Shown piece by piece: positions 1 to 60,262 of a stretch of DNA of 60,262 bases (positions are counted from its first letter, which is position 1; the number at the start of each line of letters is the position of its first letter). The position numbers were made by a program, and so were the translations under genes. This stretch comes from an uncultured Bacteroidales bacterium (lineage in GTDB: Bacteria; Bacteroidota; Bacteroidia; Bacteroidales; Bacteroidaceae), in contig CACZMI010000004.1 of the NCBI GenBank assembly GCA_902782245.1, positions 1 to 60,262 of the forward strand, written 5' to 3'. The notes below the pieces were generated by a model. That model saw only the letters and a list, made by a program, of their open reading frames with translations, searched no databases and was not told the DNA's origin.

Positions 1-2
1 TT

Positions 3-164
3 AACACCAAGGTTACGCCGGCAATAGTAACCAGTCTTACAGAACCGCAGGGTTCGCTTACGGCAGGTATCAATGGAATGCTCGATACGATCAAGCAGCA
101 GCTTCTTGACTCTGTTGATCCGGGACTTGGAAAACTCAATCAGGATCCCGGAGCTTCAAATTAA
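3..164 (+). CDS. 3' end of an unrecognised gene (foreign segment)
   Basis: An open frame entering from the left edge ends at a TAA at 162-164. It gives about 53 residues, ending in a helical stretch with GMLDTIKQQLLDSV and a polar tail. No family is recognised. It lies 28 bases before a WXG100-like start that has a strong Shine-Dalgarno sequence, so it may be an upstream neighbour of a type VII secretion substrate in a Firmicute. It belongs to the foreign left end of the contig, not to the Bacteroidales chromosome that follows. The function is unknown. Confidence 0.4.
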   Translation, partial: NTKVTPAIVTSLTEPQGSLTAGINGMLDTIKQQLLDSVDPGLGKLNQDPGASN

Positions 165-178
165 AAATATTAAAGATT

Positions 179-183
179 AGGAG
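179..183 (+). promoter_or_regulatory. Strong Shine-Dalgarno sequence AGGAG
   Basis: AGGAG sits 9 bases before the ATG at 193. Bacteroidota genes rarely use such a site and most genes in this window have none. It supports a Firmicutes origin for this end of the contig and fixes the start of the WXG100-like fragment. Confidence 0.7.
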
Positions 184-192
184 TACACTACT

Positions 193-396
193 ATGGCAGA
201 TATTGTTTTTAAATATGATGAGATGAGAACAGCAGTAGCACAGATCGCAGATATTTCTGCAAGATATAAAGCAGCGGCAGATAAATTCCAGTCGGATTTC
301 GCGGCAGCGACAGCTTCATGGGAAGGCGCAAGCAAGGATAAGCTCACAGCATTTGTAACCGGTCCTGTAAATCAGTACATGGGAACAACAGTACCG
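193..396 (+). pseudogene. WXG100 (ESAT-6-like) protein, N-terminal fragment
   Basis: The first 67 residues have the look of a WXG100 protein: two amphipathic helices around a turn with W43-E44-G45, which is the W-x-G signature. These small (about 100 residue) proteins are type VII secretion substrates of Firmicutes and Actinobacteria and are not normal in Bacteroidales. The fragment breaks off around base 391-400, where the frame switches to an oxidoreductase sequence. The Shine-Dalgarno site in front also fits a Firmicutes source. I take it as a misjoined fragment. Confidence 0.7.
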
Positions 397-1800
397 GCAG
401 AAGAGATTGCAATTGCATTGCAGAATGCAAAAGTCATCGCCATCATGGATCGTTGTGCAGGTTACAGCGCACAGGGAGGTCCTCTGGCAGCAGATGTGAT
501 GGCAGCATTATACAGAGCCAAGAATCAGGCAGAAGCATTCAATGTATTATACGGTTTGTCCGGTCGTGATGTACAAGTAGAGGATATCGAAAGCTTGTAT
601 GCCCAGATGCAGCAGATTGACTTCAAGCCCGCCAAAATAGATTATGTTCGCAGTTATATCCCCGCTCCCGATCCCATTGAGAGCCAGATTAACGATGCGG
701 TACGTCTTATTGACAGTGCCAAGAAGCCGCTTGTACTGGTAGGCCACGGCGTAGAACTGGGTAATGCAGAGAAAGAACTTGCCGCATTCATAGAAAAAGG
801 TAACCTACCGGCAGCCCGCACCCTTCTGGGTCTTGCTGCCCTGCCCACTGACCACCCGCTCAACATGGGTATGCTGGGAATGCACGGAAATCTGGCACCC
901 AACGTAAAGACCAACGAGTGCGATGTCCTTATTGCCGTGGGTATGCGTTTTGACGACCGCGTAACCGGCACATTGGATACATATGCCAAACAGGCCAAAA
1001 TAATACACCTGGATATAGACAAGTCCGAGTTCGGCAAGAACGTCAAGCCCGATGTAACCGTACTTGGAGACTGTCGCCTTACACTCAGGCTCATAACCGA
1101 GCGTATGGCCAAGGCTGACCATAAGGAGTGGATTGAGAGTTTCAAGGCTCTTGACAAGGAAGAGTATGACAAGGTCATTGACAGCGCCATACATCCCACA
1201 GGCGGCCCGCTCAAGATGGGTGAGGTTGTGACTGCCGTAAGCGATGCCGCACCTCAGAACGCCGTTCTGGTAAATGACGTAGGCCTTAACCAGATGTTCT
1301 CATCACGATATTTCAAGTATCGCAGCCCCCGCAGCATAGTGACATCGGGCGGTCTGGGCACGATGGGATTCTGCATGCCCGCAGCCATAGGCGCCACTTT
1401 CGGAGCACCTGATCGTACCGTTCTGGCCTTTATGGGTGACGGAGGTTTCCAGATGAACATCCAGGAACTTGGAACCATCATGCAGACACAGGCTCCGGTC
1501 AAGATGATCCTGATGAACAACACCTACCTGGGTAACGTTCGTCAGTGGCAGCAGATGATGTTCAATAGCCGATACTCATGCACCCACATGATGAATCCGG
1601 ACTACAGCAAGATAGCAGCCGCATACGGAATCCCCTACCGTCTGGTAACAGACCGCAAGGAGCTTAAGGATGCCGTGGCCGATATGATCAAGACCAAAGG
1701 TGCATTCCTTCTGGAGACAGCCGTTATGGACGAGGAGAACGTAATGCCCATGATCAAGCCGGGCAGTCCGGTGGATAAGATGATTTTTAGCATAGACTAA
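193..1800 (+). CDS. ilvB: Chimeric open frame ending in acetolactate synthase large subunit
   Basis: A single 535-codon frame made of three unrelated pieces. Residues 1-67 are a WXG100-like start, about 68-139 are the end of a 2-oxoacid:ferredoxin oxidoreductase alpha subunit, and about 140-535 are the C-terminal 70 percent of acetolactate synthase (IlvB). The IlvB part holds the central domain and the thiamine diphosphate domain, with GDGGFQMN followed 20-odd residues later by the NN pair of the ThDP motif. The N-terminal pyrimidine-binding domain, with the catalytic glutamate, is missing. ilvN follows after 3 bases and then ilvC, the normal order for valine/isoleucine synthesis. The genuine gene should be about 565 codons. 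The fusion is almost certainly an assembly artefact, so the true ilvB 5' end is not in the window. Confidence 0.85.
   Translation: MADIVFKYDEMRTAVAQIADISARYKAAADKFQSDFAAATASWEGASKDKLTAFVTGPVNQYMGTTVPAEEIAIALQNAKVIAIMDRCAGYSAQGGPLAADVMAALYRAKNQAEAFNVLYGLSGRDVQVEDIESLYAQMQQIDFKPAKIDYVRSYIPAPDPIESQINDAVRLIDSAKKPLVLVGHGVELGNAEKELAAFIEKGNLPAARTLLGLAALPTDHPLNMGMLGMHGNLAPNVKTNECDVLIAVGMRFDDRVTGTLDTYAKQAKIIHLDIDKSEFGKNVKPDVTVLGDCRLTLRLITERMAKADHKEWIESFKALDKEEYDKVIDSAIHPTGGPLKMGEVVTAVSDAAPQNAVLVNDVGLNQMFSSRYFKYRSPRSIVTSGGLGTMGFCMPAAIGATFGAPDRTVLAFMGDGGFQMNIQELGTIMQTQAPVKMILMNNTYLGNVRQWQQMMFNSRYSCTHMMNPDYSKIAAAYGIPYRLVTDRKELKDAVADMIKTKGAFLLETAVMDEENVMPMIKPGSPVDKMIFSID
397..610 (+). pseudogene. porA: Pyruvate (2-oxoacid):ferredoxin oxidoreductase alpha subunit, internal/C-terminal fragment
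   Basis: Residues about 68-139 of the chimeric frame match the last part of PorA-type subunits. They show P-x-EEIA, then a strand ending in a DR pair, a GGPL motif, a helix, and the YGLSGRDV block followed by a VEDIE helix. In PorA this segment is part of the domain after the thiamine-binding core. The rest of the gene is absent on both sides. The joins near 391-400 and 607-620 show no linker, start or stop, which fits chimeric read joining. The source is probably the same Firmicute population as the WXG100 piece. Confidence 0.65.
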
Positions 1801-1803
1801 AAT

Positions 1804-2355
1804 ATGGAGAACGAAAAGAAGTTATACACACTGATAGTTCACTCTGAGAACATAGCCGGTATCCTGAACCAGGTTACCGCAGTGTTCACACGCCGTCAGG
1901 TAAACATTGAGAGTCTGAACGTATCGGCATCGTCAATACCGGGCGTTCACCGCTACACCATAACCGCCATGGCCGATAAGGAGACAATCGTAAAGATTGT
2001 GGACCAGATTGAGAAGAAGGTGGATGTGCTGCAGTGCCAGTACTTTACCGATGATGAGATATTCATGCAGGAGGTGGCATTATATAAGGTGGTAACCTCC
2101 GTGCTGACCGAGAACCCCGAGATGTCCAAAATCATACGCCGTTACGGCGCCAAGCTGATTGAGGTCAACTCAACCTTCTCTGTCATAGAGAAAACAGGTC
2201 GTACCGAGGATATCACAGCCCTGAACCATGAGCTCTCCGCACAAGGCGGAATGCTGCAGTTTGTAAGTTCAGGCCGCGTAGCCATCACCCGCGCCCGTAT
2301 TGAGCATGTAAACGAGTATCTGGACAAGATGGAGGCCAGATACGGCAAGAAGTAA
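1804..2355 (+). CDS. ilvN: Acetolactate synthase small (regulatory) subunit
   Basis: A 183-residue IlvN/IlvH-type regulatory subunit that binds the large subunit, raises its activity and confers valine feedback inhibition. The N-terminal ACT domain (about residues 7-80) has the typical start YTLIVHSENIAGILNQVTAVF and the INIESL-like strand VNIESLNVS. The C-terminal ALS_ss_C-like domain follows, with RYGAKLIEV and the final ITRA segment. It starts 3 bases after the ilvB stop and lies 33 bases before ilvC, so the three are one operon. Length and motifs are normal for the family. Confidence 0.95.
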   Translation: MENEKKLYTLIVHSENIAGILNQVTAVFTRRQVNIESLNVSASSIPGVHRYTITAMADKETIVKIVDQIEKKVDVLQCQYFTDDEIFMQEVALYKVVTSVLTENPEMSKIIRRYGAKLIEVNSTFSVIEKTGRTEDITALNHELSAQGGMLQFVSSGRVAITRARIEHVNEYLDKMEARYGKK

Positions 2356-2388
2356 ATAGAGTATTTAACTACATAAACTAACAAAACT

Positions 2389-3429
2389 ATGAAAATGAAT
2401 TTCGGCGGTGTCATTGAAGAGGTAATGACACGTGAGGAGTTCCCGCTGGAGAAAGCCCGCGAGATACTCAAGAATGAGACAATTGCAGTTATCGGTTACG
2501 GCGTTCAGGGCCCCGGCCAGGCTTGCAACCTTCGCGACAACGGTTTCAACGTAATCGTTGGCCAGCGTCAGGGCAAGACCTATGAGAAGGCTGTTGCTGA
2601 TGGTTGGGTTCCCGGCAAGACTCTGTTCTCAATCGAGGAGGCTGCCCAGAAGGGTACAATCATCTGCATGCTTCTGTCCGATGCAGCTCAGATGCAGCAG
2701 TGGCCCAACATCAAGCCTTACCTGACCGCAGGCAAGACCCTCTATTTCTCACACGGTTTCGCAATCACATGGAATGACCGCACAGGCGTTGTTCCTCCCA
2801 AGGATATCGATGTTATCATGGTTGCTCCCAAGGGTTCAGGTACATCACTGCGTACAATGTTCCTTGAGGGCCGCGGCCTGAACAGCTCATACGCTGTTTA
2901 TCAGGATGCATCAGGCCATGCTCTTGACAAGGTTCTGGCTTTCGGTATCGGTATCGGTTCAGGTTACCTGTTTGAGACCACATTCGTACGTGAGGCCACT
3001 TCAGACCTTACCGGTGAGCGCGGTTCACTGATGGGTGCCATCCAGGGTCTGCTCCTGGCTCAGTATGAGGTTCTGCGTGAGAACGGCCACACTCCCTCTG
3101 AGGCTTTCAACGAGACAGTTGAGGAGCTCACTCAGTCACTTATGCCTCTCTTTGCACAGAAGGGTATGGACTGGATGTACGCCAACTGCTCAACAACTGC
3201 ACAGCGCGGTGCTCTTGACTGGATGGGCCCGTTCCACGATGCCATCAAGCCCGTTGTACAGAAGCTCTATGCCAGCGTAAAGTGCGGTAACGAGGCTCAG
3301 ATCTCTATCGACAGCAACTCAAAGCCCGGATATCGTGAGGGTCTTGAGAAAGAACTGGCCGCCCTGCGCGACAGCGAGATGTGGCAGACCGGTGCAGTTG
3401 TACGCAAGCTCCGTCCCGAGAACAACTGA
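2389..3429 (+). CDS. ilvC: Ketol-acid reductoisomerase
   Basis: Converts acetolactate or acetohydroxybutyrate to the dihydroxy acid, the second common step in valine and isoleucine synthesis. The 346 residues are the short class I form. The Rossmann motif is IGYGVQGPGQA (about residues 36-46), the Bacteroidota variant of the usual GYGSQG. The cofactor loop VGQRQGK follows, and the C-terminal knotted helical domain carries SDLTGERG and the ETVEELTQ metal-binding helix. Codon use is strongly biased and even, as in a highly expressed gene. It is the last gene of the ilv operon, with a strong terminator 17 bases after the stop. Confidence 0.96.
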   Translation: MKMNFGGVIEEVMTREEFPLEKAREILKNETIAVIGYGVQGPGQACNLRDNGFNVIVGQRQGKTYEKAVADGWVPGKTLFSIEEAAQKGTIICMLLSDAAQMQQWPNIKPYLTAGKTLYFSHGFAITWNDRTGVVPPKDIDVIMVAPKGSGTSLRTMFLEGRGLNSSYAVYQDASGHALDKVLAFGIGIGSGYLFETTFVREATSDLTGERGSLMGAIQGLLLAQYEVLRENGHTPSEAFNETVEELTQSLMPLFAQKGMDWMYANCSTTAQRGALDWMGPFHDAIKPVVQKLYASVKCGNEAQISIDSNSKPGYREGLEKELAALRDSEMWQTGAVVRKLRPENN

Positions 3430-3446
3430 TCCTGATCAGCAAACAC

Positions 3447-3488
3447 AAAAAAGAATCCCTCGGAATTGTTTCCGAGGGATTCTTTTTT
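3447..3488. terminator. Bidirectional intrinsic terminator between ilvC and ppiD
   Basis: A perfect 17 bp stem (3447-3463 with 3472-3488) around an AT-rich loop. The outer part is six A-T pairs, so both strands have a T-run after a GC-rich stem. It lies between the convergent ilvC (plus) and ppiD (minus) genes and can end both transcripts. Confidence 0.93.
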
Positions 3489-3501
3489 ATATCTGTATCA
3501 A

Positions 3502-5640
3502 TCAGAATATCTTGTAGCGGTTGTCAACAACCTTTGCCTGATAGTAGAGTTCCTCTATCAGAGCATTCATGATACGGCTTGAGGCTATGCTGCGTGTACG
3601 CAGTTGCTCAGACTTGTCATCCAACTCGGCCGAATATGAATCTGGAGTGATTTTCTCTGCTACGAATACGCAATTCTCGCCCTTCATGGGAGCTGTAAGT
3701 TCATTCTCCTGCAGGTTGAATACGCTTGCACCGATAGTGGGCTCGTTTGCATAAATAGCACTGATGAAGGCGTCATTGTTGAAGTTGACCATTCTGATGG
3801 TATCCATAACCACACCGTCAATAGCCTTTACCTCATCAAGGCTCTTTCCGGCCAACTGACCTTTAAGCATATCAAACTTCTTGTTTTTAAGTGCTCTGAG
3901 TGTCAGGGCGGGAGTGGCATCGGCTATGCTACGTACGCCGCGCGGATGAATCTTCTCAACACCTACTGCAAGCAGATGATCGTTGGCGTTACCAACCTCA
4001 TATATACGTGACACTTCACCTTCCTGAGCCTCAAAAGCCCAGCGCAGTGCCTCATGTGACTTGGCCACGCCACCTATTGTATGAGTGTAGTTCTCATAGT
4101 TGGGATAGAAGAGAAGACCGAAATCTGAATTTTCGGCATTGTTCTTCAGATCATCAACAGTGGTGTTCTGTGACAGGAATGAACTGAGTTTGTTGTAAGC
4201 GGCATTGCTGGTCTCCTCGCTGAATTCAACAGGACGCTTAAGTACAGCAAGATTATACTTCCTGACTGGAGTCCTTACATCAGTAACCTTGATGATAAGG
4301 ATTGCTCCGGGTATCTCAATCTTTGAAATCTCACCCTTCTTCATACCGTTAAGGGTGTTCAGGAACAATGCGTTCTCACCGCTGATGGCAGCCGGTTCAT
4401 AAGAATCGGCGGCAAGCCACAACTCAGCGGCAGCCTGTCCGTAGTTACCTGCTATCGCTGCAAAATCAGCACCCCTCTTACCGGCAGCAGTCATAATACT
4501 GTCAGCACGCTTTGCGGCAGCCTCCTCATCGTCCATAACCACCTGGATCATGGCATACTGGATAGAGTCATAACCGTTGACGTCAGAAATGTACTTGAAT
4601 GCGTTGTAGGTATCGTCATCGGCATTGTAATACGGGCCGAATACACCGCCTGCCTTTACTGAATCAATTCTTTCAGCTACATCCTCGGGAAGGTTCTTTG
4701 CAGAACGGGCCACCTCACTGAACGCAACAGCAGAACCTGAACGGCGCAGGAATGCGGCATAGTCATCAATATCACCCTCCATCTGGTCAACGAGTTCGTT
4801 AACCTCGGCAAGCAGAGCCTCACGGTCAGCCTCTGAAGGAAGTATCTCGTAGTCGATGTATACGATATCACGGCTCTCAGAGTAATTGTACAGAGCCGGC
4901 TTGAGTTCATTGTAAACGTTCTTTATATCCGATGAGTTGACATTGGCGTCTGCATCGGCAATTGTTGTGTAAGGCAGGCAGGCAACCAGAACATCTGTTC
5001 TCATGATACGGTTCTTGAATGCGTTCTCAGCAGCAGCGGGGTTGGAGAGAATTGCACCGTTAACCAAAGCGGAATACTTTCTGTAAAGCAGATTGCTCTT
5101 AATATTCTTCTCGATGAAAAGCCAGTAGTTGTATACGCTTCTGTAATACTCATACTCCTGTGCCGAAACCAGTTCGGGATTCAACTCGTTGAAGAAAGCC
5201 AGGAAATCCTTGAGCTTGTCAGAATCAAAAACACCCTCCTCATTGCTGAAAGGAGTCTGTGAAAGAACAGGATCTGCACCGCGATCGATAACGTCCCTTA
5301 CCTCTGCATCAGTAACAGTCAGACCTATACCCTTTGCCTCTTTTTCAAGAATACGGTTACGTACCATGGTAGCCCACACCTCATCCTTGAGTGAGTTCTG
5401 GTCATCTTCGGTAAAGTCCTGGATCTGGTTGGCAAACTTGACTACGTCAGTATAGACCTCAAGTTCATCCTGGAAATCCATTGCAGTGATATCCTCACCT
5501 GCTATAGTACCTACATACTGGACTCCCTGATTGGGACGGATAATCTTCCATGCATCACCAAGAATGAAGGCCAGCATAGCAAGACCGATAACGATAAGAA
5601 GCAGTGGTCCTTTGCTTCTGATTTTCTGTAATGTTGCCAT
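3502..5640 (-). CDS. SurA/PpiD-like periplasmic peptidyl-prolyl isomerase
   Basis: A 712-residue membrane-anchored folding factor. An N-terminal transmembrane helix (about residues 11-30, ILVIG-type hydrophobic run ending in LGDAW) is followed by a SurA_N-like chaperone region, a parvulin-type (PpiC) rotamase region around residues 330-450 and a long C-terminal helical part. This is the PpiD architecture, thought to help outer membrane and secreted proteins fold. I chose the ATG at 5638-5640 rather than a longer frame from 5703. MATLQKIRSKG is a typical start, and the minus-7 promoter box lies at 5703-5710, inside the longer version. It is last in the minus-strand envelope cluster and separately promoted. 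Confidence 0.88.
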   Translation of the reverse strand: MATLQKIRSKGPLLLIVIGLAMLAFILGDAWKIIRPNQGVQYVGTIAGEDITAMDFQDELEVYTDVVKFANQIQDFTEDDQNSLKDEVWATMVRNRILEKEAKGIGLTVTDAEVRDVIDRGADPVLSQTPFSNEEGVFDSDKLKDFLAFFNELNPELVSAQEYEYYRSVYNYWLFIEKNIKSNLLYRKYSALVNGAILSNPAAAENAFKNRIMRTDVLVACLPYTTIADADANVNSSDIKNVYNELKPALYNYSESRDIVYIDYEILPSEADREALLAEVNELVDQMEGDIDDYAAFLRRSGSAVAFSEVARSAKNLPEDVAERIDSVKAGGVFGPYYNADDDTYNAFKYISDVNGYDSIQYAMIQVVMDDEEAAAKRADSIMTAAGKRGADFAAIAGNYGQAAAELWLAADSYEPAAISGENALFLNTLNGMKKGEISKIEIPGAILIIKVTDVRTPVRKYNLAVLKRPVEFSEETSNAAYNKLSSFLSQNTTVDDLKNNAENSDFGLLFYPNYENYTHTIGGVAKSHEALRWAFEAQEGEVSRIYEVGNANDHLLAVGVEKIHPRGVRSIADATPALTLRALKNKKFDMLKGQLAGKSLDEVKAIDGVVMDTIRMVNFNNDAFISAIYANEPTIGASVFNLQENELTAPMKGENCVFVAEKITPDSYSAELDDKSEQLRTRSIASSRIMNALIEELYYQAKVVDNRYKIF

Positions 5641-5672
5641 TTCTATTGTTGTTTTTATTCGTTTTTGCCTGT

Positions 5673-5691
5673 AAAAAAACCGCCAAAGCGG
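5673..5691 (-). terminator. Weak hairpin with T-run in the ppiD leader
   Basis: On the minus strand CCGC-TTTG-GCGG is followed by seven Ts. The stem is only 4-5 bp. It lies between the ppiD promoter box and the ppiD start, so it could be the terminator of the upstream gldE transcript or a weak attenuator of ppiD. Confidence 0.35.
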
Positions 5692-5702
5692 GTAAAAGCG
5701 CA

Positions 5703-5710
5703 CAAAATTA
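5703..5710 (-). promoter_or_regulatory. Minus-7 promoter box of ppiD
   Basis: TAATTTTG on the minus strand fits the Bacteroidota TAnnTTTG box. It implies a leader of about 60 bases before the ATG at 5640. No clear minus-33 element was picked out. Confidence 0.5.
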
Positions 5711-5741
5711 CTAAAAAATGTTCTAAAACTCCAATAAGCGC

Positions 5742-7001
5742 TTATTTATTTAGTGTCAGTTCAACCAGTTCAATCTTAGTCTCTCCGCGTTTGAGTATCC
5801 TGAATGAATAATCGCCCACATTCACCTTCTCATTCACCTTGGGGAATCCCTTGGTCCTGGTCAGTATCAGACCTCCAACGGTCATATATTCATCGGACTC
5901 CGGTATATCCAATCCGAACATGGAGTTAACCCTGTCTATCTCCATGCGTCCGGACAGCAGGTACCCCTCGTCGGTCTTCTTTGCAATAAGGTTCTGGACA
6001 TCATGTTCATCCTCTATCTCTCCAAGGATCTCCTCGATAATATCCTCCAGGGATACTATGCCCGATGTGCCGCCAAACTCGTCAACCACCACGGCAAGAC
6101 TCTTCTTACGCGCCATGAGTTGTTTCATAAGTTTCTGGGCTGCAAGAGTTTCGGGCACAAACGGCACCGTCTGTATATGGTCGCGCCAATCATCCTTGTG
6201 ACGGAACAGTTCGGACGAATGGATATAGCCGATAATATGGTCCATATCCTCCTCATAGACCAGAATTTTGGAATAACCTGTCTCAATGAACATCTCCCTC
6301 AGAGCATTCCATGAAACCCCTTTCTCCACAGCGCATATCTCATTACGGGGAACCATGCAGTCACGGGTCTTTACGTTTGAGAAATCAAGCACGTTTTGGA
6401 ATATGCGCACTTCCTGATCCGGTTGACTATCCTCCTCTTTTCCGGAAAGCGCGGACTGCACAAAGTAATCCAGGTCCACTTTTGAGAAAGCCTTGGCCGT
6501 ATTCTCCTTATCGATCCGTATGCCCAGCATCCTGAGCAGCATCCTTGAGAGCCATGTGGTAAAAAGGGAAATGGGATACAGGATGATATAGATCAGATAG
6601 ACGGGGAATGCCAGGAAATTCAGTTTGCCGTTGGGATTGAACCGGAAAATGGTCTTGGGCACGAATTCGCCCACCACGATGACTATGGCGGTTGATATGA
6701 GCGTCTCTATTACAATGAGCAGGAACTCATTGGATATCAGTCCGTCCGGCATCAGCATCTCTATCAGATGAGCCATCATCGTGCTATAGAGTACAAGCGC
6801 GATGTTATTGCCCACCAGCATAGTTGAGATATAGATATTGGGATTGCGGAAGAACCGCTCCAGAAGACGGGAACTGAATGTATGACGTTCCACATCCATC
6901 TCAAATCTGAGACGGTCGGCCGATACGAACGCAATCTCAAGTCCCGAGAAGAGCGCCGAAAAGAACAGCGCCACCAGCATTATGATGAGAGTGTGGCTCA
7001 T
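5742..7001 (-). CDS. gldE: CNNM/CBS-domain membrane protein (GldE/HlyC-CorC family)
   Basis: A 419-residue protein with the DUF21 (CNNM) membrane region in residues 1-190 (four hydrophobic segments). A CBS pair follows, from about residue 205 (VKTRDCMVPRNEI) to 330, with the GGTSGIVSLEDIIEEILGEI signature, and then a CorC_HlyC C-terminal domain. Relatives are proposed magnesium/cobalt efflux transporters. The Bacteroidetes branch is named GldE because it was found with gliding genes, but here there is no gliding locus and an envelope role is more likely. Its ATG overlaps the lptC stop by 4 bases (ATGA), so the two are translationally coupled. Confidence 0.88.
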   Translation of the reverse strand: MSHTLIIMLVALFFSALFSGLEIAFVSADRLRFEMDVERHTFSSRLLERFFRNPNIYISTMLVGNNIALVLYSTMMAHLIEMLMPDGLISNEFLLIVIETLISTAIVIVVGEFVPKTIFRFNPNGKLNFLAFPVYLIYIILYPISLFTTWLSRMLLRMLGIRIDKENTAKAFSKVDLDYFVQSALSGKEEDSQPDQEVRIFQNVLDFSNVKTRDCMVPRNEICAVEKGVSWNALREMFIETGYSKILVYEEDMDHIIGYIHSSELFRHKDDWRDHIQTVPFVPETLAAQKLMKQLMARKKSLAVVVDEFGGTSGIVSLEDIIEEILGEIEDEHDVQNLIAKKTDEGYLLSGRMEIDRVNSMFGLDIPESDEYMTVGGLILTRTKGFPKVNEKVNVGDYSFRILKRGETKIELVELTLNK

Positions 7002-7561
7002 TTGGTATCGGTAATTGGGAACACCCCTTCGGTCTTGCGTATGGTATACTCCGTCAGGTTGCCGTTGGACTCAAAACCATGGCCTACTATTATCTGCTTT
7101 TCCTGTCTGATATGTATCACGCTGTCGGAGTACATCCTGTTGGTATGGTTGTTCACGAAAAGTTCGGGAGTGTCAAACTCCTCATTCCTTATGTTTTCGG
7201 CGTGAACGTTGCTTATCAGATGCCATATCTCATCATCAATCATATAGTATGCCGTATCGGCTACGAGTTTTGACTCCACCTGCATAAGAGAGTCCAATAT
7301 TTCAAGCATAACCCCCTCCTCCATACTGTAGAAAGGCGGCTTCATCTTGTCAAATATCTTCCACTCCTCGGCTATCACATGATATCGTATCATGCCGTTC
7401 TCGGATATCAGCATATCCACTCCGCGGGTGGTTATGACCGATGTGGAGTCACGGCTGGTCACCGCCGGTCCCAATTGTTTGTCCTTGTTGGAACAGGAGA
7501 GGCAGAAAAACGACGAGACAACCGCCAGTATGACGGTTGCCAGGTACGTTTTCTTTATCAT
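6998..7561 (-). CDS. lptC: LPS export protein LptC (lipoprotein-type)
   Basis: A 187-residue LptC-family protein. LptC forms the periplasmic base of the bridge that takes LPS from the LptBFG transporter to LptA and LptD. The signal MIKKTYLATVILAVVSSFF ends in a lipobox-like CLSC, so the mature protein may be lipid-anchored, unlike the E. coli membrane helix. The body has the typical beta-jellyroll pattern, with MIRYHVIAEEW, the YSMEEGV turn and IVGHGFES. I start at 7561 because the signal peptide begins there; an in-frame start at 7588 is possible. It sits between a TPR protein and gldE. Confidence 0.88.
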   Translation of the reverse strand: MIKKTYLATVILAVVSSFFCLSCSNKDKQLGPAVTSRDSTSVITTRGVDMLISENGMIRYHVIAEEWKIFDKMKPPFYSMEEGVMLEILDSLMQVESKLVADTAYYMIDDEIWHLISNVHAENIRNEEFDTPELFVNNHTNRMYSDSVIHIRQEKQIIVGHGFESNGNLTEYTIRKTEGVFPITDTK

Positions 7562-7588
7562 CGGTTCAAAACCGGTGGTTTGTATCAT

Positions 7589-8968
7589 TTATCTGATAGT
7601 GGTAGTCTCGTTTATCCAGCCCTTGATCTCTACCTGATCACCCACCTTGTATCCGAGCATGAACAGGTCATCGGGCTGCGGGCACTGTTTCTTGTAAGAG
7701 CTGATAAGCTCATTGGCCTTGGCAGCAACAGAAGAATCAACCTTCTTGGCCTGCTCCAGCTTGTCAATCACTGCAAAGTATGCGCAACGGTTCAGAGCGG
7801 GCTCGCTTGACCAGTCATGCTTTACGGCATAGAGCTGAGCCATAAGGATGTATGCATCACCTCTGTTGGGGTTGTTCTGCAGGCACTTCTGCAGGCATGA
7901 ACGGCTGCGGTCATAGTTATCCTTTGCAAAGTACAGTGAAGCCATGAGGTAGTAGGTTCCGGCTATGCTGGTCTTGTCATCATCCAGTTCAATGGCCTGA
8001 TTGTAATACTCGATAGCCTTGTCCGTATCATCACGCTGCTTGTAGTAGAGAGCACCCAGAGCCTTTGCTGTTCTGGCAGAAGGCTGGATGGCGTGAGCAT
8101 ACTCTGATGCAGCAAAATAAGCGTCGCTTGTGTTGCACTCAAACATCTGCATGATCTTAACTACCTTAGTCAGATACTCCAGGTTATCCTTGTTGGCCTC
8201 GATCTTGGGACCGTAGATAGCCTGCAGAGACTCGCAGTCAGCGGCACCGCTCTTTACAAAGTGGCCGTCGATATTCTCCTTAACTGTGGTAGCGTTCTTA
8301 AGGACATCCTCGTCATCCTGATGGTTTGCAATGAATACGTCAATGAAACCGGCGCAATCAAGATAATCCTGAATCAGAGCATCGCGGTACTCTTCATTAT
8401 CCTTCTTGTTTGTATAACGCTGTGCGGAAACTGTCATCAGGTCATCCAGTACATAATACTGAGTCTCACCCTGACCCAGATCAACAGCCTTACGAAGGAG
8501 TTCATAAGCCCTGCTTACTGATACTCTGGGGTTGTATACCCTGTAAGCATGACCGTACTGTCCGTAGATTTCAGCCTCAGTCACCTTGTTCTTGGCCATT
8601 GCATTCAACTGATCCAGATACTTGAGGCGCTGCTCGAACACCTCGAACAGTTCATTTGAATACTGAGTCATAAGATCGGTGTTCTTCTCCTTCTTGGCGT
8701 CATTGTAAAGTGACTGAAGTATTCTTATACCATATGTATAAGTGTTTACGGAAGCAAGAGGAGCATCGTGGAATACATCCTTCCAACCTGACTCGTAAGC
8801 CTCCTTGTAGTTCTTGGTCTTGACATATTCAGTATAGATGCTGATGTTCTTTAAAGTGTTGATACTATCCTGTCCGTGTCCGTAACGCGAACCGTCTTCC
8901 ACGCCCTTCTGTGCATATACACCTGTAACCGTAACAAGTGCCAGAGCAATCAATCCAATTTTTTTCAT
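7589..8968 (-). CDS. Secreted TPR-repeat protein
   Basis: A 459-residue protein with a cleavable signal peptide (residues 1-19, ending VYA-Q). Helical tetratricopeptide repeats are clearest between about residues 300 and 400, where AIEYYNQAIELDDDK and SCLQKCLQNNP are typical repeat ends. No catalytic motif is seen. TPR proteins of this kind scaffold protein complexes in the periplasm. Its place between an outer membrane protein and lptC, on one strand and close-spaced, points to an envelope assembly role. A clear promoter box lies at 9004-9011, so it can be transcribed apart from coaX. Confidence 0.8.
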   Translation of the reverse strand: MKKIGLIALALVTVTGVYAQKGVEDGSRYGHGQDSINTLKNISIYTEYVKTKNYKEAYESGWKDVFHDAPLASVNTYTYGIRILQSLYNDAKKEKNTDLMTQYSNELFEVFEQRLKYLDQLNAMAKNKVTEAEIYGQYGHAYRVYNPRVSVSRAYELLRKAVDLGQGETQYYVLDDLMTVSAQRYTNKKDNEEYRDALIQDYLDCAGFIDVFIANHQDDEDVLKNATTVKENIDGHFVKSGAADCESLQAIYGPKIEANKDNLEYLTKVVKIMQMFECNTSDAYFAASEYAHAIQPSARTAKALGALYYKQRDDTDKAIEYYNQAIELDDDKTSIAGTYYLMASLYFAKDNYDRSRSCLQKCLQNNPNRGDAYILMAQLYAVKHDWSSEPALNRCAYFAVIDKLEQAKKVDSSVAAKANELISSYKKQCPQPDDLFMLGYKVGDQVEIKGWINETTTIR

Positions 8969-9003
8969 ATCGTTTAGTTTAGTACTTTCATTAATAAGAT
9001 ATG

Positions 9004-9011
9004 CAAAGATA
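9004..9011 (-). promoter_or_regulatory. Minus-7 promoter box of the TPR gene
   Basis: TATCTTTG on the minus strand, an exact match to TAnnTTTG, with a GTTG about 18 bases upstream that could serve as the minus-33 element. The leader to the ATG at 8968 would be about 30 bases. Confidence 0.65.
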
Positions 9012-9036
9012 CAAATAAGTTAAATCAACGCAACTG

Positions 9037-10302
9037 TCAGTCTACCATCAGTTTCATGAACCAGCGTTCCATAAATGTCACTCCTATGTTGATCCTTATA
9101 TAGTTCTCGGATATCATTCCTTTGGACATCGGCTGGACCCTTATGTACTCACCCGACACATGCAGATTGGAGATACTGTTGTATGAGGTGTTGAACGGCA
9201 GGGTAAAACCTGCGCTCACTCCGAACTGCATCGGACCCATGGAGTCGCCCACCTTGAAATAGGATTGCGAGAAATTCAGACCCACCTGATAAGAGGTACG
9301 CAAAAGCAGGTTGCGGCTCACGGCGTCGGGTTTTTTCATGTATCCGACTGCGGCCGATACTTTGTCACTGCCTGTCTTCTGGCCAAAGAAACTGGCCTTG
9401 GACCATGTCTGATATGAGACATCGGCACCGATTATGCCTTTTTTCCAATGATATGTAAAGCCGGCCGACATGAGATCAGGCATTGAGAATGCATCGGCTA
9501 TGATGACAGTATCACTTACCGAATGCCTGTCTGTAACGTAAGTATCGCTTTTGAGCGTCTGTGCAGGAGCGAATGTGGCGCCCAGGACCAGACTCCTGTC
9601 CGGTGAGAAAGACATTGTACCCTGCGCACCGAATTCATATCTGAAAGCGGACATCTCCGTGTTGTATGTCTTTTCTCTGGACTGAACCTCGGATGACGAG
9701 TATGTGTTGCTGATGTAATGGTTTATGTCTCCGCTCAGATAAGCTGCGTTAACACCCACGGAGAGCCATTTGGTGGGTCTCCATCCCAATCCTCCAAGGA
9801 ACTGGCGGACTCCGCCGGAACCCGAATTGGTAATGGTTGACGTTATCTCACCGTCCTCATCACGGCGTACCGGTTCAGTTTTGGAAAAGCCGTAGCCCAC
9901 ATTTGCAAAAGGCATGAAACCCACAGTCATTCCCACCTTGGGCAAAATTCTGAACTGCATAGCCATATGGTCAATGAAGGCATTGCGGGCGTTCACGCTT
10001 ACTCCGTTCTCATTGAAATTACCGTTCTGCAGTGCAAAACCCAGATCGGCTATGAAAGTAAGGGTGTCAACCGTTGAATATGAAGCGGGGTTCTTGACAT
10101 TCAGGGTATTGGGATAACGTAAGCCTGCACCTATACCGCCCATGGCTTTGGCCATACCCGACGAGGGGTCTGACAGCAGACCCATTCCATATCTGGAATA
10201 TGGTGAATTGACACCTGTTTGAGCCTTTGCCGGACTAAAACCGGTAAGGCATAGCAGAGAGAAAACCAAGACGGCTGTTATGTTCTCAAATACCCTTCTC
10301 AT
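9037..10302 (-). CDS. Outer membrane beta-barrel protein (FadL/OmpP1-like), unknown substrate
   Basis: A 421-residue exported protein. The signal peptide (about residues 1-27, ending AKAQ) precedes the conserved start GVNSPYSRYGMGLL, a hallmark of a Bacteroidota family of outer membrane proteins that sit near lptC. The rest alternates polar and hydrophobic residues with frequent aromatic girdle residues and glycines, as in a 14-strand or similar barrel. I chose the ATG at 10300-10302, where the signal peptide begins; it overlaps the end of coaX by 17 bases. The substrate is unknown. The steady neighbourhood with envelope genes suggests outer membrane maintenance. Confidence 0.78.
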   Translation of the reverse strand: MRRVFENITAVLVFSLLCLTGFSPAKAQTGVNSPYSRYGMGLLSDPSSGMAKAMGGIGAGLRYPNTLNVKNPASYSTVDTLTFIADLGFALQNGNFNENGVSVNARNAFIDHMAMQFRILPKVGMTVGFMPFANVGYGFSKTEPVRRDEDGEITSTITNSGSGGVRQFLGGLGWRPTKWLSVGVNAAYLSGDINHYISNTYSSSEVQSREKTYNTEMSAFRYEFGAQGTMSFSPDRSLVLGATFAPAQTLKSDTYVTDRHSVSDTVIIADAFSMPDLMSAGFTYHWKKGIIGADVSYQTWSKASFFGQKTGSDKVSAAVGYMKKPDAVSRNLLLRTSYQVGLNFSQSYFKVGDSMGPMQFGVSAGFTLPFNTSYNSISNLHVSGEYIRVQPMSKGMISENYIRINIGVTFMERWFMKLMVD

Positions 10303-10975
10303 TGAATTCTGTAATCCGGGCCAGTCCGCGAAGAACCAGATCCGGAACTGCAAAAGTAGTGCTTTTGGCTTTTATATCAAAGAATTCAGCATCGCCTCCG
10401 GTTAAAAAAACCAAAAGAGAAGGATATATGGAGCGCAATTCATTGACATATCCCTCCAGTTCCTTGCGGATTCCGTTTATCACTCCGCTCCGGATTGCGG
10501 TCGGGGTATCGTAACCGAACATAGGCACGTCACCTTGAGACTGGACCAGTGGCAGAGCGCCTGTATGTTCATGAAGCGCCCTGAACCTCAATTCTATTCC
10601 GGGAGCTATGTTACCTCCTTTATATATACCGTCGGCCGATACGAAATCAAACGTGACAGCGGTACCGGCATCCACCACAAGCAGGTCTTGTCCGGGTTTC
10701 ATGGACCAGGCTCCGACAGCGGCGGCTAGACGGTCCATCCCCAACGAGCGGGGTGATGAATATGCATTGGTCACCGGTATAGGAGTATCGGCAGTCAGCC
10801 TTTTCATGCCATGCGCGGTCATCCACTCCTCAACATCCGGAGCCAACGGATGAACCGAGCACCACATACCTCCGTCAACTTCCACCTTCATCATGTCATC
10901 CACATGACGGAGACGGCCGTTTTCCAGAACGGCGGCTTTTACCCTTGTATTACCAAAATCGGCCAACAGTATCAT
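10286..10975 (-). CDS. coaX: Type III pantothenate kinase
   Basis: Phosphorylates pantothenate in the first step of coenzyme A synthesis. The 229 residues carry the ASKHA-fold phosphate 1 motif DFGNTRVKAAV (residues 6-16), the central DAGTAVTFDFV with the catalytic aspartate, GGNIAPG, and a late FLTGGDAEFF loop. It is slightly shorter than the usual 240-260 residues but complete. It heads the minus-strand envelope operon and its end overlaps the next gene. Its promoter box is back to back with that of the divergent DUF4105 gene, and its leader is only a few bases long. Confidence 0.93.
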   Translation of the reverse strand: MILLADFGNTRVKAAVLENGRLRHVDDMMKVEVDGGMWCSVHPLAPDVEEWMTAHGMKRLTADTPIPVTNAYSSPRSLGMDRLAAAVGAWSMKPGQDLLVVDAGTAVTFDFVSADGIYKGGNIAPGIELRFRALHEHTGALPLVQSQGDVPMFGYDTPTAIRSGVINGIRKELEGYVNELRSIYPSLLVFLTGGDAEFFDIKAKSTTFAVPDLVLRGLARITEFNEKGI

Positions 10976-10983
10976 AATGACCG

Positions 10984-10991
10984 CAAAAATA
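10984..10991 (-). promoter_or_regulatory. Minus-7 promoter box of coaX
   Basis: TATTTTTG on the minus strand matches TAnnTTTG. It ends 8 bases before the coaX ATG at 10975, so the predicted leader is only about 5 bases. One base separates it from the box of the divergent gene. Confidence 0.55.
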
Positions 10992-10992
10992 C

Positions 10993-11000
10993 TAACTTTG
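10993..11000 (+). promoter_or_regulatory. Minus-7 promoter box of the DUF4105 fusion gene
   Basis: TAACTTTG followed by CA, an exact TAnnTTTG box, 18 bases before the ATG at 11019. It supports choosing 11019 over an upstream ATG at 10977, which would lie before the promoter. Confidence 0.65.
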
Positions 11001-11018
11001 CACCATAATAATCAAAAC

Positions 11019-13772
11019 ATGCATAAGAAACTCTTATCCATTCTGGCCACCTTGCTGTTCCTTGTTCCCGGAGCCAAGGCTCAGAATGACAGCATAAACG
11101 CATACCTGCTGACTTGTGAGCCCGGCAAGGCCATATATGAGTTGTACGGCCACACGGCCATTTGGATTGAGGATGTAGGCAATGGTACAGACGTTGTATT
11201 CAACTACGGTCTTTTTGATTTCAACACTCCCAATTTCGTATGGCGTTTCACTCTTGGCAAAACCGATTACATTCTGGGCTATACCCGACTCAATTCTTTT
11301 CTGAGAGAATACAGGGAGCGCGGATCGGAGGTTTTTGCCCAACGGCTCAACCTGACGCCTAAGGAGTCCCGCAGGCTATATCAGTCACTCGTGGATAACA
11401 GCCGGGCAGAAAACCGGGTATACCGTTACAACTTTCTGTTCAACAACTGCGCCACAATGGCATTGGACAAGATTGAGGAGAGCATTGACGGTACCGTTAC
11501 CTATAACAGCCCGGATACCACACAGACATTCCGCGACATACTTACCGCACACACCAGGGTCCGTCCCTGGAGTGAATTTGCCGTTGACCTGATAATAGGA
11601 GCCGGAGGAGACGTACCTACAGGTTACAGGAGAGAGGCATTTGCACCCCTTTACATGAAAGAGATGGCCGCCACGGCTGAAATCACCGATACCGCCGGGG
11701 CGAAAAGGCCTCTGGTATTCCCCGCAACCGGACTTGTCAACCCGGACCATGGAGTGGATTTCGGGAAACCGGTCCTTACTCCGATACAGGTAATGTGGAT
11801 AGTCTTTATGCTGGTACTGTTCCTTTCCCTGATAGGATGGTACAGGAACAAACCATATTGGATGATAGACACCATACTGTTCGGAATACAGGGATTGGGA
11901 GGAATAATCATAGCACTGATGTATTTCTTCTCGGAACACCCCACCCTGGATACCAACTGGCTGGTCATCTGCCTCAACCCGTTGCCGCTGGTTTTCATAC
12001 CTTTCTTTATACGCAAGAGCCGTCGCGGCAAGGTATCGGTATTCATAATAATTGAGGCAGTAACCTGCATAGCCTTCCTGCTCTTCTCACCTGCCATTCC
12101 GCAGGTCATAGAGCCATCCATAAAGATTCTGATTGCAACTTTTGCGCTCAGGGCATTGAGCACATCCATATTCCAGTTGTCGGCAAGACTACGCGATGAC
12201 ACATCCGGCAAGACCTTTCATGGCAGGTTTCCGGTGGCGCTGATTGCAGCCCTCTCATTGTCGGCCACGCTCCAGGCCAAGCCCGAGAAAAGCCCCAGGC
12301 TGGTAGTGGGTATAGTTATTGACCAACTTGACGAGGAGTGCCTGGAGAAACTGATGCCCATAATGGGTACGGGCGGACTTAAACGTTTGTGGACCGACGG
12401 TTACAACCGCACCAACGCCACCTTTGACTATGACGACATGGACCGTGCATCGGCCGTAGCCTCCATTCATACCGGAGCGTCTCCGTTTCAGCATGGAATA
12501 GTGGCCAGCCGATGGATGAACCCCAAGACTCTGGTATCAGCTTCTCCGGTCGACGACAGCGACAGCAAAGGTATCAACACGATAGAGAAATCATCGCCCC
12601 GCAAACTCCTGGCAACCAATCTGGCCGATGAGATGAAACTGGGTTCAGGCAGCCGTTCCAAGGTCTGTTCCATCGCCATAGACAGAGACGCCGCCATCCT
12701 TGCGGGCGGCCATGATCCGGACGTGGTCATGTGGATGAACACCGATGACGGCCGATGGAGTTCATCGGACTACTACGGAAAACTCCCCGAATGGGCCGAT
12801 GCAATCAACGACAGCACCTGGTTCCTTAAGGAGTGGAGGCCGGCTCTGGCCACAAGTTCATACGTACCCATTTCGGACCACGACCGTTTCCGCCCTTTTT
12901 TTTACCTGCTCCGCAAGGGTGAGATAAGCGACTATCTCACCACCCCTTATGCAAATGACAAGGTCACAGAGATGGCACTTGCAGGTATTGAGGGTATGGA
13001 GTTGGGAGACGATGACACCCCGGACCTGCTTACCCTTACATATTACGCAGGTAATTTCCGTCACACCCCCAATACCGTCTGGTCACTCGAGCAGCAGGAT
13101 ATCTATGTCCGGCTGGACCAGACGCTGGAGCAACTCATCAGCACCATCACGTCCAGGATAGGACTGGATAACGTGCTCTTTTTCCTTACATCAACAGGAT
13201 ATGTGGAGAATGCCGCTCCGGAACTTGGAGGTACCCGTATCCCCACCGGACAGGTGAGCATGGAGCGCGCCACAGCCCTGCTCAGTCTCTACCTGTCGGC
13301 CAAATACGGAAGCGGCACCTGGGTAAGAACATTTTACCGCAACCATATATATCTCAACCACGACCTTATAGAAGACAAAGGGCTGGCACTGCACGAGGTG
13401 CTTGAAAGTTGCGTGGACCTTCTGGTACAGGTTACCGGAATCCGCAGCGTCCTGCTTATGCGTGACCTTATGTCAACCGTTCCCGACATGGAGGCGGTCC
13501 GCAAGCGTAACGGTCTGAACGCATCCTGGTCCGGTGACATAATCATCGACGCCATACCCGGTTGGGGTATTTCCGATGAGAAAGCCGGAACGGTAATTTA
13601 CCGCAAGCCCGTAGCCAAACCGGTTCCCTTTATACTGTACGGCAACGGAATCCGTGCCGAGGTAAACCACGAACCCATATCCGTAAGCGTCCTTGCGCCC
13701 ACTATCTCCCTGATAACCCGCAACGACCCACCCAACGCCTGCTCTGCGGTACCCCTCAAGAATCTGAAGTAA
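11019..13772 (+). CDS. Fusion: DUF4105 protein with membrane helices plus alkaline phosphatase-like domain
   Basis: A 917-residue protein. A signal peptide (1-21, ending AKAQ) precedes a DUF4105 domain (about 25-245) with YELYGHTAIWI and FLFNNCATM, where the Cys and His suggest a papain-like fold. Five hydrophobic segments lie at about 255-400, and a sixth, signal-like one (FPVALIAALSLSA) at about 402-418. The rest (427-917) is a PafA-type alkaline phosphatase/phosphodiesterase fold. In relatives I know, these two proteins are separate neighbours. Key metal and nucleophile positions of the phosphatase look replaced: D435 is kept, but R476 sits where the nucleophile Thr is expected, N679 replaces an Asp, and T726-G727 replace Asp-His. 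I infer a periplasmic, probably non-catalytic domain. Another residue set could still bind metal. Confidence 0.75.
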   Translation: MHKKLLSILATLLFLVPGAKAQNDSINAYLLTCEPGKAIYELYGHTAIWIEDVGNGTDVVFNYGLFDFNTPNFVWRFTLGKTDYILGYTRLNSFLREYRERGSEVFAQRLNLTPKESRRLYQSLVDNSRAENRVYRYNFLFNNCATMALDKIEESIDGTVTYNSPDTTQTFRDILTAHTRVRPWSEFAVDLIIGAGGDVPTGYRREAFAPLYMKEMAATAEITDTAGAKRPLVFPATGLVNPDHGVDFGKPVLTPIQVMWIVFMLVLFLSLIGWYRNKPYWMIDTILFGIQGLGGIIIALMYFFSEHPTLDTNWLVICLNPLPLVFIPFFIRKSRRGKVSVFIIIEAVTCIAFLLFSPAIPQVIEPSIKILIATFALRALSTSIFQLSARLRDDTSGKTFHGRFPVALIAALSLSATLQAKPEKSPRLVVGIVIDQLDEECLEKLMPIMGTGGLKRLWTDGYNRTNATFDYDDMDRASAVASIHTGASPFQHGIVASRWMNPKTLVSASPVDDSDSKGINTIEKSSPRKLLATNLADEMKLGSGSRSKVCSIAIDRDAAILAGGHDPDVVMWMNTDDGRWSSSDYYGKLPEWADAINDSTWFLKEWRPALATSSYVPISDHDRFRPFFYLLRKGEISDYLTTPYANDKVTEMALAGIEGMELGDDDTPDLLTLTYYAGNFRHTPNTVWSLEQQDIYVRLDQTLEQLISTITSRIGLDNVLFFLTSTGYVENAAPELGGTRIPTGQVSMERATALLSLYLSAKYGSGTWVRTFYRNHIYLNHDLIEDKGLALHEVLESCVDLLVQVTGIRSVLLMRDLMSTVPDMEAVRKRNGLNASWSGDIIIDAIPGWGISDEKAGTVIYRKPVAKPVPFILYGNGIRAEVNHEPISVSVLAPTISLITRNDPPNACSAVPLKNLK

Positions 13773-13778
13773 TTTTAC

Positions 13779-13786
13779 TACCTTTG
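13779..13786 (+). promoter_or_regulatory. Minus-7 promoter box of the SlyD-like gene
   Basis: TACCTTTG followed by CA, an exact TAnnTTTG match, 16 bases before the ATG at 13803. It starts within 10 bases of the previous stop codon. Confidence 0.65.
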
Positions 13787-13802
13787 CACAAATTTTCAAG
13801 AA

Positions 13803-14363
13803 ATGGATAAGAAATATATCAGCCTTACCTATGATCTGATGCTGAAAGACGCAGACGGTCAGTTGTACAAGTACGAGAGCGCTACCCGTGAGAGACCCTT
13901 CAAGTTCATTACCGGAATAGGTTACGCCCTGGATCTCTTTGAGAGCAACGTAGGTTCTCTCAACGTAGGTGACTCTTTTGAATTTGAGATACCGTCAGAC
14001 AAGGCATACGGCGAGTACAGCAAGGAGAACGTACTTGAACTGGACAAAGGCATATTCCTGCGCGACGGCGTATTTGATGACGAGCATGTAAAGATTGGCG
14101 CCATCATTCCCCTGAGCGACGGCCAGCAGACATTCAACGCTACAGTAACGAATATCACAGACGATAAGGTCACCGTTGACCTGAACCACCCCCTGGCCGG
14201 TGAAAACCTCACCTTCAAGGGTGTCATACTTGAGTCACGTCCTGCCACACAGGAGGAGATTGACGCTATCCTGCACCCCAAATGCAAGGGTTGCGGCGGC
14301 GGTTGCAATAACGGCGACTGCAATGGCGGTGACTGCAACTGCGACGGCGACTGCAAAAAATAA
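13803..14363 (+). CDS. slyD: SlyD-like FKBP-type peptidyl-prolyl isomerase with Cys-rich tail
   Basis: A 186-residue cytoplasmic prolyl isomerase/chaperone. The FKBP half domains (about 5-75 and 115-150) surround an inserted IF chaperone flap, as in SlyD, with GIGYALDLFE, VGDSFEFEIPSDKAYGEY, and NHPLAGENLTFKGVI after the flap. The last 28 residues hold eight cysteines among Gly, Asn and Asp (CKGCGGGC, then repeated GDCNGGDC-like units). E. coli SlyD uses a His/Cys-rich tail to bind nickel and other metals, so this tail probably binds metal too. aroC starts 6 bases after the stop and is probably co-transcribed. Confidence 0.9.
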   Translation: MDKKYISLTYDLMLKDADGQLYKYESATRERPFKFITGIGYALDLFESNVGSLNVGDSFEFEIPSDKAYGEYSKENVLELDKGIFLRDGVFDDEHVKIGAIIPLSDGQQTFNATVTNITDDKVTVDLNHPLAGENLTFKGVILESRPATQEEIDAILHPKCKGCGGGCNNGDCNGGDCNCDGDCKK

Positions 14364-14369
14364 ACATAT

Positions 14370-15440
14370 ATGAATACTCTGGGCCAAAACCTTACCCTGA
14401 CCACTTTCGGCGAGAGCCACGGCCCCGCCATAGGTGGTGTGCTTGACGGATTTCCTTCCGGAATAACCGTAGATATGGAATATGTACGTCAGTGCATGCA
14501 GCGCCGCCGTCCCGGACAGAGCACCGTGACCACCGGCCGTCAGGAGCAGGATGAGGTGGAGTTCCTGTCAGGACTTCTTGAAGGAGTGAGCACAGGAGCG
14601 CCCATAGCATTTATAATAAGGAACACTGACCAGCACTCATCAGACTACGATGAGCTCAAGGACCTGTTCCGTCCGTCACATGCAGATTATGCATGGCTTC
14701 AGCGTTACGGTATCCGTGACTGGCGCGGCGGCGGACGTTCATCGGCCCGCGTTACAGCCCCCATCTGCGTGGCAGGCGCTCTGGCCTCACTGGCTTTCCG
14801 CAAAATGCTGCCCGGCCTTAAGATAAAGGCTTTCACATCACAGATAGGTCCCTACTCCACTGATTCCGCCAAGGATATGGAGTACGCAGGCGCAAATGTA
14901 GAGACCAATGCCGTAAGATGTCCCGATGAACAACTGGCCTCCAAGATGGAGGACTATATCAAGGATCTGCGCAAAGAGCAGGATTCAACCGGCGGTTGCG
15001 TTACATGCATCGTAGAGGGTCTGCCCGCCGGCATAGGCAACCCCGTATTTGACAAACTTGAGGCATCACTGGCCAAAGCCATGCTGGGTATCAACGCCTG
15101 CAAGGGTTTTGAATACGGAGACGGATTCCTGTCAGCCTCACAGCGCGCATCAGAGCATAACGACGCATTCCGCATGGAGGGCGGCAACATCACAACTGCA
15201 ACCAACCACAGTGGCGGTATCCAGGGCGGCATAAGCAACGGTCAGCCCATAAGGTTCCGTGTGGCTTTCAAACCCACCCCCACCATCGGTCAGGAGCAGA
15301 ACACCGTGACAGTTGACGGCCGCGAGACCACAATCGCAGCCAAGGGGCGTCACGATCCGTGCGTGGTTCCGCGTGCGGTTCCGGTTGTGGAATCACTTAC
15401 GGCACTGGTCATTCTTGACCAATACCTCTCAAGCAAATAA
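14370..15440 (+). CDS. aroC: Chorismate synthase
   Basis: Makes chorismate from EPSP, the last shared step to aromatic amino acids and folate, using reduced FMN. At 356 residues it is the usual length. Signatures seen are GESHGPAIGGVLDGFPSG near the N-terminus (residues 14-31), the RRRPGQS segment, GGGRSSARVTA (about 128-138), NHSGGIQGGISNGQPI (about 276-291) and RHDPC near the end. Its last 12 bases overlap the end of the convergent HAD phosphatase gene. Confidence 0.97.
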   Translation: MNTLGQNLTLTTFGESHGPAIGGVLDGFPSGITVDMEYVRQCMQRRRPGQSTVTTGRQEQDEVEFLSGLLEGVSTGAPIAFIIRNTDQHSSDYDELKDLFRPSHADYAWLQRYGIRDWRGGGRSSARVTAPICVAGALASLAFRKMLPGLKIKAFTSQIGPYSTDSAKDMEYAGANVETNAVRCPDEQLASKMEDYIKDLRKEQDSTGGCVTCIVEGLPAGIGNPVFDKLEASLAKAMLGINACKGFEYGDGFLSASQRASEHNDAFRMEGGNITTATNHSGGIQGGISNGQPIRFRVAFKPTPTIGQEQNTVTVDGRETTIAAKGRHDPCVVPRAVPVVESLTALVILDQYLSSK

Positions 15441-16112
15441 GTTTTCAAGATTGTCTGCCAACTCCTGCATGGAGTGAAGCAGCAGTACGGGTTTTTCGGC
15501 CAGCAGGATCTCATCCTCAAGCGGGCCGGTATTGACTGCTATGGTATCTATTCCTGCAGCCACGGAGGCACGTATTCCAAGCGGTGCATTCTCAACAACC
15601 ACAGCCTCACCGGCGGGCACGCCTGCTATCTGAAGGCCTTTCAGATAGGGATCGGGATAGGGCTTGCCGCGCTTTACCTCAAAGGCGGTCACCATAAGGT
15701 CACGGGTTATGTAACCCTCATAATCCCTCTGTACACGCTCTATCAGGTTCTTCTGTCCCGAGCCGGTCACAATAAGAATCTTGAGTCCCAATGCCTTGGC
15801 CTTGCGGAACACCTCCTGGGAACCCGGCATGATGCAAGCCTCGGGCATGGAACGGAAAAGCTGAGCCTTGTATCCGTATATTTCATCTATCTCCTGCTCG
15901 GATGCCTCATAACCCCTGTCGCGCAGACTGATACGTACCACCGTGTCATGTCCTGTGGCGCCCTCGTTCAGGTAGACGTCATGGGGAGTCATATGCATAC
16001 CATACTTTTCCATAGCCTGACTCCAAGCTTTGGAGTGGTTGGGCATGGAATCATACAAAACGCCATCCATGTCAAACAGGATGGCGCTTTTGTTATGGAA
16101 AGTAAATGCCAT
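15429..16112 (-). CDS. HAD-superfamily phosphatase, beta-phosphoglucomutase-like
   Basis: A 227-residue HAD subfamily IA hydrolase. Motif I is FDMDGVLYDS (about residues 13-22), with the nucleophile Asp and the acid/base Asp two residues on. Motif II is the IVTGSG strand (about 115-120), motif III the Lys in KRGKPYPDPYLKG, and the final acidic motif is VVENAPLGI. The KPYPDPYL pattern is that of sugar-phosphate phosphatases and phosphoglucomutase-like enzymes. The exact substrate cannot be read from sequence. It is the last gene after lysS-gpsA-pgi with a 9-base gap, so a role in sugar phosphate clean-up is plausible. Confidence 0.85.
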   Translation of the reverse strand: MAFTFHNKSAILFDMDGVLYDSMPNHSKAWSQAMEKYGMHMTPHDVYLNEGATGHDTVVRISLRDRGYEASEQEIDEIYGYKAQLFRSMPEACIMPGSQEVFRKAKALGLKILIVTGSGQKNLIERVQRDYEGYITRDLMVTAFEVKRGKPYPDPYLKGLQIAGVPAGEAVVVENAPLGIRASVAAGIDTIAVNTGPLEDEILLAEKPVLLLHSMQELADNLENLFA

Positions 16113-16121
16113 TTCTTAAGA

Positions 16122-17465
16122 TTACTTCTTTATCCTTGAGAGAATCTTCTTTGACTCCTCCTCATATCCGGGTTTACCCAGAAGAGCGAACATGTTCTTC
16201 TTGTAGGCCTCCACGCCCGGCTGGTTGAACGGGTTCACGCCAAGCACGTAACCGCTTATGCCGCAACCCTTCTCAAACATATAGATGAGTTGTCCAATCC
16301 AGTACTCATTGAGCTGGGGAACGGTGATGCGGATATTGGGAACACCTCCGTCCACATGTGCCAGCTGGGTACCCAGTTCGGCCATCTTGTTGACCTCATC
16401 CACGTGCTTTCCGGCCAGGAAATTCAGACCGTCCAGATTCTCGTCATCAGCAGGTACCAAAACTGAGTGCTGTACCTTATCGACCGATATCACCGTCTCG
16501 AAAATAGTACGCTCACCCTCCTGAATCCACTGACCCATGGAGTGCAGGTCTGTTGAGAAATCAACCGATGCGGGGAATATGCCCTTGCCATCCTTACCCT
16601 CTGACTCTCCGTAAAGCTGCTTCCACCATTCGCTCAGGTAGTGCAGTTTGGGCTGGAAGTTGACCAGGATCTCTATCTTCTTGCCACCGCGGTAAAGTGC
16701 ATTGCGTGCTGCCGCATACATGGCTGCGGGGTTATCCTCCAACCTGACGGTTGAGGTTGTCTGTCCTTCCATATCGGCTGCACCCTTAACCAGTTGACGG
16801 ATATCGTATCCGGCAACAGCGATGGGCAGAAGTCCAACCGGGGTAAGTACTGAGAATCGGCCGCCCACATTGTCGGGGATTATGAAACTGCGGTAGCCCT
16901 CCTTGTCGGCACATACGCGTGCGGCACCGCGCCTGGCATCGGTGATTGCAACGATAACCTTACGGGCCGTCTCCTTGCCGCGCTGATCCTCACACTGTTT
17001 CTTGAGCAGACGAAAAGCCAGAGCGGTCTCGGTGGTTGTACCGGACTTGGATATGTTGATTATTCCGAACTTCTTGTCCTTGATGTACTCGGTGAGTTCA
17101 TAGAGATAATCCTCACTGATATTGTGACCGGCAAACAGTATCTGCGGATTCTTTCCGTCACGGACAGATTGTACAAAACTGTTGCTGAGCGCCTCAATGA
17201 CTGCACGTGACCCAAGATAACTGCCGCCTATACCGGCAACTATTACCACCTCACAGTTATCACGCAGAATGCGGGCTGTCTCCTCAATAGCATCCAGAAG
17301 ACCCTTTTCTGTCTTTGATGCAAGATCCATCCAGCCGATAAAATCATTACCTGCTCCGCTGCCGTTCTCGAGTTTGCGGATGGCATCCGTTACTTCAGGC
17401 TCAAGCGTCTTGATTGCGCTTTGAGGAATGAATTTCTGAATCTGTGAAATGTCAATCTTAATCAT
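16122..17465 (-). CDS. pgi: Glucose-6-phosphate isomerase
   Basis: Interconverts glucose 6-phosphate and fructose 6-phosphate. The 447 residues are the compact bacterial form. Signatures include [16 protein letters not shown] (about 78-93), the phosphate-binding [16 protein letters not shown] (about 137-152), [13 protein letters not shown] (about 200-212) and the C-terminal HVDGG...[12 protein letters not shown] block. It starts 6 bases after gpsA and ends 9 bases before the HAD gene, all in one operon from lysS. Confidence 0.97.
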
Positions 17466-17471
17466 AGTCCC

Positions 17472-18473
17472 TTATTTGAATGAGTCGGTAAGGAGTTTTA
17501 TCTCAATTACCGGCGAAATATGTTCGTATAGAATGTTGTACATGGCGTCAAGTATGGGCATGTTTACACGATAATGCTCATTTATCTCCTTCATGCATTT
17601 GGTGCCGTAGTAACCCTCGGCAATCATCTCCATCTCCAACTGTGCGGCCTTTACCGAGTAGCCCTTACCCACCATGGTACCGAACACGCGGTTACGGCTG
17701 AAATTTGAGTAACCGGTTACCAGCAGGTCTCCCAGGTAAACCGAGTCATTGACGGCGCGGTTAGGCATGGGGCGTGCGGTGGCCAGGAAATTGTTCATCT
17801 CCTGGATTGCGTTTGACATAAGCACGGCCTGGAAGTTGTCACCGTACTTGAGTCCGCTGCAGATACCGGCGGCAATAGCGTAAACGTTCTTGAGTACTGA
17901 ACTGAACTCAATACCGGCCACATCCTCCGATACCGATGTCTTAACGTATGAGTTGGTGAGTTTGCGTGCTATATCCTGAGCGTTCTCCAGTTCCTGACAG
18001 CCTACAGTCAGATATGAAAGACGCTCCAGCGCAACCTCCTCAGCATGGCAGGGGCCTGCCACCACTGCGATATTCTCCATGGGAACGCCGTAGTAGCGGT
18101 GGAAATAGTCCGACATGAGCAGATTGTCATCGGGCACAATACCCTTAATGGCCGATACCACGAACTTGTCACGGAGTTTCACCTTGAGTTTCTTCATGTG
18201 ACTCTTGAAGTACGGTGACGGAGTTACGAACACCAGTACGTCAGACTCTTCGACAATCTTGTTGATATCGGACGAGAAGTTTATCCGGTTCACATCAAAC
18301 TGCACACCGGTAAGGTATGCGGGGTTGTGACCCAGACGCTTGAAATCCTCTATGCGGTCATCACGACGGATGTACCAATTTATGGAATCCTCGGTGGAGA
18401 GCAGGATCTTGGCTATTGCTGTAGCCCAGCTGCCGCCACCCATTATTGCCAGTTTTCCCTGTGGAATTGCCAT
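17472..18473 (-). CDS. gpsA: NAD(P)-dependent glycerol-3-phosphate dehydrogenase
   Basis: Makes sn-glycerol 3-phosphate from dihydroxyacetone phosphate for phospholipid synthesis. The 333 residues begin with a Rossmann fold IMGGGSWATAIAKIL (about residues 9-23). The family signature is around VAGPCHAEEVA and VKTSVSEDVAGIEFSSVLKNV, where the catalytic Lys lies, followed by YLGDLLVTGYS. It starts 12 bases after the lysS stop. Putting it beside pgi groups central carbon and lipid precursor genes. Confidence 0.95.
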   Translation of the reverse strand: MAIPQGKLAIMGGGSWATAIAKILLSTEDSINWYIRRDDRIEDFKRLGHNPAYLTGVQFDVNRINFSSDINKIVEESDVLVFVTPSPYFKSHMKKLKVKLRDKFVVSAIKGIVPDDNLLMSDYFHRYYGVPMENIAVVAGPCHAEEVALERLSYLTVGCQELENAQDIARKLTNSYVKTSVSEDVAGIEFSSVLKNVYAIAAGICSGLKYGDNFQAVLMSNAIQEMNNFLATARPMPNRAVNDSVYLGDLLVTGYSNFSRNRVFGTMVGKGYSVKAAQLEMEMIAEGYYGTKCMKEINEHYRVNMPILDAMYNILYEHISPVIEIKLLTDSFK

Positions 18474-18485
18474 AACACGATTGTT

Positions 18486-19994
18486 TTAATCCTTACTTTC
18501 AGGTTTCATCTGCGGGAAGAACAGAACCTCCTGGATAGCCTGCTGTCCGGTCATGAGCATAACCAGACGGTCTATGCCGATGCCGATACCGCTTGTGGGA
18601 GGCATACCGTACTCCAGAGCGCGTACGAAATCCTGATCTATGAACATAGCCTCGTCATCACCCTTCTGGCTCAGGCGCAGCTGATCCTGGAAACGCTCGT
18701 ACTGATCTATGGGATCGTTCAGCTCACTGTAAGCATTAGCCAGTTCCTTGCCGTTGACCATCAGCTCAAAACGCTCGGTAAGACCGGGCTTGCTGCGGTG
18801 CATCTTGGTAAGGGGTGACATCTCAACGGGATAGTCTGTGATAAATGTGGGCTGTATGAATGTACCCTCGCAGGTCTCGCCGAATATCTCGTCAATGAGT
18901 TTGCCCTTGCCCATGGAGGGAGTAACCTCCACGCCGCACTTCTTGGCAACCTCACGCATCTCATCCTCCGACATACCGTTCAGGTCATAGCCTGTCTTCT
19001 CCTTGATGGCGTCCAGGATAGGCAGACGACGGTAGGGAGCCTTGAAGTCAACTTCGTTCTCACCTACCATAACCTTGGTGGTGCCGTTGGTCTCAATGGC
19101 AATCTTCTCAAGCAGTTTCTCGGTAAAGTCCATCATCCAGTTGTAGTCCTTATAGGCCACATATAGTTCCATGCAGGTGAACTCGGGATTATGGGTACGG
19201 TCCATGCCCTCGTTACGGAAGTTCTTGCCAATCTCATAAACACCCTCAAAACCGCCAACGATAAGACGCTTCAGATAGAGCTCTGTTGCTATACGGCAAT
19301 AAAGGTCTATATCAAGGGTGTTATGGTGTGTGATGAACGGACGTGCGCTTGCACCACCGGGAATTGACTGCAGTATAGGAGTCTCAACCTCAGTATAACC
19401 GGCATTGTCCAGGACTGAACGCAGGGTGCGGATAACCTTGGTGCGCTTGAGGAATGTCTCCTTGACGCCCTCGTTAACCACCAGGTCAACGTAACGCATA
19501 CGGTAACGCAGGTCGGGGTCATCGAACTTGTCATATGCGACTCCGTCCTTGTACTTTACTATAGGCAGCGGACGCAGTGACTTGCTCAGCACCGTGAGTT
19601 TCTTGGCGTGGATTGTAATCTCACCCATCTGAGTACGGAATACGAATCCCTCGATGCCGATGAAATCACCTATGTCAAGGAGTTTCTTAAACACCTTGTT
19701 GTACATCTCTTTGTCCTCCTCATCGGGACAGATGTCATCACGGGTTATGTAGACCTGGATACGGCCTGTTGAATCCATCAGTTCTATGAATGAAGCCTTA
19801 CCCATGATACGGCGGCTCATCATACGACCTGCCACGCATACCTGGCGGGGCTCATCCTCATCCTTGAAGTTCTCTTTTATCTCGGCAGCGAAAGCGTTTG
19901 TGGGATACATTGCTGCGGGATAGGGATCGATACCCATGGCACGCAGTTCCTTAAGACTCTCTCTTCTGAATTGTTCCTGATCGCTTAATTCCAT
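18486..19994 (-). CDS. lysS: Lysyl-tRNA synthetase, class II
   Basis: Charges tRNA-Lys. The 502 residues show an N-terminal OB-fold anticodon domain (about 55-150) and a class II catalytic core. Motif 1 is near VETPILQSIPGGASARPF, motif 2 is FRNEGMDRTHNPEFTCME (about 260-277), and motif 3 is GMPPTSGIGIGIDRLVMLMT near the C-terminus. It is the first gene of the lysS-gpsA-pgi-HAD operon. The start is supported by a TACCTTTG promoter box about 30 bases upstream. Confidence 0.97.
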   Translation of the reverse strand: MELSDQEQFRRESLKELRAMGIDPYPAAMYPTNAFAAEIKENFKDEDEPRQVCVAGRMMSRRIMGKASFIELMDSTGRIQVYITRDDICPDEEDKEMYNKVFKKLLDIGDFIGIEGFVFRTQMGEITIHAKKLTVLSKSLRPLPIVKYKDGVAYDKFDDPDLRYRMRYVDLVVNEGVKETFLKRTKVIRTLRSVLDNAGYTEVETPILQSIPGGASARPFITHHNTLDIDLYCRIATELYLKRLIVGGFEGVYEIGKNFRNEGMDRTHNPEFTCMELYVAYKDYNWMMDFTEKLLEKIAIETNGTTKVMVGENEVDFKAPYRRLPILDAIKEKTGYDLNGMSEDEMREVAKKCGVEVTPSMGKGKLIDEIFGETCEGTFIQPTFITDYPVEMSPLTKMHRSKPGLTERFELMVNGKELANAYSELNDPIDQYERFQDQLRLSQKGDDEAMFIDQDFVRALEYGMPPTSGIGIGIDRLVMLMTGQQAIQEVLFFPQMKPESKD

Positions 19995-20025
19995 TGTTTC
20001 CTGAATACTACTTATATACGGACTG

Positions 20026-20033
20026 CAAAGGTA
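20026..20033 (-). promoter_or_regulatory. Minus-7 promoter box of lysS
   Basis: TACCTTTG on the minus strand, followed by CA, an exact TAnnTTTG match. The leader to the ATG at 19994 is about 28 bases. It probably drives the whole lysS-gpsA-pgi-HAD operon. Confidence 0.65.
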
Positions 20034-20040
20034 GTAAAAT

Positions 20041-20096
20041 AAAATAATAATGGCGCGTTACGCGCCACTATTACATAATCTTAACTCCTTCGGAGT
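20041..20096 (-). terminator. Two short palindromes and a T-rich tail after the lipoprotein gene
   Basis: Read on the minus strand, ACTCC-GAA-GGAGT (20084-20096) and TGGCGCG-TAA-CGCGCCA (20051-20067) are perfect hairpins with 3-base loops. They are followed by a T-rich stretch (20041-20050). They lie 3' of the lipoprotein gene and just before the lysS promoter, so terminator use is likely. Confidence 0.6.
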
Positions 20097-20105
20097 CAGT
20101 AATAA

Positions 20106-20699
20106 TCACTTGCCCAGAAGGCCGAAAATGCTTGTCAGGGACGAGATTGTGCTCGACACCTCATCCGAGGCATCCTCAATCATCTCAACTGCCTCCGAAA
20201 CTGTCTCCTGAGCGGCAGTCTTTACCTGTGTGGTTGTCTCCTGTACAGTCTGCTTGGCCGTCTGGGTAGCCTGCTGACCGGTCTCCTCAGCACCTGCTTT
20301 GGCAAGTACGCCTGCAGCGGCTATTGTTGACAGGTCAGTACCGCTGGCCAAAGTCTGGAGAGTGTTGGTTACTGTGCTTGCGGTGTTCTTGGTTACCAGA
20401 TGATCAGAGCCCAGGATGAGACCCTTAGCAAAGTCATTGTAAAACTCACTCTTGTCATCTACGCCCTTAAGGCCCTGGATACCGTTGGTCAACTGGGCAA
20501 GCATAATGATGTTGCTCAGATTGGTCACATCAATCTGACCGTCGGTCTGATACTGGGAATAAAGGCTCTTAAGAGCTGCGCCCGATGCCTGTCCGCTGAC
20601 TGATGCGCTGCCGTTCTTTGTTCCTACACCCAATATGCCGCATGACGATGTCATAAGGCATACTGCAAAACAAACTGCTAATCCAAAAAACTTTTTCAT
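20106..20699 (-). CDS. Small lipoprotein of unknown function
   Basis: A 197-residue predicted lipoprotein. The signal MKKFFGLAVCFAVCLMTSSC ends in a lipobox with Cys20. A Gly/Ser-rich linker and a helical region with a TNLSNIIMLAQLTNGIQGLKG segment follow. From about residue 130 there is a low-complexity stretch rich in Gln, Thr, Glu and Ala that could form a long helix, and the end is hydrophobic (SIFGLLGK). I recognise no domain. I chose the ATG at 20699, where the signal starts; a longer in-frame start at 20720 would overlap the GH97 stop by 4 bases. It is probably co-transcribed with the GH97 gene. Confidence 0.75.
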   Translation of the reverse strand: MKKFFGLAVCFAVCLMTSSCGILGVGTKNGSASVSGQASGAALKSLYSQYQTDGQIDVTNLSNIIMLAQLTNGIQGLKGVDDKSEFYNDFAKGLILGSDHLVTKNTASTVTNTLQTLASGTDLSTIAAAGVLAKAGAEETGQQATQTAKQTVQETTTQVKTAAQETVSEAVEMIEDASDEVSSTISSLTSIFGLLGK

Positions 20700-20716
20700 A
20701 AATATCATTTTTAAAG

Positions 20717-22732
20717 TCACTTCATTATCATGGTGGCGCCGCTGGGCTGCATCACAAACTCATAAGGCTTCTTTGTCTTGAGTTTGAGTGTGCTCAGTGA
20801 AGGCTCCAGAGTCTTCTTGTCATCAGTGTAGAACTGCACCTCTCCGTCTCCAAGGAATGAAAGGTCTATCTTGGATTTGATAACCTCCTTGGTGGCATTC
20901 AGTCCTGCTACGAACCAGCGGCCGTCAGTACTCTTGCGTGCCAATATCACGTACTTGCCGGGATAGCCGTCAAGGAAACGTGTCTCGGTCCATGTGGTGG
21001 GAGCGTCACGCAACCAGTCCATGCAGATCTTGGGGGCATCCTCCAGATTGTTGGGGCAGATGGCTATATTCTGGATGGGGTTCTGGAAAATGACCTCGGT
21101 TGCAATCTGGAATATGGGAGTGGTCTTAAGCTGTGATCCGCGTCCGCTGTTCTGCTTGTTGAGGATGCGGTTCATGAAGCAGCCGCCGAACTCCATGCAG
21201 CCCACGGTGTTGCGTACAAACGGATGCAGGGTGGCCTTGAAAGCCTCCTCATCACATGCGCCCTGGCCAAAGTACATATTCTCCGATGCCAGTACAGCCT
21301 CGGATCCTACGTAGTTGGGATACATTCTCTCCCATCCGCGTGGCAGTGTGCAGCCGTGGAATATGCACATGATTCCGTGGTCGTTGGCATCGGACAGCAC
21401 CTCCTCATAAAGACGGATGGTCTCCTGCTTGTCGCCGCCCCAGAAATCGACCTTGATTCCCTTGCAGCCCACTTTCTCCAACCAGGCCATCTCCTGCTTG
21501 CGGATAATCGAGTTGTCCATCTTGCAGATGGGGCTCTGTACTATATCGTTCCAGTAGCCGCTCGAGCTGTACCACAGGAATACATCGACCTTCTTGGAGT
21601 TGGCATACTTGATGAGCTGCTCCATGCGGTCATAGCCTATATTCTCATCCCAACCTGCATCGACCAGGATATACTCCCAGCCCATCTCGCTGGCCAGGTC
21701 TATGAACTTTATCTGGTCATCCCAGTTGCAGGATGCATCCTGCCATACTATCCAGCTCCATGTGCTGCGGCCGTATACATACTCGCGTGAAGGAGCATAG
21801 AGAGGCTCAACATAATCCCACATGACGGTTGTCTCAACGATCGGCTTCAGGTCGGCACCCACTGTGATGGTACGCCAGGGTGTTGAAGCGGGAAGACGGA
21901 ATGCAGGGCATACGGTGCCGATGCCGTTGTTCTCATCGGGCATGGGGAACTCAATCTTATAAGTATTATCCTTGCAGTCACCCAGACGTGATGCGCAGTA
22001 ACTGCTGCTTACACCGGTCTCGCACAGCAGTACCCAACCGTTCTCACCTACGTGGAACAGTCCGGGGAATGTGTAACCGTGACCGTACTGTGAGCGTACG
22101 TTCATCTGTCCGTCATTGGAGTAACCCTCCTCATAACTGGGCTTACTGCGCTGCCAGCCAATCATGGCGTCACTCTGCGGAGTGAGGAATGTGGTGGTGC
22201 CGTCAGGGAAACGGAATCCGGTATTCTCAAAGAGAACGCGGGTGCTTGCGCGCTGGCGGGGTTTGGGGATGTTATAGCGGATGGCTATGTCATTGTCGCT
22301 TACGCGGAACTCAAACTCTATGTTCTGGCGGGCTGCATTCTGCAACTCAATCACTGCAGCATTATAGGCATGGTTTACATGGGCTGTCTTGATGCGGTCC
22401 ATGGTGTAATCCACCTGTGCACTCTCAACAGTGTTCTTTACCAGTGTCAGGTTACCGGTAAAATCGCCGTTCCCGGCCTCACGTCCCTGAGGAAGTCCCT
22501 CAAGTGTCGGTTTGGAACCCATATCCAGCATTATGCCGATGGGTGAATCCTCCAGCATCTGTTTACCGTCATATTTTACCGAGTAGGTAGGACTTTCCGT
22601 TCCGGTAAGATTGAATGAAACGACAAGACGGCCGTCCGGGCTTGTAAGGTCCGGTATTCCTGCACCATCCTGCGCAAACACTCCCATGCAAGCCAGCACT
22701 GATCCGACTGCAAAAGCAAAAATTTTCTTCAT
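20717..22732 (-). CDS. GH97 family alpha-glycosidase (SusB-like), predicted retaining type
   Basis: A 671-residue exported enzyme with a signal peptide (1-20, ending VFA-Q). The N-terminal beta-sandwich (about 25-290) and the catalytic barrel (about 300-570) match GH97, for example GRSTWSWIVWQD, YILVDAGW and FHGCTLPRGWERMYPN. GH97 contains inverting alpha-glucosidases such as SusB and retaining alpha-galactosidases. In the retaining group an Asp nucleophile occupies a position that is Gly in SusB. Here GIKVDFWGGD has Asp429 at that place, so I predict a retaining enzyme, perhaps an alpha-galactosidase. It is not in a SusC/SusD locus. A lipoprotein gene follows closely. Confidence 0.9.
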   Translation of the reverse strand: MKKIFAFAVGSVLACMGVFAQDGAGIPDLTSPDGRLVVSFNLTGTESPTYSVKYDGKQMLEDSPIGIMLDMGSKPTLEGLPQGREAGNGDFTGNLTLVKNTVESAQVDYTMDRIKTAHVNHAYNAAVIELQNAARQNIEFEFRVSDNDIAIRYNIPKPRQRASTRVLFENTGFRFPDGTTTFLTPQSDAMIGWQRSKPSYEEGYSNDGQMNVRSQYGHGYTFPGLFHVGENGWVLLCETGVSSSYCASRLGDCKDNTYKIEFPMPDENNGIGTVCPAFRLPASTPWRTITVGADLKPIVETTVMWDYVEPLYAPSREYVYGRSTWSWIVWQDASCNWDDQIKFIDLASEMGWEYILVDAGWDENIGYDRMEQLIKYANSKKVDVFLWYSSSGYWNDIVQSPICKMDNSIIRKQEMAWLEKVGCKGIKVDFWGGDKQETIRLYEEVLSDANDHGIMCIFHGCTLPRGWERMYPNYVGSEAVLASENMYFGQGACDEEAFKATLHPFVRNTVGCMEFGGCFMNRILNKQNSGRGSQLKTTPIFQIATEVIFQNPIQNIAICPNNLEDAPKICMDWLRDAPTTWTETRFLDGYPGKYVILARKSTDGRWFVAGLNATKEVIKSKIDLSFLGDGEVQFYTDDKKTLEPSLSTLKLKTKKPYEFVMQPSGATMIMK

Positions 22733-22771
22733 AGCAAAATATTGTAAGTTTTCAAGTTGAATAATGTCTTA

Positions 22772-23638
22772 TCAAAGTGCGCGGAAACTGAGACGCAATG
22801 TAATCTGCGGGTAGATGGGATACTTGTCAACGTACTCAAGTATCTCCTTTGCGTCATTGTCAAGTCCCTCGGCGGCATCTGTTATCGAACCCACCTCCTT
22901 ATCCTGGCAGTAGAGTGCCGAATTATGATAAATCATGGCACCTGCCTCCAACTGCAGGCCCACCGTACGGTTGGGTATGCATCGGCCAAGACCCAGACCT
23001 ACGTAATACTTCAGGGGATCCATCCTGAAATCGGCCTGCATGTATCCGCAGCCGTCTTTTTCCACAACAGGGTAAGTCTCCTCTCCTATTTCAAGAGCTA
23101 GTTCTCTCTTTCCATCCGGAGCGGTAGGATCGGGATATTTCTGATTCAGTTCATTCAGGGCGGCCCAATCATTCTCCGTGGTTTTACCGCTCACGCTCAG
23201 GAACGGTTTGTCTCTCTTGGAGGAGGGGGTATAATAGATACCTCCGGCCACGTAGAAACGTCCCATGGCAAACGGATACCAGTTAATCATTGCCTTGATA
23301 TTTGAAAGGTTGAGACCCAGACCGGCATCGATTTTGGCCTCATCTCCGAATTTATGTTCAAATTCCTGAGCAGTCAGCGTGGTGTATTGTTCCTGAGCCT
23401 TCCGAAGGTCCTCGGTATCTAGCACCAGATCCGTTCTGAAGAGGTCGCCTGCAGGTGCCCAATTATAACCGGCCTTGACAACCAGATGTTTCTGGACGGG
23501 CATAGCCAACTCCACACCGAGGCCGTGGAGACCCACCTCTGCTCCTACTGAAAAATGACGGAACGCTTCCATATTATCCTGTGCCGATGCACAAAGAAAC
23601 ATGGATGCGGCAAATAGGGGAAGAAATAATTTTCTCAT
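22772..23638 (-). CDS. Outer membrane beta-barrel protein of unknown function
   Basis: A 288-residue protein with a signal peptide (1-19, ending CASA-Q). The alternating strand pattern with Gly and aromatic residues (FSVGAEVGLHGLGVELAMPV, VKAGYNW, YVGLGLG) and a C-terminal strand ending in ITLRLSFRAL are typical of an OmpA-like or PorT-like barrel with a C-terminal sorting strand. No specific family is recognised. A TATTTTTG promoter box stands about 47 bases upstream. The gap to the GH97 gene is 39 bases, so the two may be co-transcribed. Confidence 0.75.
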   Translation of the reverse strand: MRKLFLPLFAASMFLCASAQDNMEAFRHFSVGAEVGLHGLGVELAMPVQKHLVVKAGYNWAPAGDLFRTDLVLDTEDLRKAQEQYTTLTAQEFEHKFGDEAKIDAGLGLNLSNIKAMINWYPFAMGRFYVAGGIYYTPSSKRDKPFLSVSGKTTENDWAALNELNQKYPDPTAPDGKRELALEIGEETYPVVEKDGCGYMQADFRMDPLKYYVGLGLGRCIPNRTVGLQLEAGAMIYHNSALYCQDKEVGSITDAAEGLDNDAKEILEYVDKYPIYPQITLRLSFRAL

Positions 23639-23684
23639 ATATCAAAAAGGATTTATCTGTCAGATTAGAAATCGTTTGACCATG

Positions 23685-23692
23685 CAAAAATA
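23685..23692 (-). promoter_or_regulatory. Minus-7 promoter box of the outer membrane protein gene
   Basis: TATTTTTG on the minus strand, followed by CA, matches TAnnTTTG. The leader to the ATG at 23638 would be about 43 bases. Confidence 0.5.
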
Positions 23693-23754
23693 AACCTTTC
23701 TTACACAGTAAGAAAATAAATCACGAAATAATTACTTAACTTCGCGTCCGAAAT

Positions 23755-23828
23755 GGCTCCGTAGCTCAGTTGAATAGAGCGTCAGATTCCGGTTCTGCAG
23801 GTCGTGGGTTTGAATCCCACCGGGGTCA
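23755..23828 (+). tRNA. tRNA-Arg (anticodon CCG)
   Basis: A full 74-nt cloverleaf. The acceptor stem is GGCTCCG with CGGGGTC (two G-T wobbles), the D arm is GCTC/GAGC, and the T arm is GTGGG-TTTGAAT-CCCAC. The anticodon loop TTCCGGT gives anticodon CCG, reading the arginine codon CGG. The discriminator base is A at 23828 and CCA is not encoded. The anticodon stem has four pairs plus an apparent U-C mismatch at 27-43. A TAACTTCG box 11 bases upstream could be its promoter. The intrinsic terminator and an inverted copy of the tRNA 3' end follow. Confidence 0.93.
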
Positions 23829-23882
23829 CAAAACAAGCGTTCGCCCAGGCGACCGCTTTTTTTGTAACCCCGGTGGGATTCA
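23811..23882. repeat. Inverted copy of the tRNA-Arg 3' end
   Basis: The last 18 bases of the tRNA plus flank (23811-23832) recur in inverted orientation at 23861-23882, with 21 of 22 bases matching. The two arms enclose the terminator hairpin. Transcript running past the terminator would let the second arm pair with the tRNA T arm and acceptor strand. Confidence 0.85.
23836..23863 (+). terminator. Intrinsic terminator of tRNA-Arg
   Basis: AGCGTTCGCC (23836-23845) pairs with GGCGACCGCT (23848-23857) with one internal mismatch, followed by seven Ts (23857-23863). It begins 7 bases after the tRNA. Confidence 0.8.
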
Positions 23883-24024
23883 GGGCCTTGGCTACGCCAG
23901 GCCCGATAAACCTTTTTTTAGTTCACTCCGTGAACGCGCTCCCTACGGGAGCTTGGCGGCCCTACGGGGACCGCGGTCTCGTTCGTCGCCTCACTCGCTC
24001 CATTACGCTAATGCCTGCGTAAAC
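23883..24024. repeat. Cluster of short palindromes between tRNA-Arg and ung
   Basis: No gene is seen here. The stretch holds a row of hairpins: GGGCCTTGGC-TAC-GCCAGGCCC (23883-23904, then T7 at 23913-23919), GTTCAC-TCC-GTGAAC (23921-23935), GCTCCC-TAC-GGGAGC (23938-23952) and CCC-TAC-GGG nearby (23959-23967). Short frames across it start inside the tRNA and are not genes. Confidence 0.7.
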
Positions 24025-24687
24025 TTACCATTCTATGGGAGTCTGGCCGTGATCGGTGAGCCACTTGTTGGTGAGGCTGAAGTGGTGATTGCCGAAGAAC
24101 CCGTTATAGGCTGAGAGGGGGGATGGATGGGCCGATGAAAGTACAAGATGACGGGAGCGGTCTATGATGGCTCCTTTTTTCTTGGCATAACCTCCCCAAA
24201 GTATGAATACAAGGCCGTCACGGTGAGCGTTGAGTTCACGGATTGCAGCATCGGTAAACTCTTCCCAACCCTTTCCCTGATGGGAACCGGCCTGACCGGC
24301 ACGGACCGTCAGAGTGGCGTTCAGAAGCAGCACACCCTGCTGCGCCCAACGCGTCAGGTCGCCGCTTACAGGAACAGGTTTACCCAGGTCATCGCTTATC
24401 TCCTTGAAAATATTACGGAGCGAGGGCGGGAACGGCACGCCGTCGTTTACCGAAAAGCACAGGCCGTGCGCCTGACCCGGCTCGTGATACGGATCCTGTC
24501 CTATTATGACAACCTTGACCTTATCGAATGGACACAGATCAAAGGCATTGAATATCAGACGTCCGGGAGGATAGACCGGACCATGGGCGTACTCATCCCT
24601 GACAAAGTCCGTCAGAGTCCTGAAATAGGGCTTGTCAAACTCTGTCTGGAGATGCTCCTTCCAACTCTGGTCTATTTTTACCTCCAT
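24025..24687 (-). CDS. ung: Uracil-DNA glycosylase
   Basis: Removes uracil from DNA, starting base excision repair. A normal length family 1 enzyme of 220 residues. The water-activating motif is VVIIGQDPYHEPGQAHGLCFSV (about residues 60-80, with the catalytic Asp in GQDPYH). The uracil pocket Phe is in FSV, VLLLNATLTVRAGQAGSH follows, and the DNA-minor-groove loop is SSAHPSPLSAYNGFFG (His-Pro-Ser-Pro-Leu). It starts 1 base after the asnA stop, so the two are co-transcribed. Confidence 0.97.
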   Translation of the reverse strand: MEVKIDQSWKEHLQTEFDKPYFRTLTDFVRDEYAHGPVYPPGRLIFNAFDLCPFDKVKVVIIGQDPYHEPGQAHGLCFSVNDGVPFPPSLRNIFKEISDDLGKPVPVSGDLTRWAQQGVLLLNATLTVRAGQAGSHQGKGWEEFTDAAIRELNAHRDGLVFILWGGYAKKKGAIIDRSRHLVLSSAHPSPLSAYNGFFGNHHFSLTNKWLTDHGQTPIEW

Positions 24688-24688
24688 A

Positions 24689-25726
24689 TCAGATCAGTTG
24701 AATGCCTGCGGCAGCGCATTCGGCACGCATATCATCGGGCCAGATGCTCGCCTGAATCTCACCTATGTGAGCTTTCTGCAGGAACAGCATGCAAAGACGC
24801 GACTGGCCTATACCGCCGCCGATTGACAGAGGAAGCTGGCCTGCCAGCAGTTTCTTGTGGAAATAGAGTTCCTTGCGCTCCTGCTTGCCGCAGAGTTCCA
24901 GCTGACGGAGCATAGACTCCTTATCAACGCGGATACCCATTGACGAAAGTTCCATCGCGCGCTCCAGTATGGGGTTCCAGACCAGAAGGTCACCGTTCAG
25001 TCCCATGAATCCGTCCTGGTTGGGAGTGGTCCAGTCATCGTAGTCGGGTGCGCGCAGGTCATGCTCCTTGCCGTCACCCAGTTTGCCGCCGATACCCATG
25101 ATGAAGACGGCGCCGTGCTCGCGGCATATGGCATCCTCACGTTCCTTGGGGGTCTTGTCGGGATAGAGACGGCGCAGTTCCTCGGAGTGGATAAAGAACA
25201 CCTCGCGGGCCAGGAACGGCTCCAACTGGGGATAGGTCTCATTTATCAGATACTCTGTACGGAGCATGGCTGAGTATATCTTGCGTACTATGCGCTTAAG
25301 GAAATCAATGTTGCGGTCATCGGCCGTGATTACACGTTCCCAATCCCACTGGTCAACATAAAGCGAGTGCAGGTTTCCCAGGCTCTCATCGGCGCGTATG
25401 GCGTTCATATCGGTATAGATTCCGTAACCGGGCTTTACCTCATACTCGGCCAGGGTAAGACGTTTCCACTTGGCAAGTGAATGAACCACCTCGGCCTTGG
25501 CGTCGCCCAGGTCCTTGATGGGAAATGTGACGGCGCGCTCAACTCCGTTCAGGTCATCGTTTATACCCATACCCTTGAGAACGAACAGAGGGGCGGTGAC
25601 ACGTCTCAACTGCAGTCCGGTTGAAAGATTCTGTTGGAAAAACTCCTTGATGAGTTTGATACCCTGCTCTGTCTGCTGCATTGACATGAGCGGTTTGTAC
25701 TTTTCTGGAATGATCAGGTAGCTCAT
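24689..25726 (-). CDS. asnA: Aspartate-ammonia ligase (asparagine synthetase A)
   Basis: Makes asparagine from aspartate and ammonia with ATP. The 345 residues match AsnA, a class II aaRS-like enzyme: LQLRRVTAPLFVLKGMGINDDLNG near the N-terminus, HSLAKWKRLTLAEYEVKPGYGIYTDMNAIR (about 78-108), LHSLYVDQWDWE and the late GGGIGQSRLCMLFLQKAHIGE. It lies between lptD and ung on the same strand; lptD ends 15 bases upstream of asnA in coordinates but is transcribed first (stop at 25742, asnA start at 25726). The three genes may form one transcript. Confidence 0.96.
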   Translation of the reverse strand: MSYLIIPEKYKPLMSMQQTEQGIKLIKEFFQQNLSTGLQLRRVTAPLFVLKGMGINDDLNGVERAVTFPIKDLGDAKAEVVHSLAKWKRLTLAEYEVKPGYGIYTDMNAIRADESLGNLHSLYVDQWDWERVITADDRNIDFLKRIVRKIYSAMLRTEYLINETYPQLEPFLAREVFFIHSEELRRLYPDKTPKEREDAICREHGAVFIMGIGGKLGDGKEHDLRAPDYDDWTTPNQDGFMGLNGDLLVWNPILERAMELSSMGIRVDKESMLRQLELCGKQERKELYFHKKLLAGQLPLSIGGGIGQSRLCMLFLQKAHIGEIQASIWPDDMRAECAAAGIQLI

Positions 25727-25741
25727 AGCATTTATGTTGTT

Positions 25742-28519
25742 TTATTCATTATACCAGTTGACGTAACTGTTAGAGCTGGAGCGTTTCTTGACCTTAAGCA
25801 GGTCTGCCAGCATCTGCGAATTGGCCTTGACTGTAAAGTTATATGACGTATAGGGTTTGAGTACGACGCTGCAAGACATATTGAAGCAGTGCAGGTCACG
25901 CGTCACACTCATAGTCGTGGTCGTAAAATCATGCCATGTAAAATCCCAGCCCGATGAGAAGTTGATGTTCCACTTGTTGGTCAGTTTCATGTTTCCGGAC
26001 ATGTTCAGGCTGTGCGACAACGCCCAGGGATAACGCATACGCTTCACATTGATCTGCGCTTTGGTATCTTCACGCATTGTTATGCCGTAAGATATGGAGA
26101 ATGACCACGGCAGGGAATAATTAACGTAACCGTCTTCATCTACGGGAGCAGCGCCACCGTTCTTACCTGGTGCCGACTGGGTCTTGCCTACCCTTTCCGG
26201 CTTGTCCGCATTGGGATTCTCATCAAACTCCTCATCATCGGTTTCATCATCTCCGTAATCACGATGGAACAGGTTGTTAAACTTTCCTTTCCACTCTCTG
26301 AGCGTATTGTTGGAGAATGTGTATGAGAAATTCTGGCTCATACCCTGGAAACGGCCGAACCTTCCGTAAGAATACTCTGTACGTTCACCAACTATAACCT
26401 TACCCTGTTCATTGAACTCATAGGCATACGTAGCCCAAACCGCATTCAGGTTGAACGTATGGTTTCCCGGGAGTTTAAGGCGCAGACGGGTATTGAGGTT
26501 ACTCCACGGTCTGCTTATGGCGGCGAAATTGTATGACATCGACGCTCCCAGTTCGTCTATCAGGGAAACTGTCTTCTCTGACCTTGTAGTATCCTTGTCC
26601 GTCCGCAATTTCATCTCAAGATTATTGCCTACGCTCAGTGACAGGGTACCGGACTTGCCTTTTCCCGGAACGCCATACATCGAACCCGAGTATGGTGAAT
26701 ACTCCACGGTACGGACTTCGCCCTTGTCATCGGTGTAAGTATATGTGTCATAGAAACCGTAGCGGGCGGCACTGAAATCGGGAGCCATACTGTAACTGAC
26801 CGAAGGCGTGAACACATGCCTTACAGCCACCAGTTTGTCACCGAACATCCTTATCCACAAGTTTGACGGCTCGTACATACCGTACAACTTAGTGTTTGCA
26901 CTTACGCTCAGGTTGTAATTGTACACACGGTTGAATCCGTAAACGGTATCCCTTGTCGCCTTCATGTTCTGGTCATCCCACCTCTGCATAACCTTGTACG
27001 TGTACCAGCGTGAGTTGTAGTTGAATGAAGGAGTAATGTTTATTGTCTTGAATAACTGGAACGTAGCACTTATGGGGATAGAATGCCTCATGCCATTGTT
27101 CCAGTCACGGAGCAGGTTCTTGTCCATGATCTCATTCTCCTTGCCGGTTATGCTGTTACTCAACGAGCCGTTGTATGACATGGATATCTTCTCATACCAT
27201 TTCTCAGTTCCGGCAACCTTCTTTCGCTTGAACGGATAGAAACGCTGCAGTGATATATTGAGCGAAGGCAGGTTTAACGAAAGCGTTGAGTCACGCATGT
27301 TCTGCGACATGTTGGCGGAGCTGGAAACAGAGAGGCCTATCGACGGAAAATTCCTTGAATAACTGATACTTGACGTACGTGTGCTCTGCGATGTCAGCGA
27401 CGGATTGTACAGACTGCTCAGATTGGAGCGTTCGTAACTCTGTGTGGCAAAATTCACACTGGCCGAAAAATTCTGGTACGGATTGGCCTTGGGATCCTGA
27501 CGGTGCGTCCAACGTACCTTGAAGTTCTTTGTGACAGCATAGTCCGGAAGTCCCTTGTCACCGGTCTTGGTAGTTAGCGAACTGGCATACACATTGCCTG
27601 AGAACTTGTAACGTTTCTTGTATTTGCTCTCGCCTGATATACCCCAGGAACCTTTGGTGAATATCTCACCCAGCACTTTCAGGTCAACGTAATCAGAAAG
27701 TGCGAAATAGTATCCGCCATCCTTCAGGTAGAAGCCCCTCTCCATCTCATCACCGTAAGTAGGCACAATTATGCCCGATGCATAATCGCCCTCCAGGAAC
27801 GGGAAGAATCCGAACGGCACGAAAAGAGGTAAGGGAACACCCATAACCTCCAGATAAGCCGGCCCGAATATCACATCACGGCCGGGACGCACCTTGGCAC
27901 GCGTTATGCGGATATTGAAGTGGGGATCATCGTGAATGTCACAGGTGGTGTATATGCCATCGGCTATGTAATACTCTCCGTCCGGACCCTTCTTGGCCTC
28001 GTTACTGGTCATATAGCCCTCGCCCTGCTGGGTGATGATCTCATTGATGTAACCCTTCTCGGTCTTGAAGTTGTAACTTATATGATTGGAATTATACGGA
28101 GTGCTTCCGTCCACGAAAACCGGGCTGCCCTGCCATTCACCGGTAGAATCCTGAATTCCGTCGGCATAGACCAGGCTGCTGTCCATCTGCATCTTTATCA
28201 CGGCTGCGGTGAGTTGGACATTCTGGTAGTTGACATGTCCGTTACCGTAGAGTGATGCATATCCTCCGTTGTTCCAGACCATGGAGTCACTGGACTCATA
28301 GGCAACCGGATCATCCAGTGCGTCTTTCTTTTTCTTGGGACCTTTTGGGACAGAATCCTGTACGGATGATATTGAGTCTGGTACAGCCTGAACCCGGGCA
28401 GAATCTGTTGCAGCAATACCTGAAAGGGAATCAACAGGGACCTGAGCCACTGCCATTCCGGCCGGAATAAACAATCCGAGAATTATCGGAAGCCAACTTT
28501 TTCTGTTATTTCCCCTCAC
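25742..28519 (-). CDS. lptD: LptD-like LPS assembly outer membrane protein
   Basis: A 925-residue protein with a signal peptide (about 1-26, ending AVAQ), a Pro/Ser-rich stretch, an OstA/LptA-like beta-jellyroll (about 80-330) and a long C-terminal beta-barrel rich in Tyr, Asn, Ser and Thr. LptD inserts LPS into the outer leaflet. PLPLFVPFGFFPFLEGDYASG is the typical Bacteroidota junction between jellyroll and barrel. I chose the GTG at 28517-28519. A longer ATG frame from 28582 would run upstream of the TACTTTTG promoter box at 28550-28557, and its extra residues look nothing like a signal peptide. lptC is at 6998 in a separate operon. Confidence 0.85.
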   Translation of the reverse strand: MRGNNRKSWLPIILGLFIPAGMAVAQVPVDSLSGIAATDSARVQAVPDSISSVQDSVPKGPKKKKDALDDPVAYESSDSMVWNNGGYASLYGNGHVNYQNVQLTAAVIKMQMDSSLVYADGIQDSTGEWQGSPVFVDGSTPYNSNHISYNFKTEKGYINEIITQQGEGYMTSNEAKKGPDGEYYIADGIYTTCDIHDDPHFNIRITRAKVRPGRDVIFGPAYLEVMGVPLPLFVPFGFFPFLEGDYASGIIVPTYGDEMERGFYLKDGGYYFALSDYVDLKVLGEIFTKGSWGISGESKYKKRYKFSGNVYASSLTTKTGDKGLPDYAVTKNFKVRWTHRQDPKANPYQNFSASVNFATQSYERSNLSSLYNPSLTSQSTRTSSISYSRNFPSIGLSVSSSANMSQNMRDSTLSLNLPSLNISLQRFYPFKRKKVAGTEKWYEKISMSYNGSLSNSITGKENEIMDKNLLRDWNNGMRHSIPISATFQLFKTINITPSFNYNSRWYTYKVMQRWDDQNMKATRDTVYGFNRVYNYNLSVSANTKLYGMYEPSNLWIRMFGDKLVAVRHVFTPSVSYSMAPDFSAARYGFYDTYTYTDDKGEVRTVEYSPYSGSMYGVPGKGKSGTLSLSVGNNLEMKLRTDKDTTRSEKTVSLIDELGASMSYNFAAISRPWSNLNTRLRLKLPGNHTFNLNAVWATYAYEFNEQGKVIVGERTEYSYGRFGRFQGMSQNFSYTFSNNTLREWKGKFNNLFHRDYGDDETDDEEFDENPNADKPERVGKTQSAPGKNGGAAPVDEDGYVNYSLPWSFSISYGITMREDTKAQINVKRMRYPWALSHSLNMSGNMKLTNKWNINFSSGWDFTWHDFTTTTMSVTRDLHCFNMSCSVVLKPYTSYNFTVKANSQMLADLLKVKKRSSSNSYVNWYNE

Positions 28520-28549
28520 TTGCTGACGAGCTTTCTGCGTATCAAACTG

Positions 28550-28557
28550 CAAAAGTA
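28550..28557 (-). promoter_or_regulatory. Minus-7 promoter box of lptD
   Basis: TACTTTTG followed by CA on the minus strand, a TAnnTTTG match about 30 bases upstream of the GTG at 28519. It decides the start choice for lptD. Confidence 0.6.
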
Positions 28558-28642
28558 CCCATAAAACCTCACACAAGCGCACACGCGGGGCTGTTTTCAG
28601 AAATTTTAATAGTAAAAGTACTGTTAAAGACTGATTTGGGGG

Positions 28643-32352
<3,710 letters not shown>

Positions 32353-32372
32353 TTAAGTTGTTTTTGTAATTG

Positions 32373-32380
32373 CGAAAGTA
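32373..32380 (-). promoter_or_regulatory. Possible minus-7 box of the beta-galactosidase gene
   Basis: TACTTTCG on the minus strand, one mismatch to TAnnTTTG, about 24 bases before the ATG at 32349. The divergent promoter at 32423 is 43 bases away. Confidence 0.4.
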
Positions 32381-32422
32381 ATTGTTTTTTGCCTAACGGA
32401 ATGCTGTTATCGGGAAAAATGC

Positions 32423-32430
32423 TACCTTTA
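32423..32430 (+). promoter_or_regulatory. Minus-7 box of the DUF6057 gene
   Basis: TACCTTTA followed by CA, one mismatch to TAnnTTTG, about 30 bases before the start at 32462. It probably drives the three-gene operon to 37014. Confidence 0.5.
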
Positions 32431-32461
32431 CACCAATTTTCACACGCACACGCGCGAACCA

Positions 32462-34417
32462 TTGATGCATATGTCATTTTCAATCCTCAATAAAACAAAA
32501 GGGCTTTCAGAAAAGTTATTCCGACTGTTACCCTATATCCTTGCATTGCTGCTTTGGGCAGCACTCTCCATTTACGGACAGTACTATCTTAAGAAAGTTG
32601 AAGACCTTTCTCTTTTTCTGTTTGACTCCCTCTATCTGAAGGAAGCCGCTCAGACACCGGGGGGTCTGCTGGGGGCTATGGGCTCGTTCCTGACCCAGTT
32701 CCTGTATTACCCGTGGCTTGGCGCACTCATCTGGACAATAACCCTCCTGTCGGTTTATCAGTTGACCGTAAAGGCATTCGACATTCCAAAACGGCTTATG
32801 TCACTGGCCGTCATACCGGCCGCACTGCTGGTAATAGCAAACATGTCTTTGGGTTACGGAGTGTATATAATGAGAGAACCCGATCATTTCTTTGCACCGT
32901 CATTGGGATACCTCGCTGCCCTCATTCCACTCTTCACTTTCAGGCACGTCAGGTCGCTTTGGGGCAGAATCCTCTTCCTGACGATATGGACAGCCGCAGG
33001 ATATCCCGTTCTGGGAATGTTCGCTTTCCTGGGTACTGTATCCGCATCGCTGACGGCGCTCACCCAACCCGGATCACTTCGCAAAGAGCGGTTTACCCTT
33101 TTTGCATCGGGCATAATCCTGGTGCTTGTCATACCGCTTATAGTGTACAGTTTCTACACATCCTACCGCATGGCGGACAGTTGGATCATGGGACTGCCTG
33201 TAATATCCGAGGATGCATGGACACGAGTCATGCGCGCACCATACCAGTTGGCATTGCTTTTCATACCGGTGATGGCCACCGTGTCCCACCGGCTCAAAGC
33301 AGACGGGAAAAGCACCCTGCTGCAGGCATCAGTACTTACAGTTTCGGTACTCTCAGTCTGGATATTCTGGTTCAAGGATGACAACTTCCACATTGAACTG
33401 GCCATGTCCGAATCAGTAGACCGTATGGAGTGGCAGAAAGTGGTTGACATCTACGACAAGGCTGTCAAATCACATTCCAAGTCCGATGAAAGGGCTTACA
33501 AAGCACGCTCCAAAAGCCTCAAGGACGTTACAAACCGTGATGAGATAGCAGATATAACAGAAAGATACAGGAGCCGATTCTTTGAGCCCACCCGCACCAT
33601 GATAATATACCGCGACATGGCTCTGCTCAAGTTAAACCGGGCTCTGGAGCAGTCTTTCACCATGAAGGACGGAGGACGCCCGCAGAAATCCCGCTGCCTG
33701 ATCCCCATGGCTTATCAGGCGGGAAAGCAGATTTATCTGCACTACGGCCTTATCAACCTGTGCTACCGTTGGTGTCAGGAGGATCTGATTGAGCACGACT
33801 GGAGTTACGGTACGCTCAAGTATATGGCCATGCACAGCATAATCATGGGCGAGAGCGAGTTTGCATACAAATATCTCAACAAACTCCGTAAGACCATATT
33901 CTACCGCCGTTGGGCCAGGGAGCAGACACCATACTCGCTTGACAGCAGTCTGATGGCCGCCAGTGAGCCTTACAAGAGCATTCTGCCCTATATGTGTTTT
34001 GAGGACCGTATGGTAAACGACATGGTAAAATGTGAGACATTCCTGATGCGTCATTACACGGAGGATGAACCGCCCCATGCCACGCCCGAATACGACCGTG
34101 CCGCACTGCTGTGGGCGATGCGCATGCAGAACATACCCCTGTTCTGGAACAGGCTCTACCTGTATATCAATTCCAATAAAGTGGTTGAACTGCCCCGCAG
34201 CGTACAGGAAGCCGCCCTGCTATACAGCAAACTTGAGAAGCCCCCGTTTGAGATCCCGTTCAGCAAACAGGTAACCGACAGTTATGACGCTTTCAACCGT
34301 TTCATTAAAAGCAATCCCATACGCAACATGGAAGAATCGGCCTACCCGTACTACAGCAGGTTCGGAAAGACATTCTTCTACTATTACTATTTCATCCGGA
34401 ACCTTCAGACCTATTGA
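32462..34417 (+). CDS. DUF6057 family membrane protein
   Basis: A 651-residue protein. The first half (about 20-310) has about ten hydrophobic segments, starting LLPYILALLLWAALSIYGQYYL. The second half is a soluble, helix-rich part from about residue 315 with paired aromatic residues. This is the Bacteroidota DUF6057 family; no catalytic motif is visible and the function is unknown. The gene is 3 bases upstream of a lipoprotein with a haem-binding motif, which in turn overlaps a cell wall amidase, so it probably acts in the envelope. The first codons (MMHM) leave the exact start uncertain by three residues. Confidence 0.82.
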   Translation: MMHMSFSILNKTKGLSEKLFRLLPYILALLLWAALSIYGQYYLKKVEDLSLFLFDSLYLKEAAQTPGGLLGAMGSFLTQFLYYPWLGALIWTITLLSVYQLTVKAFDIPKRLMSLAVIPAALLVIANMSLGYGVYIMREPDHFFAPSLGYLAALIPLFTFRHVRSLWGRILFLTIWTAAGYPVLGMFAFLGTVSASLTALTQPGSLRKERFTLFASGIILVLVIPLIVYSFYTSYRMADSWIMGLPVISEDAWTRVMRAPYQLALLFIPVMATVSHRLKADGKSTLLQASVLTVSVLSVWIFWFKDDNFHIELAMSESVDRMEWQKVVDIYDKAVKSHSKSDERAYKARSKSLKDVTNRDEIADITERYRSRFFEPTRTMIIYRDMALLKLNRALEQSFTMKDGGRPQKSRCLIPMAYQAGKQIYLHYGLINLCYRWCQEDLIEHDWSYGTLKYMAMHSIIMGESEFAYKYLNKLRKTIFYRRWAREQTPYSLDSSLMAASEPYKSILPYMCFEDRMVNDMVKCETFLMRHYTEDEPPHATPEYDRAALLWAMRMQNIPLFWNRLYLYINSNKVVELPRSVQEAALLYSKLEKPPFEIPFSKQVTDSYDAFNRFIKSNPIRNMEESAYPYYSRFGKTFFYYYYFIRNLQTY

Positions 34418-34420
34418 CCT

Positions 34421-35905
34421 ATGAAAAGAATAGCCATACCTGTACTTGCCGCCCTGCTGGCATCATGTACCCCAAAGGCGCCCTCCTCATACAGCAACTT
34501 GGATAAAGTGCCATCGGTATTTCCCGATTACACGGACATCACCATACCCGCCAATATCGCTCCCATGAACTTCAGTATTGACGAGCAGGCCGATGAATAC
34601 ATCACGGTGTTCAGCACATCGTCCGCAAGCACAACCGTCAAGGGGCGCAAGGTCCGCGTTCCCGAATCCAAATGGAGGAAACTCACAGCCGGCTCCCGCA
34701 TAACCGTTCAGGTCTACGGCCGCAGCGGAAAGCAGTGGAGTGCCTACGCCCCGTTCAGCATGAGCGTGTCCGATGACATCGACCCCTATATCTCATACCG
34801 TATCATTCCCATCTCAGTGGAGTCATATGAAAAGCTGTCGATACGGCAAAGGAACATAACCAATTTCAGGGAGAAGGTCATCTTTTCCAACACCATGGTT
34901 CAGAACAATGAGCAGGGGACCTGCATCAACTGCCACCACTACAAGAACTGGGAAACCGACAACATGATGTTCCATGTCCGCCATTACAAAGGCGGAACCG
35001 TCCTGGTTCTGGACGGCAAACTGAACAAAGTCAACATGAAGACCGACAGCACCATATCGGCAGGAGTTTACCCTTCATGGCATCCTACCCATGATTACAT
35101 CGCCCTGTCAAACAACTGGACACACCAGTCCATACATGCTGCAAGTCATGACAAGCTGGAAGTTATTGATGAAAACAATGACATTATACTCTATGAAACC
35201 CGCACCAACACTGTAAGTGTTATTGAGAATGACTCCAGCGAATTGGAATGTTACCCTGCATGGTCTGCCGACGGACGTACCCTTTACTACGTCTCGGCAC
35301 ATTATGAAGGTCCGTTCGGTCCCGGAAGGGAGAGCCAGATGTTCCTGGACAAGGAGAAGCTCCATTTCAACCTGTACAGCAAATCCTTTGACCCCGATAC
35401 CCGCGTATGGGGCAAGAAACAACTCGTATATGATGCAAGCGCAGTGGACAGCAGCATGACATGGCCCCGCGTATCACCGGACGGACGCTGGATGGTATGT
35501 TGCATAAGCAATTACGGCATATTCCCGCTTGACCAGATTGCTTCGGATTACATAGTCTTTGACCTCTCCGACCACTCTTACCGATATGCCGATGAATTGA
35601 ACAGTCCTTTTGCCGAAAGTTTCCACTGCTGGTCATCCAACGGAAAATGGTTCATGTTCAGTACACGGCGCGAGGATGCGGTCCACACCCGCCTCTATTT
35701 CAGCCATATTGACGAGAACGGCCATTTCTCAAAACCGTTCGCCCTGCCTCAACGTGACCCGGAGTTCAACCGTGAATTCCTGAATGCATTCAATATTGGT
35801 GAATTCATGAAGGAACCCGTCCACATAACACCCAGGCAATTCGCCTCATTCATCTCAAGTACAGACGCTACCCCTTCCAAATATGAATCAAAAAGAGGAG
35901 AATGA
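34421..35905 (+). CDS. PD40/TolB-like beta-propeller lipoprotein with CxxCH haem-binding motif
   Basis: A 494-residue predicted lipoprotein (signal MKRIAIPVLAALLASC, Cys16). An N-terminal domain (about 30-150) is followed by TCINCHHYKNW, in which C168-x-x-C171-H172 is the c-type haem attachment motif. From about residue 200 come at least four PD40-type propeller repeats (YPSWHPTHDYIAL, YPAWSADGRTLYY, WPRVSPDGRWMV, FHCWSSNGKWFMF). The mix suggests a periplasmic haem-bound or redox-sensing propeller. It starts 3 bases after the DUF6057 gene and its end overlaps the amidase start by 4 bases. I know of no assigned function. Confidence 0.8.
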   Translation: MKRIAIPVLAALLASCTPKAPSSYSNLDKVPSVFPDYTDITIPANIAPMNFSIDEQADEYITVFSTSSASTTVKGRKVRVPESKWRKLTAGSRITVQVYGRSGKQWSAYAPFSMSVSDDIDPYISYRIIPISVESYEKLSIRQRNITNFREKVIFSNTMVQNNEQGTCINCHHYKNWETDNMMFHVRHYKGGTVLVLDGKLNKVNMKTDSTISAGVYPSWHPTHDYIALSNNWTHQSIHAASHDKLEVIDENNDIILYETRTNTVSVIENDSSELECYPAWSADGRTLYYVSAHYEGPFGPGRESQMFLDKEKLHFNLYSKSFDPDTRVWGKKQLVYDASAVDSSMTWPRVSPDGRWMVCCISNYGIFPLDQIASDYIVFDLSDHSYRYADELNSPFAESFHCWSSNGKWFMFSTRREDAVHTRLYFSHIDENGHFSKPFALPQRDPEFNREFLNAFNIGEFMKEPVHITPRQFASFISSTDATPSKYESKRGE

Positions 35906-37014
35906 TCAAGACAAGAATCATATCTGCATTTATTATTACAGCTTTCTGCTTTTTGTGGACTTTGCCGGCCATGGCTGTTGACAAAGACGGCAAGTTCATA
36001 CTGGTCATTGACGCCGGCCACGGAGGCAAGGATCCCGGAGCAGTAAACGGCAAGAATCAGGAGAAAAGCATAAACCTGAACGTTGCTCTCAAGATGGGCA
36101 AACTCATCGAGGAGAACTGCAAGGATGTAAAGGTAATCTACACCCGTAAGACAGACGTATTCGTAGAATTGTACAAGCGGGCAGATATTGCCAACAAGGC
36201 AGGAGCCGATATGTTCATATCGGTACATACCAATTCGGCCAAGAGCAAAAGCGCCAACGGAGCCGAAACATACCTTCTGGGAGTTGAGGAAAACCGAGCC
36301 AGTGCAAATCTGAACGCTGCGCTCGAGGAGAACAAGGCCATACTTCTGGAAAATGACTACGAGGCTCATTATGAGGGCTATGACCCTAACAGTCCGGAGA
36401 GCATGATAATATTTGAATTCATGCAGAACGAGTATCAGAAGGAGAGTCTTAAAATGGCCACCTTCACTCAGGAAAGGATGGTAAAATCGGCCAAACGTCC
36501 CGACCGCGGAGTCCATCAGGCCGGATATCTGGTTTTGTGGAAAAGCACCATGCCGAGTATCCTGATTGAACTGGGATTCATATCCAATGATGCCGAATGC
36601 AAGTACCTGGTTTCGCAGAAAGGCGTGGACGAGATGGGACAGAGCCTCTATGAAGCATTCAGGGATTATCTGGATTATCACAACAAACTTGTTGAGAAAG
36701 CGGTGCCTACCGCACAGGCAATAGGGAACAAAGGAGCCGATCGTGAACTGCCTGTGTATAAGGTTCAGTTCATGAGCATCAGGAATCCTCTCAAGAAAAA
36801 CGACAAACGCCTCAAGGCTTACGACAATGTAGATTACTATACCGAAGGCGGAATGTGCAAGTACACATGCGGTGACACTACTGATTTTGAGGCGGTGCAA
36901 AAGACGAAGAAGGAGGTCCAGAAAAAATATAAGGACGCGTTCGTAATTGCCGTGTATGAAGGCAGGAAAATCAGCGTCAGAGAGGCCCAGGAAATCAGCG
37001 CCAAAAACAAATAA
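35902..37014 (+). CDS. N-acetylmuramoyl-L-alanine amidase with C-terminal SPOR-like domain
   Basis: Cleaves the bond between MurNAc and the stem peptide of peptidoglycan. The 370 residues have a signal peptide (1-25, ending AMA), an Amidase_3 zinc domain (about 32-255) with VIDAGHGGKDPGA, the ISVHTNSAKS strand with the second His, and a LIELGFISN catalytic Glu near 220. A region from about 285 to 355 (YKVQFMSI to DAFVIAVYEG) looks like a SPOR domain, which binds denuded glycan at division sites. Its ATG overlaps the propeller gene stop by 4 bases. A long frame on the other strand across it is a shadow. Confidence 0.92.
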   Translation: MIKTRIISAFIITAFCFLWTLPAMAVDKDGKFILVIDAGHGGKDPGAVNGKNQEKSINLNVALKMGKLIEENCKDVKVIYTRKTDVFVELYKRADIANKAGADMFISVHTNSAKSKSANGAETYLLGVEENRASANLNAALEENKAILLENDYEAHYEGYDPNSPESMIIFEFMQNEYQKESLKMATFTQERMVKSAKRPDRGVHQAGYLVLWKSTMPSILIELGFISNDAECKYLVSQKGVDEMGQSLYEAFRDYLDYHNKLVEKAVPTAQAIGNKGADRELPVYKVQFMSIRNPLKKNDKRLKAYDNVDYYTEGGMCKYTCGDTTDFEAVQKTKKEVQKKYKDAFVIAVYEGRKISVREAQEISAKNK

Positions 37015-37040
37015 TATACAGGAAATATTCACGCACCAGC

Positions 37041-37080
37041 AACGCCGTATTTAGATTTCGTCTAAATATGACGTTGTTTT
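37041..37080 (+). terminator. Probable intrinsic terminator after the amidase gene
   Basis: CGTATTTAGA (37046-37055) pairs with TCTAAATATG (37061-37070) around TTTCG. An outer AACG/CGTT pair and a T-rich tail (GTTGTTTTGGTTTT) follow. The stem is AT-rich, so the strength is uncertain. Confidence 0.6.
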
Positions 37081-37390
37081 GGTTTTAAATATGGCCAAAT
37101 ATGCAATCGCGTTTTGGTAGGTGTTTAATAGGGTTGTCCAAGTGCTCAAAATGGCTCCCGAATTATAGTTATCAACAGGCTTTCTCGCTGATTTTCAGAG
37201 TTATACTAAAAATCAATAGGCTGTTTTCAACTATTTTAATACGTTTTTCCAAGTGCCTAATTCCCAACATCTTACAAAAGACGTTTTTTCGGGTCGGTCA
37301 AACCGGTTTGGTTTATTGAAATAAGATTGTCAACTTTGCAATGCAGTTGAAGGAAAGACACCGATAGTCCGACCCCAACCAACAGAAAAA
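37081..37390 (+). promoter_or_regulatory. AT-rich dnaA upstream region, possible replication origin
   Basis: About 310 bases without a gene. It holds TTATCAACA (37169-37177), one mismatch from the DnaA box TTATNCACA. Two copies of TCCAAGTGC lie at 37137-37145 and 37248-37256, and a near-repeat ATCAACAGGCT/ATCAATAGGCT at 37171 and 37212. Such repeats beside dnaA fit an origin or a dnaA autoregulatory region. A minus-7-like box CAACTTTG is at 37331-37338. Base-skew data would be needed to call oriC. Confidence 0.4.
37331..37338 (+). promoter_or_regulatory. Possible minus-7 box of dnaA
   Basis: CAACTTTG followed by CA is one mismatch from TAnnTTTG. It would give a leader of about 48 bases before the dnaA ATG at 37391. 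Confidence 0.4.
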
Positions 37391-38788
37391 ATGATAGGGA
37401 CTGAACTAAAAAACCAATGGAGCTTATGTCTGGATTTCATCCGGGACAACGTGTCGAAAGCTGTTTTCGATACGTGGTTTACGGTTGTAGAGCCGGAGTC
37501 ATTGGAAAATGGTGAACTCGTACTTCAGATCCCAAGCCCGTTCGTATTCGAGTATCTGGAGCAGAACTGCCTGGACGTTATAAAGGCGGCTCTGACCAAG
37601 GTTTTCGGCAAGGGTACCAAACTATCATACAGCATACTTACAGATAAGGAGAACAACATCAGCCAGAACGTCAGTTCGGCAGATACCTTATATAATATTA
37701 AGGGTACTGCAGAGATAGGAAACAAGGCCCCGTCCGTAAACGATGCTCCGTATGTTCAGGATCTCAATCCCCAGTTGGACCCCAACTACAGTTTTGAGAA
37801 TTTCGTAGAGGGAATAAGCAACAAACTTGCCCGCACAGCCGGTGAGACCATAGCCTTGAATCCGGCAGGAAGCGCATTCAACCCTCTGTTCATATATGGT
37901 TCATCCGGCGTGGGCAAAACTCACCTGGCAACAGCCATAGGCCGCAAGGTAAAGGAACTCCACCCCGAGAAAAGAGTCCTTTACGTATCAGCCCACCTCT
38001 TCATGGTACAATATACTGATGCGGCCAGAAACAACACTGTCAATGATTTCATCCATTTCTATCAGTCCATAGACGTGCTGATCATTGATGACATGCAGGA
38101 ACTGTCAGGTTACACCAAGACACAGAACACATTTTTCCATATATTCAACTATCTGCACCTTAACCACAAGCAGCTTATCATGACGAGTGACCGTCCGCCC
38201 AAGGACATGAAAGACCTTGAGGAGCGTCTGATCACCCGCTTCAAATGGGGCTTGGTGGCTGAGTTGGAGCGTCCGGACCTTAACCTGCGCAAAGACATAC
38301 TTCGCGACAAGACCAGACGTGACGGCATAAAGTTCCCGGAGCCGGTTATTGATTACATAGCCGACAAGGTAAGGGATAATGTTCGTGATCTGGAGGGTGT
38401 GATTGTCTCACTGATGGCATATTCTACAATCTACGGCAAGGACGTAGACCTGAATCTTACCCATGAGGTGATAGACAAGAGCCAGCATCATGAGCAGAAA
38501 CCAATCACGATCGAATCTATTATCTCAAAGGTCTGTGACTATTATAACATTGACGAGACATCCGTACAATCCAAATCACGCAAGCATGAGATTGTTCAGG
38601 CAAGACAGATAAGCATGTATCTTGCCAAGAAATACCTGGATTTCTCCACTTCAAAGATAGGAGCGTACATAGGAAAGCGCGATCACGCCACAGTTCTCCA
38701 CGCTTGCAATATGGTCCGTGACCAGATTCAGGTAGACAAGAATTTCAAGGCCGATATGGAAAATATCGAGAGCGGTTTGCGCTGCTGA
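37391..38788 (+). CDS. dnaA: Chromosomal replication initiator protein DnaA
   Basis: Binds DnaA boxes and opens the origin. The 465 residues have the normal four domains: domain I (1-85, starting with a W-rich helix), a linker, the AAA+ domain (about 130-340) with NPLFIYGSSGVGKTHLATAIG (Walker A) and VLIIDDMQEL (Walker B), and the C-terminal DNA-binding domain (about 370-465) with the DnaA signature IGKRDHATVLHAC. It is preceded by a repeat-rich AT-rich spacer and followed by a strong terminator. nrdJ lies downstream on the same strand with its own promoter. Confidence 0.97.
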   Translation: MIGTELKNQWSLCLDFIRDNVSKAVFDTWFTVVEPESLENGELVLQIPSPFVFEYLEQNCLDVIKAALTKVFGKGTKLSYSILTDKENNISQNVSSADTLYNIKGTAEIGNKAPSVNDAPYVQDLNPQLDPNYSFENFVEGISNKLARTAGETIALNPAGSAFNPLFIYGSSGVGKTHLATAIGRKVKELHPEKRVLYVSAHLFMVQYTDAARNNTVNDFIHFYQSIDVLIIDDMQELSGYTKTQNTFFHIFNYLHLNHKQLIMTSDRPPKDMKDLEERLITRFKWGLVAELERPDLNLRKDILRDKTRRDGIKFPEPVIDYIADKVRDNVRDLEGVIVSLMAYSTIYGKDVDLNLTHEVIDKSQHHEQKPITIESIISKVCDYYNIDETSVQSKSRKHEIVQARQISMYLAKKYLDFSTSKIGAYIGKRDHATVLHACNMVRDQIQVDKNFKADMENIESGLRC

Positions 38789-38813
38789 ATCTCAGGGACG
38801 TAGAAGTTGACTG

Positions 38814-38840
38814 AAGCGGTGATCCAATCACCGCTTTTTT
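38814..38840 (+). terminator. Intrinsic terminator of dnaA
   Basis: AAGCGGTGAT (38814-38823) pairs perfectly with ATCACCGCTT (38827-38836) around a CCA loop, followed by six Ts. Confidence 0.93.
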
Positions 38841-39108
38841 GATTTTATACAATTCATATTCAAGTTAATTCCAAGTGACAACACGAGTAACTGTTTCCCG
38901 TTTTGGAAAACTTTTAAGCCATCGCATTTTCCTACATAATTGATTACCAATGAATATCTGTTTCAAAACGGAAAACTATGTTTTTGAATGGAATTTTATT
39001 TTTTCAAACATTAGTTTTTATCGGACACATTATATACATTTGTAATGCTGTAGCCAATCCACTTATTGGCGTGCATTTCTTGCGCATATATCAAACAAGT
39101 AATATAAA
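38841..39108 (+). promoter_or_regulatory. nrdJ upstream region with duplicated operator-like motif
   Basis: No gene is seen in these 268 bases. CTGTTTC-N8-GAAAAC (38891-38911) and CTGTTTC-N6-GAAAAC (38958-38976) are two copies of one motif, 67 bases apart. The inner parts CCGTTTTG and CAAAACGG are inverted relative to each other. A TACATTTG minus-7 box lies at 39035-39042, leaving a leader of about 70 bases. No cobalamin riboswitch signature was seen. Confidence 0.45.
39035..39042 (+). promoter_or_regulatory. Minus-7 promoter box of nrdJ
   Basis: TACATTTG is an exact TAnnTTTG match, 66 bases before the ATG at 39109. The duplicated motif lies 59-144 bases upstream of it. Confidence 0.6.
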
Positions 39109-41682
39109 ATGGACGACAAAAAACTAACCTACACTTTCGATGAGGCGTTCAAGGCCTCAGTGGACTATTTCGGAGGTGACGAACTTGCTGCCAAAGTCTG
39201 GGTAAACAAGTATGCCGTTAAGGACTCCTTCGGAAAAATATATGAGAAGACTCCCGATGACATGCACTGGCGAATAGCCAATGAGATTGCCCGCGTAGAG
39301 AAAAAGTACAAGAACCCCATGACCGCAGCCCAACTTCATGACCTGCTCAAGGGATTCAAGTATATCGTTCCTCAGGGAAGCCCCATGACCGGAATAGGTA
39401 ACAATTACCAGATTGCATCACTCTCCAACTGTTTTGTTATCGGTACTGAGGGGGCAGCCGATTCATACGGTGCCATCATGAAGATCGACGAGGAACAGGT
39501 ACAACTCATGAAACGTCGTGGCGGTGTAGGTCATGACCTGTCAGATATCCGTCCCAAGGGTTCACCCGTAAAGAACTCGGCCCTTACATCAACCGGACTG
39601 GTTCCGTTCATGGAGCGTTTCTCCAATTCCACCCGCGAGGTGGCACAGGACGGCCGTCGCGGCGCCCTGATGCTGAGCGTATCCATCAAGCACCCCGATT
39701 CAGAGTCATTCATTGACGCCAAGATGGAGAGCGGCAAGGTTACCGGCGCCAACGTATCGGTAAAGATTGACGATGAATTCATGAAAGCTGCCATTGAAGG
39801 CCGCAAATATACCCAGTGCTACCCCATCGACTCCAATAAGCCACTGTACAAGAAGGAGATCGATGCCAGTGAACTCTGGAAAAAGATTGTTCACAATGCA
39901 TGGAAATCGGCCGAGCCCGGAGTCCTGTTCTGGGACACCATACTGCGCGAGTCTGTCCCCGACTGCTATGCTGACCTGGGATTCCGCACCGTCAGCACCA
40001 ACCCCTGCGGAGAGATTCCGTTGTGCCCGTATGACAGTTGTCGTCTGCTGGCCATAAACCTCTATTCATACGTAAAGAATCCGTTCACCCCCAAGGCCAA
40101 GTTTGATTTTGACCTGTTCAAGAAACATGTGGCCATAGCACAGCGCATCATGGACGATATCATAGACCTGGAGATTGAGAAGATAGATATGATCCAGGCC
40201 AAGATAGCAAGTGACCCCGAGGATGACGAGACCAAGTATACCGAGAAACGCCTTTGGGAGAAAATCATGCGCAAGAGCACCATGGGCCGCCGTACCGGCG
40301 TAGGCATCACCGCCGAGGGCGATATGCTGGCCGCAATGGGACTCCGTTACGGAACCGATGAGGCTACCCAATTTGCCGAGACAGTTCAGCGCACCCTGGC
40401 ACTTACCGCCTACCGTTCATCAGTTGAGATGGCTAAGGAACGCGGTGCTTTTGAGATATTTGACTGGAAACGCGAGCAGAAGAACCCCTTCATACTGCGC
40501 ATCAAGGAGGCCGATCCCCAGCTCTATGAGGATATGAAGAAATACGGCCGCCGTAACATTGCCTGTCTGACAATAGCCCCCACCGGAACAGTAAGTCTTA
40601 TGACTCAGACTACCTCTGGCCTGGAGCCGGTATTCATGCCTGTCTACAAGCGCCGCCGCAAGGTTAACCGCGACGATGAGAACGCCAACATCACCTTTGT
40701 CGATGATAACGGCGATGCATTTGAGGAGTTCATCGTATTCCACCACAAGTTTGTGGAGTGGATGGTTGTGAACGGAATCAATCCCGCCCAGAAGTTCACG
40801 CCGGAGGAGGTTGATGAACTGGTTGCCCGCTCACCCTACTACAAGGCTACCGCCCAGGATGTCGACTGGGTTAACAAGGTTAAGATGCAGGGTGCCCTGC
40901 AGAAATGGGTTGACCACTCCATCAGCGTTACCATCAACCTTCCCAACGATGTATCAGAAGATCTGGTCAACCAACTCTACGTAGAAGCTTGGAAGAGCGG
41001 ATGCAAGGGCTGCACCGTATACCGTGACGGTTCACGTGACGGCGTGCTGGTTGATGCCAAGAGCGACAAGAAACCAGAGAAGAAGGAGGGCAAGGAGCCA
41101 ACCTTGGCACCATGCGACTGCGAGCCGCGTCAGGTAGTTGAGGTCCGTCCGCGCATTCTTGAGGCCGACGTGGTACGTTTCCAGAACAACAAGGAGAAAT
41201 GGGTGGCATTCGTAGGTATTCTGGATGGCCGTCCGTATGAGATATTCACCGGTCTGCAGGATGACGATGAGGGTATTGTACTGCCCAAGACCGTTGAGAA
41301 AGGCTGGATTATCAAGAATATTGATGAGGAGGGCCGCAAGCGCTACGACTTCCAGTTCACCAACAAACGCGGATACAAGGTTACCATCGAGGGCCTGTCT
41401 GAGAAGTTTGACAAGGAGTACTGGAACTACGCCAAGCTGATATCAGGCGTACTCCGCTACCAGATGCCTATTGACCTGTGCATCAAGCTCATCGGCTCAC
41501 TTGACCTTGGTTCGGAGAACATCAACAACTGGAAGAACGGTGTGGAGCGCGCCCTTAAGAAATACGTCCAGGACGGCACCGCTGTAAAGGGTGAGAAGTG
41601 TTCTGTATGCGGAAGCGAATCACTGGTATACCAGGAGGGCTGCCTCATCTGCAAGAACTGCGGATCATCACGTTGCGGATAA
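39109..41682 (+). CDS. nrdJ: Adenosylcobalamin-dependent ribonucleotide reductase (class II)
   Basis: Reduces ribonucleotides to deoxyribonucleotides using coenzyme B12, independent of oxygen. The 857 residues show the barrel core with SLSNCFVIG (first active-site Cys), NPCGEIPLCPYDSC (about 301-314, thiyl-radical Cys with the Asn and Glu) and LTIAPTGTVS (about 486-495). The C-terminal tail has a CxxC pair set (CSVCG, CLICKNCG, SSRCG) that re-reduces the active site or binds zinc. folB starts 1 base after the stop. An anaerobic gut lifestyle fits a class II enzyme. Confidence 0.95.
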   Translation: MDDKKLTYTFDEAFKASVDYFGGDELAAKVWVNKYAVKDSFGKIYEKTPDDMHWRIANEIARVEKKYKNPMTAAQLHDLLKGFKYIVPQGSPMTGIGNNYQIASLSNCFVIGTEGAADSYGAIMKIDEEQVQLMKRRGGVGHDLSDIRPKGSPVKNSALTSTGLVPFMERFSNSTREVAQDGRRGALMLSVSIKHPDSESFIDAKMESGKVTGANVSVKIDDEFMKAAIEGRKYTQCYPIDSNKPLYKKEIDASELWKKIVHNAWKSAEPGVLFWDTILRESVPDCYADLGFRTVSTNPCGEIPLCPYDSCRLLAINLYSYVKNPFTPKAKFDFDLFKKHVAIAQRIMDDIIDLEIEKIDMIQAKIASDPEDDETKYTEKRLWEKIMRKSTMGRRTGVGITAEGDMLAAMGLRYGTDEATQFAETVQRTLALTAYRSSVEMAKERGAFEIFDWKREQKNPFILRIKEADPQLYEDMKKYGRRNIACLTIAPTGTVSLMTQTTSGLEPVFMPVYKRRRKVNRDDENANITFVDDNGDAFEEFIVFHHKFVEWMVVNGINPAQKFTPEEVDELVARSPYYKATAQDVDWVNKVKMQGALQKWVDHSISVTINLPNDVSEDLVNQLYVEAWKSGCKGCTVYRDGSRDGVLVDAKSDKKPEKKEGKEPTLAPCDCEPRQVVEVRPRILEADVVRFQNNKEKWVAFVGILDGRPYEIFTGLQDDDEGIVLPKTVEKGWIIKNIDEEGRKRYDFQFTNKRGYKVTIEGLSEKFDKEYWNYAKLISGVLRYQMPIDLCIKLIGSLDLGSENINNWKNGVERALKKYVQDGTAVKGEKCSVCGSESLVYQEGCLICKNCGSSRCG

Positions 41683-41683
41683 A

Positions 41684-42052
41684 ATGAAAATTAAAGAACA
41701 GACAATAACACTTGACAGCCTGCGGTTCTACGCCTACCATGGTGCCGAACCGCAGGAGGCCATTGTGGGTGCCTGGTACACGGTTGACATCAGCATCAGG
41801 GCCGATGCCACTCTTGCCATACAATCCGATGACTTGAGCGGAACTATTAACTATGCTCAAGTCGCTGAAGTCATCAAACAGCAGATGCAGATACGCTCCG
41901 CTTTACTTGAACATGTTGCGGGACGTATTGCTCAGGCGTTACTTGATAGTTTCCCTGCAATTAATGCACTGACAGTTAAAGTCTGCAAAGAAAACCCACC
42001 CGTTTGCGCTCCCTGTACCGCTTCAGGCTTTACCCTCACTGTTGAAAGATAG
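41684..42052 (+). CDS. folB: Dihydroneopterin aldolase
   Basis: Splits 7,8-dihydroneopterin to 6-hydroxymethyl-dihydropterin in folate synthesis. At 122 residues it matches the family length. The start LDSLRFYAYHGAEPQEAIVG has the YxxHG motif, and the late VKVCKENPP contains the catalytic Lys of the KxxPP signature. I start at the ATG 41684, one base after the nrdJ stop; a longer frame from 41591 only reads nrdJ out of frame. The close spacing to nrdJ suggests co-transcription. Confidence 0.93.
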   Translation: MKIKEQTITLDSLRFYAYHGAEPQEAIVGAWYTVDISIRADATLAIQSDDLSGTINYAQVAEVIKQQMQIRSALLEHVAGRIAQALLDSFPAINALTVKVCKENPPVCAPCTASGFTLTVER

Positions 42053-42077
42053 TCCCCATCTGCACTCAGGAGGAACG

Positions 42078-42290
42078 GCGGTTCTTTCGGTGAAAGAATT
42101 TGGGGTATAGGTATCAGAAACCATGGCCGCCCGTGGGCTTGTGAACGGGAGGGGCCCGCAGCACAATAAGATGCCCTGGAATGTAGGAGCTTGCTCATAC
42201 ATTTCAGGGTAGCTTGTTGGGATGTGGGAGGGATAGCGCGAAGCGCGTAGTTTCAGATACCTATACCCCAAATTCTCACCGAAGAACCGC
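42078..42290. repeat. Long inverted-repeat element (MITE-like or structured RNA)
   Basis: Arms 42078-42121 and 42250-42290 are inverted copies: about 40 of 41 aligned bases match, with three extra bases in the left arm. Inside lie a 12 bp hairpin with an inner GAGC/GCTC stem (42174-42209), CGCG-AAG-CGCG (42237-42247) and a GC-rich segment with two alternative pairings (42127-42159). There is no credible gene inside. The right arm covers the last codons and stop of the cellobiose phosphorylase gene. It fits a non-autonomous mobile element or a large structured RNA/terminator. Confidence 0.8.
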
Positions 42291-44717
42291 AGTGACGTGC
42301 ACCAACGAGCCCTCACTAAATATCGGGATAATATTTCCGGCAATCTCTTTTCCGTTCACCAGAAGTTTCTGTAATCCTCGCATTGAGCCGTTGGGGTTCT
42401 TGATTTCAATCTGGTAGGTGGCTCCGCGGAATTTGCGGGTTATCTTGTACTCCTTCATGTCGGGACTGATGCAGGGATCAATCTCAAGACCGTTGTAGGT
42501 GGGCTTGATACCCAGGATGAACTGGGTGATTGTGTACCAGTTCCAGGCGGCTGTTCCGGTAAGCCAGGAGTTCTTGCCCTCGCCCGGACGGAACGCGTCC
42601 TTACCGGCCACCATCTGCGAGTAGACATATGGCTCAACCTTGTGCAGGGTCTGGTCTTTTATGTAAGCAGGGCATATCTTGCGCCAGTATTCCATGGCAG
42701 CCTTGCCGTTACCACGGACCGTCTCACCAATCATAACCCAGGGATTGTTGTGGCAGAAAATGCCGGCATTCTCCTTGTAGCCTGCAGGGTAGCTGGATAT
42801 CTCGCCGTACTCGATGTAATACTTTGTGAATGCGGGATTGTTTAGTACTATGCCGTGTTCTGAGTCAAGGCGCTCCTTTACCGAGTCAAGAGCCCTATCG
42901 CAGAGTCCTTCCTTAAGGCCGATACCCGCCATGGTGCACCAACCGTTGGACTCGATGAATATCTTGCCTTCCTCATTCTCGTGTGAGCCAACCTTATGTC
43001 CATAGTAGTCATATGCACGCAGGAACCAATCGCCGTCCCAGCCGTATTTCTCAACAGCGGCAATCATATCATCAATATGCTTTTGGGCACGGTCAGCCTC
43101 GACGTTCTTACCCAACTGACGGCATAGTTCCACATAGTCACGGCCGCTGAACACAAACAGTCCGGCAATCATCAGGCTCTCGGCCTTGCTGCCCTCGGTC
43201 TTGTTCTCGGTAGTCTGGAAACTCTCATCGGGATCATTCGAGAAACAGTTCAGGTTGAGGCAGTCATTCCAGTCGGCACGACCTATCAGAGGCAGCCCGT
43301 GCGGACCGAGATTATTTATCACATGGTCAAATGATATGGTCAGGTGCTCAAACAGGCTCTTCTCGCTGCCGGGCACATTGTCAAACGGAACCGGCTCGTC
43401 CAGGATGCTGAAATCACCTGTCTCGCGCAGGTAACCGCAGACACCGAATATGAGCCACATGGGATCATCATTGAACCCGCCGCCTATGCCGTCATTGCCG
43501 CGTTTGGTCAGAGGCTGGTACTGGTGGTAGCAGCCGCCGTCGGCAAACTGGGTCGATGCGATATCGATGATACGTTCGCGTGCACGCTCCGGAATCTGAT
43601 GTACAAAACCTATCAGGTCCTGGTTGGAGTCACGGAATCCCATGCCACGGCCTATACCGCTCTCAAAGAACGATGCGCTGCGTGAGAAACAGAACGTTAT
43701 CATGCACTGGTACTGGTTCCAGATATTGACGGTACGGTCCATAAGCTCATCGCCACTCTCAACATTGAATATGCTGAGCAGGTTATTCCAGTATTCATTA
43801 AGCTTACGGAACTCCACATCAACCTTGGCCGATGTATCCAGACGCGACAGGGTCTCGCGGGCCATGCGCTTGTTTATCACACCTTTGCTCTCCCATTTGT
43901 CATCCTGTGCGTTCTCAACATAACCCAGTACGAATATCAGGTCACGGCTCTCGCCCGGCTTAAGCTCTATCTCAAGATAGTGAGATGCAATTGGTGACCA
44001 TCCGTGAGCCACGCTATTACGGGGTTTTCCTTCAAGCACAGCCTGCGGTGCATCGAACCCGTTGTACAGACCAAGGAATGATTCCCTGTCAGTATCAATG
44101 CCCTGTACGGGGACATTGACCGAGTAATATGCGTAGTGATTGCGGCGCTCCTTGTACTCCGTCTTGTGATATATTACCGAGCCGTCTATCTCAACCTCAC
44201 CGGTCGAGAAGTTACGCTGGAAATTCTCCATATCAGTGGATGCATTCCACAGGCACCACTCCTGGAAACTGAACAGTTTCAGCTTCTTAACCTTATCGGT
44301 GGTATTGGTAAGCGTCAGTTTCTGGACTTCGGCCCATGTCCCCAGCGGTACAAAGAACAGCACCTTGGAAGTCACGCCGTCCTTGCGGCCCTCTATCGAT
44401 GTATAGTTCATGCCGTGACGGCACTCGTAAAAATCAAGCGGAGTCTTGCAGGGTTTCCAGCCGGGATTCCAGACAGTATCACCGTCCTTTATGTAGAAAT
44501 ACCGTCCGCCTGCATCCATAGGCACACCGTTGTAACGGTAACGTGTGATACGGCGGAACTTGGCATCCTTGCAGAAACTGTAACCGCCTGCGGTATTTGA
44601 AATCAGACCAAAGAAATCCTCGGTGCCCAGATAGTTTATCCACGGCCACGGGGTGCAGGGGTCGGTAATGACATACTCCCTTGCCGCATCATCGTAATGT
44701 CCGTATTCCTTAGTCAT
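42276..44717 (-). CDS. cbpA: Cellobiose phosphorylase (GH94)
   Basis: Splits cellobiose with phosphate into glucose 1-phosphate and glucose in the cytoplasm; no signal peptide is present. The 813 residues run parallel to clostridial cellobiose phosphorylases as I know them: [21 protein letters not shown] near the start, [51 protein letters not shown] with the acid Asp, and [14 protein letters not shown] start at the ATG 44717; a GTG at 44726 overlapping the symporter stop is possible. The last four residues (AVLR) and stop come from the inverted-repeat arm. It is the last gene of a transport operon. Confidence 0.93.
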
Positions 44718-44722
44718 AGAGG

Positions 44723-46078
44723 TCACTTCTTTATGGGGAACTTATATGCCAGAAATCCCATTATCAGGGCAATGACTGCCGGAATCAATGAGAACAGTGA
44801 CCATACCATGGTACGTACCGACTCTGTGACCGATGCGGGATCAATCGACATGTTGCCAAAGTCGTCTGGAATCATGCGTGCGCCTGCCAATCCAAGCAAC
44901 AGAGCAATCAGCGAGCCCGATATGGCACCGCCCAGTTTCTGAGCCATTGTGCCCGATGAGAATATCAGTCCGGTCGATGATGTTCCGAACTTATCGGTAG
45001 CAAAATCGGCAACATCGGCATACATTGACCACAACAGCGGAGAGTAGAGACCTACGCCTACCGATGTGAGTATCACAACTGCAACCATCAGCCAGATGTA
45101 CTTGGGATTCATCGGTATGAAGAAGAATAGTACCGAGAACACCACGCATATCACGGCAGACCAGACGAATGCCATCCGTTTGGAGCCGACCCACTTTGCG
45201 AACTTGGGAGATACACCTCCGAATATCATGCAGGTAACCTCACCGAAAGCCATAAGCACGGTGTAGTTTATGATGAGTGAACCCACGGTCACGTCACCGC
45301 CCAAGCAGTATGAAATAAGATAGCCTGCCACAGCATAGCGGAATCCGTTAAAGAAATTGGTGCAGAGTCCAATCAGTGTCAGGTATATCCAGGGTTTGTT
45401 CTTGAACAGGTCGACAAACTGACTCAGGGAGTACTTCTCGGCCCTGACTGGTTTGAGACGCTCCTTGGTCATCAGTCCGCAGGCCAGAGTCATGGCTGCG
45501 GCGATGATACCGAACACAGCCCCCAGCACTGCATACTGATGGGCATCCGTACCACCTACCATTTTCTGCAGATAAGGGAATGACAGGAGCGTTATGAAAC
45601 CCATTGCATAGGCGCCTACCATGCGGTATGATGAGAACTGGTTCTTTTCATTGTCATCATCGGTCATTACGCCCAGCAGTGAGCCGTATGGCACATTGAC
45701 TGCAGTATAGACTGCCATCATGAGCAAGTAGAGGACATAAGCATAGATACGCTTTCCGGCCGGACCGAAATCCGGCGTATATAGCAGCAGCGCAAATATC
45801 AGGCCGAAAGGAATGGCTCCGAATATGAGCCAAGGCCTGTATGTACCCCAACGGGATTGAGTACGGTCAGCCAGGCTGCCCATTATCGGATCCGTAACTA
45901 CGTCAAACAGACGTGCAATAAGCATAAGTGCGGCGGCATCGGCAAAGGTAAGTCCGAATACATTGGTAAAAAACAGAGGAAAGGCAATGGACATGATCTT
46001 CCATGTTATACCGCCGGCTGCGGCATCGCCCAATGCATAGGCAATCTTTTCCCTTACAGTAGGTTTCTGGTAACTCAT
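44723..46078 (-). CDS. GPH-family sugar:cation symporter
   Basis: A 451-residue membrane protein with twelve hydrophobic segments. The start [21 protein letters not shown] and the loop [22 protein letters not shown] (about 60-82) are hallmarks of the glycoside-pentoside-hexuronide symporters (MelB type). It lies directly upstream of, and partly coupled to, the cellobiose phosphorylase gene, so cellobiose or a short beta-glucoside is the likely cargo. The aldo/keto reductase gene is 18 bases before it. Confidence 0.9.
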
Positions 46079-46096
46079 AATGAAGGTCAGTAAAGG

Positions 46097-47101
46097 TTAT
46101 TTGTTGATGATTGAATCTATCTCATACAGTTCATCGGCTGTAAAATCCGTATTACGGACTGCCCCGATATTGGTGAGCAGTTGTGCCGGAGAACTTGCTC
46201 CTATCAGAACGGAGGTTACAAGTCCGTCCTTGAGAAGCCACGAAAGAGCCATCTCGGACAGGCTCTGGTTACGGGCTGCAGCTATCGCGTTGAGCCGGTT
46301 CAGTTTGGACAGGAGTTGCGGGGTCAGGACATCACGTTTAAGGAAACGGTTGCGTGCCATACGTGAATCCTCCGGGATACCTTTCAGATAACGGTCTGTC
46401 AGCAGTCCCTGGGCCAGCGGTGAGAATGCGGTAAAACCCACTCCCGCATCCCGGCATGCATCGAGTATGCCGTTCTCCACTTTCCGGTCCATCATATTGT
46501 AACGTCCCTGATATATAAGACACGGGACGTCACGCTCCCTGAGATAACTGAAGCAGAAATCAAGCGTATCAACAGGATAGTTTGACAGACCTATGTAAAG
46601 CGCCTTGCCCCTACGCACTATGTCCACGAGCGCCTGCATGGTCTCCTCAAGCGGGGTATCAGGATCATAACGGTGCGAGTAAAACAGGTCCACATAATCC
46701 AGACGCATCCGTCTGAGGCTCTGGTCAAGACTGCTCATCAGATACTTGCGTGAACCCCAGTCTCCATATGGTCCTGGCCACATGTCATAACCGGCCTTGG
46801 TAGTGATGAACAGCTCGTCACGGTAAGGACGGAACGACAGGTCCATCATACGGCCCAGGTTCTCCTCGGCGCTGCCGTATTCCGGACCATAGTTGTTGGC
46901 AAGGTCAAAGCAGGTCACCCCGTTGTCAAAAGCGCAACGGGCTGTGGCATGAGCCTTGTCAAAGTCATCCACGCTACCGAAATTGTGCCAGAAACCGAGT
47001 GACACCGCGGGGAGTCTGACCCCGCTGTGTCCGCATCGGATATATGGCATACGCCCGTCATAACGGGTATCGGCCGCCTTATAGTCTGGCTTTTCGGGCA
47101 T
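46097..47101 (-). CDS. Aldo/keto reductase (YghZ/AKR14-like)
   Basis: A 334-residue NADPH-dependent oxidoreductase. The TIM-barrel signature FDLANNYGPEYGSAEENLG (with Asp and Tyr of the active site) is at about 59-77, followed by the catalytic Lys in ITTKAGYDMWPGPYG, the His in YSHRYDPDTP, and the cofactor segment LIGASSPAQL. GYDMWPGPYGDWGSRKYL is typical of the YghZ group, which reduces glyceraldehyde 3-phosphate and methylglyoxal. Its ATG shares one base with the stop of the upstream transporter (TGATG), so they are coupled. A detoxifying or sugar-reducing role in the operon is inferred. Confidence 0.88.
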   Translation of the reverse strand: MPEKPDYKAADTRYDGRMPYIRCGHSGVRLPAVSLGFWHNFGSVDDFDKAHATARCAFDNGVTCFDLANNYGPEYGSAEENLGRMMDLSFRPYRDELFITTKAGYDMWPGPYGDWGSRKYLMSSLDQSLRRMRLDYVDLFYSHRYDPDTPLEETMQALVDIVRRGKALYIGLSNYPVDTLDFCFSYLRERDVPCLIYQGRYNMMDRKVENGILDACRDAGVGFTAFSPLAQGLLTDRYLKGIPEDSRMARNRFLKRDVLTPQLLSKLNRLNAIAAARNQSLSEMALSWLLKDGLVTSVLIGASSPAQLLTNIGAVRNTDFTADELYEIDSIINK

Positions 47102-48561
47102 CAGTCTACAACGATAGGCTTATATTTGGGAACCAGAAGTTTCATCACGGTCCAGCCGATAAGATAGGCAACGGCGCAGATACAGAACACTATCATGTAA
47201 CCGGCCTCCTTACCCTCAAAGCCCAGGAATGTGAATGCCGATCCCAGAGCGGCGCTCTTTGTAAAGAGCATACCGGCACCCTTGTTTATCATGAATGATG
47301 CCAGACCGCCCATTGTAGTACCCACGCCTGTGATTGTTCCGATGGTTGACTTGGGGAACATATCACCGATGGTTGAGTAGAGGTTGGCCGACCATGCCTG
47401 ATGTCCTGCACCGGCCAGACCTATTATGATAGCGGGGAACCATGCGCTGTACTTACCCAGAGGCTGGGCAAAGAGAGCCAGCAGCGGGAAGAAAGCGAAT
47501 ATCAGCATGGCTTTCATACGACCGGAGTAAGGCTCCATGCCTTTCTTCTCAACAAACAACTTGGGCAGGTAGCCGCCGCCTATACTTACTACGGTTACAA
47601 TCAGGTAAAGCACAAAGATAAGCAGAATAGCCTCCTTGGAGTCCGAGCGGTATCCGTACTGGTCGCTGAAATAAGCGGGAGCCCAGAACAGGAAGAACCA
47701 CCACACACCGTCGGTAAAGAACTTACCGCAGATGAAAGCCCATGTCTGACGGAAAGAGAAACATTTGAAGAACGGGATTGACTTCTGCTCCTTCTGGGGC
47801 TCGGCAGCCTTGGCGGCGGCCAGCTCGGCAGCATCATCCTGATGTATATACTCAAGCTCTGCCTGGTTTACATACTTGGACTTCTCGGGCTTCTGATAGA
47901 GGAAGAACCAGAAGAACATCCATACAAAACCCAGAGCACCGATGATGATGAACGCCATCTCCCAGCCCCACTTTGCAGCCAGAGGCGGAATGCAGGCAGG
48001 TGCCGCAAGAGCGCCCACCGATGCTCCGGCATTGAATATTGATGTGGCAAAAGCGCGGTCCTTCTTGGGGAAATACTCGGCGGTAACCTTGATGGCTGCA
48101 GGGAAGTTTCCGGACTCACCAAGCGCCAGCACCGCACGGCAGAATATGAACATATAGACCGATACGGTCGATATGATCAGCATCACATCGGCCGAATTAC
48201 GTGCAGCCTCCATTGTAGGCACACCGGCCCACTTGAGCGATGCCCATCCGCAGGCAGCGTGCATACAGGCACCTACCGACCAGATGAATATAGCCCACAG
48301 ATATCCCTTGCGGGTACCCAGCCAGTCAATGAACTTACCTGAGAACAGGCAGGCTACGGCGTAAAAAATGGAAAAGAAACCGGTAATTGAACCGTACTGA
48401 CTGTCAGTCCAGTGGAAATCGGCCGATATAAAATCTTTCCAAGTTAATGACAGCACCTGACGGTCCAGGTAATTGACGGTTGTGGCCACAAACAGAAGTG
48501 CACACAACACCCAACGGAAATTTGTCATCCGCTGAGCCTTTGAATCTGAAATTGTTGACAT
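47101..48561 (-). CDS. MFS transporter, ExuT/ACS (hexuronate) type
   Basis: A 486-residue major facilitator protein with twelve hydrophobic segments. NYLDRQVLSLTWKDFISADF at the first helix, RAVLALGESGNFPAAIKVTAEYFPKKDRAFATS after helix 4 and GHQAWSANLYSTIGDMFPK late in the protein are typical of the anion:cation symporter family, whose members include ExuT (hexuronates) and related sugar acid transporters. A charged, Ala/Glu-rich central loop lies near residues 230-250. It is first in the run MFS-AKR-symporter-GH94, 16 bases after murF-alr. Confidence 0.88.
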   Translation of the reverse strand: MSTISDSKAQRMTNFRWVLCALLFVATTVNYLDRQVLSLTWKDFISADFHWTDSQYGSITGFFSIFYAVACLFSGKFIDWLGTRKGYLWAIFIWSVGACMHAACGWASLKWAGVPTMEAARNSADVMLIISTVSVYMFIFCRAVLALGESGNFPAAIKVTAEYFPKKDRAFATSIFNAGASVGALAAPACIPPLAAKWGWEMAFIIIGALGFVWMFFWFFLYQKPEKSKYVNQAELEYIHQDDAAELAAAKAAEPQKEQKSIPFFKCFSFRQTWAFICGKFFTDGVWWFFLFWAPAYFSDQYGYRSDSKEAILLIFVLYLIVTVVSIGGGYLPKLFVEKKGMEPYSGRMKAMLIFAFFPLLALFAQPLGKYSAWFPAIIIGLAGAGHQAWSANLYSTIGDMFPKSTIGTITGVGTTMGGLASFMINKGAGMLFTKSAALGSAFTFLGFEGKEAGYMIVFCICAVAYLIGWTVMKLLVPKYKPIVVD

Positions 48562-48577
48562 ATTGAATTTAGGTTAG

Positions 48578-51046
48578 TTATTCTGTATAATATACCCGCT
48601 TTACACGGATTGAAACGGTCGAAATTATCTCATAAGGTATGGTGCCCAGAATATCCGACAGCACGTGAACAGGCAGGTTGGGACCGAATATCTCAACGCT
48701 GTCACCCTCCTGACAATCAATGTCAGTGACATCGATCATGCACACATCCATGCATATGTTACCCACATAATAAGCCTTCTTTCCGTTTACCAGGCAGTAG
48801 GCGTTGCCGTTGCCCAGATGGCGGTCCAGTCCGTCAGCATAACCTATAGGAATGGCGGCTATGCGGGAGTGCTTGGTTATCTTGCCCTTGCGGCTGTAAC
48901 CCACAGTCTCCCCCTTCTCCAACTCACGTATCTGAAGTATGGTGGTCTTAAGCGTGCAGACAGTCTCAAGCGGCTGGTTGTCAATAGGATTGATTCCATA
49001 GAGTCCCAATCCTAAACGAACCATGTCATAGTGTACGTCAGGGAAGCGCTCAATAGCGGCAGAGTTACAGATATGACGCAGGATATGGTGCTTGAACGCA
49101 GCCTGAAGTTCATCGGCTGCCTTATTGAAACGCTCTATCTGGAGTTTGGTGAAATCATCAAAATCCGGACTGTCACTGCCTACAAAATGTGAGAACACCG
49201 AACACGGAATTACCGCAGTCTGTTTCTGCAGGCGGTGAACCAGCTCCGGTATGTCATCGGGAGCAAATCCCAGGCGGTGCATACCCGTATCTATCTTTAT
49301 ATGTATGGGGAAGTTGGTAACACCGCTGTGCTCGGCGGCTCGTATAACCATATCCAGCAGATGGAAACTGTAAACCTCGGGCTCCAGTTTATAATCAAAC
49401 AGAGTATTGAATGATGTGCGTTCCGGGTTCATGACCATAATACTGGTAGTTATGCCTGCCTTGCGCAGTTCGGCACCCTCATCGGCCACTGCCACAGCCA
49501 GATAATCCACCTGACGGTCCTGAAGTGTCTTGGCCACCTCGATGGCGCCCGATCCGTAGGCCGAAGCCTTTACCATGCACACTATTCCCGTCTCTATCCT
49601 GAGCATGCCGCGATAGCGGTCCAGATTGTCGGCAAGCGCCTGCAGGTTCACCTCAAGTATAGTCTCGTGAACCTTGAGTTCCAGACGTTCCGCTATACGG
49701 TCAAACTCATAGACACGGGCTCCTTTGATAAGTATCAGTTCATTATGGAAATTCTTCATCAGATCTGATTTGAGAAAATCTTCCGTGGTCTTGAAGAAAT
49801 ATTTCTCAGGAACATCAAATCTTTTCTTTTCCGATGATATGTCATCGCCTATACCTATCAGCTTGGTAATGCCACGGCTCTCCACCAACTGCGACACCCT
49901 GCGGTACAACTCATGGACCGACCAGCCCGACTGCAGGATATCAGACAGTATGAGTGTTCGGCTGCGCTGCTTGTCATCCTGACGGCGGGCCATGAAATCC
50001 AGAGCGATACCCAGTGATGAAATATCTGAATTGTAACTGTCATTGATGATTATGCACCCCTGCTTACCGTCTTTCACCTCAAGACGCATAGCCAGCGGTT
50101 CCAGTCTGGCCATCCGCTCCGTGATCTTCTCCGGCGGAACCATAAGGTATATGCAGACTGCCAGACAGTGGAGTGCATCCTCTATGGAGGCATCATCGAT
50201 GAACGGGATGGTAAACTTGTTCTCCAGTCCGATGTAACGGTAGGTTATCTCCGTGGAGTCCTGTCCTTTCACTACCGATGAAATGAACAGGGGCTTGTCC
50301 TGGTTCTTACGCGACCATGCTATCTCGCGGGCCGTGATGATTGACTTGTCCACACAGCTCTGTATCAGGTCATTGTCTCCGTTGTAAATCACCACGTCAC
50401 AGTCCTGGAAAAGCCTGAGTTTCTCCACGCACTTGTCCTGGAGAGACTGGAAATTCTCCTGATGTGCCAGACCGATGTTGGAGATGACGCCTATGGTGGG
50501 TTTTATGATCTTCCAGAGTTGGCGCATCTCATCCTTCCTGGATATTCCAGCCTCAAAAATACCTATCTCGGACTGCCTGTTAAGAAGCCACACCGAGAGC
50601 GGAACGCCAATCTGGGAGTTGTAACTCTTGGGAGAACGTGTCACGGCATAATCAGGCTCGAGCAACTGGTACAGCCACTCCTTGATAATGGTCTTGCCGT
50701 TACTTCCGGTCACGCCTATTACAGGAATGTCAAAATGCTGCCTGTGTGCAGCAGCCAGGGTCTGCAAGGCAGCCAGAGTGTCTCTTACAAGCAGGAAATT
50801 GGTCTCCTGGTAATCGGCCATATTATCAGGCAGGTAACTTACCACAAAATTCCTTACACCCCTTTTATACAACTCACGTATATAATTGTGACCGTCATTG
50901 CGTTTGGTTTTCAATGCAAAGAAAAGCGTCTCGGCGGGGAAGCACAGGGAACGGCTGTCAGTAAGCAGCCATGATATCCCGGCAGGGCAGAAACCATGCC
51001 TCTCAGCGCCCGTCATACTGACAATCTCATCTATGGAATATGTCAT
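48578..51046 (-). CDS. murF-alr: Bifunctional MurF ligase / alanine racemase
   Basis: An 822-residue fusion typical of Bacteroidota. The N-terminal half (about 1-450) is MurF, adding D-Ala-D-Ala to the UDP-MurNAc tripeptide, with the ATP loop GVTGSNGKTIIKEWLYQL (about 119-136) and INDSYNSD. The C-terminal half (about 455-822) is alanine racemase, with the PLP lysine in CMVKASAYGSGAIEVAK (about K493) and IPIGYADGLDRHL. The fusion links D-Ala supply to its use in the wall precursor. A TATCTTTG box stands 25 bases before the ATG. Confidence 0.96.
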   Translation of the reverse strand: MTYSIDEIVSMTGAERHGFCPAGISWLLTDSRSLCFPAETLFFALKTKRNDGHNYIRELYKRGVRNFVVSYLPDNMADYQETNFLLVRDTLAALQTLAAAHRQHFDIPVIGVTGSNGKTIIKEWLYQLLEPDYAVTRSPKSYNSQIGVPLSVWLLNRQSEIGIFEAGISRKDEMRQLWKIIKPTIGVISNIGLAHQENFQSLQDKCVEKLRLFQDCDVVIYNGDNDLIQSCVDKSIITAREIAWSRKNQDKPLFISSVVKGQDSTEITYRYIGLENKFTIPFIDDASIEDALHCLAVCIYLMVPPEKITERMARLEPLAMRLEVKDGKQGCIIINDSYNSDISSLGIALDFMARRQDDKQRSRTLILSDILQSGWSVHELYRRVSQLVESRGITKLIGIGDDISSEKKRFDVPEKYFFKTTEDFLKSDLMKNFHNELILIKGARVYEFDRIAERLELKVHETILEVNLQALADNLDRYRGMLRIETGIVCMVKASAYGSGAIEVAKTLQDRQVDYLAVAVADEGAELRKAGITTSIMVMNPERTSFNTLFDYKLEPEVYSFHLLDMVIRAAEHSGVTNFPIHIKIDTGMHRLGFAPDDIPELVHRLQKQTAVIPCSVFSHFVGSDSPDFDDFTKLQIERFNKAADELQAAFKHHILRHICNSAAIERFPDVHYDMVRLGLGLYGINPIDNQPLETVCTLKTTILQIRELEKGETVGYSRKGKITKHSRIAAIPIGYADGLDRHLGNGNAYCLVNGKKAYYVGNICMDVCMIDVTDIDCQEGDSVEIFGPNLPVHVLSDILGTIPYEIISTVSIRVKRVYYTE

Positions 51047-51071
51047 TTCGTATAGTAATTTTCCGGTTTGT

Positions 51072-51079
51072 CAAAGATA
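51072..51079 (-). promoter_or_regulatory. Minus-7 promoter box of murF-alr
   Basis: TATCTTTG on the minus strand, an exact TAnnTTTG match, giving a leader of about 22 bases to the ATG at 51046. Confidence 0.65.
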
Positions 51080-51152
51080 ATCATTATTTGCGTCACCTAA
51101 TTAAAAAAGCAATATGTATAATGAAAAAGAATCTACATTCACACTAATTTGG

Positions 51153-51160
51153 TACATTTG
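51153..51160 (+). promoter_or_regulatory. Minus-7 promoter box of dxs
   Basis: TACATTTG is an exact TAnnTTTG match, 26 bases before the ATG at 51187. A purine-rich AAAGGAGAGAGG sits just before the start, one of the few Shine-Dalgarno-like sites in the native part of the window. Confidence 0.6.
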
Positions 51161-51186
51161 CCGTTTGAACAACAAAAGGAGAGAGG

Positions 51187-53109
51187 ATGCAGAAAGCCGA
51201 AGAGGAACAACCGACAGATAACCTGCTAAAAAGAATTGACTCCCCGGACGACCTCAAGAAACTCAGTCCGGAGCAGTTGCCGCAGGTTTGCAATGAGCTC
51301 AGACAGATGATCATAGACGAGCTCTCGCAGAATCCCGGGCATTTCGGCTCCAGTCTGGGCACCGTAGAGCTTACTGTCGCCCTTCATTATGTCTTCAACA
51401 CCCCCGATGACCGTATAGTATGGGATGTAGGACATCAGGCCTACGGGCACAAGATCCTGACAGGCCGGCGTGACCGGTTCTGCACCAACCGCAAACTGGG
51501 CGGACTTCGTCCCTTCCCGTCTCCCGATGAAAGCCCTTACGACACCTTTACCGCCGGACACGCATCCAACTCCATTTCAGCCGCATTGGGTATGGCCGTG
51601 GCCGATAAGCGCAACGGCAATGCCACACGCCGTGTCGTAGCCGTCATAGGCGACGGAGCCATGAGCGGAGGCCTTGCTTTTGAGGGCATAAACAACGCAT
51701 CCATAACCGACAACGACCTGCTCATAATCCTTAACGACAACGATATGAGCATATCGCAGAGCGTAGGAGGCATGCGCAGCTACCTTACGCAGCTCCATAC
51801 CTCACGTTCCTACAACAAGTTCCGCTACTACGTGTCAAGGGTGCTTGACAAGCTGGGACTCATGACCGATCAGCGCCGCCGCAACATAATACGCCGCAAC
51901 AACCACCTCAAGATAAAGCTCACCCATCAGAACAACATGTTCGAGGGTATGGATATCCGATATTTCGGACCCATTGACGGGCACAACGTCCAGAACCTGG
52001 TACGTGTCCTGAGCAACATCAAGAACATGCACGGCCCCAAACTGCTGCATATCAAGACAGTCAAGGGCAAGGGCTACGAGCCGGCCGAGAAGGACTCCGC
52101 CATATGGCATGCCCCCGGACTCTTTGACAAGGTTACCGGCGAACGCATAGTACGCAACGGCAACGGTCAGCCGCCCCTGTTCCAGGACGTGTTCGGTGAG
52201 ACTCTTCTGGAACTCATGCGGGAGAATCCCAAAATCATAGGAATTACACCCGCCATGCCCATAGGCTGCAGCATGGACATTCCCATGAAAGTATACCCCG
52301 ACCGCTGCTTTGACGTAGGTATAGCCGAAGGTCATGCCGTGACATTCTCCGGCGGTCTGGCCAAGGAGGGCATGATGCCGTTCTGCAACATCTACTCGTC
52401 ATTCATGCAGCGTGCATACGATAATGTCATCCACGATGTTGCCATACAGAAACTCAACGTGGCAATCTGTCTGGACCGTGCCGGTCTGGTAGGTGAAGAC
52501 GGCCCCACTCATCACGGAGCTTTTGATCTGGCATTCCTGCGCCCCATCCCCAACCTGACCATAGCATCACCGTATGACGAGATTGAGTTGCGCAACCTCA
52601 TGTACACCGCCCAACTCCCCGACCAGGGACCTTTCATCATCCGCTATCCCCGAGGCCACGGCATACTGTCCGATTGGCGCAAACCGTTCAATCCCGTTGT
52701 CATCGGCACCGGACGCAAGATAAAGGATGGCGATGACATAGCCGTACTCTCCATCGGACCTATAGGCAACCTTGCCGAACAGGCCATTGAGACTTGGGAG
52801 AAAGAGAGCGGAAAGACCGCCGCACTCTACGACATGCGTTTTCTCAAGCCGATTGACACATCCATTCTAAAGGAGGTAGGAAACAGATACAGCCGTATCA
52901 TAACCATTGAGAACGGCACAGTGACCGGAGGACTTGGCTCCGCCGTTGTGGAATATATGGCCGATAACGGCCTCCATCCCGTAATAAGGCGTATGGGACT
53001 GCCCGACCGTTTTGTGGAGCACGGATCCACGCCTCAACTTCTGCATCTCTGTCATATTGACTGCGATGCCATCATCAGCACACTCAGAGAGCTGACTTCA
53101 GAACCCTAA
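51187..53109 (+). CDS. dxs: 1-deoxy-D-xylulose-5-phosphate synthase
   Basis: Condenses pyruvate and glyceraldehyde 3-phosphate, the first step of the MEP isoprenoid pathway. The 640 residues match [23 protein letters not shown] (about 52-71), the ThDP motif [17 protein letters not shown] (about 153-170), [17 protein letters not shown] (about 377-393) and [18 protein letters not shown] (about 430-447). The gene begins a run with trkA (11 bases later) and trkH. Confidence 0.96.
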
Positions 53110-53120
53110 AAACCAGAACA

Positions 53121-54458
53121 ATGAAAATAGTAATTGCGGGAGCCGGAAACGTAGGTATCCATCTGGCCAAACTGCTGGCCGGAGAGAATCAGGATATAGT
53201 TCTCATAGACGAGAGTCCCGAGAAACTGGCCCGACTGGATTCAAGTTTTGACCTGCTTACCATTCAGGAATCACCTGTATCGCTTCACGGACTCAAGGAG
53301 GCCGGTGCAGGAAGCGCAGACCTCTTTGTAGCCGTCACTACCGATGAGAGCCGAAACATCATCGCCGCGCAGCTGGCCCATTATCTGGGAGCCAAGAAAA
53401 CCGTAGCCCGTATTAACAACTACGAATACCTCCAGCCCAAGAACATGGAGTATTTCAACAGCATCGGTCTGGATTCACTCATCTACCCCGAACTTCTGGC
53501 TGCAAGGGATATTGTAGACGGAATGAAACTCAGTTGGATACGTCAGTGGTGGGAATTTGCCGGAGGCGCCCTGGTCATGATGGGTATCAAACTGCGTGAA
53601 AACGCCCAGATACTCAACAAACCGCTCTCTGAACTCGGCAAGGAACTTCCCTATCACATAGTCGCCATACTACGTGAAGGAGTTACCATCATACCGAGCG
53701 GTAGCGATACCATGCAGGCCGGTGACCTGGTATACTTCATGACAATGAAAAAACACATCCCGCACATCCGCCGCATTGCCGGCAAGGAGGAACTGCCCGA
53801 CGTGCGTGATGTAATCATAATGGGCGGCAGCCGCATAGCCGTACGCACGGCACAACTTATGCCCGACTATATGAATCTCAAGATCATTGAGAGTGACCTG
53901 GAACGCTGCAACCGTCTCACCGAATTGGTTGATGACAAGGTTATGATAATAAACGGTGACGGCCGCGATCCCAGTCTGCTTATGAGCGAAGGCATTCAGC
54001 ATACCGAGGCATTCGTCGCTCTGACCGATAATTCCGAGACCAACATCCTGGCCTGCCTGGCAGCCAAGCGTTTCGGAGTGACCAAGACAATAGCCGAGGT
54101 TGAGAACATAGACTACATCAACATGGCTGAGAAACTTGATATAGGCACGGTAATCAACAAGAAGAAGATTGCCGCCAGCCACATATACCAGATGATGCTC
54201 GATGCCGATGTAACCAACGTCAAGTGTCTCACCTTTGCCAACGCCGATGTAGCCGAGTTCAACGTCATAGAGGGAGCCAAAATAACCCGCAATCAGGTCA
54301 AGGACATATCCCTGCCGCGCGGAGTGACCATAGGCGGACTTATCCGTAACAGGGAGGCTCTGATAGTAACCGGCAACACTCAGATACTGCCAGGAGACCA
54401 TGTGGTTGTATTCTGTCTGGAAGGAATGATTAAAACCATAGAGAAGTACTTCAATTGA
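53121..54458 (+). CDS. trkA: Trk potassium uptake regulatory protein TrkA
   Basis: The cytoplasmic NAD(H)-binding subunit that gates the TrkH potassium channel. The 445 residues contain two Rossmann (RCK_N) halves, starting KIVIAGAGNVGIHLAKLLAGE and, near residue 232, VIIMGGSRIAVRTAQLM. Each is followed by a TrkA_C domain. The D-x-x-x-NI pattern (DESRNIIAAQLA, DNSETNILACLAA) is present in both. It ends in a 4-base overlap with the trkH start, so the two subunits are coupled. Confidence 0.95.
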   Translation: MKIVIAGAGNVGIHLAKLLAGENQDIVLIDESPEKLARLDSSFDLLTIQESPVSLHGLKEAGAGSADLFVAVTTDESRNIIAAQLAHYLGAKKTVARINNYEYLQPKNMEYFNSIGLDSLIYPELLAARDIVDGMKLSWIRQWWEFAGGALVMMGIKLRENAQILNKPLSELGKELPYHIVAILREGVTIIPSGSDTMQAGDLVYFMTMKKHIPHIRRIAGKEELPDVRDVIIMGGSRIAVRTAQLMPDYMNLKIIESDLERCNRLTELVDDKVMIINGDGRDPSLLMSEGIQHTEAFVALTDNSETNILACLAAKRFGVTKTIAEVENIDYINMAEKLDIGTVINKKKIAASHIYQMMLDADVTNVKCLTFANADVAEFNVIEGAKITRNQVKDISLPRGVTIGGLIRNREALIVTGNTQILPGDHVVVFCLEGMIKTIEKYFN

Positions 54459-55918
54459 TAAACATTAAGATCATACACAGAATACTGGGAGTCCTGCTTC
54501 TGATAGAATCAGGAATACTGCTGCTTTGCGCACTTATCCCTGTGTTCTACGGAGAGGATGACCTGTTCGGATTTATCATGGGCTCTCTCACATCGGCCTG
54601 CGTAGGTATGACCGCCCTATACATAGGCAAGAGCACCAAACATAAGGAAGGCGCAATGACCCGCCGCGACGGATATATAGTTGTGGCTCTCAGTTGGGTC
54701 CTGTTCTCAATTTTCGGATCCCTGCCCTATTACATCAGCGGCTATATACCGTCATTCACCGACGCCTATTTTGAGACAATGTCCGGCTTCACAACCACAG
54801 GAGCCACCATAATACAGGATGTGGAGCTAATACCCCACGGCCTGCTGTTCTGGCGCAGCCTGACACAATGGATAGGCGGTTTGGGTATCGTGTTCTTTAC
54901 GGTAGCGGTACTGCCCATATTCGGTGTAGGTGAGGTACAGTTGTTCGCAGCCGAGGCCATCGGACCTACTCGCAACAAACTCCACCCGCGCATAAGTGTA
55001 AGCGGCCGATGGATTATTACCGTATATATCGTGATAACCATTCTGTGTGCCGTTGCACTGAGGTTCTGCGGCATGGGAGTCTTTGACAGCGTAAACCATG
55101 CACTGACCACGGCAGCCACCGGCGGATTCTCCACCAAGAATGCCAGCATAGCCTACTTCAACTCTCACTCGGTTGAGTATGTAATAACATTCTTCATGTT
55201 CCTGTCAGGCATCAACTACGGTCTGCTGTTCTTTGTGATATTCCGCGGCAAGGTACATAAGCTGATTGAGGATACCCAGTTCAAATGGTACCTTATGTTC
55301 CTGCTCATATTTACCTTTATAGTAGGCGTAAGCCTTTTCATATCAACCCCCTACAACGGCTCATCGGCATTGCGCAACGCCCTCTTCCATGTAACTGCCA
55401 TTATCACTACCACAGGCTTCACATCGACCGATTATACCCAATGGCCGCCGTTCATATGGATGACACTGGGCCTATGCATGTATTTCGGTGCCTGCGCAGG
55501 TTCCACCACCGGTGGTATGAAATCAATCCGCATTGCCATCCTGTTAAAGTCCATGCGCAATGAGTTCAACCGCATACTTCACCCCAACGCCATACTTCCG
55601 GTCCGGGTAAACGGCAAGGTCATCCCGCCTTCAACCAGACAGAGTGTACTTACATTCAGCATATTCTTCTTTGCGTTGGTATTTATTGGATGGTTCTTCT
55701 ACCTGGCCATAGGCATAGACATTGCCGAGGCTTACGGCATCTCACTGTCGTGTCTGAGTAATATCGGTCTTACAATAGGATATCACGGATGCAACATACC
55801 GTGGGACGATATGCCCACCATAGGCAAATGGTTCTCAACCTTTCTGATGCTGATCGGCCGACTGGAGGTTTTCAGTGTCCTGCTGGTTATCACCCCCGCT
55901 TTTTGGAAGCATCGCTAA
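54455..55918 (+). CDS. trkH: Trk potassium channel subunit TrkH
   Basis: A 487-residue membrane protein with the four pore repeats of the Trk/Ktr family. The selectivity filter segments are visible as FTTTGATI (first), TAATGGFSTK (second), TTTGFTSTD (third) and the last loop SNIGLTIGYHGC. GSTTGGMKSIR marks the intramembrane loop region. It starts with TTG at 54455, overlapping the trkA stop in TTGA; no ATG stands close by. Its last 84 bases overlap the convergent DUF4435 gene. Confidence 0.93.
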   Translation: MINIKIIHRILGVLLLIESGILLLCALIPVFYGEDDLFGFIMGSLTSACVGMTALYIGKSTKHKEGAMTRRDGYIVVALSWVLFSIFGSLPYYISGYIPSFTDAYFETMSGFTTTGATIIQDVELIPHGLLFWRSLTQWIGGLGIVFFTVAVLPIFGVGEVQLFAAEAIGPTRNKLHPRISVSGRWIITVYIVITILCAVALRFCGMGVFDSVNHALTTAATGGFSTKNASIAYFNSHSVEYVITFFMFLSGINYGLLFFVIFRGKVHKLIEDTQFKWYLMFLLIFTFIVGVSLFISTPYNGSSALRNALFHVTAIITTTGFTSTDYTQWPPFIWMTLGLCMYFGACAGSTTGGMKSIRIAILLKSMRNEFNRILHPNAILPVRVNGKVIPPSTRQSVLTFSIFFFALVFIGWFFYLAIGIDIAEAYGISLSCLSNIGLTIGYHGCNIPWDDMPTIGKWFSTFLMLIGRLEVFSVLLVITPAFWKHR

Positions 55919-56899
55919 GAACTCCCTTACATCCTCTCTCATACGCTCATACGTCTCACATCCCTTGTAGTGCGTATTCTTGCGGATAGCCTCAGTGAGG
56001 CCCATCTGACTGTGCTGATAAGCACTGATCTCGTTATGATACTGCTGGTTGTGGACAGCGAACCTGCGTATTTCCGACTCACGTTCCTGACGCAGCACCG
56101 TACATACGGGCATAAGCAGTTTGAGTATTACGTTCTCCACCAGATGATGTCCCTGAAGGAACAGATATGTGTTATCCTCCCTGACACCCATTGATGTAAG
56201 TTCCTTTCGCAAGGCGGCCACCTCGGGTATTGCCTCCGGATAATGGTTCTCCATCCAGCGGACCTTATGGCTCACCCTCTCCGATACGCTTATAATTGCA
56301 GCCTGAGGCCGGTGTACATCAACAGACTTGAGTTTTATATCCAGGTTAAGGTCCTGCATGCTGTAACTGTTATGCAGTTTCTTGCGGTAGAACCACACGT
56401 TCCATACAAACAGAGGATATACCGCCTTTGAGTAGAGTTCCATGAAACCCTCAAAATCAATCAGTCTGTGGTCATTCAATGTACACTGCACACAAATCTG
56501 ATGCAGGCTCCCCGACCAGCACTGATAGTTTTCAATGGCATAAGTGTAAGTCTGTATGACAAACGGATTACTTATTATCTCTTTTGATGTCTGTGTTACC
56601 CCCTGAAGCAGCCAGTCATAATCACTGTCCACACAAGCAATCAGGTTGCTGCCCAATCCGTTATGCTCAATACACGAACGCAAGGCCGATTTCTTGCCTT
56701 TAGTCAGACCGCCACGATTGGGCAGCATTATCTGGAAATAGTGATCCGGAGTCTCAAACTCATCCAAAAGCACACGCCAGAAAGAGACATCGTCATAACT
56801 CTCCACGAAAGCCACGATACGGCCTCTGCGCTTGCTCGGCAACAGTCTGTCAGCCGCCTCGAAATAACGGGAAGAAATATTGTCTGTAAGTCTCTTCAT
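55835..56899 (-). CDS. DUF4435 TOPRIM-like protein (AriB-like)
   Basis: A 354-residue protein of the DUF4435 family. The N-terminal part has a TOPRIM-like pattern: Glu33 in IVAFVESYDDVSFW, then the D91-x-D93 pair in ACVDSDYDWLL. A Lys-rich turn (LTKGKK) lies between them. The middle is rich in Trp, Tyr and His, and the C-terminus is polar (QQDTENLQSADQHQKG). In the PARIS anti-phage system, AriB is a DUF4435 nuclease that works with the ATPase AriA. Here an ABC-type ATPase gene stands 13 bases upstream in the same order. A defence role is inferred from this pairing; a housekeeping role in Bacteroidales is the main alternative. Confidence 0.75.
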   Translation of the reverse strand: MKRLTDNISSRYFEAADRLLPSKRRGRIVAFVESYDDVSFWRVLLDEFETPDHYFQIMLPNRGGLTKGKKSALRSCIEHNGLGSNLIACVDSDYDWLLQGVTQTSKEIISNPFVIQTYTYAIENYQCWSGSLHQICVQCTLNDHRLIDFEGFMELYSKAVYPLFVWNVWFYRKKLHNSYSMQDLNLDIKLKSVDVHRPQAAIISVSERVSHKVRWMENHYPEAIPEVAALRKELTSMGVREDNTYLFLQGHHLVENVILKLLMPVCTVLRQERESEIRRFAVHNQQYHNEISAYQHSQMGLTEAIRKNTHYKGCETYERMREDVREFLAMLPKSGGDNQQDTENLQSADQHQKG

Positions 56900-56912
56900 G
56901 CTCTATTACCCC

Positions 56913-57734
56913 TCACTTGACGGTAATATCCTCAACATCATATACTGAATCCATCCACCCGTCCATAATCAGTGCCGGCGAATGGGTAGTCATGATAATC
57001 TGACAGTTGGGGTTGAGTGAACGGACGCGCTGTATAAGTTGCTGTTGCCACTCTATATGAAGTGAAATCTCCGGCTCGTCCATAAGCAGTACTCCGGGTG
57101 TCTGGTCCTGAACCAGGGTGGTAAGCATTATCACCAGCAACTGTTTTTCGCCCGATGACAGGTTGTAAGGCAGCAGCGTGGCACCGAACTGGTCAAACAG
57201 AATCTCATTGCTGGTACGGATTATCTTCTTACCGGTATCGGTAAAGAGTTCATCCATGTAATCCATGAACTTTATCTTGGGAGCCGATATCTCCTGCGCC
57301 TCACGTATCTTTTCGGGATCACCCGATGTAAGCAGCTGAATGGTACGGTTGCCTATGTTAACCTGATAATCCAGATAACGGCGCTGCAGTTTGTAGAGTT
57401 GCCAGTCAAGTTCCGATACCACGCTCTTATCGGACATCTTCTCCAACAGATTGCTGTGCATGAGCGGACGGTCTATACTGCGAATAACATCATACTTGAT
57501 CCTGGTTGACCCTTCGGGGAAATAATCTATCTGTACCTCGGGATTCTCTTCCTGACTCTCTCCGGCCAGGTAATCCAGACGTGCTACAGTCTTATTGAGA
57601 ATGGTACTCTTGCCTGTACCGTTAACACCGCTCAGGATATTCACATCGGGACGCAGGTTCCATACTATGTGCTTTCTGCCCCAAAGTGAGTTGATCTCTA
57701 TGCGGCTTATTCCATCGGCGTATCCCTTTTCCAT
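56913..57734 (-). CDS. ABC/OLD-type AAA ATPase (AriA-like partner of DUF4435)
   Basis: A compact 273-residue ATPase of the SMC/ABC-like AAA_21 group. Walker A is GVNGTGKST (36-44), the signature is LSSGEKQ (192-198), Walker B is VLLMDEPE (215-222) and the switch His is in TTHSP (H251). No membrane or DNA-binding domain is seen; the region between Walker A and the signature (about 55-185) is helical. With the DUF4435 gene behind it, the pair has the AriA-AriB (PARIS) or OLD ATPase/TOPRIM layout. The protein is smaller than OLD ATPases, as the TOPRIM part is separate. A leader with promoter and terminator precedes it. Confidence 0.82.
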   Translation of the reverse strand: MEKGYADGISRIEINSLWGRKHIVWNLRPDVNILSGVNGTGKSTILNKTVARLDYLAGESQEENPEVQIDYFPEGSTRIKYDVIRSIDRPLMHSNLLEKMSDKSVVSELDWQLYKLQRRYLDYQVNIGNRTIQLLTSGDPEKIREAQEISAPKIKFMDYMDELFTDTGKKIIRTSNEILFDQFGATLLPYNLSSGEKQLLVIMLTTLVQDQTPGVLLMDEPEISLHIEWQQQLIQRVRSLNPNCQIIMTTHSPALIMDGWMDSVYDVEDITVK

Positions 57735-57770
57735 AATCAGTCAGTTTTACGGGTTCTGTCGGTAAATATA

Positions 57771-57812
57771 TAAAAAAAGAAGAGTCACCGTAAGGTAACT
57801 CCTCTCTTTTTT
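57771..57812. terminator. Terminator-like hairpin before the ATPase gene
   Basis: AGTCACC-GTAA-GGTAACT forms the top of the stem with one mismatch. It is flanked by A7 on one side (57772-57778) and T7 on the other, so it can act on both strands. On the minus strand it ends 37 bases before the ATPase start and could be an attenuator, the end of a small RNA or a distal terminator for the deacetylase gene. Confidence 0.7.
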
Positions 57813-57917
57813 TGGCGGCGCGTGATTCACATCAAACGATACCCAATGATATTTATAAAAAGGACTATCTATCTACATTAGCAACCTCTTAACGGTCATC
57901 CCGTTTCGTGATTGCGC
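57771..57917 (-). ncRNA. Possible small RNA or transcribed leader of the ATPase/DUF4435 pair
   Basis: A TATCTTTG promoter box (57920-57927, minus strand) and the terminator-like hairpin at 57771-57812 bracket about 145 bases with no gene. Just after the predicted start, AACGG-GATGA-CCGTT can form a hairpin. It is either an independent small RNA or the 5' leader of the ATPase gene with conditional termination. No known RNA family is recognised. Confidence 0.4.
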
Positions 57918-57919
57918 TA

Positions 57920-57927
57920 CAAAGATA
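57920..57927 (-). promoter_or_regulatory. Minus-7 promoter box upstream of the ATPase leader
   Basis: TATCTTTG on the minus strand, an exact TAnnTTTG match lying nearly 190 bases before the ATPase ATG, with a terminator-like hairpin in between. Confidence 0.5.
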
Positions 57928-57994
57928 TTCTTTATTTTTTATTTTGCATATTATTGAGGGGTATTTAAGTGATTTTTGCAGTTAATAACACTTA

Positions 57995-58017
57995 AAATGG
58001 CCGAATTAGGCCATAAA
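57995..58017 (-). terminator. Weak hairpin after the deacetylase gene
   Basis: On the minus strand ATGGCC-TAATTC-GGCCAT is followed by a short T-run, 9 bases after the stop codon at 58026. The stem is short, so it may be a partial terminator. Confidence 0.45.
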
Positions 58018-58025
58018 ATGCATTA

Positions 58026-59078
58026 TTATTCATTGATATTAAACCCATCAAGTAACCCGATGTAACGTGGAACAGCCTGCTCCAACTCTTTCAGAGTTAC
58101 AAATTCATCAGCCGTATGTGAACGTGCCGACTCACCCGGACCCAGCTTGAATGACGGGCATGAAAGGATTGCCTGGTCTGAAAGTGTGGGTGATCCGTAG
58201 GGCTTCATACCCATACTCTCAGCCTTGCGGATTATGGGATGACTGACATCTATCCTTGATGAATTCAGGTTAAATGAACGTGCCTTGACCTCACAATACC
58301 CGGGCAGCATTGCGCTGATGATATCGAACACCTCATGGTTGGAGTAAAGCTCATTGGTGCGGACATCGGCCGTAAAGGTACAAGTGTCGGGGATTACGTT
58401 GTGCTGTGTTCCGGCACTTATCATCGTTATGGTGAACTTGACCGGTCCCAGCAGGTCAGATACCTTGTCAAAACTGAATGTACGGAGTTTTTCTATCAAC
58501 TCAGTAGCGCGGTAAAGCGCATTGATACCCTCGTTACGTGCGGCATGTCCGGCTTTGCCGTGAACCGTAAAGTCCAGAACCATCAGACCCTTCTCGGCCA
58601 CAGCCGGCTGCATTCCGGTAGGCTCGCCAATGATAGCCACATCCACCTTGGGTAGGCTGTTTACTGCCAGTTTCATACCGTTCTGTCCGTTCCTCTCCTC
58701 CTCGACCGTAGCCAGGAACAGAGGATTGTATGACTGCGGCTTGCTGTCCAACTCATAGAAAGCATATAGCAGCGAAACCAGTCCTGCGCCGTCATCATTG
58801 CTGCCCAGTCCATAGAGTTTTCCATCCTCAACGGTAGGAGTGAACGGATCCTTTGTCCAGCCTGCAACCGGTTTTACGGTGTCCATATGGCTGTTGAGCA
58901 GAATAGTAGGCTTGGCGGGATCATAACTGTGACCGTAACACAGCAGGTTAAGCCCAATGCACTCGGGCTTGTAGCCATGACTCTCCATATCGGCCTTCAA
59001 TATGGCCGATACCTCCTGCTCCGAACCGGTGGTTGACGGAGTGGCAATGAGCCGCTTAAGCAGTTCCAGTTGTTCCAT
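58026..59078 (-). CDS. argE: M20 family deacetylase, ArgE-like
   Basis: A 350-residue zinc hydrolase of the ArgE/DapE family, likely removing the acyl group from an arginine precursor (acetylornithine, or the acetyl- or succinylcitrulline variants used by Bacteroidota). Metal ligands and catalytic residues are seen in LLNSHMDTVKP (His, Asp), GLGSNDDGAGLVS (bridging Asp), ATVEEERNG (catalytic Glu pair), IGEPTG and the late His in PGESARSHTADEFV. A dimerisation domain is inserted at about 170-275. Its promoter box lies 5 bases before the ATG, so the leader is almost absent. The exact acyl substrate cannot be told. Confidence 0.85.
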   Translation of the reverse strand: MEQLELLKRLIATPSTTGSEQEVSAILKADMESHGYKPECIGLNLLCYGHSYDPAKPTILLNSHMDTVKPVAGWTKDPFTPTVEDGKLYGLGSNDDGAGLVSLLYAFYELDSKPQSYNPLFLATVEEERNGQNGMKLAVNSLPKVDVAIIGEPTGMQPAVAEKGLMVLDFTVHGKAGHAARNEGINALYRATELIEKLRTFSFDKVSDLLGPVKFTITMISAGTQHNVIPDTCTFTADVRTNELYSNHEVFDIISAMLPGYCEVKARSFNLNSSRIDVSHPIIRKAESMGMKPYGSPTLSDQAILSCPSFKLGPGESARSHTADEFVTLKELEQAVPRYIGLLDGFNINE

Positions 59079-59083
59079 ATGCG

Positions 59084-59091
59084 CAAAGGTA
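59084..59091 (-). promoter_or_regulatory. Minus-7 promoter box of the argE-like gene
   Basis: TACCTTTG on the minus strand is an exact TAnnTTTG match. Only CGCAT separates it from the ATG at 59078, so the mRNA would be leaderless or nearly so. It lies in the 20-base gap after the MATE stop codon. Confidence 0.6.
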
Positions 59092-59098
59092 TGCAGAT

Positions 59099-60262
59099 TT
59101 ATGAAATTTCGCCTTTTTCACGGGCGGAAAGTTCCCGTATCATGCTGATGGCAAACGGCAGGGCCAGGCTGAATGTAAGCAGATCGGCCGTAGCCATTGT
59201 TGCCTCAAGACCCTGCAGACCCCAGATGGCAGGCATTATAAAAAGCGTAGGATAGAACGCTATTCCGTGACGCGTCATTGCCAGCAATGTGGCACGGCCT
59301 GTACGGCGTATGTTCTGCAGCAGCATGTTCGTAGGAGTGGTCAGGCCCACCAGCGGGAATGCAACGCACTGCCAGCGCAGCACCACCGTTCCAATCCGTA
59401 TTAGTTCAGAATCCTCATCACGGAAGAATGTAATTATCTCCGGCGCAAATATCCATCCTGCCGCCGATGTAACCAGCAGGATTACCACACATAATCCTAT
59501 TGTAAAGAGGTATGACTCGCGCACGCGCCCGTAAAGCCTGGCGCCCCAGTTGAATCCGCAAACCGGCTGGAATCCCTGGCCCACGCCCAGAATAACCGCC
59601 ATAGCGGTCTGCATAACACGCGCCACCACGGTAAACGCAGCAATGGTCGATGCCTCCTGCCCCTCCAATGCATAGCTTGCAGCCGCCCAGTTCATGCATA
59701 TGGCCGATATGCTGGACAGAGACTGACGCATCAGCGACGGCAGACCGCCCGCTCCTATCTCGCGGTAACGCTCCAGTGAAGGGGCAAAGTTGCGCAGGCT
59801 TATATGAACGTTTCCGGGTAGTGTGGTAGCCCACAGCAGCAGGCACCACGATATGAACTGACTGATCAAAGTAGCTAGCGACGCACCGCTCACTCCCATA
59901 CCTAACCGGTTTATAAGCAGCCAGTCAAAGAATATGTTCAGCACCATTCCCACCGCAATGCCAATCATTGCCAGCATGGCATTGCCCTGCAGGCGCAACT
60001 GGTTGTTAAGCGTCATCTGCGATATCAGGAACGGAGTTGCAATCAGAATCCACCGGAGGTAGGCATTGGAGTAAGGCACCACATCGGGCGTAGCACCTAA
60101 AAGCCTTGACAGAGGTGTCACGAACAGCATACCCAGCACCATGAACACGATACCTATCAGGAACGATGACAGGAATCCCGTAGCCGCCATCTTGCCAGCC
60201 CCCTCGGCATCACGGGCACCCAAGGCACGAGACATGTAGTTGCCTGAAAAGTAAAAAAAAAA
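59099..60262 (-). CDS. MATE-family multidrug exporter, partial (5' end missing)
   Basis: The frame stays open to the right edge, giving 387 codons of a protein that is normally about 450 residues. SGNYMSRALGARDAEGAGKMA is the MATE motif at the end of helix 2, and about ten more hydrophobic segments follow, including GFQPVCGFNWGARLYGRVRES, the counterpart motif in the second half. MATE proteins export drugs and cationic compounds using sodium or proton gradients. The last bases of the window (60253-60262) are a run of A, encoding FFF at the N-terminal side, which does not look like a MATE helix and may be a contig-end artefact. The substrate is unknown. Confidence 0.88.
   Translation of the reverse strand, partial: FFFYFSGNYMSRALGARDAEGAGKMAATGFLSSFLIGIVFMVLGMLFVTPLSRLLGATPDVVPYSNAYLRWILIATPFLISQMTLNNQLRLQGNAMLAMIGIAVGMVLNIFFDWLLINRLGMGVSGASLATLISQFISWCLLLWATTLPGNVHISLRNFAPSLERYREIGAGGLPSLMRQSLSSISAICMNWAAASYALEGQEASTIAAFTVVARVMQTAMAVILGVGQGFQPVCGFNWGARLYGRVRESYLFTIGLCVVILLVTSAAGWIFAPEIITFFRDEDSELIRIGTVVLRWQCVAFPLVGLTTPTNMLLQNIRRTGRATLLAMTRHGIAFYPTLFIMPAIWGLQGLEATMATADLLTFSLALPFAISMIRELSAREKGEIS

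Follow-up and report, generated by a model that had tools for sequence, protein, structure and literature searches.

A PARIS-like gene pair is an inherited, almost universal chromosomal component of the Bacteroidaceae

The ATPase–DUF4435 gene pair

The window, the whole stretch of 60,262 nucleotides that was analysed, carries on its minus strand a compact ABC-type ATPase gene followed, after a gap of 13 nt, by a gene for a DUF4435 protein (Table 1). Re-reading of the sequence showed that the coordinates, frames, motifs and 13-base gap given in the original prediction, which made no mention of the strand, were all correct. The published Pfam rule for PARIS, in the available text of its source, calls for an AAA_15 or AAA_21 ATPase adjacent to a DUF4435 protein, with thresholds of 27 bits for each (PMC9122126). 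Under this rule the pair counts as PARIS, with 76.2 bits for AAA_21 and 160 bits for DUF4435, both against cut-offs of 27. The PADLOC AriA model PDLC04164 matched the ATPase at 194.2 bits, and the AriB models PDLC02983 and PDLC04165 matched the DUF4435 protein at 192.9 and 118.5 bits, respectively; with these Pfam and PADLOC scores, a chance resemblance can be dismissed. For the DUF4435 protein, PADLOC returned AriB models alone and NCBIfam had zero matches. A pattern search of 30 other loci, from the same genus and its close kin, recovered a hairpin similar to the one ahead of the ATPase gene in 12 of them.

Table 1. Features of the gene pair and its flanks, in window coordinates
Feature	Position	Strand	Basis
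ATPase gene, AriA-like sensor (putative), compact, 273 aa	56913..57734	-	PADLOC, Pfam, Foldseek
Walker A GVNGTGKST, ATPase residues 36–44	57603..57629	-	sequence; near-invariant in alignment A2
Conserved helical region between Walker A and signature, ATPase residues about 88–135	57330..57473	-	model and alignment
ABC signature LSSGEKQ, ATPase residues 192–198	57141..57161	-	sequence and alignment
Walker B end MDEPE, ATPase residues 218–222	57069..57083	-	D219 and E220 invariant, 51/51
ATPase switch histidine H251	56982..56984	-	invariant, 51/51
DUF4435 gene, AriB-like TOPRIM nuclease (putative), 354 aa	55835..56899	-	Pfam, PADLOC, invariant residues
TOPRIM glutamate E33	56801..56803	-	invariant in 51/51 family proteins and 26/26 of the wider set
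G68-K69-K70, helix start after second strand	56690..56698	-	alignment and model
TOPRIM D91-x-D93	56621..56629	-	invariant, 51/51 and 26/26
Terminator-like hairpin, ending 37 nt ahead of the ATPase start codon	57772..57811	-	sequence
84-nt antisense overlap between the DUF4435 gene and trkH at their 3' ends	55835..55918	opposite strands	sequence

The ATP-binding motifs of the ATPase are conserved across the family alignment, and its fold is of the AriA type: in a Foldseek search of the PDB with the structure model, the best match was 8v45_C from the AriA–Ocr complex (E 2.9e-12), and ranks 1–7 were all occupied by PARIS (AriA) entries. PtuA-type ATPases also matched, in sequence models and in fold, at lower scores. 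The model contains a helix at residues 108–136, and residues 84–131 have a mean pairwise identity of 65% among 46 of the 51 aligned ATPases, a figure that omits three shortened proteins and the two rows from genus g8. The shortened proteins, from members of three genera, lack the helical region, which we propose as the sensor or partner-binding part of the enzyme.

In the DUF4435 protein, D37 is as invariant as the TOPRIM residues of Table 1 in the 51-protein family and 26-protein wider alignments, while E33, D91 and D93 are also kept in a 22-protein set that includes two proteobacterial plasmid proteins. Loss of the acidic residues among homologues, which the original prediction had named as a result that would speak against it, was thus seen in none of the core or wider-set proteins. 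Decay of the pair was rejected for the aligned set because the catalytic residues are intact. Some family hits have a stop within the matched stretch (for example, in genomes G053 and G109), and the copy in G011 is split.

The structural likeness to AriA and AriB that had been anticipated was borne out for the ATPase and not for its partner. The model of the DUF4435 protein (pLDDT 87.7) gave no significant chain match in the PDB by Foldseek, AriB included, and no match among viral models. PDB sequence searches with the window protein, with a 26-sequence profile and with four other DUF4435 proteins did not find AriB, and relatives from E. coli and Klebsiella provided no bridge to the solved AriB.

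Distribution, neighbourhood and descent

The pair is present in 146 of 151 Bacteroidaceae genomes and in 103 of the 106 of good quality, both genes being absent from the same five of the 151; for comparison, trkH was found in 141 and an OLD-like TOPRIM domain (PF20469) in 19 of these genomes. The strict conservation that the original prediction had considered was therefore observed, and its description of a PARIS-like, chromosomally fixed pair holds in a stronger form than proposed: the pair is an inherited and almost universal chromosomal component of this family of gut and rumen bacteria. A Bacteroides finegoldii record likewise carries the pair. Outside the family it is rare (14 of at most 195 genomes of the order, 6 of 197 of the phylum), and in the nearest outside genome an AriB-like protein with no ATPase next to it adjoins a ClpB-like gene. 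All five sampled genomes of genus g8 carry a divergent form with 30–33% identity, placed outside the core clade. In one genome, G059, whose lineage has lost the pair alone, the absence is clean, so the pair is dispensable; it is also absent from two good genomes of genus g3 (G121 and G135). Our search of the open-access literature, preprints excluded, found no earlier description of a core PARIS pair in Bacteroidaceae.

The order is uniform: in all 92 core loci counted, the ATPase gene comes first, both genes share one strand and the gap between them ranges from -8 to 357 nt, a count that leaves out the more divergent loci (L035–L040), L034 and the accessory loci. The neighbourhood is less so. 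In the window trkA and trkH adjoin the pair, as the original prediction stated, but this placement does not extend to all relatives. Outside this genus, several genera have one or two loci apiece in which the pair adjoins dxs, trkA or trkH, as it does in this genus; in the other genera it lies elsewhere. The DUF4435 gene and trkH are convergent in 33 loci, and in 26 of these the overlap measures exactly 84 nt. Clustering of 68 core loci by their neighbours (the order was unreadable for nine) revealed no fixed third gene. The commonest neighbour cluster, whose L174 member carries the annotation DMT transporter, occurs in 20 of the 68, while dxs, trkA and trkH lie near the pair in 17, 14 and 11, respectively. 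The commonest neighbour families of core copies are housekeeping ones; some of these genomes also carry a second, divergent copy, and those copies are surrounded by genes of conjugative transposons, capsules and other defence systems.

Both trees, with 71 rows for the DUF4435 protein and 70 for the ATPase, cover 28 genera and require 27 genus changes, the minimum possible (the genus labels of rows L022 and L027 were assumed by us); congruence at this level would still be compatible with transfers deeper in the trees. The dN/dS ratios of the two genes, 0.075 and 0.051, compare with 0.041–0.083 for trkA, dxs and trkH, and are only rough because dS is near saturation (medians 1.16–1.34) and because the dS filter retained only 73–111 of the 210 locus pairs for each gene. 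The pair is under purifying selection at a housekeeping-like level. No phage-borne relative was matched in 50,697 phage records, and viral contigs gave one pattern match, unconfirmed, in a scan sensitive to close relatives only. Two of 18 plasmid records, from Phocaeicola and Bacteroides, hold copies with 49–53% identity. The one plasmid copy that was viewed has neighbours of the chromosomal type.

Possible function and its alternatives

The explanation that we favour, with a probability of about 60% as a whole, is that the family ancestor acquired a two-gene PARIS-type module, a presumed anti-phage sensor with its tRNA nuclease, which was later inherited vertically as a core pair. By analogy with the E. 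coli system, from which the roles of the two proteins, the sequestration, the tRNA cleavage and the abortive infection are all taken, the ABC ATPase would act as the sensor, binding the DUF4435 TOPRIM nuclease and keeping it inactive. A trigger acting upon the ATPase, for which the helical region that separates Walker A from the signature is the likeliest site, would release the nuclease; the latter may then cleave some of the host tRNAs within the anticodon stem, so that translation would stop and infection be aborted. From the conservation of the pair we infer that throughout most of the family the trigger has probably stayed the same, and that it would be a host process or some conserved feature of phages rather than one fast-changing phage protein. 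A more specific form of this idea, that a suicide-type tRNA-nuclease module has become a family-wide core pair with the same trigger, a host process or a phage hallmark, since the common ancestor, is put forward tentatively.

It is atypical for a defence gene to be nearly fixed and to have a conserved middle region, and a housekeeping role would fit both traits as well. In such a role, a domesticated module would trim or cut RNA in normal physiology when it receives a signal from the host (stalled translation, damaged tRNA, a chromosome or stress state). The presence counts, the dN/dS values, the housekeeping neighbours, an ATPase middle region that is conserved and not diversifying, and the AriB-like protein next to the ClpB-like gene of the nearest outside genome all agree with it; on the other hand, the pair is missing from G059 and from the two g3 genomes, no fixed third gene was found, and it would be odd for an indispensable regulator to lose its helical region, as members of three genera have done. 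We regard domestication as the less probable account, though one to be taken seriously. A good deal less probable is a PARIS-like sensor coupled to an effector that cuts DNA in the manner of OLD or Gabija. A Glu and a D-x-D are generally shared by TOPRIM nucleases, so these residues would suit such an effector as well, and the ATPase resembles PtuA-type ATPases; yet the family models point to AriB only, and characterised AriB, according to the available text, is a nuclease that cuts tRNA (PMC12409363).

It might also be supposed that the pair is an ordinary, horizontally moving PARIS that happens to be located here. Other compact pairs in the family and the order are indeed patchy and partly on mobile elements. 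For the core copies, however, the presence counts and both congruent trees led us to judge this view refuted; the dxs–trkA–trkH surroundings common to several genera, the lack of any match in the phage records and of any confirmed one in the viral contigs, as far as a scan for close relatives reaches, and the few plasmid records, with chromosomal-type neighbours in the one viewed, likewise make it highly improbable.

If PARIS-type defence is what the pair provides, it is a counter-example to the expected coming and going of defence systems, near-universal in a dominant gut family and under housekeeping-level selection, and its natural losses are ready comparisons. As far as the available text states, Rst_PARIS has been reported for 20% of the genomes from the human gut, most of them Bacteroidales, and is classed there as one of the second-line systems, for the most part not specific to a species and favoured by environment and genetic mobility (PMC10924106). 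The core pair may explain this excess, and if the published gut calls are mostly the core pair, the excess mirrors ancestry. The question whether AriB targets are conserved or diversifying, raised in the available part of PMC12409363, becomes testable with an orthologue fixed across 28 sampled genera. Should the tentative idea of a trigger constant since the ancestor be true, the pair would represent either an innate guard that is constitutive, in contrast to defence genes with a fast turnover, or a former defence system that now regulates the cell.

Comparison with known systems

In OLD nucleases and in Gabija GajA an ABC ATPase is combined with a TOPRIM nuclease, as it is here. Both domains of those proteins lie in a single polypeptide, whereas the ATPase and the DUF4435 protein are encoded by two genes. 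The OLD-like domain PF20469 also differs from the pair in its patchy occurrence across the family. The ATPase–TOPRIM association of OLD and GajA is stated in the available text of PMC12409363, as is the HNH nuclease PtuB as partner of PtuA in Septu and retron systems; the partner here is a DUF4435 protein, not an HNH nuclease, which sets the pair apart from Septu (PtuAB).

Accessory compact PARIS pairs of the same family (L154–L160) also consist of an ATPase and a DUF4435 partner and match the same PADLOC families as the core, but they fall outside the core clade and lie amid mobile and defence genes. Their PDLC04164 and PDLC04165 scores range to either side of the core: accessory L155 reached 394.7 and 408.5 bits and L154 116.7 and 79.8, compared with 195.7 and 134.8 for core L099, while PDLC02983 gave 216.4 bits for the core versus 79.6 and 72.1 for accessory copies.

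The E. coli B185 PARIS likewise has an ATPase followed by a DUF4435 TOPRIM protein with AriB-type catalytic residues. Its AriA measures 464 aa in the solved chains, compared with 273 aa for the ATPase described here, whose closest fold is nevertheless AriA; solved AriB is related to our DUF4435 protein through family models only and not by a direct chain match. From the TOPRIM motif, rather than direct alignment, we propose E33 as the equivalent of AriB E26. The E. coli AriB residues K60 and K64 hold the tRNA anticodon loop, and G68-K69-K70 is, judging by its similar spacing from the TOPRIM glutamate, a possible counterpart: G68 and K69 are invariant in all 51 family proteins and a helix begins at residue 69 in the model, while K69 is not preserved throughout the 26-protein set, some accessory copies being different. 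E. coli PARIS is triggered by Ocr-like phage proteins and cuts tRNA between positions 40 and 41. In the genome studied here, positions 36–41 read UAAGGA, not UAAUCA, in tRNA-Lys(UUU) and UAAUGC in two parsed tRNA-Thr species, and because of these differences the E. coli AriB target list is not transferable unchanged. The E. coli target motif UAAUCA is present at 36–41 in tRNA-Lys(CUU) and tRNA-Asn(GUU) of this host. PARIS is usually patchy and carried on mobile DNA, which is typical of it but not defining, whereas the pair in Bacteroidaceae is chromosomal, near-fixed and congruent with the genera that carry it.

Identity of the ATPase–DUF4435 pair

The window belongs to a 2.51-Mb draft genome in 98 contigs, 85.7% complete. 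Its near relatives have not been cultured; they belong to Bacteroidaceae and Bacteroidales, and many come from the rumen or other herbivore guts. The sequence motifs listed by the original prediction for the two proteins, namely the nucleotide-binding motifs of the ATPase and E33, D91 and D93 of the DUF4435 protein, were all found. The DUF4435 protein scores 160 bits with Pfam DUF4435 and 192.9 bits with the PADLOC model of AriB, and the ATPase 76.2 bits with AAA_21 and 194.2 bits with AriA. NCBIfam gives no match for the former; for the latter, the best 25 of 106 matches all fall below their own cut-offs. AriA is the top PDB match of the ATPase both by sequence (2.9e-16) and by fold (2.9e-12; model pLDDT 91.3). 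For the DUF4435 model (pLDDT 87.7), fold searches of the PDB and of viral models gave nothing significant, and PDB sequence searches with DUF4435 proteins did not reach AriB; the family models, together with the invariance of the TOPRIM residues, are thus the grounds for assigning it as a nuclease. Judged from architecture, models and catalytic residues, the pair is of the PARIS type, and by analogy a defence function is likely.

Features of the window and of two comparison loci
Feature	Location	Strand	Remarks
ATPase gene	57734-56913	minus	273 aa
DUF4435 gene	56899-55835	minus	354 aa; 13 nt downstream of the ATPase gene
DUF4435/trkH 3'-end overlap	55835-55918	opposite strands	84 nt
Terminator-like hairpin	57772-57811		strong, -23.5 kcal/mol, z -7.4; ends 37 nt upstream of ATPase start
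tRNA gene	23755-23828		inside the window
Nearest DUF4435 relative outside the family (G262)	L161:7983-9035		TOPRIM residues kept
Clean natural absence of the pair (G059)	L188:1881-2955		between DMT transporter and mechanosensitive channel genes

The overlap with trkH is exactly 84 nt in 26 of the 33 loci with convergent DUF4435 and trkH genes (L002-L026 and L029); of the others, L027 overlaps by 51 nt, L095 by 4 nt and five not at all. The overlapped DUF4435 tail (residues 337-354) is mostly modelled at pLDDT under 50. By pattern scan, 12 of 30 other loci from the genus and near kin (L002-L027, L029, L094-L096) have a similar hairpin 33-39 nt upstream of the ATPase start; the hairpins seen in L106, L121 and L135 are of a different make. 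The hairpin may act on the pair as an attenuator, or it may terminate transcription of the gene upstream.

Distribution and descent in the Bacteroidaceae

The DUF4435 protein is present in 146 of 151 family genomes (103 of the 106 good ones) and in 28 of 30 genera, and the ATPase in the identical 146; both are absent from the same five genomes (G016, G028, G059, G121 and G135). As controls, trkH was found in 141 of the 151 and the OLD-like TOPRIM, a related domain, in 19. Matches in the order sample come from 17 of 198 genomes; three belong to the family itself, which leaves 14 of at most 195 outside it (one weak). In the phylum sample Pfam DUF4435 occurs in 7 of 198 genomes, the window's own and six more. 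Next to the nearest relative outside the family (see the table) there is a ClpB-like gene; an ATPase like that of the pair is missing there. Twelve family genomes have two DUF4435 matches each, at least one of which (G011) is a split gene.

Identity of the DUF4435 protein is at least 41% in 141 of the 151 family genomes, the five of genus g8 apart. All five sampled g8 genomes carry a divergent pair, with DUF4435 identity of 30-33% and, in the three loci read (L111-L113), a longer ATPase of 294-358 aa; this form falls outside the core clade of the DUF4435 tree, and is possibly a replacement. That tree, made by a quick method, has 85 rows, 71 of them core copies (the chromosomal, family-wide pair) from 28 genera, g8 included. 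Its genus labels, assumed for rows L022 and L027, take 27 changes, which is the minimum, yet neither g3 nor g9 forms a single clade. Once g8 is set aside, the remaining 68 core rows are parted by a branch starred 98 from every accessory copy (the second, divergent PARIS pairs). The ATPase tree (82 rows, 70 of them core, 28 genera) also takes 27 genus changes on a weak backbone, with g9, g11, g12, g14 and g30 not single clades. Given the long branches and the quick method, the deep order in either tree is not to be trusted.

Setting, selection and loss

One or more of dxs, trkA and trkH lie near the pair in the window's genus, in L031 and L033 and, with one or two loci per genus, in g6, g9, g11, g21, g23, g24, g25 and g30, a spread over several genera which suggests that these surroundings are the ancestral place of the pair. 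Other loci have different settings, such as that of Bacteroides, between the DMT transporter and mechanosensitive channel genes. Neighbours were drawn differently for the two kinds of copy: 71 proteins shorter than 1000 aa, sampled from up to five genes away at 26 core loci, and all 71 proteins of at least 110 aa at the seven accessory loci (L154-L160). The 25 of 128 Pfam families listed for core neighbours are mainly housekeeping and include no mobile-element family, and at E 1e-20 five PADLOC models match, namely MkoA (twice), MkoC, mad2 and mad3, with one or two proteins each. The 25 of 75 families listed for accessory neighbours include MobC, TraM, relaxase, YWFCY, HipA and capsule enzymes. 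These neighbours match 22 PADLOC models, of which several are alternatives for one system; type IV restriction and SoFic are represented. The core pair also occurs in two records listed as plasmids, L174 (NZ_OY725943.1) and OY726067.1, from Bacteroides and Phocaeicola; in the one viewed its neighbours are housekeeping (meaB, alpha-2-macroglobulin), and that record may be a mislabelled chromosomal piece.

Over 21 loci from the genus and near kin, the DUF4435 gene has a median dN/dS of 0.075 and the ATPase gene one of 0.051; the medians are 0.041 for trkA, 0.083 for trkH and 0.055 for dxs; these values are rough, since only 73-111 of 210 pairs per gene pass the dS filter of 0.1-1.5 and median dS is 1.16-1.34. 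G059 keeps meaB and the DMT transporter and mechanosensitive channel genes in this order, with 150 bp in place of its relatives' pair, and tblastn finds no trace of either gene in this gap. In G121 and G135 these flanks are separated, and neither gene could be traced in the stretches read. Absence from these three genomes shows that the pair is dispensable.

Putative sensor, possible tRNA targets and relation to known PARIS

Between Walker A and the signature, ATPase residues 84-131 have a mean pairwise identity of 65%, compared with 71% for the signature-to-switch region and 32% for the linker before it (46 of 51 aligned ATPases, leaving out three shortened and two g8 rows). If this region reads the trigger, its high identity implies a trigger that is constant across most of the family. 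This helical region is missing and the ATP motifs are kept in the shortened ATPases (223-244 aa) of L104 (g5), L121 (g11) and L153 (g30), whose DUF4435 partners keep their catalytic residues; the ATPase tree joins the long branches of L104 and L121, which calls for caution in counting independent losses. Leaving g8 aside, there are seven family genomes, of g5, g11 and g30, in which the ATPase match starts only at about residue 150.

In the E. coli system as described in PMC12409363, AriA hexamers keep AriB inactive, the AriB E26A variant is inactive and defence is lost when K60 and K64 are mutated. The ATPase of the window would, by the same scheme, hold the putative DUF4435 nuclease inactive. 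Among 36 tRNA species parsed from the incomplete genome of the window, the E. coli site U36AAUC|A41 occurs in tRNA-Lys(CUU), tRNA-Asn(GUU) and one CAU tRNA. Positions 36-41 of tRNA-Lys(UUU) read UAAGGA, whereas the E. coli AriB target has UAAUCA, and the two Thr tRNAs parsed have UAAUGC, the form found in E. coli tRNA-Thr(CGU), which is hardly cut.

According to PMC9122126, PARIS is defined by Pfam pairs and found in 5.2% of genomes; in PMC10924106, 20% of human gut genomes, chiefly Bacteroidales, are given as carrying Rst_PARIS, which is nearly absent from soil and sea. The core pair satisfies the Pfam-pair rule as given in the former, and should therefore be counted within the gut figures of the latter. 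Its novelty lies in its family-wide, fixed and genus-congruent status and in its compact, conserved putative sensor.
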